Shown piece by piece: positions 1-64,000 of a stretch of 64,000 bases of DNA. Under the pieces are notes generated by a model. The model saw only the letters and a program-made list of their open reading frames with translations. It was not told the DNA's origin and made no database searches. Positions within the stretch are counted from its first letter, which is position 1; each line of letters opens with the position of its first letter. Where the stretch lies: the NCBI GenBank assembly GCA_025459175.1, contig JALORC010000007.1, positions 1-64,000 on the forward strand. The letters run 5' to 3'. The position numbers and the translations under genes are program-made. The stretch is from Planctomycetota bacterium. GTDB taxonomy: Bacteria; Planctomycetota; UBA1135; UBA2386.

Positions 1-53
1 ACGTCGTCGCTCGCGCTCCACGCGGCTCGGGGCACGTCACGGGGCACCCGTGG

Positions 54-896
54 TCACGCATCGGCCTGCAACTCCGTCAGCCAGCTGCGCCCCAGCTCCG
101 ACAACACGAACTGTCGCGCTCCCGTCAGCAGCCCCCACGTCTTCAGGTCCTTCTTCCGCTTGCTGCAATGGCTCTCCGACAACGCCCCGCCAGCCACAAC
201 GGCCGCGACGGCAACTTCCTTCGCGTGCAGTGGTCCGCCCTTGCATGCCCCGAGGATCGCAACGTCGTCCGCCTGGAGCTCACCAGCGGCCCTCGGGGCC
301 GGCCGCCCAACCTGCTTCCGCATCGCCCTCTTCATCTGCGACGACACCGCATAGAGCAGGAAGGGACTCGACCCGATCCCTGCCACCGCCTGGCGAATGC
401 ACCACCCGAGGTTGCTCGCCACCTCGACACCGCTGGCCGCTCGCCACTTGGCCAGGTCTGCACAGGGCGGAGTGAGCCCTGCCAAGACGTCTACCCGCCG
501 CGAGTGCCAGTCCTTCCCCGAATCGAACACGGCATCCATGAGCTTCTGTGCCGTCTGCAGCGCGGTCGCCTCGAACGCCGGCCGCACATGCGCAGGCAAC
601 CCATCCCAACTCACCGACCGAATGTCACCCATCAGCTGCGCAACCAGATCCGCCAACCGGAACTCGAGCTCCGCAATCCGCCGGATCGACAGCGGCCAAG
701 ACGCCCCTTCGCGCAACCAGACCCCGCGCTCCGCATGCACGTAGCGCATCACCTGCTTGACGATCCCCGACTCCTCCAGATCCTGCATCTTCGCGAAGAA
801 CCGCGCCCGCGCCTCCTGCGACGCGAGCGCAGTCGCCACGATGACCCGCGCAAACTTCGGCGGCAGCTTCACCTTCTTGGACTTCTTCGCGGCCAT
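54..896 (-). CDS. Hypothetical protein with winged-helix-like C terminus, next to integrase
   Basis: 280 residues. The start is the ATG that gives MAAKKSKKVKLPPKFA; codons further upstream overlap the integrase and read as shadow sequence. The N terminus is lysine-rich. The middle is helical and the last ~65 residues (DDVAILGACKGGPLHAKEV onward) resemble a winged helix. Only 11 nt separate it from the upstream integrase stop, so the two are probably co-transcribed. I recognise no family. Because of its position it is likely cargo or an accessory DNA-binding protein of the integrative element, but that is inference. Confidence 0.75.
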   Translation of the reverse strand: MAAKKSKKVKLPPKFARVIVATALASQEARARFFAKMQDLEESGIVKQVMRYVHAERGVWLREGASWPLSIRRIAELEFRLADLVAQLMGDIRSVSWDGLPAHVRPAFEATALQTAQKLMDAVFDSGKDWHSRRVDVLAGLTPPCADLAKWRAASGVEVASNLGWCIRQAVAGIGSSPFLLYAVSSQMKRAMRKQVGRPAPRAAGELQADDVAILGACKGGPLHAKEVAVAAVVAGGALSESHCSKRKKDLKTWGLLTGARQFVLSELGRSWLTELQADA

Positions 897-907
897 GCCG
901 ACAACCT

Positions 908-2083
908 CTACCCCAGCCGCTCCATGACCTCCACCGCCCTCGCCTGGTTGACCTCCGCATAGACCTGCGTCGTCTCCAGCTGCCGGTGCCCCAGCACGGC
1001 CTGCGCCGCCTCGATCCCCATCTCCTTCCGGATCCGCGTCGCCGCCGCATGCCGCAGCTGATTCGGACTCCACGCCGCCACCCCGGCCGCCGCACACCCC
1101 CGCGCAATCGCCCGCCGGTAGCTGTTGGTGTCGTAGCAGTCCCGCAGCCCTTGATCCTTCGACCCCCTGCGTACTTTCCGCGCGCCGTTCGAATGCGACG
1201 GCCACACCTTCGACTTGCGCGCCGCCCGCATCGCCGCCCGCCGCTCCAGCTCCGCGACCCTCGGCGAGAACAGCGCCGCCGCCGGATCCAACGACAAGAA
1301 CGGCACCAGCACCGCCTGCGCCTGCGGCCCGAGCGGGATCACGCGCTCCATGCCGTGATGCTCGACCTTGTGATCGCGCGGCCGGTACAGCCACACCCGC
1401 CCGCCACGATCGATCTCGGCCATGCGCATCTGAACCACTTCCTGCGGCCGCATCCCCGTCAGCCACTGCAGCTCGATCATCGCTGCGACCTGGCGCGCCA
1501 CGTGCGGCAACACCGCCTCGACCAACCCACGATCGACCGGCCGCACCGGCTCATACTCCTTGGCCCGCGACCGCCCGCGCTTGAGCCCGGCGACCGCGCG
1601 CAGCGCCTGCAGCACCTCGCCCGGCACCTGCTCGTTCTCGACCGCCCAGCGGAACGCCTGCCGGATGCGCGACACGTAGCCATTGATCGTCGTGCGGGCC
1701 AACCCCGCATCGATCATGCGTTCGCGGCACGCCTTCAACGCCAGCGGCCCGAACTCCGCCGCCGACAACGAGCCGTACAACGCATGCAGCGGCCGCATCG
1801 CCAGCCGCAGCACCGACAGCTCGCTCGTCGGCTTGCCGTTCTTGCGGTAGTAGACCTCGGCGTGCTGCCAGTAGCCGGCGATCACCTGGTCAACGGTGAC
1901 CACCTCGACCGCGGCGACACCGCCGGATGCCTGCCATTCGGCGACCAGGCGCAGATACGCGGACTGCGCCTCCTCCGAGCCGTAGACCCCGAGGTAGACG
2001 ACGCGACCGCCCAACTTCACCACGGCCCGACCTGAAGCCTTGTGCAGCTGCAGGGCGGGAACCTTGCGAGACTCGACCAACAT
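908..2083 (-). CDS. Tyrosine recombinase (phage-type integrase)
   Basis: 391 residues, typical length for a tRNA-targeting integrase. The N terminus carries a short arm-binding-like region (about 10-60) and a SAM-like core-binding domain (about 65-165). The catalytic domain shows Arg212 in TGMRPQEV, the HxxR box at His345-Arg350 (LRHAAATR), His366 in LGHRQ and the nucleophile Tyr375 (TTQVYAE). All key residues seem intact, so it should be active. It starts about 110 bp from the CCA end of tRNA-Pro(GGG) and reads away from it, the usual layout for an island integrated at a tRNA 3' end. The element would extend leftward out of the window. Confidence 0.95.
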   Translation of the reverse strand: MLVESRKVPALQLHKASGRAVVKLGGRVVYLGVYGSEEAQSAYLRLVAEWQASGGVAAVEVVTVDQVIAGYWQHAEVYYRKNGKPTSELSVLRLAMRPLHALYGSLSAAEFGPLALKACRERMIDAGLARTTINGYVSRIRQAFRWAVENEQVPGEVLQALRAVAGLKRGRSRAKEYEPVRPVDRGLVEAVLPHVARQVAAMIELQWLTGMRPQEVVQMRMAEIDRGGRVWLYRPRDHKVEHHGMERVIPLGPQAQAVLVPFLSLDPAAALFSPRVAELERRAAMRAARKSKVWPSHSNGARKVRRGSKDQGLRDCYDTNSYRRAIARGCAAAGVAAWSPNQLRHAAATRIRKEMGIEAAQAVLGHRQLETTQVYAEVNQARAVEVMERLG

Positions 2084-2192
2084 CGGACACTCCCCTCAGG
2101 CGTACGGTACGCCCGAGTCGCGGCAGTTCTGACCACGCGCCCGGCGGAAGCCGGGGAGCACCCAACTGGGTTCTCGACAAGCACTTAAGAAG

Positions 2193-2240
2193 TGGTCGGA
2201 GCGAGAAGATTTGAACTTCCGACCCCCTGCACCCCATGCA
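2193..2240 (-). other. Putative attachment site (attL/attR) in the tRNA-Pro 3' half
   Basis: Integrases of this type usually recombine within the 3' part of the neighbouring tRNA, leaving a direct repeat of 20-60 nt at the far end of the element. The 3' half of tRNA-Pro is therefore the likely core here. The other copy is not in the window; the island would extend beyond position 1. The boundary is approximate and inferred. Confidence 0.4.
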
Positions 2241-2269
2241 GGTGCGCTACCAGGCTGCGCTACGCTCCG
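2193..2269 (-). tRNA. tRNA-Pro(GGG)
   Basis: 77 nt including an encoded CCA. The acceptor arms are CGGAGCG and CGCTCCG followed by discriminator A and CCA. The D arm has GCGC/GCGC around AGCCTGGTA. The anticodon stem is CCTGC/GCAGG with loop ATGGGGT, which puts GGG at positions 34-36. The T arm is GGAAG-TTCAAAT-CTTCT with one G-U closing pair. It reads proline codons CCC and CCU. It lies immediately upstream of the integrase and is its probable target. Confidence 0.95.
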
Positions 2270-2452
2270 ACCCAACTACCAGACGTGAGGCCTGCAGCCT
2301 CGTGGGGAGCGAGGATGGTAGCGCCGGCCCCCAGCACGGCAAGGGCCGAGGCAAGCAACCGGCGGAACACGCGAACCGCCGAACAACCGCGAACCCACGC
2401 GAACACCCGCGACAACCCGCGCCGCTGCGCACCCACCCCCTACAGTCCCTCG

Positions 2453-3751
2453 ATGCACCGCCCGCTCCTGCTCGCCTGCCTGGTCCCCCTTCTACCCCAG
2501 CTGCGCACCCAGGAACCGAAGCCCCCCACCCCGCCCGCACCCACCCCCACCCTCACCCTCCCCGCCTTCACCGGCTACACGCACCCCGACCCCGACTCCG
2601 CCCACCGCCGCGACGACGGCTCGATCGAACACTCCGCCGGCGAGCTCCACTTCTACATCCACCTCCCCCACACCGGCGACCTCACCATCCGCCTCGAGCA
2701 CACCAACGCCGGCGCCGCCGACCCTTCCCCGCCCCAACTGCGCACCACCGTCCGCTCGACCACCACCCAGACCCCCACCACCCACCTCTCCGCGACCACC
2801 GACCTCGGCACCTTCCCGATCACCACCCGCGGCTTCCACGAGATCGTACTGACCGCCACCGACGGCAAACCGCTGCGCGAACTGCGCGCCATCCACCTCA
2901 GCGGCACCGCCGCCGAGAACGCGCACGCCAACACCATCGAGCGCCGCAACGCCGCCTCCGTGCACCTCGGCTACCCGATCCCAAAGGAGCATCGCGACGC
3001 GATCGAGTGGTTCTACATTGAGCTCACCCCGCGGACCGACCCGATCTGGAGCTACTACATGGCGACCGGTTGGCACCGCGGCTACTTCGGCATGCAGGTC
3101 AACTCCGCGACCGAACGGCGCATCATCTTCAGCGTCTGGGATGCCGGTGGCGAAGCGGTCGATCGCGGCAAGGTCGCCGATGACAACCGCGTCAAGCTGG
3201 TCGCGAAGGGAGACGGCGTGCACGCCGGCGACTTCGGCAACGAAGGCACCGGCGGCCACAGCCACTGGAAGCACGACTGGAAGCTCGGCGAGACGTTCCG
3301 CTTCCTGATGCACGCCAAGGCCACGGGCGACACCACCACCTACACCGGCTGGTTCTGGCTCGCCGAGCAGAAGCAATGGCGCCTGATCGCGAGCTTCCGC
3401 GCGCCGAAGGACGGCAAGCAGCTGCACGGCCTCTACTCGTTCTCCGAGAACTTCCACGGCGCCAACGGCGATCGCCTGCGCGACTGCGAGTTCGGCAACG
3501 GCTGGGTGCGCACCACGGCGGGCGGATGGCTGCCGCTGCTCGATGCGCACTTCACCCATGACGAGACCGGCGAGAAGGCGCGCGGCGACCGCTGCGCCGG
3601 CGTGCGCGGCAACCGCTTCTACCTGCGCCACGGCAACTTCACGCCCGCGCCCGAAGGTGCGGCGACCACCTACCGCCAGCCGCTGCGGGTGCCGCAGTCG
3701 GCGGGCACGCCGCCGCGCGACGACGAGCTGCCGAAGCCGCCGGCGCGGTGA
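2453..3751 (+). CDS. Secreted DUF3472 protein
   Basis: 432 residues. The start is the ATG giving MHRPLLLACLVPLLPQ, a clean signal peptide; the frame is open further upstream but there it overlaps the tRNA. After a Pro/Thr-rich linker comes a DUF5077-like beta-rich region (about 45-170: GELHFYIHL, DLTIRLEH). A DUF3472 domain follows (about 180-400), recognisable from EWFYIELTPRTDPIWSYYMA and the GYFGMQVNS and IIFSVWD strands. The family is extracellular or periplasmic and its activity is not established; a carbohydrate-related role is often supposed. The first third uses far more C-rich codons than the rest. Confidence 0.85.
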   Translation: MHRPLLLACLVPLLPQLRTQEPKPPTPPAPTPTLTLPAFTGYTHPDPDSAHRRDDGSIEHSAGELHFYIHLPHTGDLTIRLEHTNAGAADPSPPQLRTTVRSTTTQTPTTHLSATTDLGTFPITTRGFHEIVLTATDGKPLRELRAIHLSGTAAENAHANTIERRNAASVHLGYPIPKEHRDAIEWFYIELTPRTDPIWSYYMATGWHRGYFGMQVNSATERRIIFSVWDAGGEAVDRGKVADDNRVKLVAKGDGVHAGDFGNEGTGGHSHWKHDWKLGETFRFLMHAKATGDTTTYTGWFWLAEQKQWRLIASFRAPKDGKQLHGLYSFSENFHGANGDRLRDCEFGNGWVRTTAGGWLPLLDAHFTHDETGEKARGDRCAGVRGNRFYLRHGNFTPAPEGAATTYRQPLRVPQSAGTPPRDDELPKPPAR

Positions 3752-3809
3752 TCCGGCTCGCTGACACCACTCGCCATCGCTCGTCACCCGCTGGAACGCG
3801 CCCGTACCG

Positions 3810-4628
3810 ATGCAGGATCCGACCCCGACCGTCGCCCCGACCGCGCCTGCGCTGCTGCACAGCGAAGCCGCCTGCCCCAACTGCGGCGCGCCCTCGCCGG
3901 GCCGCTTCTGTGCGTCGTGCGGCCAGCGCCAGCACGGACGCCTGTCGCTGCGCATCCTGTGGCAGGACTTCGCGTCCCGCTTCCTGAGTGCCGAGAACGG
4001 CTTCCTGCCGACGATGTGGCAGCTGGCCACTCGCCCCGGGCGCTGCGCGCGCCGCTATCTCGACGGCCAGCGCAAGGCGCTCACGGCGCCGCTCGGCATC
4101 TATGCACTCGGCGCCACCGCCCAGGTGCTCGGCCTGTGGTCGCTGAAGGATCAGGTGAAGGCCCAGATCACCGCACAGCTGCCCGACGCCTACTTCCAGT
4201 TCCTGGCCAAACGCGGCATCCAGGACCCGAAGGAGTTCGCCGGCGAACGCTACCTCGCGCTGATGCAGAGCGCCTACTCGTGGCTCGGCCTGTTCGCGTT
4301 CGTGATGCCGATGGCGGTGGTGGCGCGCCTGCTGCTCGGTCGGCGCGCCAACCTCGCCGAACTGCTCGCCGTGGCGCTCTATTCGGCCGGCTTCGTGATG
4401 CTCGTCACCGCCGTCACCGGCCAGGCGCTGGTCCGCTGGTCGCCGCAGGTCCACGGCACCGCGAGCCTGTCGCTGTACTTCGTGCACGGCGTCTGCATCT
4501 TCGGCGGCGGCTTCGGCTGGCGCTGGCGGCCGCTGCTGGCCGGCGCGGTCGGCACCGCGAGCGCGATGGCCGGCATGCTGTTCTCGATCGGAGTGCTGAC
4601 CGGGATCGTGTTGACGTTCGGGGTGTGA
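3810..4628 (+). CDS. DUF3667-like membrane protein with N-terminal zinc ribbon
   Basis: 272 residues. The N terminus has two CxxC knuckles (CPNCGAPSPGRFCASCGQ, residues 22-39), typical of a zinc ribbon. A conserved stretch follows (AENGFLPTMWQLATRPG, then a YLDGQR segment), as in DUF3667 proteins. The rest holds about four hydrophobic helices. It is probably an inner-membrane protein with a cytoplasmic zinc ribbon. The function of the family is unknown. It stands alone between the DUF3472 gene and the convergent acetyltransferase gene. Confidence 0.8.
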   Translation: MQDPTPTVAPTAPALLHSEAACPNCGAPSPGRFCASCGQRQHGRLSLRILWQDFASRFLSAENGFLPTMWQLATRPGRCARRYLDGQRKALTAPLGIYALGATAQVLGLWSLKDQVKAQITAQLPDAYFQFLAKRGIQDPKEFAGERYLALMQSAYSWLGLFAFVMPMAVVARLLLGRRANLAELLAVALYSAGFVMLVTAVTGQALVRWSPQVHGTASLSLYFVHGVCIFGGGFGWRWRPLLAGAVGTASAMAGMLFSIGVLTGIVLTFGV

Positions 4629-4685
4629 GCCCTCACCCGAACTCGACGGCCCCGGTCCGCGGCGCCGACAGCAGCGCTCCCGGAC

Positions 4686-5777
4686 TCACCGAGAGCCCGC
4701 GACCTCGGCACCCGCGGCAACCGAAGCCTTGCGCGCCGCCACGCCATCGCCGCGACACCTGACGTAACGCTGCGCCCGCGGCTTGGCCAACGCCGCTGCC
4801 AGCTCGGACTCGAAGGCGAACGAGTCGCGGCGGAAACCGGCGCGTTCGGCGACGCGGGCCGAAGCGGCGTGATCGTCACGAATCCAGGCCTCGAGCACCT
4901 CGACCTCGAAACGTTCGAAGCAGTGCGTCACGAACGCGGGGAGGATGCGGCTCATCCAGCCCTTGCCCCAGTGTTCCTCGGCCAGCCAGTAGGCGACCTC
5001 GGCCGTGCGCATGCCGGCGAACGCATCGTGCAGGCGCAGCAGGCACTGACCGATCGGTTCGCCGTCGCGCACGATCGCGAAGGCCTGTTGGCGCGTGTCG
5101 ATGCTGCCGAGCTCGATCAACGCCAACGCGGTCGCCTCGGTCAGCGGCTGCGGATAGCTCTCGGGCAGGTAGTGCCACAGGCGTGGGTTGTCGAGCATCC
5201 TGCGGTAGCGCGGCGCATCCGCTCTCGCCCATGGCCGGAACGAGAACTCGTCGCCGACCGCCGCCGGCGCGGCGCGTGGCGCCTCGACGCGCGCGAGCCG
5301 AGCCTGCACCACGAGGTGACAACGACTCGCCATGACGACGCCGTGGCGCGCACGGCAGGCGGCGAGCTGCGCCCTGGCGGCATCGCGGATCCTGTCGATG
5401 GCCACGGCAGCGGCCGCGGCATCGGCAACGGCGGCAGCCATCTCGATCTGCGCCGACAGGGTGCGCAACATGCGCATCGCGTCCGCTTCGGGCGAGGCAT
5501 ACGCAGCCAGGTCGACCACCCGCTCGTCGCGCGACGGCAGCGGCGCATCATCGACGCAGGCGGCGGCAACCCAGCCGATCTGGGCACAGTCGTAGGCGAG
5601 CTCGATGCCATGCGTGCGGCAGTAGTCGAGCTCCTCGGCGTCGAGCACGCCCTCCCAACGCGAACGCCGCGGATCGAACGCGCGTCCGGACGGCAGCCTG
5701 ACCACGTTCGTCGCGCCTGGCGCAATCAGCCTCTCGGCATGCTCGGTGCGCAGTTCCACAGGTTCTGGATCTGTCAT
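4686..5777 (-). CDS. GNAT-family N-acetyltransferase with N-terminal extension
   Basis: 363 residues. The C-terminal half (about 180-350) is a RimJ/RimL-type GNAT domain. Signs are the opening FSFRPWARADAPRYRRML, the central AEVAYWLAEEHWGKGWMSRI matching the acetyl-CoA-binding region, and the closing ASARVAERAGFRRDSF. The first ~175 residues are alanine-rich with a helical middle and match nothing I recognise; cysteines and histidines there do not form a clear motif. The substrate cannot be told from sequence. It is convergent with the DUF3667 gene. Confidence 0.85.
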   Translation of the reverse strand: MTDPEPVELRTEHAERLIAPGATNVVRLPSGRAFDPRRSRWEGVLDAEELDYCRTHGIELAYDCAQIGWVAAACVDDAPLPSRDERVVDLAAYASPEADAMRMLRTLSAQIEMAAAVADAAAAAVAIDRIRDAARAQLAACRARHGVVMASRCHLVVQARLARVEAPRAAPAAVGDEFSFRPWARADAPRYRRMLDNPRLWHYLPESYPQPLTEATALALIELGSIDTRQQAFAIVRDGEPIGQCLLRLHDAFAGMRTAEVAYWLAEEHWGKGWMSRILPAFVTHCFERFEVEVLEAWIRDDHAASARVAERAGFRRDSFAFESELAAALAKPRAQRYVRCRGDGVAARKASVAAGAEVAGSR

Positions 5778-5930
5778 GGTTCACGGCTCCGCTGGACGGG
5801 CCTCGCCACCTGCTCGGTGCAGCCGTGCAGCGGGCACTGCACAGCTCACACCCTTCGCAGCCAGCTTCTCCGGCGGCCGCCTGCATTCAAGGTCTGCCGA
5901 GGCGCCCGATGCGAAGGGCGCTTCGGCACC

Positions 5931-8054
5931 TCACTGGTCGATGCCGACCTGGCTCAGCATCCACGCCATCTCGAACGCCTTGTCGCGCCAGCGGTCGTAG
6001 CGCCCCGACGCGCCGCCGTGCCCGGCGGCCTCGAGCTTGCACTGCATCAGCAGCGGCGCCTTGCCGCCGGTCAGCGCGCGCAGCTTGGCGGTGTACTTGG
6101 CCGGCTCCCAGTACATCACCTGCGAATCGTTGAAGCTCGTCGTCACCAACGTCGCCGGGTAGGCCTTGTTCTCGAGGTTGTCGTACGGGCTGTACGACAG
6201 CATGTACTCGAACGCCTCCTTCTCGTTGGGATTGCCCCACTCGAGGTACTCACCGACCGTCAGCGGCAGCGACGCGTCCATCATCGTGTTCATCACGTCG
6301 ACGAACGGCACCGCGCTGTGCACCGCCTTGAACAGGTCCGGCCGCAGGTTGGCGACCGCGCCCATCAGCAGACCACCGGCGCTGCCGCCCTCGATCATCA
6401 GCTTGTCCTTGGCGGTCCAGCGCTCGGCGACCAGGAACTCCGCGCAGTCGATGAAGTCGAAGAACGTGTTCTTCTTCTTCATCAGCATGCCGTCCTTGTG
6501 CCACTGCTCGCCGAGGTCGTTGCCGCCGCGGATGTGCGCGATCGCATAGGCGACACCGCGGTCGAGCAGGCTGATGCGGTCGCTCGAGAACGTCGCCGGC
6601 ATCGCGTTGCCGTAGGAGCCGTACGCGTACAACCACAGCGGCCCCTTGCCGTCCTTCTGTCGATCGGCGCGGTAGACGATCGAGATCGGCACCCGCACGC
6701 CGTCGCGCGCCTTCGCCCACAGCCGCTCGGTGCGGTATTTGCTCGCGTCGTAGCCGACCACCTCGGTCTGCTTCTTCAGCGTGCGCGTCAGCGTCTTCAG
6801 GTCGTAGTCGTAGACGCACGACGGCGTCACCATCGACTGGTAGCCGATCCGGAACGTCGTCGACCGGAACTCCGGCGTGCCGCCGGGGAACGCGGCGTAG
6901 ACCGCCTCGGGGAACGTGATGTCGCGCCACTCCCCGCTGCGGAAGTCGAGCACGCGGAAGCGCGTCAGCGCCGCGGCCTTCTCGGTGACGACGGCGAAAT
7001 CGGCGAACACGTCGAAACCGCTGACCAGACCGTCGGCGCGGTGCGGCACGATCTCCTTGCCCTTCGCGAGCTCGAACGCGCCGACCGGCACCTGCACGAC
7101 CTTGAAGTTGACCGCGCCCTGGTCGGTGGTCACGAACCACGAACCGTCGCGGTGCTCCGGCTGATAGCGGTGCCCCTTCTGCCGCGGGGCCAGCACGGCG
7201 AACGACCCGTTCGCGGTGCTCGCATCGAGCGCGCGCCATTCCGCCGTGTCGGTGCTGCCGGAACCGCACAGCAGGTAGCGCTTGTCGCGCGTGCGCGTGA
7301 GCCCGATCGCGTAGAGCTCGTCCGTCTCCTCGTAGAGCAGTTCCGGCGGCTTGCCGAACACCAGCCGCCACAGCTTGTCGCTGCGCTTCGTGACGTCGTC
7401 CTCGGTGCAGTAGAACAGCGTGCTGCCGTCCGCCGACCACTCGACCGACGTCACGCGTTCGGCGAGGTCGGCGGTGATCGCGCCGGAGCGCAGGTCCTTC
7501 ACGTGCAGCTTGTACTGCCGGAAGCCGGTGGTGTCGGTCGTGTAGGCGAGCCGCTGGTCGTCGTCGCTGACCTGTTGCGCACCGAGGCCGAGGTAGGCGA
7601 GCCCCTTCGCCATCTCGTTCTGGTCGAGCAGCACCTGCTCGACGGCCTGGTCGTCGAAGCTGCCGTCGGCGGCCGCCGGCTTGCGGCACGAGATCGGGTA
7701 CTGCTGCCCCTCGACGGTGCGCGAGTAGTAGAAGAAACGACCGTCGCGCACCGGCACACTGAGGTCCGTCTGCTTCACACGCGCGACCATCTCCGCGTAC
7801 AGCTTCTCGCGCAGCGGCTGCTGCGCGGCCGTCATCGCCTCGGTGTAGGCGTTCTCGGCCTGCAGGTAGGAGCGCACCTCGGGGTTGTCCTTCTGCCGCA
7901 GCCAGAACCACTCGTCGACGAACGTGCGGCCGTGCCACGTCTGCTCGTGCGGCACACGCTTGGCGACCGGTGGCTGCGGCGCCTGCGCGAGCAGGGCCGG
8001 GGCGAGGAACGCGAGCAGCAGGCTCGCGACGAAGGGGCGTTGGTTCACGATCAT
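5931..8054 (-). CDS. Prolyl oligopeptidase family protease (S9A, oligopeptidase B-like), exported
   Basis: 707 residues, the normal size for S9A. The start MIVNQRPFVASLLLAFLAP gives a signal peptide ending at an ALLAQ-type site; codons further upstream lack it. The N-terminal part (about 30-400) is the seven-bladed propeller. The C-terminal alpha/beta-hydrolase domain has Ser558 in GGSAGG, Asp643 in SFNDSQV and His679 in GHGGASGR, a complete triad. The LYAYGSYG and AHIRGGNDLGEQWHKDG stretches are typical of oligopeptidase B. It should cleave short peptides after proline or basic residues in the periplasm. Confidence 0.95.
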   Translation of the reverse strand: MIVNQRPFVASLLLAFLAPALLAQAPQPPVAKRVPHEQTWHGRTFVDEWFWLRQKDNPEVRSYLQAENAYTEAMTAAQQPLREKLYAEMVARVKQTDLSVPVRDGRFFYYSRTVEGQQYPISCRKPAAADGSFDDQAVEQVLLDQNEMAKGLAYLGLGAQQVSDDDQRLAYTTDTTGFRQYKLHVKDLRSGAITADLAERVTSVEWSADGSTLFYCTEDDVTKRSDKLWRLVFGKPPELLYEETDELYAIGLTRTRDKRYLLCGSGSTDTAEWRALDASTANGSFAVLAPRQKGHRYQPEHRDGSWFVTTDQGAVNFKVVQVPVGAFELAKGKEIVPHRADGLVSGFDVFADFAVVTEKAAALTRFRVLDFRSGEWRDITFPEAVYAAFPGGTPEFRSTTFRIGYQSMVTPSCVYDYDLKTLTRTLKKQTEVVGYDASKYRTERLWAKARDGVRVPISIVYRADRQKDGKGPLWLYAYGSYGNAMPATFSSDRISLLDRGVAYAIAHIRGGNDLGEQWHKDGMLMKKKNTFFDFIDCAEFLVAERWTAKDKLMIEGGSAGGLLMGAVANLRPDLFKAVHSAVPFVDVMNTMMDASLPLTVGEYLEWGNPNEKEAFEYMLSYSPYDNLENKAYPATLVTTSFNDSQVMYWEPAKYTAKLRALTGGKAPLLMQCKLEAAGHGGASGRYDRWRDKAFEMAWMLSQVGIDQ

Positions 8055-8149
8055 GGGCAGGAGGCGGTGACGATGCCGGCGAGCCGGCGGGAGCGAAACT
8101 ACGGAGTCGGGACCCCCGCCGCTGGCCGGCGGGTCGTTTGCCCGGGTGC

Positions 8150-8500
8150 TCATCGCCGCGGTGGTCGTCGGCGGGGCGCTGCCTTGCGCGGCGCCCGCTG
8201 ACGCGCGGGCGGCGAAACCGCGGCGCCGGCGCGCCAGCGCTCGAAGGCCTCGACCAGCTCGCTCGGCACGTGGCGCCAGTGCACGTCGTGCACCGCACCG
8301 GCCAAGGCCAGGAACATCAGCTTGGTGACCTGCGGGTGCCGCGCGCGCAACCGGGCCCACAGCTGCATCAGGTCGGAGCCGACCAGATCGCCGTGCGTGT
8401 GGATGCCCTCGTCGGCGAGCCAGGCCGCGGTGGTGTCACTGAGATTCCAGAGCTTGCGACACGGGGTGTCCGGTCGCGCCGGGGTGCGGCGAGCGGGCAT
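8150..8500 (-). CDS. TfoX C-terminal-domain protein
   Basis: 116 residues. Residues ~16-78 match the TfoX_C (helix-hairpin-helix-like) fold: LWNLSDTTAAWLADEGIHTH, then LVGSDLMQLWARLRARHPQV and a closing LAGAVHDVHWRHVP. There is no TfoX N-terminal domain, so this is not the competence regulator itself. The C-terminal tail is Arg/Pro-rich and basic and may bind nucleic acid. Its ATG overlaps the stop codon of the upstream DinB gene (TGATG), which implies translational coupling. The biochemical role is unknown. Confidence 0.8.
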   Translation of the reverse strand: MPARRTPARPDTPCRKLWNLSDTTAAWLADEGIHTHGDLVGSDLMQLWARLRARHPQVTKLMFLALAGAVHDVHWRHVPSELVEAFERWRAGAAVSPPARQRAPRKAAPRRRPPRR

Positions 8501-9117
8501 CAGCGCACCTCCGGTCGTTCGGTGACCGGCCGCGCGACCGCCGGCGGCAGCGCGCGCTTGCGGCCGCCGCTCGCCTCCCCCGCCAACAGCGTCGCCACGT
8601 CGTCATACGCGTAGACCACCGGCGGCTTGTCCTTCGCCAGCCCGCCGGTGTCCGCGGTCGGCCCGTAGGTGCTGTGCAGTTCGCGGCCGGCCATGCGCAG
8701 CAACGCCGTCTGCTGGCCACGATGATGCGCGGTGTGCGCGATGCGCCGCGTCATGATCCACGTGCGCGGCTGCTGCAGCTCGAAGAACGGCACCACGGCC
8801 TCCCACCAGCCATCGTCCTTGCCGGCCAGCGCCTCGCGCCGGAACTCGGCCGCAGCCGCGTAGTGGCGCAGGAACGCCTGCCGCGACGGCTCCGGCGGCA
8901 GCACCTCGCCCGGCGCCACGATGCCGAACATCGACCCGAACCAACCGTGCTCGCTCTGGCACTGGTGGAGCATGTGCTCGCGCAGCGTGCGGCCGCGGCG
9001 ATCGCCGGCCAATGGGCGGCGGTCGAGATCGGCGTCGGTCGCCATCGCCCACACCGACAGCACCTTCAAGATCTCGGTCGCGTAGGTGTCGACCAAGAAC
9101 GTGTAGCGGCTCGCCAT
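8500..9117 (-). CDS. DinB-like four-helix protein
   Basis: 205 residues. The start MASRYTFLVDTYATEILKVL opens the first helix; the frame stays open upstream but runs into the neighbouring gene. The DinB/DUF664 metal site is suggested by three histidines: an early His in LREHMLHQCQSEHGW and the paired HTAHHRGQQ near residue 140. Members of this fold are often thiol-S-transferase-like or damage-inducible, but the specific function is not predictable. It is coupled to the downstream TfoX_C gene by a TGATG junction. Confidence 0.85.
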   Translation of the reverse strand: MASRYTFLVDTYATEILKVLSVWAMATDADLDRRPLAGDRRGRTLREHMLHQCQSEHGWFGSMFGIVAPGEVLPPEPSRQAFLRHYAAAAEFRREALAGKDDGWWEAVVPFFELQQPRTWIMTRRIAHTAHHRGQQTALLRMAGRELHSTYGPTADTGGLAKDKPPVVYAYDDVATLLAGEASGGRKRALPPAVARPVTERPEVR

Positions 9118-9155
9118 CGCCGCATCAGAAGCCGCGGCCGCGGCCCCGGCAACCG

Positions 9156-10202
9156 CTACAGCACCGGGCGCGCGTAGGTGATGCCGTCCTGCACCAGGGC
9201 GATCAGGCCGACCCCGGGCGCCAGCAGGAACCGGTACGAACGCTGCCCGGTGCCGATGTCCTGCCGGTCCCACGCCAGCGACACCGACAGCTGCAGCACG
9301 TCGAACAGCTGCCGCGGGCCGACGAAGCGCGGCTCGGACCAGTTCCAGGTGCCGAACACCGTCATCAGGCCGGAGCTCGAGTTGCCCTGCACCGGGCTGT
9401 TGACGGTCATCGGCGTGGTGACCGTGAACGGCTGCTGACCGCGCAGGTCCTGCCACACCAACGCGCGGTTCGCCCAGACCTCGACCCAGCCTGGCGGTGA
9501 CGACTCGCGGCCGAGCCACACATCACCGTCGACGTAGATGCTGTCGTCGACGCCCGGGCCGCGGATGCGCCAGCGCTGCGCGGTGCCGGTGCGGAACGCC
9601 GCCGGCGCGAAGTCCGGCACCGGCTCGACGGCGAACGAGTAGCCACCTTCGAGCGCGACCACCGAGTCCAGCGCCGGCCGATACTCGTCGACGTTCTGCG
9701 CCCGCGGTCCGAACACGACCTGGTAGCGCCCGAACGTGCGGATCGGCATCGACACCCGACCCGCGACGATGTCGACCGTCGCCGGCTCGTAGATGCGGGT
9801 GATGCCGTCGCGCAGCTGCTCGAACCGCACGTTGCCGGCCGCGGTGTTCTGGATCGCCTGCAGCCGGTAGGGCGCCTCGAGCGTGCCGAGCTGGTCGAGT
9901 CGCAGCGACTCCGGTTCGATCCGGAACGGCTCGCCGGGCATCAGAGCAACAGCCGGCGTCGAGGACCCGATCGGCGCGGTGCGGGTCACCTGGACGATGC
10001 GGAACTCGGTCGGCGCGCTGACGGCGCCGGCCGGCACGACCAGCTTCAGACCGGCCTGCTCACCGTCGGCGACCACGAGTTCCCCGCCGGCCGGGCCGAT
10101 CGTCGCCGAGGCCATCACGGCGGGGCCGTTCGAACTGCTGCAGCCGAACGCGGCCAGGGACAGCAACGCCGACAACAACAACGGGGCAGGGGTCTTCCAC
10201 AT
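9156..10202 (-). CDS. Lipoprotein of unknown function, ZU5-like beta region
   Basis: 348 residues from the chosen ATG (MWKTPAPLLLSALLSLAAFGCSSSN), which gives a lipobox with Cys21. An ATG four codons upstream (10214) sits close to an AGGA and is a real alternative. The start of the mature protein (ASATIGPAGGELVVADGEQAG then LVVPAGAVSAPTEFRI) resembles the ZU5-type beta sandwich seen in secreted bacterial proteins. The remainder is beta-rich without catalytic motifs. It is divergent from mqnC; the shared 236-bp region must hold both promoters. Confidence 0.75.
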   Translation of the reverse strand: MWKTPAPLLLSALLSLAAFGCSSSNGPAVMASATIGPAGGELVVADGEQAGLKLVVPAGAVSAPTEFRIVQVTRTAPIGSSTPAVALMPGEPFRIEPESLRLDQLGTLEAPYRLQAIQNTAAGNVRFEQLRDGITRIYEPATVDIVAGRVSMPIRTFGRYQVVFGPRAQNVDEYRPALDSVVALEGGYSFAVEPVPDFAPAAFRTGTAQRWRIRGPGVDDSIYVDGDVWLGRESSPPGWVEVWANRALVWQDLRGQQPFTVTTPMTVNSPVQGNSSSGLMTVFGTWNWSEPRFVGPRQLFDVLQLSVSLAWDRQDIGTGQRSYRFLLAPGVGLIALVQDGITYARPVL

Positions 10203-10438
10203 GGCTGACACCATAGTCCTGGGTGCTCCGACCGTAACGCAACGTTTGCACCTGGCGCCCCCAGCCCTGGAACCGCTGGGCAACCAGCCCGCTGCCCGCC
10301 CGGGACCGGGCGAGGCGACCGCCCGCTGCCAACGCCGGCTGCGTCCAGTGGCAATTCGCCGGCGAAGCCCCCGTTCGCGCCCTCGACGGCGGAAACCCTT
10401 CCGGACCGCGCGACCGCCGCCTACCTTCTCCACCCCCT

Positions 10439-11656
10439 ATGTCCAGGCCCGCCGACTCCGTCGATCCGATCCTGCTGCGCGACCTCGGCCAGAAGGCCAT
10501 CGCCGGTGGCCCGCTCAGCGCCGCCGAAGCCCTGTCCCTGTATCGCGGTCTCGACCAGCCGTCGCTCGGCCTGCTCGCCAACGACGTGCGGATGCGGCTG
10601 AACCCGCCGCACGCGGACGGCAAGGTGCGCGTCACCTACATCGTCGACCGCAACCTCAACCCGACCAACGTCTGCGTCACCGACTGCGGCTTCTGCGCGT
10701 TCTATCGCCGGCCCGGCGATCCAGACGCCTACATCCTGCCGCGCGAGGTCATCTACCAGAAGGTCGAGGAGCTGATCAGCAAGGGCGGCATCCAGCTGCT
10801 GCTGCAGGGTGGCCACCACCCGAAGCTGAAGACCGACTGGTATGCCGAGCTGTTCCGCGACCTGAAGCAGCGCTACCCGCAGGTCTGGATCCACGGCATG
10901 AGCCCGCCCGAGATCACGCACCTGAGCAAGCTCGAGAAGCGGCCGGTGCGCGACATCCTGGTCGATCTGAAGCAGGCCGGCCTGCAGTCGATCCCCGGCG
11001 GCGGCGCCGAGATCCTGGTCGAGCGCGTGCGCCAGATCATCGCGCCGAAGAAGGCGACCACCGACGAATGGCTCGAAGTCTATCGCCAGTGGGCGAAGCT
11101 CGGCGGCAAGGGCACCGCGACGATGATGTTCGGCCACGTCGAGACCGATGCCGAACGCATCGAGCACATGACGCGCGTGCGCGAGCTGCAGCACGAGACG
11201 CTGCAGGCGCACGGCAGCGGCGTGTTCACCGCGTTCATCCCGTGGACGTTCCAGCCCGAGAACACGGCGATGGGCCCGCAACTGCTCGCCGACCGCGGCG
11301 GCCTGAAGGCGACCGTCGCCGAGTATCTGCGCACGCTGAGCCTGTCGCGGCTCTACCTGCAGAACGTGCCGCACGTGCAGTCGAGCTTCGTCACCCAGGG
11401 CATGAAGACGTGCCAGATCGGGTTGTCGATGGGCGCCGACGACTTCGGCTCGGCGATGCTCGAGGAGAACGTCGTCAGTTCGGCCGGCTGCACGCACCCG
11501 ACGTCGATCCCGGAGATCGAGCGGCACATCAAGGACGCCGGTTTCGTGCCACAGCGGCGCAACATGCTGTACGAACCGGTGGCGACGCCGGAGACCGATC
11601 GCTTCGGCAAGCCGATCGGCGAGAAGAAGGCCGTGGTGTCCTCGGTGCAGGCGTAG
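10439..11656 (+). CDS. mqnC: Cyclic dehypoxanthinyl futalosine synthase
   Basis: 405 residues. A radical SAM enzyme of the futalosine menaquinone pathway that converts dehypoxanthine futalosine to its cyclic form. The [4Fe-4S] motif is CVTDCGFC (Cys79, Cys83, Cys86), preceded by YIVDRNLNPTNV, which is diagnostic for MqnC against MqnE or CofH. Further family motifs are LLQGGHHP, IPGGGAEIL and the GHVET/HGSGVFTAFIPW stretches. The other mqn genes are not nearby. The following PhoD-like gene starts 14 nt after its stop, so the two may be co-transcribed, with no obvious functional link. Confidence 0.95.
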   Translation: MSRPADSVDPILLRDLGQKAIAGGPLSAAEALSLYRGLDQPSLGLLANDVRMRLNPPHADGKVRVTYIVDRNLNPTNVCVTDCGFCAFYRRPGDPDAYILPREVIYQKVEELISKGGIQLLLQGGHHPKLKTDWYAELFRDLKQRYPQVWIHGMSPPEITHLSKLEKRPVRDILVDLKQAGLQSIPGGGAEILVERVRQIIAPKKATTDEWLEVYRQWAKLGGKGTATMMFGHVETDAERIEHMTRVRELQHETLQAHGSGVFTAFIPWTFQPENTAMGPQLLADRGGLKATVAEYLRTLSLSRLYLQNVPHVQSSFVTQGMKTCQIGLSMGADDFGSAMLEENVVSSAGCTHPTSIPEIERHIKDAGFVPQRRNMLYEPVATPETDRFGKPIGEKKAVVSSVQA

Positions 11657-11670
11657 CCGGCGCGGCCATC

Positions 11671-13470
11671 GTGCCGACCTCGCCCCACTGGCGTTCGCTC
11701 CGCGGCCTGCTCGCCGGCGCGACGGCGCTGCTGCTGGTCGGCTGCCGAGTGCTCGAACTCGCGCCGAACGTCGTGCCGAAGAACCTGCCGCAGGTGCCGG
11801 ACCGCGCCGAGCTCGACCACGAGCCGTTGCCGGGCATGGCGCACGCGGCCTTCCCCCGCTTCGACATCGAGCGCGGCCAGTTCACCGGTCCCGCCCGCGT
11901 GTGGCTGAAGGGCTCGCCGGCGTGCCGCGAGGCGCACTTCGGCGAACGGCGACGCACGGTCGTGCTCGAGCCGCCGTACCACACCGCGGTCGTCGACATC
12001 GAGCCCGAGGATCTGCCGCCCGGCCCGCCGACGAACGGTGCGGTGACGGTGCAGTTCGTCGCCGACGGCGAGCCGGTGCGCACGCTGGCCGTGGCGCCGC
12101 CCGACGCGGTGCGGCTGAACGCGCCGCAGCCGGCGAGCAGCGCGCTGTTCGTCGGCGACTTCCAGCCGTTCCACGTCATCGCGGGGGGCGTGGCAGTGAA
12201 TCCCGGCGAGCCGATGCAGCGCCGCAGCGGTGCGCCGAGCACGCTGGTCGCGATGCGCCAGCTGCTGCAGGCCACCGCGGAGGGCCGCATCGACGGCATC
12301 CCGAAGCCGAGCTGGCTGTGTGGCGTCGGCGACCAGATCTATGTCGAGGGCGACTACCACGCCTTCGGCAAGCTGCAGCAACGCCATCCGATGTCGGCGT
12401 GGACCGTCGAAGCGCAGCCGCGTCCGCGCGTCGCCGCCTCGGAGCTGCCGCGCTTCCTCGACACGATGTATCGCGCGCACTGGTCGTTCCCGAGCTTAGA
12501 ACGCGCGCTGCAGGCGCTGCCGTCGGTGATGACCTGGGACGACCACGAGATCCGCGACGGCTGGGGCTCGCAGGGCGACGAACACGTCTACCGCGACAGC
12601 CACTTCCGGCACTTCCGCGCCGCGTACGTCGAGCACCAGGTTCGCCGCGGGCCGCGCGCGCTCGGCACGGCGGCGGCGGATCCACAGGCCGCACTGTGGC
12701 AGCAGCTCACGTGGCACGGCGTGCCGGTGTTCGTGATGGACCAGCGCACCTGCCGCGACATCACGGCCCCGAGCATCCTCGGCGACGAACAGTGGCAGGC
12801 GCTGCGCGCGTGGTTCACGAACCTGCAGGCGAGCCGCAGTCGCTACTACGTGCTGGTGTCGTCGGTGCCGATCTTCTACCGCATCGCCGACCGCGCCAAC
12901 CTCGCCGCCAAGCTGCAGGACGAGGCCCGCGACGACCTGCTCGACACCTGGACCGCGGCGCCGAACCGGGCCGAGTGGCAACGGCTGGTCGACGAGATCA
13001 CCGCCGCCGGCGCGCGCGGCCTGCGCGGTCTGATCGTCAGCGGCGACTACCACGTGAACTCGCTGTGCCGGGTGACCAGGAGCAACGGCTCGGCAGCGCC
13101 GACGGTGCTGGCCTACGAGATGATCGCGGCCGGTCTGGCGGCGGATCACTACGGTGACTGGAAGCAGAAGATCGCGCGCGACGGCTGGCTGCTCGAGACG
13201 CCGATCGCGACCCGCGGCGGCGAGGTGTCGACCGAGCTCGCATTCCTGCCGCCATGCCCCAGCTTCCTGTCGCTGTCGCTGGTCGACGAACGCGCGGCGG
13301 TGACGTGGTGGCGCGCCGAGGCGAAGGGCTGCAGCCGGCTCGAGGCGGAACTCGACTGGGACGTGCCGTTGCCGGGGGTGCGCACGTTGCTGCGGCGCGC
13401 GCCGACCACGATCGACCTCGATGTGGTGATGCCGGCCGCGGCGCCGGCGCCGCGCACCAAACCGGGCTAG
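11671..13470 (+). CDS. PhoD-like metallophosphatase lipoprotein
   Basis: 599 residues from a GTG start, which gives a lipoprotein signal (SLRGLLAGATALLLVGC) and follows the mqnC stop by 14 nt. The catalytic domain carries the metal-binding motifs of PhoD-like phosphoesterases: GDFQPFH (about 165), GVGDQIYVEGDYHAF (about 220), TWDDHEIRDGWG (about 290) and SGDYHVNSL (about 460). It should hydrolyse phosphodiesters or phosphomonoesters at the cell envelope. No TAT motif is seen, unlike classical PhoD, which fits lipidation instead. Confidence 0.85.
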   Translation: MPTSPHWRSLRGLLAGATALLLVGCRVLELAPNVVPKNLPQVPDRAELDHEPLPGMAHAAFPRFDIERGQFTGPARVWLKGSPACREAHFGERRRTVVLEPPYHTAVVDIEPEDLPPGPPTNGAVTVQFVADGEPVRTLAVAPPDAVRLNAPQPASSALFVGDFQPFHVIAGGVAVNPGEPMQRRSGAPSTLVAMRQLLQATAEGRIDGIPKPSWLCGVGDQIYVEGDYHAFGKLQQRHPMSAWTVEAQPRPRVAASELPRFLDTMYRAHWSFPSLERALQALPSVMTWDDHEIRDGWGSQGDEHVYRDSHFRHFRAAYVEHQVRRGPRALGTAAADPQAALWQQLTWHGVPVFVMDQRTCRDITAPSILGDEQWQALRAWFTNLQASRSRYYVLVSSVPIFYRIADRANLAAKLQDEARDDLLDTWTAAPNRAEWQRLVDEITAAGARGLRGLIVSGDYHVNSLCRVTRSNGSAAPTVLAYEMIAAGLAADHYGDWKQKIARDGWLLETPIATRGGEVSTELAFLPPCPSFLSLSLVDERAAVTWWRAEAKGCSRLEAELDWDVPLPGVRTLLRRAPTTIDLDVVMPAAAPAPRTKPG

Positions 13471-13529
13471 CGCGACCGGCTGGACGGCACGACGAGCACG
13501 AATGCAATCGCCCTGTCGCTCGGGTGCCT

Positions 13530-15959
13530 TCAGAAGCTGCCGACGTACTGGAACACCGTGTTGGTGCTGGTTGCGGTGACGATCTGGAGGCTCGCGCCGA
13601 TTTCGAGTGGCACCCACTGAGACACGAGCTGCAATCCCACCAGGCCCGGGTTGTTGGGCAGCGTGTAGCTGCTGCTGGCCGAGCCGCTGCTGGTCGACAG
13701 CAGTTCGACCTGCTCCGGGACGACGCCGAGGTTGCAACCCGGCGCACCTTGGGGCAACAAGAGGCCGAGTGGCACCGAAGTCACCGACACACCTCGTGCC
13801 GCCAGCACGAACGCAGCCAGCGGCAGGCCACTGCCGGTCTCCGTCGTCGTGCCGCCGACCCACAGGCCGCTCGCCTGCAGCAGGTTGCTGCCGCCCGAGC
13901 TGGCACAACCGGTGGCTGCGGTGATGACGATCGCCGGGCAAGGCGTCGACAGGCGCGTCAGGTAGCGCGACTCGATGCCGGCGCGCTGGACCCGGTGCCC
14001 ACCGACGACGAGCACTTCGCCGTTGGCGAACTGCACATCACTGACGTAGCTGCCGTCGATGTCCGCGAGCGGCGTCCACGACGACCCGTTCCAGCGCAGC
14101 AGGTCGGCCCCGATCACGGCCGAGATGACGATGTCGCCATTGGGCAAACTGGTGCCGGCGTTGGCGAAGGTCGATGCGCCAAAGGCGCTCCAAGCCGTGC
14201 CGTTCCAGCGCGCGATGCCGGTTGCCGGGGTACCGGGTGCCGAGGTGAAGATCCCGCAGGCGATCAGGTTGTTCTGTGCGTCGAGGTGGGTGTCGTAGAC
14301 GGGCCCGTTGAAACTGCCTCCGAAGCTCGACCATTGGCCGTTCCACAGGGCGAGGTTCGCGATGGGCAACCCGCTGACGAAGCCAAAGATCCCGGCAACG
14401 ACGAGATTGCCGTTGGGCATCACCATGAGGTCGTAAACCGTCGAGGCGGGACCCGAGCCGCTGCCGAAGGTTGTCCAGGAGTTGCCATCCCACTCCACCA
14501 AGTTCGCTGTGCCGCCGAAGCCGGAGCCGCCAACGACGATGCGGCCGTTCGGCAACACCTCGATGGCCTCACCGAAGTAGAACGGCAGTCCGGCACCCAA
14601 ACTGTGCCAGGTCGTGCCGTCCCAGCGAGCGACGTTCTCGGCGGCGGAACCACCCGCTGCCGTGAAGGTGCCAGTGACGACGAGGTCGCCGTCGGGCAGC
14701 ACCGCGAGGTCCTTCACCGGACCGTTGACGCCGGCGCCGAGCGCTTGCCAGCTGCTGCCGTCGAACCAAGCGACATGCCGGGCTCCCACGCCGCCAAAGT
14801 TCAAGAAGTTGCCGCCGACGTACAGCTGACCGTTGGGCACGGCCCGCACGACGTGAACGGCGCCGTCGATACCTGTTTGGAGCGGGCGCCACGTGCCACC
14901 GGCGAGGACCGCAGCGCTTTGTGCGCCCACGTCCTCCACGGCGATGAAGTTGCCGGCGGCGATCAGGTCGCCGTTCGCGAGACTGCACAGAGTGTGGAGA
15001 CCCTCTTCCAAGGGTGGCGTCAGCCCGGACCTGATCGTTGCCACGGTCGTCCAAGCGGTGCCGTTCCACCGCGCGATCGGGATCGAATTGACAGTGACCT
15101 GCCTGGTGCCGGCGACCAGGATGTCGCCGTTGGGAAGTTCTTGCAGCGCCCTTGGCACCACCTGCACCGCGGTGCCGAGTTGCGTCCACGTCGAACCATT
15201 CCACATCGCGACGTTGCTGACCATTGCGCCCGAGTGTTGGCCGCAAACCACGACATTGCCATTGCTCGCGATCAGGATCGCATGGATGGACAGAAAAAGT
15301 GGGGGCGTGCCCAGCGACTGGAGCGAGATGCCGTCCCAGCGCGAGATGGTCGAGCTGGCGAGCAGGAGCCCGCCGGTGGCGTCCTCTGCGATCGCGCGCA
15401 CACCGAAGTTGGGCGCATTGATCGTCGACCATGATCCGCCACTCCAGATCGCGACGTTGTTCGCGGCGATACCGCCGGCCGTCGGGAACGCGCCACCAGC
15501 CACGAGGTCGCCGTTGCTGCGCACCGCGACTGCGAGCACCGTGCCGTCGACCCCGAGGCCCAGCGGGCTCCAAGTTTGCCCGTTGGTGATCGCGATGCTG
15601 CGCGCCGGGATCGATCCGGCGAACGTGAAGTCGCCCGCAACGACCAGTTCGCCGGTCGCCAGCCTGGCCAGCGCATGGACTTCGCCGTTGCAACCGCCGG
15701 CGAGGTCGTGCAGCACACCAGCCTGTGGATCCCAGGCGGCGAGGTTGCGGACCTGCTTTCGCCCCGCATAGGTGAACCGACCGCCGAGCACGATCCACTC
15801 AGGTCGCGGACCCGGGCCGTCGGGATCCCATCGCAGCGAAGTGCGCACGAGGCCATCGACCCCGGGCAGGCCGAAGTCGATGCCCCAATCCGGTTGGCAT
15901 TGGCCGAGCGCGACGGCAACAGGCAGCGACAAGGCAACGCAGAGACGACGGCACAGCAT
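13530..15959 (-). CDS. Large secreted beta-propeller protein with C-terminal surface module
   Basis: 809 residues with signal peptide MLCRRLCVALSLPVAVALG and a GGGAG ribosome-binding-like sequence just upstream. From about 60 to 680 it has some 13-14 imperfect repeats of ~44-50 residues built on the pattern 'L.NGdlvvaG.F.....  ..  ....ia.WdG..W..lG.G', as in delta-60/kelch-type propellers. The last ~120 residues (from PCPAIVITAATGCASSG, through PQGAPGCNL to LVSQW) match the module shared by several secreted proteins here. No enzyme motif is visible. It is probably a surface or extracellular binding protein. Confidence 0.85.
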   Translation of the reverse strand: MLCRRLCVALSLPVAVALGQCQPDWGIDFGLPGVDGLVRTSLRWDPDGPGPRPEWIVLGGRFTYAGRKQVRNLAAWDPQAGVLHDLAGGCNGEVHALARLATGELVVAGDFTFAGSIPARSIAITNGQTWSPLGLGVDGTVLAVAVRSNGDLVAGGAFPTAGGIAANNVAIWSGGSWSTINAPNFGVRAIAEDATGGLLLASSTISRWDGISLQSLGTPPLFLSIHAILIASNGNVVVCGQHSGAMVSNVAMWNGSTWTQLGTAVQVVPRALQELPNGDILVAGTRQVTVNSIPIARWNGTAWTTVATIRSGLTPPLEEGLHTLCSLANGDLIAAGNFIAVEDVGAQSAAVLAGGTWRPLQTGIDGAVHVVRAVPNGQLYVGGNFLNFGGVGARHVAWFDGSSWQALGAGVNGPVKDLAVLPDGDLVVTGTFTAAGGSAAENVARWDGTTWHSLGAGLPFYFGEAIEVLPNGRIVVGGSGFGGTANLVEWDGNSWTTFGSGSGPASTVYDLMVMPNGNLVVAGIFGFVSGLPIANLALWNGQWSSFGGSFNGPVYDTHLDAQNNLIACGIFTSAPGTPATGIARWNGTAWSAFGASTFANAGTSLPNGDIVISAVIGADLLRWNGSSWTPLADIDGSYVSDVQFANGEVLVVGGHRVQRAGIESRYLTRLSTPCPAIVITAATGCASSGGSNLLQASGLWVGGTTTETGSGLPLAAFVLAARGVSVTSVPLGLLLPQGAPGCNLGVVPEQVELLSTSSGSASSSYTLPNNPGLVGLQLVSQWVPLEIGASLQIVTATSTNTVFQYVGSF

Positions 15960-16180
15960 GGGACTCCCTTCGTGGTAGGCGCACCGGGCGAAGACGGCAA
16001 ACTAACCCCAATGGCCCACGTGTCGAGGCCCGACAACCGGGTGGCGCGGGTCGGTTTGGCCAGAGTCGCTGGTCCTGCCTGGTCTTGCGACGCATCCGCA
16101 TGACGCGATCCGGAACCGCCGCACCAAACCGCCAAGCGGTTGACCGTCGGTCGGCACGGCTACATCCTGACCCGTCGCCG

Positions 16181-16903
16181 ATGACCTCGCCCGCCTTCCA
16201 CTCGACGCGCTGGTCGCTGGTCACCCGCAGCGCCTCGAGCGATCGGGCCACGGCACAGCAGGCGCTGGGCGAACTGTGCACCACCTACTGGCTGCCGCTG
16301 TATGCGTTCGCGCGGCGCAGCGGTGCCAGCGACGACGACGCCCGCGACCAGGTGCAGTCGTTCTGCGCCGAGCTGCTGCAGCACCACGGCCTCGCACACG
16401 CCGATCGCGAACGCGGCCGCTTCCGCCACTACCTGCTGGGTGCGTTCCGCCACCATGTCGCGAAGGGCTACCGCGCGGCAGCCGCGGCGCGGCGCGGCGG
16501 CGAAGTGACGCTGTGGTCGCTCGACGATGCCGAGACTCGCTACCGCGTCGAGGAGCACGAACGCGACAGCCCGGAGGCCGCGTTCGAACGCCGCTGGGCG
16601 CTGGCGCTGCTCGCGCGCGCGACCGATCGCCTGCGCGCCGAACACGTGGCCCCGGCGAAGCAGGCACTGCTGACGGCGCTCGAGCCGAGCCTGCTCGGCA
16701 CCGACGACGCGCCGCAGCACGCCGCCGTGGCGACCCGGCTCGGCACCACCGAAGGTGCGGTGCGGGTCGCGCTGCACCGGCTGCGCGGACGGCTGCGCGA
16801 CCTGATCCGCGACGAGGTGCTGCAGACCCTCGCCGACCCGGACCAGCTCGAGGACGAACTGCGCGCGCTGCAGCAGGCGGTCGCCGGCCCCGGCGACGGC
16901 TGA
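16181..16903 (+). CDS. ECF-like RNA polymerase sigma factor
   Basis: 240 residues. The start MTSPAFHSTRWSLVTRSASS is typical of the Planctomycete sigma factors that open with 'FxxTRWSLV'. Region 2 follows (LYAFARRSGASDDDARDQVQSF), and region 4 is at about 185-215 (VATRLGTTEGAVRVALHRLRGRLRDLI). The gene is 59 nt upstream of a Ser/Thr kinase gene on the same strand. In this phylum such pairs suggest that the kinase signals to the sigma factor. No anti-sigma gene is adjacent. Confidence 0.9.
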   Translation: MTSPAFHSTRWSLVTRSASSDRATAQQALGELCTTYWLPLYAFARRSGASDDDARDQVQSFCAELLQHHGLAHADRERGRFRHYLLGAFRHHVAKGYRAAAAARRGGEVTLWSLDDAETRYRVEEHERDSPEAAFERRWALALLARATDRLRAEHVAPAKQALLTALEPSLLGTDDAPQHAAVATRLGTTEGAVRVALHRLRGRLRDLIRDEVLQTLADPDQLEDELRALQQAVAGPGDG

Positions 16904-16962
16904 ACCGGCGACACCGCGAGATTTCCCCGGCCCGACCGGTAACGATCCGAGGCACCCGGGTC

Positions 16963-18903
<1,941 letters not shown>

Positions 18904-18979
18904 CGTTCTCGAGCTCCCGCGCCAGCTCCCCGCAGCTTCGTGAAGGGTCGCGGTCGCCGATTCCGTTCGACTCTCTGCC

Positions 18980-20317
18980 ATGCCGAACGCCAGCGCCCGC
19001 TTCCTCGTCGCCACCTGCCTGCTGGCGGCCCCCGCACTCAGTCAGTGGGTTCCCGCCCAGGCCGTCAACCTGACCACACCGCTCGCCGGCGCGGCGATGG
19101 CGGCCCGCTCCGCCGGCGACGTCTATCTGTTCGGCGGCGACAACAGCGGCGCGCTGTCGGGTGCTACCTGGTGGTGGGCCGGCAGCGAGTGGTACGCCGT
19201 CAACACTGGTGCCACCGCGCCGAGCGCACGCCGCGAGGCGATCCTGGTCCACGACAGCACCCGCGGTCGCTTCGTGCTGCACGGCGGCTGGACCAGCACT
19301 GGCACCACAGGCCCGGCCGACGACCAGACCTGGGAGTTCACCGGCACGCAGTGGTCGCTGGTCACCACCACCGCTTCGCCCGGCGGCCGCTGGAAGCACG
19401 GCGCCTGCTTCGACACCATCCGCAATCGCACCGTGCTGTTCGGCGGCGCCAGCAGCGGCCAGACGCTGGCCGGCAACAGCACGTGGGAGTTCGACGGCAG
19501 CAACTGGACCCAGATCGTCACCACCACCGCCCCGTCGCCGCGCGAGAACCACGCGATGTGCTGGCACGGCGGGCTCGGCCGCAGCGTCGTGTTCGGCGGC
19601 TTCGATCCGAGCACCGGCACCAACAACGAGACCTGGCTCTACAGCGGCAGCAACTGGGTGCAGCTCGTGGTGCCGCAGGCGCCGCCGGCGCGGCGCAGCG
19701 CCAGCCTCGTCTACGACGGCAACCGCGGGGTCGCGATCCTGTTCGGCGGCATCGATGCGGCGGGCACGACGCTGTCGGACACCTGGGAGTTCGACGGCGT
19801 CACGTGGACCTTGCAGCCGACCAGTGCACCGGCCGGGGCCGACGTCGCGATGACGTTCGATAGTGCGCGCCGGCGCGCCGTTCGCCACGGCGGTGCGGGC
19901 AGCCCCGGCCAGACCTGGCTCTACGGCGCCTACACCGACGGCATCGGCCTCGGGTGTGTCGGCAGCAACGGCCAGGTCCTGCTGACCGGCGACGCGGCGC
20001 GCATCGGACAGCCGATCCTGCGGCGCTTGCTCAACCTGGCCAGCACCCAGCTCGGCGTCGTCATCCTGAGCCTGACCCAGGTGCCGGCGTTCCCGCTCGA
20101 CGTGATCGGCATGACCGGGTGCTTCGGCCACGTGACCCCCGACGTGCTGTTCGCGGTGGTCGGCAGCAACGGCACGGCGACCTGGAACGGCATGATGCCG
20201 AACAATCTGACCCTGCTCGGCATCGCGCTCTACAGCCAGGGGCTGTCGCTCGACCCCGGTTGGAACCCGGCCTCGCTGGTGGCCAGCAACGCGCACTACG
20301 CGCTGGTCGGGCACTGA
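18980..20317 (+). CDS. Secreted kelch-repeat protein with surface module
   Basis: 445 residues with signal peptide MPNASARFLVATCLLAAPALS. From about 40 to 320 it has six kelch-type repeats, each with a 'vlFGG......  ..TWeFdG..W' core (for example VLFGGASSGQTLAGNSTWEF). The terminal part begins at GLGCVGSNGQ and runs through FPLDVIGMTGCFGH to the LLGIALYSQG segment, the module seen in other secreted proteins of this window. It is probably a surface-exposed binding protein. No catalytic motif is visible. Confidence 0.85.
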   Translation: MPNASARFLVATCLLAAPALSQWVPAQAVNLTTPLAGAAMAARSAGDVYLFGGDNSGALSGATWWWAGSEWYAVNTGATAPSARREAILVHDSTRGRFVLHGGWTSTGTTGPADDQTWEFTGTQWSLVTTTASPGGRWKHGACFDTIRNRTVLFGGASSGQTLAGNSTWEFDGSNWTQIVTTTAPSPRENHAMCWHGGLGRSVVFGGFDPSTGTNNETWLYSGSNWVQLVVPQAPPARRSASLVYDGNRGVAILFGGIDAAGTTLSDTWEFDGVTWTLQPTSAPAGADVAMTFDSARRRAVRHGGAGSPGQTWLYGAYTDGIGLGCVGSNGQVLLTGDAARIGQPILRRLLNLASTQLGVVILSLTQVPAFPLDVIGMTGCFGHVTPDVLFAVVGSNGTATWNGMMPNNLTLLGIALYSQGLSLDPGWNPASLVASNAHYALVGH

Positions 20318-20368
20318 GGGTAGCAACCGCTGCGGGCGCGATCGCCAACGGCGCGCTACAACCTCGCG

Positions 20369-21838
<1,470 letters not shown>

Positions 21839-21899
21839 ACGACTCCGCCGGCGGGCACGCTTCCCGACCCGGCCGCGGCCCGGCATGATCGCGGCTGCC

Positions 21900-23456
21900 A
21901 TGCACCGCCCGCTCCTCGCCCTCGTCCCGTTCCTCGCCCTGCTGGCGCCGCTCGCGGCGCAGAAGGGGCTTCCCGAACCGCGCGCCGGCCTGTCGTTCGC
22001 GCCGCCGAAGGGCTGGGTCGAGCTGCCGGCGACCGGCGACCGCGGCGCGACGTTGCGCCTGTTCGCGGCGCCGCGCGCGCTGGCCAGCAAGGGCGAAGGA
22101 TCGCACACGCCGCTGCTGCGCGTGATGGTGTTCGGCAAGGGCGAGGACGCCGGCAAGGACGTCGTCGACGGCCTGCCGCGCACGACGCCGTTCCGCGGGC
22201 TCGAGGACTTCGCGCGCCGCGGTCTCGGCGCGAAGACCGTCGACCAGGAGGTCAAGAAGGCCGCCGGCCTCGACGGCAAACGCATCACCGGCAAGGAGCT
22301 GCCCGGCGAACGGCTGCTGTTCGGCCAGACCATGCCGCTCGAGGACGGCGAGGCGGCGCTCTGCATCGAGGTGCTCGCCAACCAGGCCGACAAGGTGAAG
22401 AAGGAGATCGAAGCCGCGCTCGGCTCGATCGAGGCCCTGGCCCGCGTGCCGCAGCCGCGCGTGCTGCCGCCGTGGCTCGCCGATGCCGAGTGGGCGACCA
22501 AGGACGCGGCGACCCGCACCGCCGCGCGGCGCAAGTGGGCCGAGGAACTGGTCGCCGCGGCCAGCAAGGCGCCCGAAGGTGGCTACAAGATCTCGAAGTC
22601 GAAGTACTGGACGGTGCTCAGCAGCGCCGACCCGGCCTTCACGAAGAAGGCCACCGCCGCCGCCGAGGCGGCGCGCGAATGGCTGGCCAAGAAGATGCCG
22701 GAGCTGTGCAAGGAGGCGCCGCTGCCGGCGGTGCTGCGCGTGTTCGACAGCGTCGACCACTGGACCGCCTGGACGATCGTGCGCGGCGACTCCCGCGAGT
22801 ACGACAGCACGCGCCGCGAGCTCTGCGTCGTCAACGATCGCGACAACGGCGGACCGGCCGGCTGGGGCCCCACCGCGCGCGCGGTGCTGTGGCAGATCTT
22901 CGACGACGTCGACCCGGGTGTGCTGCCGGGGCTGCCGCGCTGGTTCGACAACGGCCTGTGGGAGTTCCTGCGCAGCTCGACGTTCGACGGCAAGAAGTAC
23001 GAGTTCGCGGTCGGCGACGTCGAGCGCGGCCGCATCGAGTACTACAGCCAGAACAAACAGCCGCTGCCGCAGATCTGGGACATCGTCCAGGAGAGCATCC
23101 AACCGAGCCCGAAGGACGGCAAACAGGAGGATGTCTGGGGCTACACGCCGGAGTGCTCGCGCCTGGTGCGGTGGTTCTGGCTGCACGACGGCCAGCAGGC
23201 GTTCGGCAAGCCGACGCAGGTCGTCGACTACGTGCACGCGATCGCCAAGGCCTACGGCAAGCTGGGGCCGAACCCGATCGCCAACGTGTCGACGATCGGC
23301 CTCACGACCGACCAGCAGAAGGACCTCAACACGCGCAGCTACCAGTGGCGCGACGCGATGCTGGTCGAGATCAACAACACGGCGGTGCCGCTGGTCGACG
23401 GCACCTGGCGCGCGCTCAACGAGAAGTGGCTCGCGTTCAACAAGACCGTGAAGTAG
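21900..23456 (+). CDS. Secreted peptidase-MA-like protein lacking the catalytic HExxH
   Basis: 518 residues from MHRPLLALVPFLALLAPLAAQ, a signal peptide; an in-frame ATG five codons earlier is less likely. The C-terminal half has the layout of gluzincin peptidase-MA/DUF1570-like domains: a helix that should carry HExxH, then a proline and a 'W..eGl.ey' helix. Here the first helix reads ARAVLWQIFDDVD and the second LPRWFDNGLWEFLRSS, so both zinc-binding histidines and the glutamate ligand are missing. The fold assignment is tentative. If right, the protein is a non-catalytic relative. Confidence 0.6.
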   Translation: MHRPLLALVPFLALLAPLAAQKGLPEPRAGLSFAPPKGWVELPATGDRGATLRLFAAPRALASKGEGSHTPLLRVMVFGKGEDAGKDVVDGLPRTTPFRGLEDFARRGLGAKTVDQEVKKAAGLDGKRITGKELPGERLLFGQTMPLEDGEAALCIEVLANQADKVKKEIEAALGSIEALARVPQPRVLPPWLADAEWATKDAATRTAARRKWAEELVAAASKAPEGGYKISKSKYWTVLSSADPAFTKKATAAAEAAREWLAKKMPELCKEAPLPAVLRVFDSVDHWTAWTIVRGDSREYDSTRRELCVVNDRDNGGPAGWGPTARAVLWQIFDDVDPGVLPGLPRWFDNGLWEFLRSSTFDGKKYEFAVGDVERGRIEYYSQNKQPLPQIWDIVQESIQPSPKDGKQEDVWGYTPECSRLVRWFWLHDGQQAFGKPTQVVDYVHAIAKAYGKLGPNPIANVSTIGLTTDQQKDLNTRSYQWRDAMLVEINNTAVPLVDGTWRALNEKWLAFNKTVK

Positions 23457-23471
23457 CGGCGGCGCCGCCGC
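23456..23471. terminator. GC palindrome between convergent genes, possible bidirectional terminator
   Basis: GCGGCGGCGCCGCCGC is perfectly self-complementary and fills the whole 15-bp gap between two convergent stop codons. No T-run follows, so intrinsic termination is uncertain. Confidence 0.3.
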
Positions 23472-24965
23472 TCAGGCGGAGCGGCCGCGCACCTGACGCA
23501 GCGTGCGCAGCAGCAGCGGCAGGAACAGCAGGCCGACCATCGCGGCGCGGACCAGCAGATCGACGAGCGACGGCCATTCGCTCCACGCCGCGAGCCGATC
23601 GCCGACCAGCGTGACCACCAGGGCCACCGCGCCGACGAACGCCGACAGCCGCAGATCGCTGCCGAGCACCCGCCAGCTGATCGTGCGACTCGCCAGCACC
23701 GCGGTCGCGGCGAACTTCATCAGGTCGGACGCAGCCATCGCCAGCACCGCCCCGTGCATGCCGTAGGCGGCCGACAGCGGCCACAGCAGCGCGCAGTAGG
23801 TGGCGACCTTGACGATCTGCACGATCGCTATGTAGCGACTGCGGCCGATCGCCAGGAAGGCGGCGCCGTAGTTGCCTTCCATGATCGAGAACCACGCGCC
23901 GATGGCCAGCCAGGGCAGCATCGCGGCCGCGCTCCAGTAGCGGCTGTCGTAGGCCCACAGCACCAGCGAGCCACCGGCGGCCAGCAACATCGCGATCGCG
24001 AAGCCGCCCAGCACCAGCACCGGCGGCTTCGCGCGTTCGACGGCTTCCTCGAGCGACAGCCGCCGGTCCAGCACCCGCGCATACAGCGGGAAGCTGATGC
24101 TCGACTGGATCCGCCCCATCACCATCGGCGCCAGCACCGCGAGGTTGGCGGCGATCACGTAGACGCCCGCGACATCGCCCTGGAACAGCCCCGGCATCGC
24201 GTACTTGTCCACCTGCAGCGCGAGGAAGCAGACCGCGGTGCTCAGCAGGATCCAGCTGCCGAACGTCATCACCTCGCGCACGCTCTCGCGGTGCCAGCGG
24301 AAGCGGTTGCCCTGGCCGGGATACGCGACGTGGCTCAGCAGACAGCCGATCGCGGCCTGGATCACGCCACCGATCGCGAGCGCCAGCAGCGAACGCAGCC
24401 ACCAGGCCAGCAGCAGCATCGCGGTGATGCCGAGCACCTGCACGACGATCTCGACGATCGTCACGATGCGCATGTGCATGTGCCGCATCGCGGTGCGCGG
24501 CTTGGTCGACTGGAAGCCGTCGATCAGCGGCCCGAGCCCGACCACCGGCAGCAGCCAGACCAGTTCGGCAGCAAGCGGCTGATGGGCGTAGAGCATCGCC
24601 AACGGCCAGCCGAGCGCCGCCGCGAACACGGCCAGCAGCACGCCGCGGATCACCTGCAGCGTCCAGACGGTGTCGAGCAGGTCGCGGTCGTCGCCGCGCG
24701 GACTCTGCACGATACGCAAGCCGAAGCCGACGTCGGAGAACATCGCCAGGCCCTGCACGGTCGCGTTGACCATGCCCATGACCATGAATGCCTCCTCGAA
24801 CAGCAGCCTGGTCAGCAGCACGCTGCTGACGAAGCGCAGTCCCTGGCCGACCCCGACCGACAGCATCGTCAGCAGCGTGCCGCGCACCGCCGCCTGGCGC
24901 AGACCAGGCGCCGAGCCGGCCACGGCCTCTCCTTCTGCTCCGGTCACCGGCGTCGATAGGACCAT
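23472..24965 (-). CDS. Oligosaccharide flippase (Wzx/MVF-type polysaccharide exporter)
   Basis: 497 residues with about 12-14 hydrophobic helices. The start chosen is MVLSTPVTGAEGEA; an ATG 16 codons upstream would add a basic stretch. The first helix region (AAVRGTLLTMLSVGVGQGLRF) followed by LLTRLLFEEAFMVMGMVNA and the SDVGFGLRIVQSPR motif are typical of RfbX/Polysacc_synt proteins that flip undecaprenyl-linked oligosaccharides. No glycosyltransferase genes lie beside it, which is unusual since flippases normally sit in polysaccharide clusters. Confidence 0.88.
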   Translation of the reverse strand: MVLSTPVTGAEGEAVAGSAPGLRQAAVRGTLLTMLSVGVGQGLRFVSSVLLTRLLFEEAFMVMGMVNATVQGLAMFSDVGFGLRIVQSPRGDDRDLLDTVWTLQVIRGVLLAVFAAALGWPLAMLYAHQPLAAELVWLLPVVGLGPLIDGFQSTKPRTAMRHMHMRIVTIVEIVVQVLGITAMLLLAWWLRSLLALAIGGVIQAAIGCLLSHVAYPGQGNRFRWHRESVREVMTFGSWILLSTAVCFLALQVDKYAMPGLFQGDVAGVYVIAANLAVLAPMVMGRIQSSISFPLYARVLDRRLSLEEAVERAKPPVLVLGGFAIAMLLAAGGSLVLWAYDSRYWSAAAMLPWLAIGAWFSIMEGNYGAAFLAIGRSRYIAIVQIVKVATYCALLWPLSAAYGMHGAVLAMAASDLMKFAATAVLASRTISWRVLGSDLRLSAFVGAVALVVTLVGDRLAAWSEWPSLVDLLVRAAMVGLLFLPLLLRTLRQVRGRSA

Positions 24966-25050
24966 GCGGCGCGGCGATGATCCGTGGGCCGGCGAACGAA
25001 GTCCAGCGCGCAAACCGCACCGTTCGCCAGCTGGCGCGGTGTCGCCCGCG

Positions 25051-26238
25051 TCACCGCGGGGACACGTAACCGGTCATTTCGAGATAGCCGCGCCCCGTCA
25101 CCGGCGCCCCGTCCCGAGTGCCACGTACGCCGACCGCACCTTCCCAGTAGCGCACCAGCAAGCGCAGTTCCTGATCGGCCACCAGCGGCGTGACTTCGAG
25201 TTCGAACGCGACCGGCCCTTGCGCCACCAGCCGCCACGCCGCCGGATAGCTGGCCCCGCCGTCGCTGGCCCGCCATGTGCCGACCGGCGTCGCGGTCACC
25301 TGTCGCGGCTCGAGCCGGATCGCGGTGCCGTCGCGCGCGACGAAGCAGCCGCGGCTCCACGTATCGCTGCCGCCATCGCGTCGCCGCAGGCGGTACCACA
25401 TGACCTCGGTACCGTCGTCGAGCTGCAACGAGAACCAGTCCCAGCCGAGCTGATCGGCCCCGAGCGCGGAGGTGCTCCATTCACGATCGAGCCACGCCTC
25501 GCCACGCACCGCGTGTGCCGCACCGGCAACCGTGATACGACCGGCGATCGGCAGCCGCGGCATCGAGTAGTAGATCGACGCGTTGCCGGGCTCGTCGCTC
25601 TTCTGGCTCAGCCCCTGATCGCCCTGCAGCACCACCGGCTTGCCGGGAGACACCTGCAACTCGAACGCGAAGTCACCGCCGCTGGCGACGAGCTCGAGCG
25701 GCAGGAAGCCGTCGCCGTCCGGCCGCGCCCGCGCCGACCAGTCGCCACACGCGATCGCGAACGGCTGCTCCGGTCCGGCGCCGCGCACATAGGCGAGGCC
25801 ACCGGCGCCGCGCACCAGCTGTTCGTCGGCGAAGAACCGCTGGCCGTCGACATCGGTGACCGCCGCGTGCGCGAGGATCACCTCGTTCGCGGCCAACGTG
25901 CCCGCGCGCGGCGCGGTGCCCTGCGGTGCCAAGGCCTGGCGGAAGAACACCAGCTGCACGCCGAAGCGCCGCCCCGCGTCGCTGGCGAGGTTGCCGGTCA
26001 CGTACCACCACTCGGTGCGGAACTCGCGGTGCGGGCCGTGATCGCGCGGGAACTGCAGCTGCGGCGGCGCGGTCGCGCGCGCGAAGCCGGCGATGCTGTC
26101 GCCGTCGCCGCGCAGCACCTCGGCGACACCGAGGCCGGACACGGTGGGCCCGACCGGGCTGTGCCCACAACCCGCCAGCAGCGACAACGCTGCGGCCGCA
26201 GCGCGGAGCAGTGGCGACAGCGAGGGAGCAGCAGGCAT
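25051..26238 (-). CDS. AttH/CrtC-like lipocalin-fold lipoprotein
   Basis: 395 residues. The start MPAAPSLSPLLRAAAAALSLLAGC gives a lipobox, so the protein should be anchored in the envelope. Residues from about 50 carry the CrtC/AttH signature: HREFRTEWWYVTGNL, GVQLVFFRQAL, AWLDREWSTSALG and a closing YWEGAVGV. Two lipocalin-like halves are expected. Proteins of this type are either carotenoid 1,2-hydratases or AttH, the envelope partner of the AttEFG ABC transporter. With no carotenoid genes here and an AttEFG-like transporter 10.8 kb away, AttH is likelier. A two-block element overlaps its start. Confidence 0.85.
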   Translation of the reverse strand: MPAAPSLSPLLRAAAAALSLLAGCGHSPVGPTVSGLGVAEVLRGDGDSIAGFARATAPPQLQFPRDHGPHREFRTEWWYVTGNLASDAGRRFGVQLVFFRQALAPQGTAPRAGTLAANEVILAHAAVTDVDGQRFFADEQLVRGAGGLAYVRGAGPEQPFAIACGDWSARARPDGDGFLPLELVASGGDFAFELQVSPGKPVVLQGDQGLSQKSDEPGNASIYYSMPRLPIAGRITVAGAAHAVRGEAWLDREWSTSALGADQLGWDWFSLQLDDGTEVMWYRLRRRDGGSDTWSRGCFVARDGTAIRLEPRQVTATPVGTWRASDGGASYPAAWRLVAQGPVAFELEVTPLVADQELRLLVRYWEGAVGVRGTRDGAPVTGRGYLEMTGYVSPR

Positions 26239-26276
26239 CGGCGCGATCTTCGCAGACGGTCGGCGCCCGGGATGCA
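26231..26276 (-). promoter_or_regulatory. Two-block element A, upstream of the AttH-like gene
   Basis: Read on the gene strand it is TGCATCC, 11 variable nt, then CGTCTGCGAAGAT and CGCGCCGATGCC, where ATG is the start codon. A copy of the same length and spacing lies at 40261-40306. Between the copies 32 of 35 positions match in the two blocks but only about 4 of 11 in the spacer. The TGCAT and TGCGAA blocks are 17 bp apart, as in a promoter. Confidence 0.6.
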
Positions 26277-26341
26277 GACGTTCCACGGTGTTTTCGGCGA
26301 CGCGCCCGCAGCGGACCGGCCCGGGCCGTAGATCTGGCGCC

Positions 26342-27448
26342 ATGCCGATCGCCGCCGCCGCCAGTGTCGTTCTCGCTCTGTTCCCGGTCCGCCCGCAGCA
26401 GCCGCCGCCCGCCGAGCCAGTACCGGCAACCCAGCCAGCACCGCAGCCAGCAACGCCCCCGACGATCGCCGCCGCGATCTACTCGACGCGCGGCGACAAC
26501 ATGGTGCACCTGCTGTCGCTGCCCGACCTGCAGCCGCTGCACAGCTACGACGCCGGCGCCGGCGCGCACGAACTGGCAATCTCCGCCGACGGTCGCTGGG
26601 CGCTCGGCTCGGCCTACGGCGGCCCCGGCCCCGGCCACCAGCCGGCCGACAACCGCGTGTTCGTGCTCGATCTGCCGGCCGGCAAGCGCCATCGCATCAT
26701 CGATCTCGGCTCGAGCAAGCGGCCGAACGACCTCGCGTTCCTCGGCACCACGACGACCGCGGTCGCCACCACCGAGGTGCCGGCGCAGCTGCTGCGCATC
26801 GACGCCGACAGCGGCGTGGTCGAAGCGTTCCCGCTGACCCACAAGACCAACCACATGCTGGCGCTCGCGCCGGACCACCGCAGCTGCTTCGTCAGCCACG
26901 TGATGCCGGGCGGCGTGACGCGTTTCGATCTCACCACCGGCACCACCAGCGCGCACGGTGCGCTGCCGGTCGGCGCCGAGGGCATCGCGTGCACCGGCGC
27001 CGGCGCGGAGCTGCGGTTGTGGGTCGGCTGCAACCGCGCCGGCAAGCTGGTCGTCGTCGACGGCACCACGCTGCAGGTGCTGCACGAACTCGAGCGCCCC
27101 GGCTTCCCGCTGCGCGTGAAGGCATCGCCGGACGGGGCGAAGGTCGCGGTGTCGTGCCCGCTGTCGGGCGAGGTCGTGCTCCACGACAGCAAGGACCCGC
27201 AGCAGGCTCTGACGATCGATGTGAGCGCGCAGCTCGGCACCAAGGCGCAGCCGACCAGCATCGCATTCTCGCCCGATGGCACGCAGCTGCTGGTGGTCGC
27301 CAACGGCGAGACCGATCACGTGGTGGCGATCGACGTCGCCAGCGCGAAGGTCACCGCCAAGGTGGTGGCGGCGGGCAAGATCGCCGATGCGCTGGCCGCG
27401 GGGCGGGTGCAGGCGCCGCCGAAGCCGGCTGGTGCCAGCGACCGCTGA
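26342..27448 (+). CDS. Secreted YncE-like beta-propeller protein
   Basis: 368 residues. A signal-like N terminus (MPIAAAASVVLALFPVRPQ) is followed by a Pro/Ala-rich linker. Residues ~55-350 form a seven-bladed YVTN/YncE-type propeller: repeats such as HELAISADGRWALGSA, FPLRVKASPDGAKVAVS and TSIAFSPDGTQLLVVAN recur every ~45 residues. The role is unknown; many such proteins bind ligands or scaffolds at the envelope. It diverges from the AttH-like gene across 103 bp. Confidence 0.8.
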   Translation: MPIAAAASVVLALFPVRPQQPPPAEPVPATQPAPQPATPPTIAAAIYSTRGDNMVHLLSLPDLQPLHSYDAGAGAHELAISADGRWALGSAYGGPGPGHQPADNRVFVLDLPAGKRHRIIDLGSSKRPNDLAFLGTTTTAVATTEVPAQLLRIDADSGVVEAFPLTHKTNHMLALAPDHRSCFVSHVMPGGVTRFDLTTGTTSAHGALPVGAEGIACTGAGAELRLWVGCNRAGKLVVVDGTTLQVLHELERPGFPLRVKASPDGAKVAVSCPLSGEVVLHDSKDPQQALTIDVSAQLGTKAQPTSIAFSPDGTQLLVVANGETDHVVAIDVASAKVTAKVVAAGKIADALAAGRVQAPPKPAGASDR

Positions 27449-27522
27449 GGTCACCGCAGCGGAGTCGCCGACGCCGCCGGCTTGCAACCCGCGCCGACCG
27501 ACCGTAGCTCTGCGCAATCAAC

Positions 27523-28095
27523 ATGGCGACGACCTCCAAGCATCGTTCCACGGCCGACCGGCCCCGGACCGCCGCGACCAAGACCGCGAGCAACCGCCGC
27601 GCGAACGGCAAGGGCACCACCACACCGCCGCCGACCCGCTCCGGCCGCGGCGGTGCCCGTCCCGGTGCGGGTCGCAAGCCGAACATCCCCGGCCAGCCCG
27701 GCGTCGATCACCGCCCGCGCGAACCGGTCGATGCACGCTGGCCGGTGCATGTCACGATCAAGCTGGATGCCGGCCTGCCTCGTCTGCACGGCAAGCCCGC
27801 GCTCGACGTGGTGCGGGCCGCGTGCGCGGCTGCCGTCGAACACCACCTCGGCGGCCCGTTCCGGCTCCTGCACCACGCGGTCCAGGCCGACCGTCTGCAC
27901 CTGCTCTGCGAAGCCGAGAGCCGCCCGTACCTGGCCACCGGTATGCAGGGGCTGTGCATCCGCATCGCGAGGGCGCTCAACAAGCTGTGGTCGCGCCGCG
28001 GCCGGGTGTTCGCCGATCGCTACGACGACCGCATCCTGAGTTCGCGGCACGAGGTCCGCGAAGCCCTTCGCGACGTGTTCGGCGTCGGCAAGTAG
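27523..28095 (+). CDS. Degenerate REP-associated tyrosine transposase (RAYT/Y1_Tnp), copy 1
   Basis: 190 residues, paralogous to the copy at 36261 (shared GARPGAGRKPN versus GRRAGAGRKPN, and RGRVFADRYDDRIL versus CGRVFADRYHDHIL). The HUH motif of copy 2, His105-Leu-His107, is Arg124-Leu-His126 here, and the catalytic Tyr (Tyr165 in copy 2) is Asp183. It ends at the point corresponding to residue ~170 of copy 2 and so lacks ~70 C-terminal residues. It should be catalytically dead but is still a long open frame with normal codon use. The sequence AATCAACATGGCGAC at its start is identical to that of copy 2. Confidence 0.8.
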   Translation: MATTSKHRSTADRPRTAATKTASNRRANGKGTTTPPPTRSGRGGARPGAGRKPNIPGQPGVDHRPREPVDARWPVHVTIKLDAGLPRLHGKPALDVVRAACAAAVEHHLGGPFRLLHHAVQADRLHLLCEAESRPYLATGMQGLCIRIARALNKLWSRRGRVFADRYDDRILSSRHEVREALRDVFGVGK

Positions 28096-28108
28096 CGCGC
28101 GCCGACGC
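28082..28108. repeat. Hairpin over the stop codon of RAYT copy 1
   Basis: GCGTCGGC at 28082-28089 pairs perfectly with GCCGACGC at 28101-28108 around an 11-nt loop that contains the stop codon. It lies at the same position in the reading frame as the larger hairpin inside RAYT copy 2. It may also serve as a terminator between the convergent genes. Confidence 0.5.
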
Positions 28109-28124
28109 GCCGGGACTGCCGACC

Positions 28125-29255
28125 TCAGCGCGCGACGCCGCCGACGGCCGGGCTGCCCTGCAGCGGGAACGTGAATCCGCTGATCCCCTTGAACCAGAGG
28201 GTCTGACCGACGATCGCCGGACTCGCCGGCAACTGCCACGCGACCGAAGCCGCCCCTACCGCATCGGTCAGCAACAGCTCGGTCGAGAACGACTGCGTCT
28301 CGTCCAGCCAGGACGGCTGCTCGAGGATCGGCTGCCAGTTCACCGTACCCAGCTGCGGGCTCGCGAAGACGAGCACGAAACCGCTCGGCTGGGCACGGAA
28401 GTCCAACCCGAACGTCCCCCCCGGCGACAGTGGCCCGGAGCGATCGACGCCGACCAAGGTCGCGCCGGCCGCCGGCACCAGGCAGGCCGGATTCGTCGTC
28501 TGCCAACCCGTGCAACGATCGATCCGCACGGTCGAAGCAACACCAGCAACCGCGCAGAAGGAGCTCGTCGGCGAGATCAGCAGGTTGAACGCACTGTCGG
28601 ACAACCAGGCCTGCGAACCACCGAGCAATCGCAGCGCAGCCCCGGAGACGGGACCGAAGGCCTGCAGCCGGACCGTGCAATGACTCATGTGCAGTCGCGC
28701 GCCGTTCGCATCGATCACCGGAGCCGGGGCGGTGTTGAGTTGCGAGGAATCGAACCAGGTGCCGATCGCCGTCAGGTCGGAGTTGGTGATCGACAGCGCC
28801 GGTTGCGTCGGCAGCGAGAGGCCGGTGAACACCTCCGAGTCCTGCAGATGCACGGTGGCGTTGCTGACGAGCAGCGGCGTCGTCGAGCTGCGGCAGTCGC
28901 AACGATCGAGTGTGACGCGACCACCGAGCACACCGAACGGCTGGCCGAGGCGCAGGCCGACCAGATGCAGCACCTGCCCAGCCGGCACGTTCGCGGTCAG
29001 CAGTTGCGGTGGAGCCATCGGACTGGAACGGATCTCGACCGTGTTGTGCTGGATGGCACGGATCGTCACCCCGACCGCCGCCTGGAACGGCGGGTAGGTC
29101 CCGGGCTCGACATCGATGCGATCCCCGGGCGCGGCGAGCGCCAGGGCAGCCGCGACGTCCGGCAAGCCGTTGGCGCCGACGAGCAAGGTGGTCTGCGCCG
29201 GAATCCCGACGGCGGCGACAGCGGCGAACAGACAACTCGTGGCGATTGGTGGCAT
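28125..29255 (-). CDS. Secreted right-handed beta-helix protein with surface module
   Basis: 376 residues with a signal peptide (MPPIATSCLFAAVAAVGIPAQ). Residues ~25-260 look like a parallel beta-helix. The opening resembles GLPDVAAALALAAPGDRIDVEPGTY, as in pectate-lyase-like and DUF1565-type proteins, and is followed by short strand repeats (VTLDRCDCRSS, VHLQDSEVFTG, LHMSHCTVRLQ). The C-terminal ~90 residues (VLVFASPQLGT to LPASPAIVGQTLWFKG) correspond to the module shared with other secreted proteins here. No catalytic residues could be assigned. Confidence 0.75.
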   Translation of the reverse strand: MPPIATSCLFAAVAAVGIPAQTTLLVGANGLPDVAAALALAAPGDRIDVEPGTYPPFQAAVGVTIRAIQHNTVEIRSSPMAPPQLLTANVPAGQVLHLVGLRLGQPFGVLGGRVTLDRCDCRSSTTPLLVSNATVHLQDSEVFTGLSLPTQPALSITNSDLTAIGTWFDSSQLNTAPAPVIDANGARLHMSHCTVRLQAFGPVSGAALRLLGGSQAWLSDSAFNLLISPTSSFCAVAGVASTVRIDRCTGWQTTNPACLVPAAGATLVGVDRSGPLSPGGTFGLDFRAQPSGFVLVFASPQLGTVNWQPILEQPSWLDETQSFSTELLLTDAVGAASVAWQLPASPAIVGQTLWFKGISGFTFPLQGSPAVGGVAR

Positions 29256-29349
29256 GGGAGGGAACACGGTGAGTTCAGAGCACGGACCAGCAAGCGTCGT
29301 ACCTCGCGCTCCTGAACAGCCAGCGAACCAAACGGCGGCCCCGAGCTCA

Positions 29350-30900
29350 TTACGGCTCGAGCACGAGCTCCGGATCCAACCCCGCGGCCGCGAACGCAGC
29401 CGCGCGCACGGCGCGGCGGTGCTCGCGGCGCGCGATCTCCAGGCCGACCGCGTGCAAGCGTTCGCTGGCCAGCGCCACCTCGCGATCGGGCCGCAGCCCG
29501 CGCCCCTGGAAGCCCTCACAGCCGTCGCACATGCCCCCGGGCAGTCCGAAGGTGAGCCGCGAACCGTCGGGCCCGGGGACCTCGTGGATCCAGGTCTCGG
29601 CGCCGGCCGTGGCTTCGCCGATCAGCGTCGCGCCGGCCTTGCCGCGCAGCACCGCGGCGAGGATCTCGGCGGCGCTGACCGTCCACTGGTCGACCAGCAC
29701 GAACAACCGCCGCGGGCGCAGCTCCGGCACGGCCGCGCGCACCAACCTGGCGTCGAGCACCTCGATCGTCGAGACGAACCAGCCATCGCGACGCGTGCGC
29801 TGCTCGCCGCGGTGCGGCACGAGCTGCATCCATGCGGGCAGGAAGTAGCTGGCGGCGTAGCCCATCAGGTCCCAGCTGCCGCCACTGTTGTCGAGCAGGT
29901 CGAGGATCAGGGTGTCACAACCGGCGAGGCCAGCCATCGCGTCCTCGATCGCGCGGGACGCAACCTTCAGGTCCCCTGCCAACTCCAACGACCCGAGGCG
30001 CAGGAACCCGACGGCCCCGTCGCGCCAGACCTGCAGGTCGCGGCCGGCGCCGAAGCCGCTGCAAGGCTGCACCACGGTGCCACCACGGAAGCTCGCAGCT
30101 CGCGACCGGGCGAACGTGTCGCGCAGGTCCGGCGCACCGACGGTGATCCTCGGTGCCGGCCTGGCGGCGAGCTCGGGATCGCACCAGACCGCCAGCTGCC
30201 GCGGCGGCACGATCAGCGCGAGGCTCGGCCCGCCGCGCGTGCGCAGCGCGTTGCGCGGCAGTTCGAGCGTGGTGCGTTCGCCCTGCGTCCCGATTACCGT
30301 CGCCTGCACCGGTTGCAGCAGCGGTCCACGCAGCAGCAACTGTGCGTCGTTGCGGCTGCGGATCGTGCGGCCGTCGATCGCCTCGAGGCGCTGCCACAGC
30401 GGCGCCACCGCCGGGTCGCCGCTCGACGCCAGCAACCGCGGCCCGAGCTCCGTCGACGCAGTCGCGAGCGGCGGCCGGCTGGCGATCCACCAACTGCCGT
30501 CGCTGCGCACCACTTCGGCGAACTCCGGTTGGGCGTCGTCGAGCACGGTGCGGCTGCCGAGTCGCACCTGCTGCCACGGCTGGTCCGCGGGTTCGAAGTC
30601 GGCGTGTGGGTCCTGCAGCGACAGCAGCAGGTCCACGAGCACGGCACGGAACTCGGCCGGCGTCGTCGCCGCCAGCGCCCGGGCGCGGAACGCGGCCCGC
30701 AGGCGCTGTTCGCTGCAGTCGGCGCGCGACGTCTCGAGCTGCAGCGCGATCGCCCGCGCATGGTGGTCGAACGTCGCAGCGCGCAGCGTCTCGTCGAACA
30801 CCGTCGGATCCGGGACCGCGCAGCCGGTCAGTAGCACGAGCCCGGCGCAGCAGCGCCAGCTGCCGTGCGGCGGCAGCGGACCGTTCGCGGGGATGATCAT
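29350..30900 (-). CDS. S41-family peptidase, lipoprotein
   Basis: 516 residues. The start MIIPANGPLPPHGSWRCCAG leads to a lipobox (LVLLTGC). The C-terminal catalytic region has the S41 features: a strand DTLILDLLDNSGGSWDLMGY, the nucleophile Ser409 in TVSAAEILAAVLRGK, and the GEATAGAE turn. A central PDZ-like stretch (LWQRLEAIDGRTI) precedes it. It resembles the tricorn/C-terminal-processing protease group and probably acts at the envelope. The protease following motif shows Arg-Gly-Lys rather than the classical Lys position, so the exact dyad is uncertain. Confidence 0.8.
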   Translation of the reverse strand: MIIPANGPLPPHGSWRCCAGLVLLTGCAVPDPTVFDETLRAATFDHHARAIALQLETSRADCSEQRLRAAFRARALAATTPAEFRAVLVDLLLSLQDPHADFEPADQPWQQVRLGSRTVLDDAQPEFAEVVRSDGSWWIASRPPLATASTELGPRLLASSGDPAVAPLWQRLEAIDGRTIRSRNDAQLLLRGPLLQPVQATVIGTQGERTTLELPRNALRTRGGPSLALIVPPRQLAVWCDPELAARPAPRITVGAPDLRDTFARSRAASFRGGTVVQPCSGFGAGRDLQVWRDGAVGFLRLGSLELAGDLKVASRAIEDAMAGLAGCDTLILDLLDNSGGSWDLMGYAASYFLPAWMQLVPHRGEQRTRRDGWFVSTIEVLDARLVRAAVPELRPRRLFVLVDQWTVSAAEILAAVLRGKAGATLIGEATAGAETWIHEVPGPDGSRLTFGLPGGMCDGCEGFQGRGLRPDREVALASERLHAVGLEIARREHRRAVRAAAFAAAGLDPELVLEP

Positions 30901-30981
30901 GCTGGCAGGCGAATGCGTGCCGAGCGCCAGCACAAGGGACCGGCCGACAATCGCAGCCGAGGGGGCATCGGCCCCACCCTC

Positions 30982-31974
30982 CTACCCGCCGCAGCTCGTG
31001 ACCAGATCGGTGACAGCCGGGTGTCGCGCGCCATGACTGACGAACACGACCTCGAGATCGAGCTGCCGATGCAGCTCCAGCGCCCGCGCGGCAGCAGCGA
31101 CGATCCAGGCCACCGGGTTGCCGAACGCGCCGCCTCCGAGCAGCGTCAGGAAACAGCGCTTGCCGCCGACGTGCGCCACTTGCTCGGCCGCCGCGAGCAG
31201 CGTCGCTTCGTAGGCCGCTTCGAGCACCAACCGCGCGAACGGTTCCCAGGCGGGCGCCGACAGGCCCGAGTAGGCGATCGGCAGCGCCGAACAGAACGCT
31301 TGCGTGACCAGATGGCCACGCTCGTGCAGGGTGACCTCGGTGTCGTGATGCAGTCCGATGCGCAACAGGCCCCGCAGTCGGTCGCGCTCCGCATCGTCGA
31401 CCGCACGCAGTCGAGCCACGACCGCGGCCAGCCCAGCCGGCGTCGGCAGCAGATAGCCGTTCTGCATCCGCCACGCGCTGCCGTCGCGATTGCCCAGCGC
31501 GAGACCCAACTCGGCACTGCAGTCGATCTGCCGCTGCGCGGTCTGGCCGAGGCCTCCTTGCACCGGCACGAAGTAGTTGCGATGGATGGTCGCTGCGCCG
31601 GCGGCGATCGCACAGGCGGGCCCCTGGGTGTGATCGTCCTCGTAACAGCCGACCCCGTCCTCCGGCGTCCGTCCCGGGTCGACCATCTCCAGCAGATTGA
31701 ACTGCGACGCGACCTGGAACAGCGCCCCGGCATTGGCCGGATCCGCGTGCAGCGCGCCTATGTCGCCGACCACCTGGCGCACACGCAGCTGCCCCGACCC
31801 GCCGTGCTTCGATCGCGCACGCAACTCCGCGAGGCTCGGCATCGACAGGCTGCCGTGCCGCAGCCGCCGGCCGTTGCCGCGCGACCGGATCCAAGGACCG
31901 TCGCACTCGAGGTGAGCACGCACGTGTTCGGCGTCGATCTCCTGGACTCCCGTCAGACGCTCGAACCAGGTCAT
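30982..31974 (-). CDS. Macro-domain/PARG-like protein
   Basis: 330 residues from MTWFERLTGVQEI (an ATG three codons upstream is possible). The C-terminal part has features of PARG and microbial macro-domain proteins. These are QVASQFNLLEM (about 100), the glycine loop LLGGGAFGNPVAWIV (about 275) after an Ala-rich helix, and a closing strand LEVVFVSHG. In that superfamily the FxSQFN and GxGAFGN motifs contact ADP-ribose. The first ~70 residues are not recognised. It may remove or bind ADP-ribose, but no partner toxin or transferase is visible nearby. Moderate confidence in the fold only. Confidence 0.6.
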   Translation of the reverse strand: MTWFERLTGVQEIDAEHVRAHLECDGPWIRSRGNGRRLRHGSLSMPSLAELRARSKHGGSGQLRVRQVVGDIGALHADPANAGALFQVASQFNLLEMVDPGRTPEDGVGCYEDDHTQGPACAIAAGAATIHRNYFVPVQGGLGQTAQRQIDCSAELGLALGNRDGSAWRMQNGYLLPTPAGLAAVVARLRAVDDAERDRLRGLLRIGLHHDTEVTLHERGHLVTQAFCSALPIAYSGLSAPAWEPFARLVLEAAYEATLLAAAEQVAHVGGKRCFLTLLGGGAFGNPVAWIVAAAARALELHRQLDLEVVFVSHGARHPAVTDLVTSCGG

Positions 31975-32111
31975 GGGCGACATCGTGACAAGAGGTCGCA
32001 CGGCAGGCAACGCGCCGGCCTGGATCCCGATGGAACCGGGCGCGCCTCTACCCCAACGGCCCCTCTGCCCCGAGCCTCGACGGCACGAGCCGCCACGGCG
32101 ATGCTGTGCCG

Positions 32112-33566
32112 ATGACCGATCGCGTCCGGCCCTACCTGTTCTACGGCGCGACCACCGCACTCTGTTCGGTGTGCCTGATCACCGTCGAAGCGAAGGAAGT
32201 GATCGAGGACGGCAAGGTCTGGCTGCTGAAGCGCTGTCCGCAGCACGGCGCGCAGCGGGTGCTGCTCGCCGACGACGTCGGCTACTGGCGGCTCGGGCGC
32301 GAGAAGTTCCTGAAGCCACCGGAACAGGTCGCCAAGCCCAACACCGCGCACCGCTACGGATGCCCCTACGACTGCGGCATCTGCACCGAACACGAACAGC
32401 ACGGCTGCCTCGTCGTGCTCGAGATCACCGACCACTGCAACCTGCGCTGCCCCACCTGCTACGCGGCGAGCGGGCCCGAACGCACGACCTGGCGCGACCT
32501 GCCGACCATAGAACGCATGCTCGACTGCATCGTGCGCAACGAGGTCGAGCCCGACATCGTGCAGCTGAGCGGTGGCGAACCGACGCTGCACCCGCAGTTC
32601 TTCGAGGTGATGGACGCGCTGCGCCGACGACCGGTGCGCCATCGCATGCTGAACACCAACGGCATCCGCATCGCGCAGGAGGACGGCTTCGCCGAGCGGC
32701 TGGCCAGCTACGGCCCGGGCTTCGAGATCTACCTGCAGTTCGACAGTCGGCGCGAAACGGCGTTGCGCACGCTGCGCGGCGCCGATCTGCGCACGATCCG
32801 CGAGCGCGCGCTGGCGAAGCTGAACGCGCTCGATCTGTCGACGACGCTGGTCGTCACCGTGCGCCGCGGCAGCAACGACGACGAGCTCGGCGACATCCTG
32901 CGCCATGCGCTCGAGCAGCGCTGCGTGCGCGGCGTCACGTTCCAGCCGGTGCAGGACGCCGGCCGCAACGACGGCTACGAGTACGACGCGCACCGGCTGA
33001 CGCTCAGCGAGGTGCGGCGGCGCATCCTCGAGCAGTTCCCGCACTTCTCGCCCGCCGACCTGATCCCGGTGCCGTGCCACCCGGACTCGCTGGCGATGGC
33101 GTACGCGCTGAAGAAGCCGCACGGCCGTTCGCCGATCACGCCGCTGACCGGGCTGGTGCCGGCCGAGGTGCTGCTGGCGGGCACCCGCAACACGATCGCC
33201 TACGAACGCGACGCGGCGATGCAGCAGGAGATGGTGAAGGCGTTCAGCACCGCGCACGGCCCCGAGGGTGCGGCGGCGGCGATCGCGCGGCTGTTGTGCT
33301 GCCTGCCCGGCGTCAAGCTCGCGACGCAGGCGCCACTGCGCTACCAGGACGTGTTCCGCGTCGTGATCATGAAGTTCCTCGACCGCCACGACCTCGATCT
33401 GCGCAGCGTGCGCAAGTCGTGCGTGCACATCGCGCACCCGGACGGCAAGCGCGTGATCCCGTTCGACACGTTCAACCTGTTCTACCGCGATCAGCTCGAG
33501 GCCGAGGTGCTGGCGCCGCTGCGCGCGCGGATCGCCGCGAGCCACGGCACCGCGCCGTCGCTCTGA
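32112..33566 (+). CDS. Tes/MJ0619-like radical SAM protein
   Basis: 484 residues. Order: an N-terminal rubredoxin-like cysteine set (ALCSVCLI then KRCPQHG), a second cysteine cluster CPYDCGICTEHEQHGC (about 78-93), then the radical SAM motif in EITDHCNLRCPTCYA (about 101-115). SGGEP, the SAM-binding glycine motif, follows in the strand VQLSGGEPTLHP. This cluster order is that of the tetraether lipid synthase (Tes)/MJ0619 group, whose members modify lipid chains or cofactors. The start is the ATG; a GTG two codons earlier is in frame. It is followed 9 nt later by an Lgt-like gene. Confidence 0.85.
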   Translation: MTDRVRPYLFYGATTALCSVCLITVEAKEVIEDGKVWLLKRCPQHGAQRVLLADDVGYWRLGREKFLKPPEQVAKPNTAHRYGCPYDCGICTEHEQHGCLVVLEITDHCNLRCPTCYAASGPERTTWRDLPTIERMLDCIVRNEVEPDIVQLSGGEPTLHPQFFEVMDALRRRPVRHRMLNTNGIRIAQEDGFAERLASYGPGFEIYLQFDSRRETALRTLRGADLRTIRERALAKLNALDLSTTLVVTVRRGSNDDELGDILRHALEQRCVRGVTFQPVQDAGRNDGYEYDAHRLTLSEVRRRILEQFPHFSPADLIPVPCHPDSLAMAYALKKPHGRSPITPLTGLVPAEVLLAGTRNTIAYERDAAMQQEMVKAFSTAHGPEGAAAAIARLLCCLPGVKLATQAPLRYQDVFRVVIMKFLDRHDLDLRSVRKSCVHIAHPDGKRVIPFDTFNLFYRDQLEAEVLAPLRARIAASHGTAPSL

Positions 33567-33575
33567 GCGCCGCGC

Positions 33576-34280
33576 ATGGGCTACTTCGTGTGGGTGCTGA
33601 TCGGCTTCCTGCTGGCACTGCTGGCGCTGCGCTGGCAACCGCGCAGCAACACGCTGCCGGCCGAACAACGCCAGCTGGTGCGGATCGGCGCACTGCTGGG
33701 CGCGATCGTCGGTGCCTACGGGCTGCAGCTGCCGCCCGATCTGCTCGGCTGGAGTGCGCCTGCACCAGCGAGCCTCGGTGGCGACACGCTGCCGCTCGGC
33801 GGTCGCACGGTGCTCGGTGGGCTGCTCGGTGGCTGGCTCGGCGTCGAACTCGCGAAGTGGCGACTCGGCGTGCGCGCGGCGACCGGCGGTGACTTCGCGC
33901 TGCCGCTCGCGTTGGCGCTGTGCTGCGGGCGGCTCGGCTGCTTCACCGCCGGTTGTTGCGCCGGCTCGGCCTGCGCAGCGGGCTGGTGGGCGACCGTCGA
34001 TGCGGCCGGGGTTGCGCGCTGGCCGGTGCAGCTGGTCGAAGCGGGGTTCCACGGTGGTGCCGCGATCGTGCTGGCGTGGGCGGCCAAGACGCGGCGAGCC
34101 GGCGACGTGCGGTTGCTGGCGTATCTGGCGGTCTACGCGGTGGTGCGCTTCCTGCTCGAGTTCTGGCGCCAGCATCCGCCGATCGCGTGCGGGCTGTCGT
34201 GGCACCAGTGGCTGGCGATCGTGCTGTTCGGGTTCGCCACTGGCACCTGCTGGGCTCGGATGCGACTGGCCCCGGCCTAG
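33576..34280 (+). CDS. Lgt-like membrane protein (prolipoprotein diacylglyceryl transferase family)
   Basis: 234 residues with about seven hydrophobic helices. The core GGLLGGWLGVELAKWRLGV then FALPLALALCCGRLGCFTAGCCAG and RWPVQLVEAGFHG follows Lgt, where the equivalents are the GGL(I/L)GG helix, GRIGNF and HPxQLYE. It is shorter than classical Lgt (~260-290) and lacks the YHGG-type histidine segment. It is therefore probably a divergent family member rather than the housekeeping enzyme. It starts 9 nt after the Tes-like gene, so both probably act on the same membrane lipid. Confidence 0.75.
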   Translation: MGYFVWVLIGFLLALLALRWQPRSNTLPAEQRQLVRIGALLGAIVGAYGLQLPPDLLGWSAPAPASLGGDTLPLGGRTVLGGLLGGWLGVELAKWRLGVRAATGGDFALPLALALCCGRLGCFTAGCCAGSACAAGWWATVDAAGVARWPVQLVEAGFHGGAAIVLAWAAKTRRAGDVRLLAYLAVYAVVRFLLEFWRQHPPIACGLSWHQWLAIVLFGFATGTCWARMRLAPA

Positions 34281-34711
34281 TCGAGCAGAGGATTGCGGGC
34301 GCGCAGGCCAGGGAAGCGGGAGAAGTCACGATCCGCCGTCCACAGCTCGCGCACGCCGTGTCGCAGGCAAAGCGTGGCGATGCGAGCGTCGTGAACCTGA
34401 GGCCCTCTCACCTTGCTCGCGAGCAATGACTGCCGAAGGGTCTCCCAATGGCCTTCGCCTTCGGTGAGCCAGACCAGGCTCGGTGACTCCGCCCATGCCT
34501 CGACCTGGTCGAGCGCCTGCGGGAGCGACGACGGTGGCGCGTAGATCTTCGGATGCGTGACGACGGCGAGGAACTCGTGAACGCAGGGCCACGGCAACGC
34601 CCATGCGGCCTTGCCTTCCGCCAGCTGCTGCAGCACCGCTGCGGCAGGATCGTGCCACTGGGAGTCGCTGCGGTGGGCGTAGACCAGGACGTTCGTGTCG
34701 ACGGCGATCAC
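34277..34711 (-). CDS. vapC: PIN-domain toxin VapC
   Basis: 144 residues from a GTG start that overlaps the antitoxin stop (GTGA). PIN-domain acidic residues are visible: Asp5 in AVDTNVLVYA, Glu46 in CVHEFLAV, Asp107 in QVHDARIAT and Asp126 in WTADRDFSRFP. As a VapC-type endoribonuclease it should cleave RNA unless bound by VapB. Its 3' end overlaps the Lgt-like gene by 4 nt, tail to tail. Confidence 0.92.
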   Translation of the reverse strand: MIAVDTNVLVYAHRSDSQWHDPAAAVLQQLAEGKAAWALPWPCVHEFLAVVTHPKIYAPPSSLPQALDQVEAWAESPSLVWLTEGEGHWETLRQSLLASKVRGPQVHDARIATLCLRHGVRELWTADRDFSRFPGLRARNPLLD

Positions 34712-34953
34712 GCCCCACGCCCTTCGTAGATGCTGTCGCGCAAGGTGGACCAGTCGCCCTCGACCACGCCGGGCTGTACGCCCTTGCCGCGGACGCTGGC
34801 ATCACGGAGCTCGAAGGCCTGGCGGCGCTTCCGCTTGTCGAGTGCCCAGCGGAGGCCTTCCTCGAGCAGCGCTCGCAGCGTCGTTCGCTCCTTCCCGGCA
34901 ACTGCCTTGGCCGCGCGAAGAAGGTCCTCGGCGATGTCGACGGTGGTCTTCAT
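34708..34953 (-). CDS. vapB: VapB-type antitoxin
   Basis: 81 residues. The start MKTTVDIAEDLLRAAKAVAG is a ribbon-helix-helix DNA-binding N terminus (residues 1-45, with ERTTLRALLEEGLRWAL). The C-terminal tail (EGDWSTLRDSIYEGRGA) is suited to wrap the toxin. An ATG four codons upstream is also in frame (MGAH). The stop overlaps the vapC start, the usual coupling. The pair should repress its own promoter in the 216 bp upstream. Confidence 0.9.
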   Translation of the reverse strand: MKTTVDIAEDLLRAAKAVAGKERTTLRALLEEGLRWALDKRKRRQAFELRDASVRGKGVQPGVVEGDWSTLRDSIYEGRGA

Positions 34954-35169
34954 ATGGGCACCCATATCGGCATGGGTGGGCGGCCACAAGAGGGGGGCCC
35001 CTGCATGGCGCTGTCCCGAGCGTTCGCCATGCGCTGCACGACTACCCGCCCAAGGTTGCCGACCATCGTTTCGGCGCCGCCATCGTGCCTGAGACGTCGG
35101 CCCCATCGGACACGCGCCCTCCTTTCGCCCTGCATGCGCGGGGGAACGACCCCGCGGCCGCGACAAACA

Positions 35170-35607
35170 TCAGAGGATCAGACTCCCGTAGCAGGCGCCG
35201 ATCCCGAGCAGCCCGAGGCCGAGCAACCACACGAACGGCTCGATCGACGGCGACCGGAGTTCCTTCGGCACCGACAGCAATACCAACAGCTGGGCGATCC
35301 CCACCAGCGCCCCGGCGATCGGCAAGGCGGCCATCCACAGGAAGGCGTAACGGTCATTTCCATGATCGAAGATCGCCGCCAGCAGCGCGACGCCGACCGC
35401 CACCAGCGCGAGCACCAGACCGACGACCACCATGCCGAGCGATCGCTGCGGCAGCGGCGGCGGTTCCCCACCTGCCGCGGCGGCCCCGACGCCCTGTCCT
35501 TCGTCACCGCGCGCAACCGGCGGCTTCGGCGCATGGAGCAGCAAGCTGCTGAGGTAGCCGATGTAGGCCACGATCAACAAGGCCGCGATCGCGCTGATCT
35601 GCCACAT
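35170..35607 (-). CDS. Small membrane protein, paralogue 1
   Basis: 145 residues from the ATG giving MWQISAIAALLIVAYIGYLS; a TTG three codons earlier is possible. Four hydrophobic segments (about 1-22, 55-75, 85-110, 125-145) with a Pro/Ala-rich loop after the first. It ends in LLGLGLLGIGACYGSLIL, nearly the same as the end of the next gene (LALGVLGIGACYGRLLL). The two are tandem paralogues; no family is recognised. Confidence 0.75.
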   Translation of the reverse strand: MWQISAIAALLIVAYIGYLSSLLLHAPKPPVARGDEGQGVGAAAAGGEPPPLPQRSLGMVVVGLVLALVAVGVALLAAIFDHGNDRYAFLWMAALPIAGALVGIAQLLVLLSVPKELRSPSIEPFVWLLGLGLLGIGACYGSLIL

Positions 35608-35667
35608 GCCCTTCAAGATAGCAGCGAGGTTGCCTGCTTGCTCCGAGCCCGTCCATCGCCGGCCATG

Positions 35668-36111
35668 TCAGAGCAGCAGGCGCCCGTAGCAGGCGCCGAT
35701 GCCGAGCACGCCCAGGGCCAACAGCCAGGCAAGCGGCTCTTCCGCCCCAGTGCGCGCATCCCTGGGCAGCGACAACAAGACCAGCAGCAATGCGCTCGCC
35801 CCCAGCGCAGCGGCGGCCGGCAGCGCAATCAGCCAGGCCAGCTGGTAGGCCTCGGGCGGCTCCATGTCGGAGGCCATCCCGAACAAGGCCAGCGCCAGCG
35901 CCATCAGCGACAACAGCAGCGCCACCGTCAACTTCGCCGGCGAACGCCGCGGCCTGGGACGCTGCCGGCGCCTCGATGCGACCCCGGCACCCAGCGAATC
36001 CTGCACCATCGGCGGCGCCGGAGAGCGCAGCGCGCCGACCAGCAGCCAGAGCACGAAGATGGCGAACAACAGGATCAAGGCTGCCGCGGCCGCACTTACC
36101 ACCCACGCCAT
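35668..36111 (-). CDS. Small membrane protein, paralogue 2
   Basis: 147 residues from MAWVVSAAAAALILLFAIFV; a GTG two codons earlier gives MPMAWVV. Four hydrophobic segments and a basic loop (RRRQRPRPRRSP) after the first, which should face the cytoplasm. Its end repeats that of paralogue 1 (GIGACYG). It lies 60 bp upstream of that gene on the same strand, so the two are probably co-transcribed. The function is unknown. Confidence 0.75.
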   Translation of the reverse strand: MAWVVSAAAAALILLFAIFVLWLLVGALRSPAPPMVQDSLGAGVASRRRQRPRPRRSPAKLTVALLLSLMALALALFGMASDMEPPEAYQLAWLIALPAAAALGASALLLVLLSLPRDARTGAEEPLAWLLALGVLGIGACYGRLLL

Positions 36112-36260
36112 TGGCACAGAGTAGTGCAGCTCGGCTCGCTACGCCTCGGGCAAAGCTCCACCATCCACAGAAGATCTGCCGCGACCAGGGTGATCGAGCC
36201 GCGAATCAAGACCATGACCTTGCGCGCAACACTCATGATCCATATTATTGCTGAATCAAC

Positions 36261-36980
36261 ATGGCGACCCCGGCGAGCACACACCGCAGCAAGCCGACCA
36301 AGGCACCACGCGCCCAGCTGCTGCCGTTCCGCGCGTCCCACGGCGGGCGCCGCGCCGGTGCCGGCCGCAAGCCGAACGGCGACCGCGCCGGGGTGTCGCA
36401 CGACGCCCGCGAGGCCCTCGCCGCCCGCTTCCCGGTCCACGTGACCGTCAAGCTCCGCGAGCACCTGCCACCGCTGCGCCGCCGCGATGCGTATGCCGCG
36501 CTGCGCGCCGCGTTCGCCGCCGGCTGCGACCGCAACGGATTCCGGTTGATCCACTACGCGGTGTTGAACGACCACCTGCACTTCGTCGTCGAGGCCAAGG
36601 GCCGCACGTCGCTGTCGCGCGGCGTACAGGGGCTGCTGATCCGCATCGCGCGCACCCTCAATCGGCTGTGGCAACGGTGCGGGCGGGTGTTCGCCGATCG
36701 CTATCACGACCACATCCTGCGGTCGCCGCGCGAAGTGCGGAACGCGCTGCGCTACGTGCTGGGCAATGCACGCCACCATGCGGCCAGAGGCCGCATGGTG
36801 GCGGTGCCGCAGGCGATCGACACGTTCACGTCGGCCCCGTGGTTCGACGGCTTCCGCGAGACGATCGTGGTGCGCGGCATCGAAGCCATCGTTTGCCCGG
36901 TCACCGAGGCGCACACGTGGCTGCTGACGATCGGCTGGCGTCGCCACGGGCTGCTGTCGATCGCGGAGCGCCCGGCCTGA
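36261..36980 (+). CDS. REP-associated tyrosine transposase (RAYT/Y1_Tnp), copy 2
   Basis: 239 residues. An IS200/IS605-like HUH nuclease: the two metal-binding histidines are in NDHLHFVVEA (His105, His107) and the catalytic tyrosine is Tyr165 in NALRYVLGNARHHA. The RNRLWQRCGRVFADRYHDH segment is typical of RAYTs. RAYTs nick single-stranded DNA at REP hairpins. Residues ~171-239 (MVAVPQAIDTFTSAPWFDGF) are missing from copy 1. No IS ends are seen. A perfect 15-bp hairpin lies inside the gene at 36771-36803. It is convergent with the permease gene, whose stop is 16 nt away. Confidence 0.88.
   Translation: MATPASTHRSKPTKAPRAQLLPFRASHGGRRAGAGRKPNGDRAGVSHDAREALAARFPVHVTVKLREHLPPLRRRDAYAALRAAFAAGCDRNGFRLIHYAVLNDHLHFVVEAKGRTSLSRGVQGLLIRIARTLNRLWQRCGRVFADRYHDHILRSPREVRNALRYVLGNARHHAARGRMVAVPQAIDTFTSAPWFDGFRETIVVRGIEAIVCPVTEAHTWLLTIGWRRHGLLSIAERPA
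36771..36803. repeat. Perfect 15-bp hairpin inside RAYT copy 2
   Basis: CGCCACCATGCGGCC, loop AGA, then GGCCGCATGGTGGCG, without a mismatch. It encodes RHHAARGRMVA directly after the catalytic Tyr165 region. RAYTs act on short imperfect REP hairpins, so this could be an internal recognition or regulatory site. RAYT copy 1 stops at the corresponding point. Confidence 0.75.
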
Positions 36981-36996
36981 CCGAAGGGTCCCGCGA

Positions 36997-39573
36997 CTAC
37001 GCCTCGCGCAACGCCGCCGCCGGCCGCATGCGCGCGAACCGCCACGCCGGCTGCAATCCCGCCAGCACCGCCGCCGACACCGCCAGCAACACGGCCTCGA
37101 CGACCGCGCGCAACGGCACCGTCACCGCGATCAGCGACCAGCCGAAAGACACCCGATTGATCACGTGCGCGAGCACCTGCCCGAGCAGCGCGCCGAGCGG
37201 CACCGCCAGCAACCCCGCACACAGCCCGAGCAGCGCGGTCTGCCCGAGCACGACGACGGCGATCCGCGACGGCATCGCGCCGAGGCACCGCAGCAACCCG
37301 ATCTCGCGCCCCCGTTCGAGCTGCAGCGACGCGAACGCCGCGTAGATGCCGATGAACGCGACCGCGAGGCACAACAAGCGCATCACGCCGGTGATCGCGA
37401 ACGTGCGATCGAAGATCTGCAGCGACGACGAACGCAGCTCGCGCTGCTCGCGGAACTCCACCGCCTGGTCGCCCGCCGCGGCGGCGCGCGCGCGCAGCGC
37501 CGCCAGCATCACCATCGGGTCGCCGCCGGCTGCGCATTCGAACGAGAACGCGGTGATCGGCGACGGCGCATGGCGCTGCAGCCAGGCCCCACCGACGATG
37601 ATCTCGCCCCGTTCGTTGCTGTAGTCGCGATAGACGGCCGCGATCGGCAGCTCGACGGAACCGTTCGCGGTCGTCACCTGCAGTGAACCGCCGGCGGCGA
37701 GCCCCCAGCGGAACGCCAGCGGCTCGGAGACCCACGCGCCGTCGCCGCGTTCGATCGCACCACGCGCGGCGGCGCCGCCGTCGAGCAGCGGGAACGAGCG
37801 CGACCAGTTCGGCGTCGGCTGCACCCCGACGATGTCGATCCGTTCGTCGGCGCTGACGCGGCCACCGCGCACCGGCAGGATCGTGCGCCGATAGCTGGTC
37901 GCGGCCGCGACCCCCGGTGTGCCGGGCAGCGCTGCGGCGATCGCCGGCAGCAGCGGCTGCGTGCGTTCGTCGACACCACCCGGCACCGCGACGAACACGT
38001 CGCCGGGCAGCACCTGACCGAGCCAGTCGTCGACACTGTCGCGAAAACTGGTCACCAACGTCGCCATGCCGATCGTGGTCGCGATCGCGAGCACCATCGC
38101 CGCCATCGGCAGCGCCAGATGGTCGCGGGCCGCGGCGAGGCTGCGCACCACGTAGCGCACGAACGGACCGCTGCGGCCGAGCAGCGCGCCACATGCCGTG
38201 GTGAACCACCCCATCGCCATCGGCACCGCCGCCACCGCCGCCAGCACCAGCGCCAGCACGCCGAGGTAACCCTGCACCAGGCGATCGCCGACCGTCAGCA
38301 ACAGCACCGTCGCCAGCGCCCCGAGCCCGAAGGTCCAACGCAGCGCGCGCCGGGGCGATGCGCTCGCCGCCGCGGCGGCGCGCGCCGGCACCAGCACATC
38401 GCGCGCGCTGACGCGCGACGCGGCGAACGCCGGCCCGAGGCCGGCCAGCATCGCCACCGCACCGCCGATCGCGATGCAGGCGACGATCAACCACGGATCG
38501 AGCGCCACGTGCTGCAGCGAGAACGTCGCGTAGTGGTCGTTCAACGTGCGCACCAACGGCACCAGCAGCACATCGGCGGCGAATGCGCCGAGCGCGGCTC
38601 CGAGTGCGCTGCCGATCAGCCCGAGCGCGAGCGCTTCGCCGGCGACCACACGGCCGAGCTGGTGCCCCTGCACGCCGAGCGCGCGCAACACGCCGAACCA
38701 CGGCCGCCGCGCGGTCACCGAGAGTCGCATCGTCTCGTGCACCAGGAACGCGCCGACCACCAGCGACAGCAGACTCAGCGCGGTCAGGTTGATGCGGAAG
38801 CCGCGCGCCAGCTGCGCGAGACCGGTCTGTTGCACACCGGCGGCTTCGATGCGCACCGCCGGGCCGAGCCGTTCGCGCACCGCAGCCAACACGCGCGCGA
38901 CGGCGGGCTCGCCATCGGCGATGCCATCGAGCCGCAGATCGAGCCGATCGATGCGATCGGGTCGCCCGCTCCATTCCTGCGCGGTCGCGATGTCGACCAG
39001 CAGCACGTCGTCGAGTCCGGATGCGACCGGACCGGTGACTTCGAGCACACCGACGCAGCGCGCGGCGAACGGCCGCCCGCCGACGGTGATCGGCAGCTCC
39101 GCCCCGCTGCGCAGTTCGAGCCGCTGCAGCAAGGCCGGCGTCGCCACGAAGGCTCCCGGCCTGGTGACCAGCGCGTTGACCGGCAGCGCCGCGTCGGGCC
39201 CGGCCCCCGACCACGGCCGCAGGCCGACGTCGGCGAACGGGTCGACGCCGAGCACGCGCAACACGGTGCGCTCCGCGCGTTCGCTCGCGCGCGCGATCGC
39301 CTGCACCGACGGCGCCATGCGCTCGCTGCCGACCGCGCCGACCAGCGCCGCGTAGTCGGCGACCGGGATGCCGTTCGGGCCGGCGGTCACGGTGTGCGTC
39401 GCGGTGCCGGCGACGGTCTGCAGCGTGCGATCGAACGCCCGCTCGGCCGTGCGCTGCGCGCTCTGCATCGCGACCAGCAGCGCCACGCCGGCGGCGATGC
39501 CGAGCAACGTCAGCAGGGACTGCAGCGGATGGCGGACGTGATGGCGCAGTCCGCAGCGCAGCAACAGCTTCAT
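36997..39573 (-). CDS. ABC transporter permease with two FtsX domains (AttFG-like)
   Basis: 858 residues. The first helix (LLRCGLRHHVRHPLQSLLTLLGIAAGVALLVAMQSA) is followed by a MacB-PCD-like extracytoplasmic domain (about 40-260) and an FtsX block (about 265-420). A second FtsX unit closes the protein (FAITGVMRLLCLAVAFIGIY onward). The length and double layout fit the fused AttF/AttG-type or LolC/E-like permeases that move lipids or lipoproteins out of the inner membrane. The start overlaps the ATPase stop (ATGA). It has no following AttH gene, unlike typical operons of this type. Confidence 0.9.
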   Translation of the reverse strand: MKLLLRCGLRHHVRHPLQSLLTLLGIAAGVALLVAMQSAQRTAERAFDRTLQTVAGTATHTVTAGPNGIPVADYAALVGAVGSERMAPSVQAIARASERAERTVLRVLGVDPFADVGLRPWSGAGPDAALPVNALVTRPGAFVATPALLQRLELRSGAELPITVGGRPFAARCVGVLEVTGPVASGLDDVLLVDIATAQEWSGRPDRIDRLDLRLDGIADGEPAVARVLAAVRERLGPAVRIEAAGVQQTGLAQLARGFRINLTALSLLSLVVGAFLVHETMRLSVTARRPWFGVLRALGVQGHQLGRVVAGEALALGLIGSALGAALGAFAADVLLVPLVRTLNDHYATFSLQHVALDPWLIVACIAIGGAVAMLAGLGPAFAASRVSARDVLVPARAAAAASASPRRALRWTFGLGALATVLLLTVGDRLVQGYLGVLALVLAAVAAVPMAMGWFTTACGALLGRSGPFVRYVVRSLAAARDHLALPMAAMVLAIATTIGMATLVTSFRDSVDDWLGQVLPGDVFVAVPGGVDERTQPLLPAIAAALPGTPGVAAATSYRRTILPVRGGRVSADERIDIVGVQPTPNWSRSFPLLDGGAAARGAIERGDGAWVSEPLAFRWGLAAGGSLQVTTANGSVELPIAAVYRDYSNERGEIIVGGAWLQRHAPSPITAFSFECAAGGDPMVMLAALRARAAAAGDQAVEFREQRELRSSSLQIFDRTFAITGVMRLLCLAVAFIGIYAAFASLQLERGREIGLLRCLGAMPSRIAVVVLGQTALLGLCAGLLAVPLGALLGQVLAHVINRVSFGWSLIAVTVPLRAVVEAVLLAVSAAVLAGLQPAWRFARMRPAAALREA

Positions 39574-40268
39574 GCGGAGGCTCCGGCCTCGGCGTGCAAC
39601 AGACCGCCCTCGAGCCGCACGCGGCGATCGCAGCTGGCGGCCGCGGCAGCGCTGTGCGTGACCACCACCAGCGCGCAGCCGTGTTCGCGCCGCAGCTCGT
39701 GCAGCAGGTCGAGCACCAGCACCGCGGCGCGGTCGTCGAGGTTGCCGGTCGGTTCGTCGCACAACAACAGCCGCGGCTCGCCGCACAGCGCGCGCGCCAC
39801 CGCGACCCGCTGCTGTTCGCCACCCGACAGCACGTCGGGCCACGCCTGCGCCCGATCGGCCAGCCCGACCCGTTGCAGAATGCGTTGCACGCGCGGCGCC
39901 GCGTCGTGCGGCTTCACGCCGGCCAGCTCGAGCGGCAGCGCGATGTTCTCGGCGACGGTCAACGTCGGCAGCAGGTGGAACGCCTGGAACACGAAGCCGA
40001 GCTGCTGGCTGCGCAACGTGGCGCGCGCACGTTCGTCGGCGGCACCGACATCGACGCCGCAGGTCATCACCGAGCCGCGATCGACGTCGTCGATGCCGGC
40101 GATCAGGTTGAGCAGCGTCGACTTGCCCGAACCACTGCGCCCGAGCACCGCGACCGCCTCGCCCGGCGCGATGTCGAGGTCGACACCGGCCAGCACCGTG
40201 CGCACGGTGCCGCCCTCGCGCACGGACTTGTGGACGGCACGCAGGCGGACGAGCGGTTCGGCTGGCAT
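39570..40268 (-). CDS. ABC transporter ATPase (LolD/AttE-like)
   Basis: 232 residues from MPAEPLVRLRAVHKSVREGG; an ATG three codons earlier (MAPMPAE) is possible. Walker A GRSGSGKST (about 41-49), Q loop FVFQAFHLLPTLTVAEN, signature LSGGEQQRVAVARAL and Walker B LLLCDEPTGNLD are all intact. It belongs to the MacB/LolD group that energises FtsX-type permeases. It overlaps the permease by 4 nt. The two-block element at 40261-40306 covers its start, as for the AttH-like gene. Confidence 0.95.
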   Translation of the reverse strand: MPAEPLVRLRAVHKSVREGGTVRTVLAGVDLDIAPGEAVAVLGRSGSGKSTLLNLIAGIDDVDRGSVMTCGVDVGAADERARATLRSQQLGFVFQAFHLLPTLTVAENIALPLELAGVKPHDAAPRVQRILQRVGLADRAQAWPDVLSGGEQQRVAVARALCGEPRLLLCDEPTGNLDDRAAVLVLDLLHELRREHGCALVVVTHSAAAAASCDRRVRLEGGLLHAEAGASA

Positions 40269-40306
40269 CGGCGCCATGTTCGCAGACGGCGGTCCGCAAG
40301 GATGCA
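40261..40306 (-). promoter_or_regulatory. Two-block element B, upstream of the ABC ATPase gene
   Basis: On the gene strand: TTGCATCC, 11 nt, CGTCTGCGAACATGG and CGCCGATGCC with the start codon. It has the same length and the same position relative to ATG as element A at 26231-26276. TTGCAT and TGCGAA are 17 bp apart. Confidence 0.6.
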
Positions 40307-40391
40307 ATCTTGTCGCGGCCACATCACCGCAGAATCCGGCCAGGCCGTCCCCGCTGCATGATGAAGGACAAGTGCAGCGCCACTCCGCACC

Positions 40392-41897
40392 ATGAACCCC
40401 ATGCGCAAGAACCATCTGCTGGCGAGCCTGCTCGCCGCCGCGTCCCCTCTCGCCGCCCAGTACGGCTTCCACCTCGACAAGGTCACCGCCGGCACGCTCG
40501 GCCAGGACCTCGACCTGCAGGTCCGCAATGCACCGGCCAACTACCCGTGCCTCGTGATCCCGAGCTTCACCGCCGGCCCCACGCCGCTGTCGCTGCTCGA
40601 CCCGACCGATCCACGCGCGCTCGAGGTCGGCATCGACCTGCTGAGCAACCTCGCGGTGTTCCTGACCAGCCCGACCGGCACCGGCACTCTGTCGACGCTG
40701 TTGCCGAACAGCCCTTCGTTCCAGGGCGCCGAGCTGCGCTGGCAGGCAGCGACGTTCCCCGGGATGACGACGACCATCGACCAGCTCAGCAATCCGGTGA
40801 CGTCCCAGGTCGGCCAGGCCGGCATCCCTTCGGCGCTGACCAGTCCGCTCTTGGTCGCGCGCGCCGGCGCCACGGCGTGCTGGAACCGCGTGCGCAACGG
40901 CGGCGCCGGGGACCTGCTGCTGGTCAGTGGCGCCACCACCGAGTTCTTCCAGTTCCGCACGCTCGACGCGGCAGCCGGCCCGACCATGGTGACGCCGCGC
41001 GCACTCCATGCCGCGGCGACGCTGAACGACGGCCGCGTGTTGTTCACCGGCGGCGTCGACAGCACCGGCGTGACCACCGCCTGTGAGATCTACGACCCGG
41101 CCAGCAACACCTTCACCGCGGTCGCCGGCCTGACCGGGCTGCGCGCCGGCCACGCCGCGGCGACGCTGGCCGATGGTCGCGTGATGGTGGTCGGTGGCAC
41201 CACCAACTTCACCGACCTGACCACGGCAATCACGGCCGTGCTCAACACGACCGAGATCTACAACCCGACGACCAACACGTGGACCGCAGGTCCCAACATC
41301 GGCGGCCGCCGGCTGGTGCCGTCGCTGACGCGGCTGTCGACCGGCCGGCTGTTGATCGCAGGCGGCATCGAGGTGTCGCTGCTGTTCGGCATCCCGATCG
41401 CACTGACCTCGACCAACAAGGCCCAGCTCTACAACCCGACCACCAACAGCTGGTCGAACGCGCCGAACATGCCGAACGGCCGCGCCTACCACCAGGACAA
41501 CGTGGTCACGCTCGCCGACGGTCGCGTGCTGCTGTCGGGCGGCGTGCTGGTGCCGGATCTGCTGAACGCGGCGAACGCGGCGTCGATCGCCGGTGCCGAT
41601 CTCTACGACCCGATCGGCAATGCGTGGCTCGGCACGACGATGAGCCGCGCGCGCACCGGCCACGCCGCGGTGCGGCTGCCCGACAACCGCGTGCTGGTCA
41701 GCGGCGGCGCCGAGGGTCTGGTGTCGGCCGCGGTCACGCTCGCCGCGGTCGCGACGTTCGATCCGGCGACCAACACCTGGACCGATCAGGCGCCGATGAC
41801 GGTCGCGCGCGCCGGCCATGTGGCCGCGGTGCTGCCGGATGGCATGCTGGTGCTGCTCGGCGGCAGCGGCACGTCGAGCGAAGCGATCCACTTCTGA
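40392..41897 (+). CDS. Secreted kelch-repeat protein with N-terminal module
   Basis: 501 residues with a signal peptide (MRKNHLLASLLAAASPLAAQ). Residues ~30-150 resemble the secreted-protein module of this window, here at the N terminus (YPCLVIPSFTAGPTPL, LLDPTDPRALEVG, LPNSPSFQGAELRWQAA). Then come six kelch-type repeats (about 195-500), for example AAATLNDGRVLFTGGVDS and YDPASNTFTAVAGL. It should be extracellular or surface bound. The gene is 123 bp from the divergent ABC ATPase gene. Confidence 0.82.
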   Translation: MNPMRKNHLLASLLAAASPLAAQYGFHLDKVTAGTLGQDLDLQVRNAPANYPCLVIPSFTAGPTPLSLLDPTDPRALEVGIDLLSNLAVFLTSPTGTGTLSTLLPNSPSFQGAELRWQAATFPGMTTTIDQLSNPVTSQVGQAGIPSALTSPLLVARAGATACWNRVRNGGAGDLLLVSGATTEFFQFRTLDAAAGPTMVTPRALHAAATLNDGRVLFTGGVDSTGVTTACEIYDPASNTFTAVAGLTGLRAGHAAATLADGRVMVVGGTTNFTDLTTAITAVLNTTEIYNPTTNTWTAGPNIGGRRLVPSLTRLSTGRLLIAGGIEVSLLFGIPIALTSTNKAQLYNPTTNSWSNAPNMPNGRAYHQDNVVTLADGRVLLSGGVLVPDLLNAANAASIAGADLYDPIGNAWLGTTMSRARTGHAAVRLPDNRVLVSGGAEGLVSAAVTLAAVATFDPATNTWTDQAPMTVARAGHVAAVLPDGMLVLLGGSGTSSEAIHF

Positions 41898-41913
41898 GCC
41901 CGCGGCGAGTGGC

Positions 41914-43059
41914 TCAGGCCAACAGTTCGCCGAGCCGCTCCGCGAACTGCTTGGCCGGCAGCACCAAGATGCCGCCATCGTTCAGGGCCCGGTCGCCGAG
42001 ATACACGGCACACGCACTGCGAATCGTCTGCTTGGCCAGCATCTCACGGAGCACTGCGCCACTTTCGCCGCGCCACCGCTCGCTCGCCTTCACTTCGATG
42101 CCGACCGCATGACGCGGCCCGCGCCAGACGAAGTCCACCTCGGCGCCGGCTCCGGTTCGATACCACTGCACCTCGCCGCCGGTCTGCGCGAACTGCATGT
42201 GCGCCCGCAACTCGTGCAGAACCCAGGTCTCCAGCAATGCGCCGCGCTCCTGTTCGTGCACCGACGCACGCATGCGTCCGGCCACGGCGCGCGCGACCCC
42301 GGCATCGAAGAAGTAGAAGCGCGGATGCGCAACCTCGCGGACCTTCAGACGCGGTTGCCAGGCTGGAACCATGACGCCGATCAGCGTGTCGACCAGGATC
42401 TGGAAGTACCGCTGCACGGTCGTCCTGGCCACCGCCGCTTCGTTGGCGACGTTGTTGGCCGACACCGATTGCCCGTTGAGCAACGCCGCGACCCGCAGAA
42501 AGCGCGCGAAGCCAGGCAGGTCTTTGGTGAGAGCTTCCTGCTGGATCTCCTGATGCACGTAGTTGGCCGCGTACGCCTCGAGCACGTCCTCGGCAGCCGC
42601 GGGCTCGCCACGAACCCCTGGCAACAAGCCGGTGCGCAGGATCTCGTCGATGGTCACCGAGAACCCGGTCTCGGCCATGGTCAGCGGAAAGAAGCCGCGA
42701 TTGACGACGCGACCGGCCAGCAGGTTGGCATCGAGGCGCTTCAGCTTGCGCGCACTCGAGCCACTCAGCGCGAACCGGTGACGCTTGCCGTGCGAGCTGA
42801 TCAGCGCCTGCACTTCGTCGAGCAGGGCGGGGACCTTCTGGACCTCGTCGACAACCACCCATGTGTCGGCGGGGAGCGCCTCGACCTCGCGACGGAACAG
42901 CGACGGCTCGCGCAGATAGCGGATGTACGTCTCACTCGGAACCAGGTCGCACCAGTGTGCCGATGGCAGCACTTGGCGAAGCCAGGTGGTCTTGCCGGTG
43001 GCGCGCGGGCCGAACAGGAAGAACGAGGTCACCGGCAGCTCGAGGCTCCTCCGATACAT
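41914..43059 (-). CDS. AAA ATPase with DUF4143 domain (COG1373-type), copy 1
   Basis: 381 residues. N-terminal AAA domain with Walker A GPRATGKTTW and Walker B VVVDEVQKVP. The DUF4143 region follows, with VEVQRYFQILVDT-like helices and a nuclease-like end YRTGAGAEVDFVW then HAVGIEVKA (PD-(D/E)xK-like). The start is the ATG giving MYRRSLELPV; the next in-frame ATG upstream would place the palindrome inside the gene. A palindrome ends 3 nt before this ATG. Such ATPases are mobile-looking singletons with unclear function. Confidence 0.85.
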   Translation of the reverse strand: MYRRSLELPVTSFFLFGPRATGKTTWLRQVLPSAHWCDLVPSETYIRYLREPSLFRREVEALPADTWVVVDEVQKVPALLDEVQALISSHGKRHRFALSGSSARKLKRLDANLLAGRVVNRGFFPLTMAETGFSVTIDEILRTGLLPGVRGEPAAAEDVLEAYAANYVHQEIQQEALTKDLPGFARFLRVAALLNGQSVSANNVANEAAVARTTVQRYFQILVDTLIGVMVPAWQPRLKVREVAHPRFYFFDAGVARAVAGRMRASVHEQERGALLETWVLHELRAHMQFAQTGGEVQWYRTGAGAEVDFVWRGPRHAVGIEVKASERWRGESGAVLREMLAKQTIRSACAVYLGDRALNDGGILVLPAKQFAERLGELLA

Positions 43060-43062
43060 GGT

Positions 43063-43087
43063 GGGCATTTTGCACGACAAAATGCCC
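43063..43087 (-). promoter_or_regulatory. Perfect palindrome 3 nt upstream of DUF4143 ATPase copy 1
   Basis: GGGCATTTTG and CAAAATGCCC flank a 5-nt centre (TCGTG on the gene strand). The spacer to the start codon is ACC. Probably an operator or 5'-UTR hairpin controlling the ATPase gene. Confidence 0.75.
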
Positions 43088-43144
43088 GCGATGTAGCGGA
43101 ATTGCACCGGCAATCGTTACATCCTTTCTGGCAACAACTTTCGA

Positions 43145-46100
43145 CTATCGCGCCCCGCGAATCTGCACCTCGAACGTGCCGCCGGCGGCGCCGATCACCA
43201 GTTCCGCCGGCTCGAGCGCCAGGGCGCTCACGGCCCCCGCGGCATCGCGCAGGCTGGCGGTGAGCTGATGGCGCCCGGGCGCTGGCAGCTGCAGCGACGC
43301 AGCACCCGCAGCACAATCAGCCGCCATGCTCATGCGCTGGTAGCCGGGGATCGAACCACCAGCGGCCGCCGAGTAGAGCTGCGGCTGTGCCCGCGCCAGC
43401 ACGTCGTCGACCGCGGTCAGCTCGAGTCGCAGCGTGTGACCGGCCGGCACCTGGTAGCCCTCGGCGCGCAAGCGGACCGGGATCCCCGGTTCGAGCTCGA
43501 TCGCCTGGTCGGCGACCACTCCGCGCACGATGCGGTCGCGAAACCCGTTGAGCCGCACCAGCACATCGAGCGGCTGCACGGTGGCGAACATGACCGTGGC
43601 GTTCTCCACCTGCCAGCACAGATCCGCGGGGCGGTCACCCTCGAGCACCCCGATCACCCCCACCCCGATTCTCTCCGGCAGGCGCCGAGCAGTCGTAGCC
43701 TGCGGCAGGGTGATCACGATGGTGCGTATGCCGGGCACAGCGATCTGCTGCAAGCGAGGTTCGGCGTTGCGCTGGCCGTCGGCGACGACGACATCAGAGA
43801 CCACGTGCAGAGGTCGATGCAGACCGCGCGCCCAGACCTCGACCCGGTAGCGGCCCGGGGCCACCGCGGGCCAGACGAACTCCTTCTCCCACGGCGCGTG
43901 GCTCACGAACCCTGACTCACGTGCCATGCGCGCATCCAGTTCGGAACTGAAGAGACCGGCACCCGTCAGTGAGTGCTCGGCGTTCGTGGGCACCAGCAGC
44001 AGCACCTGACAGGACGCGGCGATCCGACTTTCGGCAATGACGGAAGAACGCACCGAACCACCGTGCTGTAGTTCGATTCGCAGGTCCCGATCGCCGGCGC
44101 GGAACCGCCGCGGTGGCACCGGCACGAACCGGTTCGCCGTCGTCACGACCAGCCGCATCGCCCCGCTCGGCACACTGCCGAACAGTGCGAAGGCGCCATC
44201 CGGACGCAGCCGGCCCCGCAGCGACACGAAGCGCCACGCCTCGATCGCAGCTTCCGTCGCGACTTCTACCCGGAGATCGACATCGGGTGGCAACGGCACA
44301 CCAGCGGGTGCAACCAACTGGCCCGCGACGACGATCGGCTCGGGCTCGAGCACGAGGCTGCCGAGTTCGTGGCTGCCAGCGGTCAGGTCGCATTCGCCGC
44401 GCCAGGTCGCGCAGGTGCCCGTATCGCCTTCCGCGGGAGCGAACGGATAGATGCGCAGTTCCTGTAGGCGCTGATTGCGCCAACCAGCACTGCATGGCAC
44501 GGCAAAGCAACCGTCACCGTCGGTGGTGCCGCGCAAGCTCGGCAGCTCGCGGCCGGCCGCAGTCGCCTTGATCGTGACCACGGTGGCAGCGAGCGGCTGT
44601 CCCTGCTGCACGAGCCGGCCCAGCAACACCGGCACCGGATCTGGCTGCTGGTGCACGTCCACCCGCTCTCCCGGCACCCTCGGTCCGATCACGATCGGTG
44701 GCGACTCCGGCGGAACGCCATCGCGGTAGACCTGCCACGAACGACCGAGCGCAACGCGCGGGAAGTCCGCGACTCCGGTGGAGTCGGTGGTCACACGGAA
44801 CGCGCGATCGCTCGCACCTTCGTGTTCGCGTAGCACCCACTTCTCACCCACGACCGGCGCCCCTGCGGCATCGAGCACCGTGATCCGGAGCCAACCACTC
44901 GGCGGCAGGAACAGCACCATCGGTTGCTCCGGCAACGCATCGGCATCGATCTGCTGCGCGACTTCGATGCCTGGCAGATCGATCGTGATCGCCGCCGGCA
45001 GCGCCGAGCCACGCGGCGCAATGCGGTCGCTCCACGTCTGCACATGCCGCACCTGCGCCCAGCCATCGTCGTCGGTCTGCCCCAGTTCCTCGCGTCCGCG
45101 ACGCCCGTCCACTTCACGCGCCCGGAACGTTGCTGCGACCGGTACTCCGGCCACTGGCTGATGCTGCGCATCGAGCACTCGCACTGCGCAGTTTCGATCT
45201 CGCTGCAGCTGCAGTTCGTGCACGACCTCGGGTGCCGCCGAACGCGACAACCACAGCTCGCCGTAGTCGCCGCCGTGCTGCACGACACACAGCCAGAACC
45301 GATCGGTGCCCTGGCGGTCCGACCACGCCCACTGCGCGATGCCGCGGGCGTCGGTCCGCACGCGTTCGCCGAACGTGCCATACCAACCGACCGGGTCCCA
45401 GGTCAGCCGAAGCCTCTTCCCGACCTCGAGGTCCGAGGCGGCGGCGGCCGCGGCGACCGCTGCCGGCATGCCGTAGAACACATCGACGTCCGAAACCGGA
45501 ACGCGATCGATGCCGCGCACCAGCAACTGCACACTCGGGCCGCTGGCGGCGAGCGGCTCTGCTTCACGCCGCTGCGGCGAGACGTCATCGGCCCGCTTCG
45601 CCGCGGCGTCAGTGCGCCCGCGTGATGATGCCGCGCTCGGCAACGCACCCGCCGCACGACCGACCTCGCCGGCTCGGGCAGCGACCGCAATCCCCTTGGA
45701 GCCTGCCGCATCCGTCGGTATCGCCACACTGCGCCAGAGCCACACACCCGCAACGAGCATTGCGCAGGCGACCAACACCGCGCCGAACAGCTTCGGCAGC
45801 ACCAGAACACCAGCACCACCGCCAGCGACCGCCGCCGAAGCACCGGTCCTCGCGACCGGCAGCTGCACCAGCGGCGCCAGCGCCGCGAGCCACGCGTCGC
45901 GGCCGCCGGGCCGACCGTCGAGCTTGCTGCGCAGCAGCTGCAGCGCGCGGCCGAGACGGGTCTTGATCGTCTTCACCGGTTCGCCCTGACGCGCCGCGAT
46001 CTCGCTCGGCGACAGCCCCTCGAACCAACGCAACCAGACCACCGAACCGTATGGCTCGCCGAGTCCACGCACCGCGGCGGCGATCGCCGCCTGCAGTTCG

Positions 46101-46387
46101 AGCCGCACCGCCGCTTCGTCCGGCGCCAACGGCAGCGGCGGCTCGACCTGTTGCTCGCGCCGGCGGCGACGCCCCTGCTGCCGCAGCAGATCCAGCGAGC
46201 AGGTGCGCACGACCGCGCGCAACCAACCGGCGAGCGAGCTCAGTTCGCGCGGCGGCCGGGTGAGCGCCACCACGTAGGCCTGCTGCACGGCGTCGTCGGC
46301 CAGCGCCTCGTCGGCGACCAGGTCGCGCGCCAGCCGGCGCAGGGCATCGCTGTGGGCGAACAGATCGTCGGCGGAGAACGCGGTCAT
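43145..46387 (-). CDS. ECF-type sigma factor fused to a membrane anchor and extracellular repeats
   Basis: 1080 residues. Residues 1-160 are a complete ECF sigma: region 2 (LARDLVADEALADDAVQQAYV) and region 4 (LRWFEGLSPSEIAARQGEPVKTIKTRLGRAL). A hydrophobic helix follows at about 200-220 (FGAVLVACAMLVAGVWLWRS). The remaining ~850 residues are beta-rich, with carboxypeptidase-regulatory or Ig-like repeats (for example DAAGAPVVGEKWVLRE, VLDAQHQPVAGVPVAATF). The sigma domain would be cytoplasmic and the repeats outside. The sigma factor may be membrane-tethered and released by proteolysis, which is inference. Confidence 0.85.
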   Translation of the reverse strand: MTAFSADDLFAHSDALRRLARDLVADEALADDAVQQAYVVALTRPPRELSSLAGWLRAVVRTCSLDLLRQQGRRRRREQQVEPPLPLAPDEAAVRLELQAAIAAAVRGLGEPYGSVVWLRWFEGLSPSEIAARQGEPVKTIKTRLGRALQLLRSKLDGRPGGRDAWLAALAPLVQLPVARTGASAAVAGGGAGVLVLPKLFGAVLVACAMLVAGVWLWRSVAIPTDAAGSKGIAVAARAGEVGRAAGALPSAASSRGRTDAAAKRADDVSPQRREAEPLAASGPSVQLLVRGIDRVPVSDVDVFYGMPAAVAAAAAASDLEVGKRLRLTWDPVGWYGTFGERVRTDARGIAQWAWSDRQGTDRFWLCVVQHGGDYGELWLSRSAAPEVVHELQLQRDRNCAVRVLDAQHQPVAGVPVAATFRAREVDGRRGREELGQTDDDGWAQVRHVQTWSDRIAPRGSALPAAITIDLPGIEVAQQIDADALPEQPMVLFLPPSGWLRITVLDAAGAPVVGEKWVLREHEGASDRAFRVTTDSTGVADFPRVALGRSWQVYRDGVPPESPPIVIGPRVPGERVDVHQQPDPVPVLLGRLVQQGQPLAATVVTIKATAAGRELPSLRGTTDGDGCFAVPCSAGWRNQRLQELRIYPFAPAEGDTGTCATWRGECDLTAGSHELGSLVLEPEPIVVAGQLVAPAGVPLPPDVDLRVEVATEAAIEAWRFVSLRGRLRPDGAFALFGSVPSGAMRLVVTTANRFVPVPPRRFRAGDRDLRIELQHGGSVRSSVIAESRIAASCQVLLLVPTNAEHSLTGAGLFSSELDARMARESGFVSHAPWEKEFVWPAVAPGRYRVEVWARGLHRPLHVVSDVVVADGQRNAEPRLQQIAVPGIRTIVITLPQATTARRLPERIGVGVIGVLEGDRPADLCWQVENATVMFATVQPLDVLVRLNGFRDRIVRGVVADQAIELEPGIPVRLRAEGYQVPAGHTLRLELTAVDDVLARAQPQLYSAAAGGSIPGYQRMSMAADCAAGAASLQLPAPGRHQLTASLRDAAGAVSALALEPAELVIGAAGGTFEVQIRGAR

Positions 46388-46595
46388 GGTGGCAGAACGT
46401 CACCGAGCCGCCGGCGACCTCACCATTCTGCGCGATCGGCGCCGGTCCGACGATCCAGGGCTCGCCGACGACAGGCCACACGGACAAGGCGGCAGCGAAT
46501 GGCGCGACTCCACACCCGGACGCCGACAGCGACGGGGCGCCGGTGCCCCTCGGCGTGGTCAGTGCGGCGAGTGGCAGCTCAGCGTCGCCCCTCCG

Positions 46596-47168
46596 TCAGG
46601 ACTTGACGACATGCACCAGCACGAACGCCAGCCGGCCGTTGGTGACATAGTCGGTCGGCGTCTCGAACATGACTCCGAAGTAGTCGACGATCTGCTGCAG
46701 GTCGATGTCGGGGAAGTCGAAGGTCAGAATCAGGTGTCCACCCGGCGCCACCTGCCCGAGCAGGTTGTCGAGGGTCCTGACGACTTTGTCACTCGGCAGG
46801 TGCTCGATCGTCGACACGTTGAGCACGAAGTCGAAGGTGCGGTCGTGTGGCTCGGTGATGTCGTGGTGTTCGAACCGGTCGCCCGGCGGCTTGGTCTCCG
46901 TTCCCGGATAGCCGCCGCCCCACAGATCCGAATGCACCGCGTCCGGACACAGCGCGCTGACATCGGCGCAGAAGGTCAGGTGCAGACAATCGCCCGAGTT
47001 CAGGCCGCCGCACGCGGTGTTGTGCACGGTGCGGGGGCGATACTTGCGCAGCATGTCGAGCACGTAGCGCCACTCGTAGACACGCGACCAGTGCACATAC
47101 CGGTCCTCGCGCGGGTCGTCCTTGGTGAAGAACCTCGACTCGAGCACCTGGAAAGGTCTGGGCACCAT
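46596..47168 (-). CDS. Class I SAM-dependent methyltransferase-like protein
   Basis: 190 residues. The start MVPRPFQVLESRFFTKDDPR precedes a helix and a glycine-containing strand-loop (RTVHNTACGGLNSGDC). Later strands are typical of Rossmann methyltransferases: FDFVLNVSTIEHLP and VAPGGHLILTFDFPDIDL. Motif I is divergent, with 'NTACGGLNS' in place of the usual ExGxGxG, so SAM binding is uncertain. The substrate is unknown. It is upstream of a truncated gene remnant. Confidence 0.65.
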   Translation of the reverse strand: MVPRPFQVLESRFFTKDDPREDRYVHWSRVYEWRYVLDMLRKYRPRTVHNTACGGLNSGDCLHLTFCADVSALCPDAVHSDLWGGGYPGTETKPPGDRFEHHDITEPHDRTFDFVLNVSTIEHLPSDKVVRTLDNLLGQVAPGGHLILTFDFPDIDLQQIVDYFGVMFETPTDYVTNGRLAFVLVHVVKS

Positions 47169-47247
47169 GGCAGCGAAGGTCTACCGCAAAGCGCGGCGCG
47201 CACCATGGCCAACCGTCGCTCGGCTCGTGACACGCCGGAGCTGATCC

Positions 47248-47325
47248 AACACCGCGGCGCCACGGCAAGACGATCGTCGCCAGCAGCAGCACGATCTCCA
47301 GCCCGAACGCGAACCGCGCGCTGCC
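47248..47325 (-). pseudogene. Remnant of a DUF4345-like gene (C-terminal fragment)
   Basis: 26 codons reading GSARFAFGLEIVLLLATIVL and then PWRRGV. They match the last 26 residues of the intact gene at 51687-52064 (GNARFAFGLEVVLLLAAVVL, then LWRRGG) in 20 of 26 positions. No start codon or upstream domain is left and the stop codon is lost. It begins 20 nt from the hydrolase stop codon, so the duplicated gene was probably largely deleted. Confidence 0.75.
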
Positions 47326-47344
47326 GCGCGCGACCCCACTCCGC

Positions 47345-48562
47345 TCACGGCAGCAGCCCGTGCTGCTGGTACCACCCCCGCACCGTCGCCAACATGCCGG
47401 CATCGATCGCGATCTGCGCATGCGTGTAGCCCCCGTACACCAGCAACTCGTGCACCGTCGGGTTCGCCGCCAGCTGCGCGGCCAACTGCTGATCCAGCGC
47501 CAGCGGCACCACGGTGTCCGCGTCCCCGTGATGCATCTGGTACGGCACCTGGATGCCCTGGGCCTGCGCCGGCGACGTCGCCGCGGCCCCGGGCTGCGTG
47601 CTCATGCCACCGGCGGTGTGCGAGGCGACCAGGAATCGCTGCGGGTGCGTGCCCACCAGCGCCGCGGTGGCGAACGCACCCATGCTGTGACCGTGCGCGG
47701 CGACCCGACGCAGGTCGACGTAACCGAGGCTCTGCAGCAGATCGAGGCACTTGCGATTGCGCAGCACGTTCGCGGCGCTGGCGCCGACGTCGGTCGCCAG
47801 ACCGGGCGCGCCGAGCGGCACGTTCGCGGCATGGGTCAGATTGGTCATGATGCAGACCAGCCCGAAGCTGCGCAGCGTGGCCGCGATCTGCGACGAGTAG
47901 GAGTTGACGTTGCCGCCGAAGCCATGACTGATGACGACGGCGGGGTAGTTGACGTGACCACCCGCGGGCGGCTGACTCGGCTTGTAGAGCTTGCCGCGCA
48001 GGTCGTAGGCGATGCCGTCGACGGTCGCGACATAGGTCCAGGTGGCACCACCGACTGCGGTCGGATTCCCGACCAGGGTGAAGCCGGGCATGCCGACGAC
48101 GCTGCCGAGTGTCAGCGCGACCCCTTGCGAGAACGTCAGCGGCAGCGCGCCGCCGAGGGCGGGATCGCCGACGTTCAACCATTGCGCATACCAGGTCGAG
48201 GCGACCAGGCCCGGCGTCGCCGGCACCGTCAGCGCATACTCCGCGGCACCGGCCGGTGCGGTGGCCGCCTCGATGACCAGCGGCTCCGCGAGCAGCGAAC
48301 AACTCGGCAGCCCGAGGCTGCCGAGTGCCAACGGCAACGGCGTCGCCCCCCACGTCGTCGCCGACTGGCCGAGCACGACGAACGGCAGGCTGCCGGCGGC
48401 GAGGTTCGCCTCGTAGAGCAGCAGTTGCCCGGCACCTGGATTCGGCGCGTGGCCGGAGGTGGTGACGGCTGATGGCGTGCAGGCAGTGCCGTAGGGCAGA
48501 GCACTGCCTTGCGCGGGCAACCAGGACGAGGCGAGGACAGCGATCGAGGCGAAGAAGCGCAT
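47345..48562 (-). CDS. Secreted alpha/beta hydrolase with N-terminal module
   Basis: 405 residues with signal peptide MRFFASIAVLASSWLPAQG. Residues ~40-170 carry the secreted-protein module (LPLALGSLGLPSCSLLAEP). The C-terminal ~230 residues are an alpha/beta hydrolase of the dienelactone-hydrolase/chlorophyllase-like type: oxyanion strand PAVVISHGFGGN, nucleophile elbow GHSMGA, acid DADTVVP and a terminal His in GGYTHAQIA. It should cleave an ester outside the cell. Confidence 0.85.
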   Translation of the reverse strand: MRFFASIAVLASSWLPAQGSALPYGTACTPSAVTTSGHAPNPGAGQLLLYEANLAAGSLPFVVLGQSATTWGATPLPLALGSLGLPSCSLLAEPLVIEAATAPAGAAEYALTVPATPGLVASTWYAQWLNVGDPALGGALPLTFSQGVALTLGSVVGMPGFTLVGNPTAVGGATWTYVATVDGIAYDLRGKLYKPSQPPAGGHVNYPAVVISHGFGGNVNSYSSQIAATLRSFGLVCIMTNLTHAANVPLGAPGLATDVGASAANVLRNRKCLDLLQSLGYVDLRRVAAHGHSMGAFATAALVGTHPQRFLVASHTAGGMSTQPGAAATSPAQAQGIQVPYQMHHGDADTVVPLALDQQLAAQLAANPTVHELLVYGGYTHAQIAIDAGMLATVRGWYQQHGLLP

Positions 48563-48669
48563 GGAGGGGCGCAGCTACGAAGCTGCGACCACGACTCCCA
48601 CCGCGCAGGTTCGGATGACGCTGCCGCACCGGGTCCGCGTCGCGTCAGCGTCTGTGCAGGCGCGCCGGT

Positions 48670-51540
48670 TCAGAGTCCGAACGTCGCGCGACCGGCGTCG
48701 GACATCACGATGCCGAGCGGATTGGCAGGGTCGAGCACTGCCCACTGGTGGAACAGCATCAGGCCGGCAAGGCTGGCGTTCGACGGCACCTGGATGGAAC
48801 GCAGTGCGGTACCGTCCGCGGCGACCAGCTGCGCGTCGAGCACTTCCGACGACACGAACAGACTGCATCCCGGCGCCCCGGGCAACGCCGCCGGCAGCGG
48901 CACACCCTGGCTGCTCGCATCCGAACTGCCGCTGACCAACACCGCGAACGTCGCCGGCAGTGCCGAGGCCAGCGTGACATCGAACGACGCCGCGAACCGC
49001 GGCAGGCCGCGGTTGCCCAGCGCCGGCACCAGGTTCTGCCCGCCGCCCACACACAACACCCGCCACGACGGCCGCGTGATCAGCGTCGACAGGCCCTGCC
49101 ACGGACCGGTGCCAGGATTGCGGAACTGCGCCGTGCCGGCGGCTCCCGACGCGATCTGCGACACGACGACCGTCTGCGCCGAGGTGTCGACGCCGAGGTA
49201 GAACGTGCCGGTCACCGCGACCGGGGCCGCGAACGTCGCGCGGTAGAAGCCGGCGGTCGGCCCGACCGTCAGCGTCGTCGACGCGAGCGGCAACACCGCC
49301 GGGACGCCACCGACCGACGCGTAGATGTGCGCCGGGATCACCTGCGTGCCGCCGGTCGAACGCGTATAGAAGTCGAATCCGCTGACCTGCAAGGTGCCGG
49401 CGTTCGGCACGGTGTAGCCGTACTCGCGCGTGCGCACGGCGCCGCTCAAGCTCCCGCCGGCAGGGTTGAGCTGCGCGCAGACGGACGGTGCCACCACCGA
49501 ACCCACGCACCCCTGGCCGAACCTGGTGAACGACGCCAGCGCGAGCGTGGGCGCCGAGCTCGGCTGGCCGGTGCCGCCGAGCACGACGAGCGCATAGTCG
49601 GCATCGACCGCCGGCGTCTCGACATGAGCATCGATCACGATGCGGGTCGCCTTCACGACCACCCGCCAGGTGCCGGCCGCGGGATTCTGCACGAAGGCGC
49701 ATTCCAGCGGATTGACCGAGTCCTCGACACCGCCGACCGCCGACCAGATCCCGGCCTCGAGTCCAGCGTTGCCCCAGCGCACCGTGCCGTCCGGCGCGAT
49801 CAGGCACAGCGAGAGGTCGTTGACCAAGGTCGCGGTGGCACCAGGGATCGCGGCCGGCTCGTTGTAGGTCATCGCGACGCGCAGCGCCGGCGTGCCCGCC
49901 TGCACCGTGATCTCGTATTCGCGCAGCTGCCCCTGCTGCAGCACGTCGGTCTCGTCGACCAGGAACATGCGCCGGCGGTTGTTCCACAGATTCGCGAGAT
50001 CGGGGAAGCCCCAGCCCTGGTGCTCGCGGCGGTTGTCGGTGCTGGCCGCGGTGAACGCATACGGCCGCGCCCCGGCGATCTGCAGCGCCTTCAGCGTGGT
50101 GTAGTGGGGGCGATTGCTGTGCCGGCTGCCGCCCGGATTGCGCAGCGCGTTGCCGAAGCGGCCGAAGCCCGGCGTGGCCGACTCGTCGGTGAACATCTGG
50201 ATCGCCAGCACGTTGTGCCCGGCGACGATCGGGGTGGCGCCAGAGGTGCCGCCGAAGCCCCCCGACCAGGCATCGCCCGAATAGCCCGCCGCACCGGTCA
50301 GGTCGGAGGTGCCGATGTTGTCGTAGTAGGCGCACAGGTCCGGCTTGATGCGCCCGTCGGCGGCCGGGCCGCGACTGGCACCCGCGGCCAGATAGCTGTC
50401 GTCGAGCGGGTTGGCGTTGTTGTTGTGGCGCACGCCGCCGATCGAGATCACGTTCTTGGCCCACGCCTGCGGCCGCGAGTTCTGGCTGTTGGCGTTGCTC
50501 TGGCTCTGCGTCCACGGGATGTCGTGATCGAACACGATGTCGTCGGCCTCGGCGGACACCGAGGTGTACTCGGTCGTCAAGGTGCCGCCCCACGACGCCG
50601 TGGTGTGACTGACGGCGTGGATGTTGACGAGGTCGGAGACGACCTGCCAACGTGAGCCGATCACCGAGCCGTAGTTGGTGTAGAACTTGCCGGCGTCGGG
50701 CGCGAAACCGCGCACAGCCGGATTGCTGGTGCCGTTGCCGAACACGATGCCGGCCGTCGCATGGCCGTGCGTGTCGGCAGCACCGCCACTGCGCACGTTG
50801 ACGACGCCGCCGGTGAAGTCGGGGTGCGTCGCCTCGAGCCCCTCGTAGATGTGGGCGTTGACGCCGGCGCCGGTGAAGCCGCCCTGCGTCTCGATGAAGT
50901 CGGCACCACCCTGGATGCGAGCGTTGTCGACGTCGAGCTCCGACGGCGTCCACGCATCGATCCACAGCACTTCGTCGAAGCTCGCCGCCAGCACCAACTG
51001 CGGGCCGGTCAACATCGCCGAGAACAGCAGGCTGCCGGTGTGTTCGTCGACGATCGCGGCGCCGATCGCCTGCAGCCGCGCGGCGAGCGCCGGCTTGTCG
51101 ACGCGCTTGTCGGCGACGACCAGGTTGTAGCGCACGGCCTCGGCCCGCTGCAGCGAACCGTCACCGAGCAGCCGCGGGTCGAGCCGGAAGCCGGGCTGGT
51201 AGGCCCCGACCCAACGCACGGTGGGCAGGTCCCGCAGACGCGCGGCGGCGCGCGCCTCGATGCGCACCACATGAGCGTTGTCGGGCAGATAGCCGAGCAC
51301 CTGGCCGCCGCGCGCGGCGATCGCATCCCGGTCGGCCTGGGTCGGCGCGGCGGTGAATTGCACGATCCAGCTGCGGGTCGCAGCCGGTGCGACGAGTTCG
51401 CCCGGCAACGACGGCTGCGTGCGAACGGGGTCGAACGAGGCCAGTCGCAGGCGCACCGAAGTGGCAGCCGGGTCCTGGGCCTGGAGAACGGTGGCAGCGG
51501 CAATGACCGCGAACGCCGCGAGCGTGGATCTTGCTGGCAT
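48670..51540 (-). CDS. Secreted subtilisin-family (S8) protease with Glu in the catalytic Asp position
   Basis: 956 residues with signal peptide MPARSTLAAFAVIAAATVLQ. A propeptide-like I9-type region (IVQFTAAPTQADRDAIAARG) covers about 50-210. The S8 domain has His in HGHATAGIVFG and Ser in GTSGATPIVAG, but the Asp motif reads IYEGLEATHPDF. The C-terminal ~430 residues hold a P/homoB-like sandwich, then GQGCVGS-type sequence and the shared surface module (PLPAALPGAPGCSLFVSS). It is probably exported and surface-bound. Confidence 0.85.
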   Translation of the reverse strand: MPARSTLAAFAVIAAATVLQAQDPAATSVRLRLASFDPVRTQPSLPGELVAPAATRSWIVQFTAAPTQADRDAIAARGGQVLGYLPDNAHVVRIEARAAARLRDLPTVRWVGAYQPGFRLDPRLLGDGSLQRAEAVRYNLVVADKRVDKPALAARLQAIGAAIVDEHTGSLLFSAMLTGPQLVLAASFDEVLWIDAWTPSELDVDNARIQGGADFIETQGGFTGAGVNAHIYEGLEATHPDFTGGVVNVRSGGAADTHGHATAGIVFGNGTSNPAVRGFAPDAGKFYTNYGSVIGSRWQVVSDLVNIHAVSHTTASWGGTLTTEYTSVSAEADDIVFDHDIPWTQSQSNANSQNSRPQAWAKNVISIGGVRHNNNANPLDDSYLAAGASRGPAADGRIKPDLCAYYDNIGTSDLTGAAGYSGDAWSGGFGGTSGATPIVAGHNVLAIQMFTDESATPGFGRFGNALRNPGGSRHSNRPHYTTLKALQIAGARPYAFTAASTDNRREHQGWGFPDLANLWNNRRRMFLVDETDVLQQGQLREYEITVQAGTPALRVAMTYNEPAAIPGATATLVNDLSLCLIAPDGTVRWGNAGLEAGIWSAVGGVEDSVNPLECAFVQNPAAGTWRVVVKATRIVIDAHVETPAVDADYALVVLGGTGQPSSAPTLALASFTRFGQGCVGSVVAPSVCAQLNPAGGSLSGAVRTREYGYTVPNAGTLQVSGFDFYTRSTGGTQVIPAHIYASVGGVPAVLPLASTTLTVGPTAGFYRATFAAPVAVTGTFYLGVDTSAQTVVVSQIASGAAGTAQFRNPGTGPWQGLSTLITRPSWRVLCVGGGQNLVPALGNRGLPRFAASFDVTLASALPATFAVLVSGSSDASSQGVPLPAALPGAPGCSLFVSSEVLDAQLVAADGTALRSIQVPSNASLAGLMLFHQWAVLDPANPLGIVMSDAGRATFGL

Positions 51541-51686
51541 GGGTGGGTGGTGCCGGGGCGGGCAGGCGGATCAAGGTATTGCCTGCCCGGCAACCGACCA
51601 GCCCCTGCCGCACGAAGTGAGCGCCGCGTCGCGGGTCGGCCGCCGAGGAATTTCACCGCGGCCGAGTCAGCCGCGGACTGCGCCGA

Positions 51687-52064
51687 TCAACCGCCGCGCC
51701 GCCACAGCAGCACGACCGCCGCCAGCAGCAACACGACCTCGAGCCCGAACGCAAACCGCGCGTTGCCGAGCGCCCCGAAGCCCAGCCGCACGGCAGCGAG
51801 GCTGCGCCAGCCCACCAGACCTCCGTACAGCGCCACCGACCACAACAGCGCGGTCCAACGCGTCTCGGGCAGCCAGACGGCAAGGGCATAGCCGACGCCG
51901 AGCCCCGCCTGCAGGCCGCCGTAGACGGCGAGGTACTCGGATTCGCCGCCGGCACCGGTGGTCGACAGGCCGAGCCAGTTAGCGGTGGTGCGCGGCGCGA
52001 GGGTGCACCAGATCGAGAACGCGCCGTAGAGCACGGCATTGACGGCCAGGTAGAGCACGAGCAT
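51687..52064 (-). CDS. DUF4345-like small membrane protein
   Basis: 125 residues from MLVLYLAVNAVLYGAFSIWC, with four hydrophobic helices. Motifs NWLGLSTTGAGGESEYLAVYGG and LLWSVALYGGLVGWRSLAA resemble DUF4345-type proteins. The function is unknown. Its final 26 residues also occur as a remnant at 47248-47325. The gene is 146 bp upstream of the S8 protease on the same strand. Confidence 0.75.
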   Translation of the reverse strand: MLVLYLAVNAVLYGAFSIWCTLAPRTTANWLGLSTTGAGGESEYLAVYGGLQAGLGVGYALAVWLPETRWTALLWSVALYGGLVGWRSLAAVRLGFGALGNARFAFGLEVVLLLAAVVLLWRRGG

Positions 52065-52431
52065 GGCCCCATCATGCGCCGCGGCGCGGGATTCGGTGTG
52101 CGCCGTGTCCCGAACGCTGTCGCGGCCCTCACGGATCGTGAGCGAGCGCGACCTCCACCGCATCGAGCGACGTCGGCACATCGATCATCGCCTTGGTCAA
52201 CACACCTCCGCAAAGTCTCTCTGCCGACAAACGCCACTCGCGTTCGGGGAGGCCACGGAAGGTGACCTTGCTCGGTGCGACCCTGAACGGTCAGTATCTC
52301 GTCATCGGCCAGGCTGGTTCGAGCACCGACCACGTCGCGCAAGTGGTCGCCCTCGAGCAGCGCCCAGGGCCACTGCGCCGACGGCCCGTGGCTGGACGAG
52401 AGTGCTCGGCACGGCGACGATGCCGCGGCGA
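52065..52431. other. 367-bp region without recognised gene
   Basis: It separates the divergent DUF4345-like and secreted-protein genes, so it should hold both promoters. On the minus strand a stretch reading AMIDVPTSLDAVEVALAHDP then a stop looks like a short coding tail, but no upstream frame supports it. No other feature was found. Confidence 0.4.
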
Positions 52432-53334
52432 ATGAGGATGATCCGATCGCGCCTTCGGTGGCTGTTGGCCAGACGCAATCACGGGGCGCTCGGCCTGGCC
52501 CTGCTGATGACCATCCCCTGCGTTGCCCAGGAGCCAGCTCCGCCTGCAGCACCAGACGCTAAGCCGACCACCGTGACCAGCGCCTTCCGGATGCCGGACC
52601 TCACGCGCTTCGATGCCGACCGCGAACCCGGCGCGGGCACCGCCGACAAGCGGCTGCTGGCACTGCTGCGTGAACTCGAGCAGGTCGATCGTTGCCAGCC
52701 GCTGACCCTGGCCGTGACCGCCGGCACGCTCTGGGCGCGCTATCCGGCCGGAGCCAAGCTCGCCGTCGAGGGTTCCCTGCTCCAGATCATCAAGCCGGAG
52801 CCGGTCGGCGCGCAGTTGCAGCTGTCGGTGCTGACGATGCCGACCGCAGTCGCCGAACGCAGCGGGCTCGTGCCGAGCGCGAGCCGTGCGCTCGACGAGG
52901 TGGCGGTCGGTGTGCTCGGCCGCGCGGCCACGGCGGCCGGTGGGACGCTGCGCAACCTGCCGGAGTTCTCGGTGTCGGCGCTGACGCCGTTCACGGTCCC
53001 GCTGCAGGCACTGGCAGAAGGCGCCAGCGCCAAGGAACGGGTCGCAGGGGAACTGGTGCCCCTCGATGCGACGACCGTGCTGATCGCGTTCGATCTGCTG
53101 CGCGACGTTGCGGGCAGCACCGAGGCACCGGGCAAGCCGCTGCACGTTGCCGCGCGAATGCAAGCAGGCAGCGTGCTCGTGTGCAGCGTCGACACCGAGT
53201 CGGGACAGGCGATCGTGGTAGTGATGCGCTGCCTCGCCGTGGCCGCCCCGAAGCCAGCGCCGGCGCCCGTACCGGCCCCGCAAGGCAAGACTGCCGATCC
53301 GCCGGGGCGCGGCAGGCTTCACGCCCCCTTGTAG
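52432..53334 (+). CDS. Hypothetical exported protein
   Basis: 300 residues. The start MRMIRSRLRWLLARRNHGALG gives a basic, hydrophobic signal region ending near a VAQE cleavage site. The rest has beta strands (LAVTAGTLWARYPAGAKLAVEG, LQLSVLTMPTAV) and a C-terminal Pro/Ala tail. I recognise no family. It overlaps the end of the RtcB gene by 16 nt, tail to tail. Confidence 0.65.
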   Translation: MRMIRSRLRWLLARRNHGALGLALLMTIPCVAQEPAPPAAPDAKPTTVTSAFRMPDLTRFDADREPGAGTADKRLLALLRELEQVDRCQPLTLAVTAGTLWARYPAGAKLAVEGSLLQIIKPEPVGAQLQLSVLTMPTAVAERSGLVPSASRALDEVAVGVLGRAATAAGGTLRNLPEFSVSALTPFTVPLQALAEGASAKERVAGELVPLDATTVLIAFDLLRDVAGSTEAPGKPLHVAARMQAGSVLVCSVDTESGQAIVVVMRCLAVAAPKPAPAPVPAPQGKTADPPGRGRLHAPL

Positions 53335-54431
53335 ACCAGCACCGGTTCGAGCCGCCGCAGGATGCGCACCAGCTCGCGCTGCGCCCGCATCACCGCGCTG
53401 ATGTCCTTGTAGGCCGCGGGCGCCTCGTCGCACAGGCGCGGTACGAGGGCGCGTTCGTAGAACACCGCGCCGAGCGACCGCTCGAACTCGCGCACCGGCA
53501 CCCGCCGCCGCGCCTCGCCGCGCGCCAGCTTGCGCCCGGCCCCGTGCGAGCTCGAGCACATCGCCGCCGCACAGCCGCGGCCCTCGACATGGAACGACCA
53601 CGTGCCCATCGAGCCAGGGATCACGCCGAACTCGTCCGCCTGCGCCGACGACGCGCCCTTGCGATGCACCCACAGCCGTTCGCCGGCATGCACTTCCTCG
53701 CGCACGAAGTTGTGCACGACGTCCTGCCAACTGCCCCAGTCGACCTCGATGCCGAGCGCGTGCCGTAGAGCAGCCGCAGCCGCCTCGCCGATCGCGCGGC
53801 GGTTGGCGCGCGCGAACGCGACCGCGAGCGCATGGTCGTGCAGGTAGTCGGCGCCGTACCCGTCGACCGACAGCGACACCAGCCCTTTGTGCGCACTGCC
53901 GCCAGCGCTGCCGCGCGCGAGATGATGATCACGCACCGCCGGGCCGAGCGCGCGCGAGCCGCTGTGCACCATCAGCCACAACTGATCGTGCTCATCGGCC
54001 TGCACTTCGAGGAAGTGATTGCCGCGGCCGAGCGTGCCGAACTCGACCCGCAGCTCGCGCGCGATCGTGCGCTGCAGGCCAGGATCCGACAGCGCCCCGA
54101 GCGGCGCATCGCGCGCCGCGTGGTGCCGGATCGCCGGCACCCGTTCGCGCAGTGCCGCGAACACGCGTTCGGCAGCTTCTGCATCGGCGAGCATTTCGCG
54201 CGAGGCTTCGAGCCGCACCACCGCCATGCCACAACCGATGTCGCCGCCGACCGCCTGCGGATACAGGCGATCGGCGGTGCCGAGCACGGTGCCGACACAG
54301 ACGTGTTCGGACAGATGCACGTCCGGCATCACCGCGATGCGCGCCACTCCGGGTGCCGCGGCGAGCCGTTCGAGCGCCTGGGCGACGTCCTTCGGCAACG
54401 GCTCCGCCAACCAGCGGTGCACGACGGTCAT
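53319..54431 (-). CDS. rtcB: RtcB-like RNA ligase
   Basis: 370 residues, a short RtcB. It joins RNA 2',3'-cyclic phosphate or 3'-phosphate ends to 5'-OH ends through a GMP-histidine intermediate. Motifs present: VMPDVHLSEHVCVG, AVGGDIGCGMAVV (metal-binding Asp/Cys), GRGNHFLE, MVHSGSR, HRKGAS, IPGSMGTWSF and SSSHGAGR, which has the guanylylated His. The short form lacks the N-terminal extension of classical RtcB. It is translationally coupled to the RbfA-like gene (TGA/ATG overlap). Archease is not adjacent. Confidence 0.92.
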   Translation of the reverse strand: MTVVHRWLAEPLPKDVAQALERLAAAPGVARIAVMPDVHLSEHVCVGTVLGTADRLYPQAVGGDIGCGMAVVRLEASREMLADAEAAERVFAALRERVPAIRHHAARDAPLGALSDPGLQRTIARELRVEFGTLGRGNHFLEVQADEHDQLWLMVHSGSRALGPAVRDHHLARGSAGGSAHKGLVSLSVDGYGADYLHDHALAVAFARANRRAIGEAAAAALRHALGIEVDWGSWQDVVHNFVREEVHAGERLWVHRKGASSAQADEFGVIPGSMGTWSFHVEGRGCAAAMCSSSHGAGRKLARGEARRRVPVREFERSLGAVFYERALVPRLCDEAPAAYKDISAVMRAQRELVRILRRLEPVLVYKGA

Positions 54432-54754
54432 CGTGCACCTCCGGGTGGCAGCACCGTGAACGACAGCTGTGGCACGCGGCGCCGGTGCACCAGTTCGGCC
54501 ACCGCTTCGCGCAGGAAGCCGCGCGCGCGATCAAGCGCTGCCAGGGTTGCGACCAGGCCGTGGCCGCGCGGGTCCGAGACGACGACCAGCACGTGCCGGT
54601 CGTCGGGCATCGGCTCGACGTGATCGAGCTCGAGGTCCATCAGGATCGGATCGGAGGAATCGCCCAGTGCGTACGACAGTGCGTCGTGCACCTGGGCACA
54701 GAGTTGGCGGGCCTTCTGGGAGGACCGGCCGCCGCGGTCATTCGACGAATGCAT
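54428..54754 (-). CDS. RbfA-like KH-fold protein coupled to RtcB
   Basis: 108 residues. Residues ~17-100 follow the RbfA pattern: QLCAQVHDALSYALGD, then DLELDHVEPMPDDRHVLVVV, helix LAALDRARGFLREAVAELVH and the end RRVPQLSFTVLPPG, comparable to RbfA 'lRkPpLhF'. RbfA is normally in the nusA-infB operon and binds 16S rRNA. Here the gene ends in an overlap with the rtcB start, and no translation genes are near. It could deliver RtcB to a ribosomal or tRNA substrate. The assignment to the RbfA fold is probable; the function is inferred. Confidence 0.7.
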   Translation of the reverse strand: MHSSNDRGGRSSQKARQLCAQVHDALSYALGDSSDPILMDLELDHVEPMPDDRHVLVVVSDPRGHGLVATLAALDRARGFLREAVAELVHRRRVPQLSFTVLPPGGAR

Positions 54755-55076
54755 CTGCTGGTCACATGGCGTGCTCGCGCACGCCCGAATGGAACCGATG
54801 TGGGTACGGAGTCCCGTTGGATCAGGACTCGACGCTCAACCCGGCCGCCGCGCGCTGTTCAGCCGCGCGAGAACCGGGAGGCGGACACAGCGATGCAGAT
54901 GCGTTGCATGGTGGCCTCTCGGGGAGGGCGGGAAGGTAGCGGCAAGGTGGGAGTTGGCAAGGGGCGAACGGGGCGATGCCGACCGGATGCTCGCCGAGGA
55001 CGAGGAACGCGAACGGGCCGCGGCGGGGCACACAGAAATCCCTGCCCCTGCCGGCGCGATCTGTCGCTCGACGAGC
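54755..55076. other. 322-bp region without recognised gene
   Basis: It should hold the promoter of the RbfA-like/rtcB operon and that of the small exported protein. A 16-codon minus-strand frame starting near 54910 was noted but is not supported. No hairpin or repeat stood out. Confidence 0.5.
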
Positions 55077-55304
55077 ATGAACCATCTCCACATCCCCAGA
55101 CTCCTGTTGCTCGCGCTGGTCGGCGCGAGCCTGCTTGCCGCGCTGCCGGCGACCACGCGTCCCCTGCAGCAGCCCGCACCGACATCGGCGCACCACGACG
55201 CATACGCAGACCAGCCGTCGGCCGCGTTCGAGGCCCAGGACCCGAAGCCGAAGCAGGGTCCGAAGCAGGGCGCCGGCAAGAAGAAGCGGGCGAAGCCCAC
55301 TTGA
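55077..55304 (+). CDS. Small exported basic peptide
   Basis: 75 residues. The start MNHLHIPRLLLLALVGASLL is a signal peptide. The mature part is short and ends in a Lys/Pro/Gly-rich tail (PKPKQGPKQGAGKKKRAKPT). It has no known family. A hairpin at 55344 follows 40 nt after its stop. It may be processed or act as a secreted linker-type peptide, which is speculation. Confidence 0.55.
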   Translation: MNHLHIPRLLLLALVGASLLAALPATTRPLQQPAPTSAHHDAYADQPSAAFEAQDPKPKQGPKQGAGKKKRAKPT

Positions 55305-55343
55305 CGCCGGGTTCGCCGCACGCGGTCGCGTGCATGAAGCAAG

Positions 55344-55375
55344 GAGGCCGCTACGCATGTTCTGCGAGCGGCCTC
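55344..55375 (+). terminator. Hairpin after the small exported-peptide gene
   Basis: GAGGCCGCT pairs with AGCGGCCTC without a mismatch, and CGCA/TGCG extends the stem inside the loop. It lies 40 nt after the stop. No T-run follows, so it may rely on Rho or act as mRNA 3'-end protection. Confidence 0.5.
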
Positions 55376-55463
55376 GGCCACCTGGGCCAACGCCATCGGC
55401 CAGCGCCGGAAATCACGGCCTGACCGCGAACGGACTCCGACCCCGGTTCGCTGTCCAGCGACC

Positions 55464-56822
55464 ATGACCCGCCTTCAACCCCTGCTCCTCGCCAGCCTGC
55501 TGGCCGCCACCGCCGTCGCCCAGGACGTCAACGTCGCCCTCGGCGGCACCGCCACCCAGTCCAGCTTCCTCGGCTTCGGCGAACAACCCGGCAATGCCAT
55601 CGACGGCAACCGCGACGGCTACTGGTACAACAGCTCGTGCACGGTGACGGGGAACGTCCCCGGCGCGTGGTGGCAGGTCGTGCTCGCCAGCCCGAGCCTC
55701 GTCAACGAAGTCGTGATCTGGAACCGCTCCGACTGCTGCGGCAACCGCCTGTCGGCGTTCCGCGTCGACGTGATGAACGGCAGCACGGTCGTGTTCCAGC
55801 AGAGCTTCCACACCGACGGCTCCCAGGTGCCAGACGGCGACTACCTGCGCGTGCGCATCCCCGGCCCGGGTGTCAACGCGACCGCCGTGCGCATCAGCAA
55901 TGTCGGCGTCAACGCCGAAGGCACCAACGTCCTGCAGTTCGCCGAGGTCGAGGTGATCCGCCATGGCACCGGCCGCGAGATCAACTTCGCTCGCTACGGC
56001 ACCACCACCGCGTCGTCGAACGCGAGCACCGCCATCAGCGCGATCGACGGCAGCATCAACGGCTACGAGCCCGGCAACGCTACCTGGCGCAGCACCGCCG
56101 CTGCCAACCAGTGGCTGGAAGTGGCCTGCGAACGCCACCGCGTCGACACGATCCGGCTGTGGCCGGTCACCCACAGCGGCAGCTCGATCAGCTGCGGCAA
56201 CTACCGCGTCGGCGTGTGGGACAACGGCGTCGAGGTCTGGGGCACCAACCTGCTGCCCAGCGCCAGCATGCCGATCAACCGGGCGACCGTGGTCACGCCA
56301 CCCGCCGGCACGTTCGGCAACCGCATCCGCGTCAGCACGCTCGGCCCGGTCAACGGCACGACGCAGCTGGTGTTCGCCGAACTCGAGAGCGTGATGTTCG
56401 CCGGCTACATCGGCGAGCAGTGGCGCTACGGCGCCGGCTGCCGCGCCGGCTCTTCGGTGCCGCGGCTCGACAATCGTGTGCGCCCGACCAACGGCGCCAA
56501 CCTGTCGATGACGGTGTCGCCGGTGCCGGCCGCGGGCCTCGGGCTGTTGGTGACGGGTCTGTCGGCCTCGGTCTTCGGCGCGCTGCCGCTGCCGTTCGAG
56601 CTGAGCCCGCTCGGCGCGCCGCACTGCTGGGCGCTCACCAGCCTGGATGCGACCTCGCTGGCGACCACGACCACCAGCACGCTGACGTTCCCGTTCGCGA
56701 TCCCGACCACCACGGGCACGCTCGGCACGCGGCTGTTCCAGCAGGCGGTGATCTACGCGCCTTCGACCAACGCGTTCGGCTTCGTCGTCAGCAACGCGCT
56801 CGAGCAGTACATCGGCTTCTGA
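55464..56822 (+). CDS. Secreted protein with two F5/8C-type domains and a C-terminal module
   Basis: 452 residues with signal peptide MTRLQPLLLASLLAATAVAQ. Two discoidin-like galactose-binding domains: the first (about 22-165) has VNVALGGTATQSS, GNAIDGNRDGYWYNSS and WWQVVLASPSLVNEVVIWNR; the second (about 168-310) has INFARYGTTTASS and AISAIDGSINGYEPGNATW. The C-terminal ~130 residues (RYGAGCRAGSSVPRLDN then PLPFELSPLGAPHCWALTS) are the surface module. It should bind sugars on cells or polymers. Confidence 0.88.
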   Translation: MTRLQPLLLASLLAATAVAQDVNVALGGTATQSSFLGFGEQPGNAIDGNRDGYWYNSSCTVTGNVPGAWWQVVLASPSLVNEVVIWNRSDCCGNRLSAFRVDVMNGSTVVFQQSFHTDGSQVPDGDYLRVRIPGPGVNATAVRISNVGVNAEGTNVLQFAEVEVIRHGTGREINFARYGTTTASSNASTAISAIDGSINGYEPGNATWRSTAAANQWLEVACERHRVDTIRLWPVTHSGSSISCGNYRVGVWDNGVEVWGTNLLPSASMPINRATVVTPPAGTFGNRIRVSTLGPVNGTTQLVFAELESVMFAGYIGEQWRYGAGCRAGSSVPRLDNRVRPTNGANLSMTVSPVPAAGLGLLVTGLSASVFGALPLPFELSPLGAPHCWALTSLDATSLATTTTSTLTFPFAIPTTTGTLGTRLFQQAVIYAPSTNAFGFVVSNALEQYIGF

Positions 56823-56860
56823 GCGCTCAGCCAGGGGCCGCGACTGAGCTTCCCCCCAAT

Positions 56861-56897
56861 CCTTGAATATTGAGCGACGATCGCTCATTATTCAAGG
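56861..56897 (+). promoter_or_regulatory. Palindrome 3 nt upstream of DUF4143 ATPase copy 2
   Basis: CCTTGAATATTGAGCGA, centre CGA, then TCGCTCATTATTCAAGG; 16 of 17 positions pair. The spacer to GTG is ACC, as for the other DUF4143 gene. It is AT-rich relative to its surroundings and is probably an operator or 5'-UTR hairpin. Confidence 0.75.
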
Positions 56898-56900
56898 ACC

Positions 56901-58058
56901 GTGTTGACGCGCGACGACGACCTCGGCACCCTTCGCCGCCAACTCCGCCGCTACCCGGTGGTCGCGATTCTCGGGCCGCGACAGGTCGGCAAGACGACCC
57001 TGGCGCGGGAGCTCGCGACCACGACGTCCATCCCGCCGACCTTTCTCGATCTGGAGGATCCTGCCGATCTACGACGGCTGGATGACGCATCGACGACCCT
57101 GCGCGAACGCCGCGGCCTCGTCGTCATCGACGAGATCCAGCGGCGTCCGGATCTGTTCCCACTGCTGCGCGTACTCGCCGACCGCCCGCGCAAGCCAGCG
57201 CGGTTCCTGGTTCTCGGCAGTGCCTCGCCGAATCTGCTGCGCCAGTCGTCGGAGAGTCTGGCAGGGCGCATCTACTTCCACGAGCTCGCCGGGTTCTCCC
57301 TCGCCGACGTGGGGCAGAAGCACTGGCACAAGCTGTGGCTGCGCGGCGGCTTCCCGCTGGCGTTCCTCGATCGCAGCGACCAGGGGAGCTTCGACTGGCG
57401 GCGCAGCCTGGTGCAGACCTACCTCGAGCGCGACCTGCCCGGCCTCGGCTCGCAGGTGCCGGGGGCGACGATGGAGCGCTTCTGGTCCATGCTGGCGCAT
57501 CATCACGGGCAGATCTGGAACGCATCCGAGCTCGCCAGCAGCTTCGGCACAGCGCACACGACCGTGCGCCGCTACCTCGAGCTGCTGGTCGACACCTTCA
57601 TGATCCGCACGCTGCAGCCCTGGCACGAGAATCTCGGCAAGCGGCAGGTGAAGGCGCCGAAGATCTACTTTCGCGACACCGGCCTCCTCCACGCGCTGCT
57701 CGGACTGCGTCGTCAGGACGATCTCGACCGGCACCCGAAACTCGGCGCATCCTTCGAGGGATTCGCCCTCGAGCAAGTGGTCCGCCGGCTGGGCGCCAGC
57801 CGCGACGAGTGCTTCTTCTGGTCCACCTATGCCGGCGCCGAGCTGGACCTGCTCGTCGTCCGCGGCGGCCGCCGCTACGGCTTCGAGTTCAAGCACACCG
57901 ACGCGCCCGGTACGACGAAGTCGACGGCGATCGCGCTGGCGGACCTGCGGCTCGATCGCCTCGACATCGTGCATGCCGGCAAGGAGACGTATCCGCTGAG
58001 CAAGGCAGTGAGGGCAGTCGCGATGGGCAGGATCCTGGAGGATCTGCAGCCGCTGTAG
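56901..58058 (+). CDS. AAA ATPase with DUF4143 domain (COG1373-type), copy 2
   Basis: 385 residues from GTG. Walker A GPRQVGKTTLARELA and Walker B LVVIDEIQRRPDLFPLLR are intact, with a sensor-like VLGSASPNLL. DUF4143 follows (LVQTYLERDLPG, HTTVRRYLELLVDTFMI, KIYFRDTGLLHALLG) and the end is nuclease-like (TYAGAELDLLVV then RYGFEFKHTDAP). The layout matches copy 1, though the two share little more than motifs, so they are not recent duplicates. The GTG start is the first codon after the palindrome. Confidence 0.88.
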   Translation: MLTRDDDLGTLRRQLRRYPVVAILGPRQVGKTTLARELATTTSIPPTFLDLEDPADLRRLDDASTTLRERRGLVVIDEIQRRPDLFPLLRVLADRPRKPARFLVLGSASPNLLRQSSESLAGRIYFHELAGFSLADVGQKHWHKLWLRGGFPLAFLDRSDQGSFDWRRSLVQTYLERDLPGLGSQVPGATMERFWSMLAHHHGQIWNASELASSFGTAHTTVRRYLELLVDTFMIRTLQPWHENLGKRQVKAPKIYFRDTGLLHALLGLRRQDDLDRHPKLGASFEGFALEQVVRRLGASRDECFFWSTYAGAELDLLVVRGGRRYGFEFKHTDAPGTTKSTAIALADLRLDRLDIVHAGKETYPLSKAVRAVAMGRILEDLQPL

Positions 58059-58074
58059 CGCCCGCCGCCAGCGG

Positions 58075-61000
58075 TCACACCACGAACACCTCGTCGATGT
58101 GGTACGCGTATGGCGAATGACTGAACGCGTGCCCCACGGTGCGCCGCGTCGGCAGCCCCATCGCGCGCAGCGCCTGCCCGATCGCAGCACGGTTGGAGTG
58201 GATGACGGGCGCGGTCGGCACCCAGACCCCGGCCAGCCCGGCCCGCGATGCGAGGCCGCGCGCATACTCGAGCAGCGCCGCCAGCAGCACGCTCGCGTCG
58301 ACCTGCTCGAGCAACACGAGCGACGGATTGATGCCGGGCAGCACCAGGTGGCGCCGCCCCTTCTCCTCGACCACCAGCAGGTGCACACCGCCGCGGCAGA
58401 CCCCACCCTCGAACAACGCGAGGTGCAGGAAGCCCGGCGTCTGCCACAGGTCGAGGTCGGGCGCCACACAGACACCGGTGCAGTAGCCGATCGGCGCGTG
58501 CACCGATCGCTTGGTGACCACCGCGTCGAGCCGCAGCACCTCGCTGGAAGGGCGGTATTCGAGCACGCGAGCCACCACCTCGTTCATCGCCGCCAGTTCC
58601 TGGCCGACCAGCTCGGCGTGCACCCGACCGATCTCCTTGCCGGGCTCGAGCGCCACCTCGCGCGGCGACAAACGCTGCAGCAGCGACGGATCGGCCCGCA
58701 ACACCGCCAGCGGCGCGTCCGGCAGCTCGAACGCCTGCAGCTGCGCGCGCAGTCGCCGCTCGGCTTCCGCCGTCGCGACGGTGCCGGCCGCCGCGGCCTG
58801 CAGCACTGCGGCGATCGCCTTCTGCAGACCCGGACCGACGCGCGGCACCGGATGCAGCTTGGCCCGCACCAGTCGTTCGTAGCGCGCCGGGTCCTCGGCC
58901 TGGGCGGCGACCAACGCCTGCTCGACCGCCGACGCCAGCCGATCCGACGCCAACTGCACGATGGCGAGGATCTGCCCGGCCGACCCGTAGGCCGCGGTCG
59001 GTAGCGACGTCGGGGGCAGCAGCGCCAGCAGCTGCTGCACGAGCTCGTGCTTGCAGCCGGCACGCGCGAGGCGATCCTCGGTCCACGCGGTGAGCAACCG
59101 CCAGCCGAGCTCCGGCCACGGCAACTGCGCGGTGGCGGCGGTCGGCAGCACCCGTTCGCACCAGCCGAACACGTCGAGGCCTTCGCGATCGGTGCCGAGC
59201 TGCCACCCGCCGACCCGGAGTTCGATGCTGCCGCGGTCGCCGTTCGCGAACCACGCCGTGACGTCCTGCGGCCGGTCCGGCATGCGCGCGATCAGACGTT
59301 CGTAGTCCTGTCGCGTCGCCGAGACCGCCGGTGGGAACACCCGCTGCAACGCGATGCCGAACATCGGGTGCTGGCGCTGCGCGGCGGATACCTCACCGCT
59401 CCGGATCGCATCGGTGATCGCCGCCACTTCCGCCCGGAGCGCCGCGATCTGCGGCTCGACCTCGTGTGGCTCGCCCGCATCGAGGATCGCGACGAAGCGC
59501 GCGTAGACGTCGGCGTCGGCGAACCCGACCTCGCGCAGGTAGCGCAGCAGCGTTTCGTGGTGCGCGGCGAGCGCGGGGATCACGCCGCGCGCCAGCGCCG
59601 GCGTCAGCAGGTTGGCGACGATGTCGATCGTGCGCACGCCGAACTGCGTGATCAGCTGCTGCACCACGGCGAGGTCCTCGTCGGCCTCGACATACTGCGA
59701 CGGGATCGCTGCCAACACCCGCAACAGCGAGCCGGCCCGTTCCTTGGCGGTCGCCAGGGCCGGCAACACCAGGCGCGACCAGCCCGAACGGCAGCGCCCG
59801 ATCAGTGCCTTCGCGTGATGCATGCCGTCGAGCAGGCCCGGGCCCGGTTCGACCAGCAGTGGCGGCAGCACCTCGCACATCCGGCGCAGATCGGTTTCGT
59901 TCTGCGCACTCACGAACAGGTCGCCGAGCAACCGCGGCTCGCGGCAGCGTGCGTAGGCCGCATGCACGAGGGCGAGCAGCGACGCCAGCGACGCGGGGGC
60001 GACGACGCCGGCGCAACGCGCGAAGCGATGCAGCGACTCCCGTCGCTCGGGCTGGTCGTGCAGCGAGCGGGCCAGCGCCTGCAACGCGCTGCGGCCGTCG
60101 GCGGCGGTCCGGCAGCTGCGCGCGGCGACCGCGACCAACTCGACGGCATCCGGTTGCTCGCCGGCGATCGCGACCACCGTGTCGATCAACATGCCGAGCC
60201 CGGCCATCGGCTCGGCCATGCGTGCGAGGTCCGGCAATGCGGATGCGATCGCTTCGAGCGCCGCGCCGTGCCGCTGGCTCGCAGCGGCGATGATCGCCAA
60301 CGCCTCCGACAGGCGCGGCACGTCGGTGCCGGCCAGGATCGAGGCCGCGGTCGACGCCGGCGCGGCCAGTGCCGGCGGCAGCTCGGCGTAACGTTCTTCG
60401 ACCAGCGCCAGCATGCGCGCGAAGCCGGCCTGGTCGTCGGGCCCGAGTGCGATCGCGGCCCCGACCCCGGACTCGAGCAACACCATCGCCTCGTCCTGGC
60501 GACCTTCGCCGACGAGACGCGTTGCCGAAGTCAGCGCGGCGGCCAACACCCACGGCCGCCCGCTGGCGGCGCGCGCCGCGGCCGGCAACGCGACCGAGCA
60601 CAGCGGCAGCAGCGCGGTCTGGTTCGCGGGCACGGCAGCGCATAGTCCGTGGAACAGCGCCAGCAGGTCGAGGAACCCCTGCGGACTCTGCCCGATCTCG
60701 GCGAGCTCGCCCAGGGCGCGGAACACTTGCTCGTGGGCGTCCTCGTCGAGGGTCGGCAACCGCGGCACGAACGCGACCACCGCCTCGCTCGCGCGGCGCA
60801 CGTCACTGGCCCGCTCGGCCATCTCGACCAGCGGGCGCACCAGGCACTTCACCGCCGGTTCGGGAGCGATGCCGAGCTCGACCAGCATCCGCGCCATGGC
60901 CAGCAACTCAGCCAGCGCCCAGTCCGGCCGCAACTGCGCCCACGTGCGCGGCAGACTCCAGCGCATCAGCACGCCCGGCTCGAGATCGCGCGCGACCATC

Positions 61001-62052
61001 GCCTCGATCAGCTCGAGCGCGGCCTCGGCCTGTCCTTGCTGCGCGATCGACGGCATCACGTCGAGGCCGTCCTGGAACAACAGCTGCCGCAGACTGCGGC
61101 GATGCAGTTCGATCGCCAGCCGGCACAGACGATCGCCGGCGTCGTCGAGCCAGCCGAGCTGGGCGAAGCAGCGCGCGCCGTTGCCGATCACCAGCGCCGG
61201 GTCGACGCCGGCATTCGCCAACCGGGTCGCCATGTCGAGCTGCAGCGGCTCGTAGACCTGCTGCAGCGTCGCGGTCGGGTGCAGGCCGTGGTCGAACATC
61301 GCCAGCGCGAGCCGCAGCGCGTCGGCGACGTCGTCGGCCGAGAGCGAACCGCTGGCGAGTGCCGGTAACGAGTGCTCGAACAGCGCATACGCCTCGCGGC
61401 GAGCGGTCAGCGCCAGCGGCTGCAGCACGGCGAGCCAGTTCAACAGCGGCGACGGCTGCGCCGACGCATCGGCGCGTTCGAGCAAGGCCGCGATGCCGAC
61501 CGACAGCGGGTAACCGACGTGCACGTCGCCGCGATTCACCTGCTGCGCGAACGACAACAGCGCCTGCCACTGCGCGGCGAACGCGCCGTCGTCCGGCGCC
61601 GCCTTGGCCAGCGCCGGCCCGAGGACCTGCACGAACCAGCCGGCGTCGAAGCCTTCGCGCAACAGGGCCTCGGCACCCGCGACGACGATGGCGAACGCGG
61701 CCGGCCGGCCGGCCAGCGCTTCGGCGGCCGCGCGCACGCCGTGCTGCTCGAGCCGCGAGTCCTCGCGCACGACGAACAGGTTGCCCAGCGCCGCCAGCGC
61801 ACGTTCGAAGGCGGGCAGGTCCACACCGACCACCGGCAACAGCGGGCCGACCACGAAGTGCAGCACCGACCACAACGAGATGCCTTCCCTCCGCGTGACC
61901 TGGCGCACGTAGCGCTCGAGCGCCGCGAACCACGGCCCCGGGTCGCCCGCACCCAGGTGTTCGACCATCGCCTCCCCGGCGCGGACCACGTGCTCGGTGT
62001 CGAGTCCCTCGGCGCTCAGTCGACGCTGCAGATCGGTCAACGCTGAATGCAT
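58075..62052 (-). CDS. Giant alpha-solenoid-like protein of unknown function
   Basis: 1325 residues, no signal peptide. Residues ~1-900 are Ala/Leu-rich helices without a clear repeat consensus, such as LPALASGSLSADDVADALRL and MLVELGIAPEPAVKCLVRPL. Residues ~900-1180 are helical with conserved tryptophans (TDREGLDVFGWCERVLP). The last ~160 residues (APIGYCTGVCVAPDLDLWQT to AYHIDEVFVV) form an alpha/beta region resembling acyltransferase folds, but no motif proves it. It is convergent with the ATPase copy 2 gene. I recognise no family for the whole. Confidence 0.85.
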   Translation of the reverse strand: MHSALTDLQRRLSAEGLDTEHVVRAGEAMVEHLGAGDPGPWFAALERYVRQVTRREGISLWSVLHFVVGPLLPVVGVDLPAFERALAALGNLFVVREDSRLEQHGVRAAAEALAGRPAAFAIVVAGAEALLREGFDAGWFVQVLGPALAKAAPDDGAFAAQWQALLSFAQQVNRGDVHVGYPLSVGIAALLERADASAQPSPLLNWLAVLQPLALTARREAYALFEHSLPALASGSLSADDVADALRLALAMFDHGLHPTATLQQVYEPLQLDMATRLANAGVDPALVIGNGARCFAQLGWLDDAGDRLCRLAIELHRRSLRQLLFQDGLDVMPSIAQQGQAEAALELIEAMVARDLEPGVLMRWSLPRTWAQLRPDWALAELLAMARMLVELGIAPEPAVKCLVRPLVEMAERASDVRRASEAVVAFVPRLPTLDEDAHEQVFRALGELAEIGQSPQGFLDLLALFHGLCAAVPANQTALLPLCSVALPAAARAASGRPWVLAAALTSATRLVGEGRQDEAMVLLESGVGAAIALGPDDQAGFARMLALVEERYAELPPALAAPASTAASILAGTDVPRLSEALAIIAAASQRHGAALEAIASALPDLARMAEPMAGLGMLIDTVVAIAGEQPDAVELVAVAARSCRTAADGRSALQALARSLHDQPERRESLHRFARCAGVVAPASLASLLALVHAAYARCREPRLLGDLFVSAQNETDLRRMCEVLPPLLVEPGPGLLDGMHHAKALIGRCRSGWSRLVLPALATAKERAGSLLRVLAAIPSQYVEADEDLAVVQQLITQFGVRTIDIVANLLTPALARGVIPALAAHHETLLRYLREVGFADADVYARFVAILDAGEPHEVEPQIAALRAEVAAITDAIRSGEVSAAQRQHPMFGIALQRVFPPAVSATRQDYERLIARMPDRPQDVTAWFANGDRGSIELRVGGWQLGTDREGLDVFGWCERVLPTAATAQLPWPELGWRLLTAWTEDRLARAGCKHELVQQLLALLPPTSLPTAAYGSAGQILAIVQLASDRLASAVEQALVAAQAEDPARYERLVRAKLHPVPRVGPGLQKAIAAVLQAAAAGTVATAEAERRLRAQLQAFELPDAPLAVLRADPSLLQRLSPREVALEPGKEIGRVHAELVGQELAAMNEVVARVLEYRPSSEVLRLDAVVTKRSVHAPIGYCTGVCVAPDLDLWQTPGFLHLALFEGGVCRGGVHLLVVEEKGRRHLVLPGINPSLVLLEQVDASVLLAALLEYARGLASRAGLAGVWVPTAPVIHSNRAAIGQALRAMGLPTRRTVGHAFSHSPYAYHIDEVFVV

Positions 62053-62267
62053 GCGCGGATGCTGACCGCGAACGCGCGGGGCTTCAACTTTGCGGGGCTG
62101 CTCGTCCGGATTGCCGCGATCAGCGCGCGCCCGCCGGTGGCGGCGGCTCTGCAGCGATCAGGGCACCAGGCACCCAGCACCCCATCGAGGTCGATTTTTG
62201 TCTGGTGTTGTTCGTGCAATGCGTCCAAGACAATGCGCCGCCAATCGCACCCCCTGACTGCAGCCAC

Positions 62268-62750
62268 ATGATCGCCAACGTCCTCGCCCTCGTCGGTTGG
62301 TTGCTCCTCTGCTTCGCCGCGGCAGCGGTCGGTGCGTTCGCCTCGGCCGAGGCGCCGACGTTCTATGGACAACTCGTGCAACCAGCCTGGGCGCCACCGG
62401 CGTGGCTGTTCGGGCCGGCGTGGACCATCCTGTTCTGCGCGATGGCCACAGCGGCGTGGCTGGTCTCTGGTCAGCGGCGCGTGCGCCCGACCCGCGCGGC
62501 GCTCGGCCTCTTCGTCGTGCAGCTCGTCGCGAACGGTCTGTGGAGCTGGCTGTTCTTCGCATGGCAACTCGGCGCCGCGTCGTTCGTCGAGATCCTGGTG
62601 CTGTGGGGGCTGATCCTGGCCACGCTCGTGGCCTTCTGGCGCGTCCGCCCGCTCGCCGGTGCGCTGCTGCTCCCCTACCTCGGATGGGTCACGTTCGCCG
62701 CGGCGCTGAACTTCGCGTTGTGGCGGGCGAACCCGACGCTGCTCGGCTGA
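62268..62750 (+). CDS. tspO: TspO/MBR-family tryptophan-rich sensory protein
   Basis: 160 residues with five transmembrane helices. Signature stretches: YGQLVQPAWAPPAWLFGPAW (about 33-52), ATAAWLV, a LVANGLWSWLFFAWQLG helix with clustered Trp, and YLGWVTFAAALNFALW. Family members bind porphyrins or cholesterol-like ligands and affect tetrapyrrole and stress metabolism. The start chosen is the ATG giving MIANVLALVGWLLLC. Confidence 0.95.
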   Translation: MIANVLALVGWLLLCFAAAAVGAFASAEAPTFYGQLVQPAWAPPAWLFGPAWTILFCAMATAAWLVSGQRRVRPTRAALGLFVVQLVANGLWSWLFFAWQLGAASFVEILVLWGLILATLVAFWRVRPLAGALLLPYLGWVTFAAALNFALWRANPTLLG

Positions 62751-62912
62751 TCGCCGGCGCGGCGATGGTTTGCGGAAACAGAAGCTGCGGTCCCGGACGA
62801 CCCGGGTCCCGCCATCCTGCCGCCTGCGCACGCCCCACCCAGCAGGCCCCGACTCCACGCATTCCAAGGAGCCGCGAGACTGCGAGCGCGGCCCTAGAAC
62901 ACCGGTTTCCCC

Positions 62913-63434
62913 TCACTTTCTCGGACGAACCGCGTCAATTTGCACAGCCGTCAAAACACGAAACACCGGATTGAAGCCAAAATTCGTGCCCTGTGGAGGT
63001 CCGAAGTCGTCCAAGAGGACATCATAAACACTAGGGGGCGACCCAGTAAACTGGCCCACCTCATATCCTTGGAGCCGATAGGACGCGCCCGGCTCCAGCA
63101 ACACTCCATTCTTCGTCGTACGCTTCTCGGACTCCGCGGACCATCCACCGTACGACCAGCGAATCATCACCTCCTCTGAAAGCACAGAATCGTTCACACG
63201 AACAATTCGGAGCTGTGGCGGGCGGCGGTTTTTCCCGAAGGTATCCGGCATCACCTCGGCCTCCACGACCACGACCTGTCCAAATGGAGCGCCCAGCACT
63301 GGCCGAATCACTGACCAGGGAGATTCACTGACTTGGGGGGCTGACAAGTCAACTGGCTCCGTGTTCGACTGTGCGACGCAACCGCACAACAGAACGGCGG
63401 ACCACCAAGACTCAACAATGCTCAAACGCTTCAT
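62913..63434 (-). CDS. Lipoprotein with low GC, probably acquired
   Basis: 173 residues from MKRLSIVESWWSAVLLCGC, which ends in a lipobox Cys. The rest is beta-rich with no match I can name (QVVVVEAEVMPDTFGKN, VIRPVLGAPFGQ). GC in this gene is visibly lower (about 50-55%) than in its neighbours, and A/T-ending codons are common. This points to recent transfer. A TTG/ATG 16 codons upstream (MIWCPCNRQ) is possible but would break the lipobox spacing. Confidence 0.7.
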   Translation of the reverse strand: MKRLSIVESWWSAVLLCGCVAQSNTEPVDLSAPQVSESPWSVIRPVLGAPFGQVVVVEAEVMPDTFGKNRRPPQLRIVRVNDSVLSEEVMIRWSYGGWSAESEKRTTKNGVLLEPGASYRLQGYEVGQFTGSPPSVYDVLLDDFGPPQGTNFGFNPVFRVLTAVQIDAVRPRK

Positions 63435-63704
63435 GAAGAACACGACTATTTGCGCCTGACGGTTGCAAGGACACCATATCACCGGTGAAGGCGGACTGGC
63501 AGGTGCTGGCCGCGGAGCGGCTGGCGACGATCGGCATCGTCGTGCAAGTCGGCGCGATCGTGCCGGAGAACCAGCTGCACGACCCGTCCCCGAGCGTTGG
63601 CGCGCAGGAGCGTCCCGACGTCTGGCCCTCGCTGAGACCGGAGCAAGAGCCGATGGTGCAGCAACTGCGGCTGGTCGCCGTGTCCGTCGAGTAGCTGCCG
63701 CGTC
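63435..63704. other. 270-bp region with a possible coding remnant
   Basis: A plus-strand frame from GTG 63485 to a stop at 63694 (KADWQVLAAERLATIGIVVQ onward) has GC-rich third positions typical of this genome and stays open back to 63432. It looks like the 3' end of a gene cut off by the low-GC lipoprotein locus, but I cannot name it. The remainder holds nothing recognisable. Confidence 0.35.
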
Positions 63705-64000
63705 TCAGCCGGCGACGACCGGTCGCATCACCCGGCCGTGCACGTCCGTCAGCCGGAAATCGCGGCCGCGATGGCGGAACACCAACCGTTCGTGGTCGAA
63801 GCCGAGCAGGTGCAGCATGGTCGCCTGCAGGTCGTGCACCGTGAACGGATCGGCGACCACCTGGTAGCCGAGTTCGTCGGTCGCCCCGACGACGGTGCCG
63901 CCGCGCACGCCGGCGCCGGCCAGCACGATGCTGAAGCACTTGCCGTGGTGGTCGCGGCCGTAGCGGTCGCCGCTCTGCCCACCCTGGTTCATCGGCGTGC
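63705..64000 (-). CDS. DUF1501 protein, C-terminal part (5' end outside window)
   Basis: Partial; the gene enters from the right edge and ends in a TGA at 63705. The visible ~98 residues ([20 protein letters not shown], then [20 protein letters not shown] and [11 protein letters not shown]) match the C terminus of DUF1501/sulfatase-like proteins, which are abundant in Planctomycetota. The [12 protein letters not shown] helix is diagnostic. These proteins are exported, often by TAT, and have a sulfatase/alkaline phosphatase fold without known activity. Confidence 0.9.

Follow-up and report, generated by a model that had tools for sequence, protein, structure and literature searches.

An RbfA-like gene overlapping rtcB: a conserved bacterial gene pair with a possible role in ribosomal RNA repair

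The gene pair and its conservation

The window, i.e., the whole stretch of 64,000 nucleotides analyzed here (contig JALORC010000007.1 of the Planctomycetota bacterium assembly GCA_025459175.1), contains two adjacent genes on the reverse strand. Their features are as follows.

54428..54754, reverse strand: gene of an RbfA-like KH type II protein (ATG at 54754, TGA at 54430–54428, 108 aa)
53319..54431, reverse strand: gene of a predicted short RtcB RNA ligase (ATG start, 370 aa, PF01139 match)
54428..54431, reverse strand: ATGA stop/start overlap, a signature of translational coupling, read from the sequence
54470..54526, reverse strand: codons 77–95 of the RbfA-like gene, encoding the A-R-G kink, alpha 3, and the R-R/K-R-x-P loop

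When the two genes are read as ORFs, the TGA of the RbfA-like ORF shares bases with the rtcB ATG in the 4-nt overlap ATGA; the original prediction of a 108-residue ORF of the RbfA pattern with its TGA over the rtcB start is borne out at 54431–54428. No Rfam elements were found at 52000–57000, and no sigma-70-like promoter was seen near the pair, this being a weak test in high-GC DNA. The scanned neighboring ORFs encode subtilase, F5/8-type, and AAA_14/DUF4143 proteins or match no family; none of them matches the archease family, and neither rtcA nor rtcR was seen among them. An AAA_14/DUF4143 ATPase (56901–58058, forward strand) adjoins the secreted F5/8-type and subtilase proteins, and no tie between it and the pair was seen.

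RtcB relatives were gathered from one genome per species. Of the 68 closest loci, 64 have readable upstream DNA (L016, L058, and L069 end at a contig end, and L011 is masked), and each of these 64 has an RbfA-like ORF immediately before rtcB on the same strand. None of 12 more distant RtcB loci has such an ORF. The gap between the two genes has a median of 17 nt over the 64 pairs and falls between −20 and +50 nt in 55 of them; 11 pairs overlap. The pair occurs in at least five bacterial phyla, those listed being Planctomycetota, Myxococcota, Acidobacteriota, Nitrospirota, Pseudomonadota, and Riflebacteria.

Sampling of 199 genomes from across the phylum Planctomycetota yielded nine RtcBs of this clade (at least 404 bits with the clade profile, versus at most 337 for all others), and an RbfA-like gene is adjacent in 9/9. 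The same is true of all three clade members in a second phylum-wide draw, of 113 genomes around Sorangium. The adjacency is not due to chance, since 64/64 readable loci and 12/12 clade members of the two draws have this upstream partner; these counts also answer in the affirmative the question, raised with the original prediction, of whether the pair is conserved in other genomes. Within the window's own order the distribution is patchy: none of the other 11 genomes sampled has the pair.

No third conserved partner was found, as clustered neighboring ORFs of loci L003–L070 share generic families alone. In an RtcB protein search of plasmid records, identities were all below 40% among the matches listed, and no plasmid carriage was seen. 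Distances between the partners correlate with those between the RtcBs (r = 0.69, 59 pairs), a correlation that would also arise from plain co-inheritance. In a six-genome subset, the value for the partner versus RtcB is 0.89, compared with 0.62 for canonical RbfA versus RtcB.

Fold and signature of the RbfA-like partner

The window protein matches the Pfam family RBFA (PF02033) over residues 16–100 with E = 2e-7 and 31.7 bits, slightly below the curated cut-off of 34.7, and stays below the cut-offs of the NCBIfam RbfA models (20.2 versus 51.15 and 25.2 versus 142; TIGR00082 tested). Some relatives of the partner exceed the Pfam cut-off, 49 of the 53 members of the partner alignment match the family, and the partner-family profile matches RbfA chains in PDB (E = 2.7e-9). 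An AlphaFold model of the window protein, built from the 53-member alignment, has pLDDT 87 and the element order alpha1-beta1-beta2-alpha2-kink-alpha3-beta3, that is, KH type II. The best 20 Foldseek matches of this model in PDB show either RbfA itself or assembly intermediates with RbfA bound, both bacterial and mitochondrial, with 2dyj as the best match (TMt 0.85). The proposed RbfA-type KH fold is thus supported by structure prediction.

A canonical rbfA, whose presence elsewhere in the genome had been named as a point to check, was found at G000:C81 (88.6 bits), with a gene of an IF2 GTPase nearby. More generally, 30 of 33 genomes, chosen for holding the pair or a standalone copy, have a separate canonical rbfA; the exceptions are G035, G141, and G210, where the partner copy alone was found. 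Since canonical rbfA is present besides the partner, the latter is an extra paralogue, and it has its own signature. The two proteins share the KH type II fold, the A-x-G kink (A77-R78-G79 in the window protein), and the invariant proline before the last strand. They differ in genomic place, as the canonical copy sits near the IF2 gene and the RbfA-like copy with rtcB, in the family cut-offs, and in conserved residues. Comparison of the partners with 19 canonical RbfAs demonstrated that two motifs near-invariant in RbfA are altered in the paralogue. The arginine of the DPR motif in the alpha1/beta1 linker, found in 84% of canonical RbfAs, is not among the common partner residues (the window protein has D-P-I), and the terminal aspartate after beta3, found in 100% of canonical RbfAs, is not common in the partners (L102 in the window protein). 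Instead, the partners gain or fix R82 (95%) and, in the R-K/R-R-x-P loop, R91 (95%), K/R92, and R93 (82%), followed by P95 (100%).

A tree of 96 sequences separates partners and standalone copies from canonical RbfA, with the exception of L070, and a single clade comprising them was not rejected (p-AU 0.85). In L070 (5498–7101, Myxococcaceae), a canonical-like RbfA is encoded directly upstream of rtcB; this arrangement may be ancestral or may stem from a separate coupling event.

In the S. aureus 30S–RbfA complex, the alpha3/beta3 loop is wedged between bends in the 3′ portion of 16S rRNA, the beta1/beta2 loop points into the cavity between h28 and the h44–h45 linker, and the DPR motif (D27–R29) touches the 16S 3′ end (PMC9917171). 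The basic run R91–R93 of the partners falls in the alpha3/beta3 loop. From this run and the loss of DPR we infer a strengthened wedge surface and an altered contact with the 16S 3′ end. Given the loss of DPR, the mode of 30S binding may differ from that of RbfA.

About 25 of the 64 partners have an N-terminal extension with the motif LC...DDGxDPR, which is absent from the window protein. It is predicted to form a short helix and a flexible loop and is perhaps a docking motif. The motif spans phyla (L007 5567–5700, L061, L088, and others) and occurs also in standalone copies, but is missing from the window's own clade.

In 12 Planctomycetota genomes, 13 RbfA-like copies stand without an adjoining rtcB, so that the two genes need not be paired in every genome. 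These partner-type copies (L086–L098), seven of them from one Planctomycetota family (f26), have no conserved neighbors. At least 10 of the 12 genomes encode another full-length RtcB elsewhere, which allows action of the standalone copies in trans, but proves nothing.

The RtcB clade and known RtcB systems

The window RtcB matches PF01139 with E = 7e-77. Aligned with P. horikoshii RtcB, it retains the catalytic and metal-binding residues D64, C67, N138, H139, E142, H156, H240, and H296, which are invariant over 46 sequences of the clade, and it is accordingly predicted from sequence to be a 3′-phosphate/5′-OH RNA ligase. With TIGR03073 it scores 163 bits, below the cut-off of 271.8. As neither protein reaches a curated NCBIfam cut-off, both the RtcB clade and its partner lack a named NCBI family.

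In the RtcB tree, 42 RbfA-coupled RtcBs group together (SH-aLRT 99), with L067 and L070 adjoining; E. coli-type RtcBs form the neighboring clade, and PrfH-coupled RtcB2s are distant. The main clades are unaffected by two features of the sample: L061 is represented by its RtcB2 and not by its RbfA-coupled RtcB, which reaches 499 bits against the clade profile, and L079_b was entered as PrfH-coupled, this label being unproven. Loci L071–L082, considered as candidate PrfH-coupled loci, were ruled out, as they mostly contain E. coli-type RtcBs with no PrfH alongside. A second RtcB of the window's genome (C102) groups with the E. coli type.

Among known systems, the RtcBA/RtcR operon of the E. coli type involves the same ligase superfamily and the nearest sampled RtcB clade, but the partner differs, no rtcA or rtcR neighbor was seen, and the E. 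coli-type RtcB of this genome is encoded separately. Archease, too, is a small accessory protein whose gene accompanies that of RtcB, but it is not a KH protein.

A close analogy is provided by the PrfH–RtcB2 system, which frees and mends ribosomes whose 16S decoding center has been cleaved by colicin E3; RtcB2 reseals the cut 16S rRNA on the 30S subunit after PrfH action and splitting (PMC9223846). Both systems are tight two-gene operons that combine a short RtcB with a protein binding the ribosome (here a predicted binder), and both are distributed sporadically. In contrast, the partner of RtcB2 is a release factor encoded downstream, whereas here the gene upstream of rtcB encodes an RbfA-like KH protein as the partner, and the window RtcB belongs to a separate clade, below the TIGR03073 cut-off. 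The window's genome has no PrfH, only matches of the RF1/RF2 type, and among the nine paired Planctomycetota PrfH exceeds the family cut-off in G056 alone. As the RtcB clades of the two modules are distant in the tree, coupling of RtcB to a ribosome-binding partner probably arose twice.

Linkage of the pair to other RNA-repair genes was observed in L061 alone (positions 1–7092, Alteromonadaceae bacterium M269). Here one strand encodes, in order, rtcB2, prfH, an RNA ligase of PF09414, and an HD + AAA_33 kinase, followed after a gap of 248 nt by the RbfA-like gene and rtcB; rlaP is located near the cluster. This locus thus places two RtcB modules next to each other, each with a ribosome partner of its own. 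The fact that the pair adjoins the PrfH–RtcB2 system in this locus points to ribosomal RNA.

Proposed role in rRNA repair and alternative explanations

RtcB seals RNA ends carrying 2′,3′-cyclic phosphate and 5′-OH. We suggest, with a probability of about one half, that the two genes form an rRNA-repair module whose RbfA-like component directs RtcB to the 30S decoding region or opens this region for it. A ribonuclease cut of 16S rRNA would leave 2′,3′-cyclic phosphate and 5′-OH ends, and the co-translated RtcB would rejoin the cut molecule. The binding site of RbfA comprises h28, the linkers h28/h44 and h44/h45, and the 3′ end of 16S rRNA (PMC9917171), and in the 30S–RbfA complex helix 44 stays undocked (PMC8201178). 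The paralogue would bind the small subunit near the h28/h44/h45 decoding region, RbfA's own site, and would there recruit RtcB or keep helix 44 undocked. By reuse of the RbfA contact, a damaged 30S subunit would be held open and RtcB brought to cuts in h44 or the linkers. The module would work in a manner similar to PrfH–RtcB2, but with an assembly-factor adaptor on free 30S rather than a release factor on stalled 70S. More tentatively, and at somewhat less than even odds, a duplicated assembly factor could be run in reverse, undocking helix 44 of damaged mature 30S subunits while the coupled RtcB reseals 16S rRNA, the whole being a widespread and undescribed system that would have arisen independently of PrfH–RtcB2.

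The RbfA-like protein might instead act after ligation, refolding the 3′ domain of the mended 30S, with RtcB finding its substrate unaided. This would be in line with the known role of RbfA in 30S maturation and helix 44 docking (PMC8201178), with the observation that overexpressed E. coli RtcB2 alone guards against colicin E3 (PMC9223846), and with the existence of standalone RbfA-like genes. We consider it unlikely, given that canonical rbfA is already there, so that a dedicated, stop/start-coupled paralogue implies an RtcB-specific role; moreover, the paralogue has changed two motifs that RbfA itself retains almost invariably. KH domains bind diverse RNAs, and the one encoded here could be a generic RNA-binding handle of a pair that mends or splices tRNA (or tmRNA) and not rRNA. 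General RtcB (rtcBA) has indeed been implicated in tRNA and tmRNA repair (PMC12606134, PMC9223846). This explanation is less probable still, as the KH domain is specifically of the RbfA type and of no other KH family, a second RtcB, of the E. coli type, is encoded in the genome, and the single linked repair cluster, L061, contains prfH, a ribosome-directed factor. Overall, rRNA fits better than tRNA as the candidate substrate.

A housekeeping role, in which RtcB would join rRNA ends or exons in 16S processing with the RbfA-like protein as its assembly partner, agrees with the function of RbfA in rRNA maturation (PMC8201178). It is improbable in view of the patchy spread of the pair (9 of 199 Planctomycetota genomes and none of 11 other sampled genomes of the order), which suits an accessory stress or conflict function; 16S rRNA genes were not found in the assembly of this genome. 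Finally, bacterial operons can hold unrelated genes, and two unrelated translation-related genes could share one promoter by coincidence. Such a coincidence is strongly disfavored, and indeed highly improbable, because order, orientation, and tight spacing are kept in the six listed phyla with no other conserved neighbor.

Returning to the rRNA-repair module, the literature searched contained no paper that couples RtcB to RbfA in this way, although the pair may have been mentioned earlier in RNA-repair surveys. The original statement that no description of the pair was known agrees with this search but overlooked PrfH–RtcB2, the sole ribosome-directed RtcB module that we found described. With this precedent, repair on the ribosome gains in plausibility, and the idea loses some of its novelty. 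If the proposed role is true, coupling of RtcB to a ribosome-binding adaptor has evolved more than once, in this case on an assembly factor; RtcB paralogues with no assigned role gain a concrete, testable substrate; and assembly factors can serve as repair factors on mature subunits. A further combination of rtcB and prfH is seen in a Bacteroidales locus (L069, 102–2570), where rtcB is followed by an ORF of a putative metallopeptidase (HEIGHH) and then by prfH; the RtcB of this locus is not of the usual PrfH-coupled kind.
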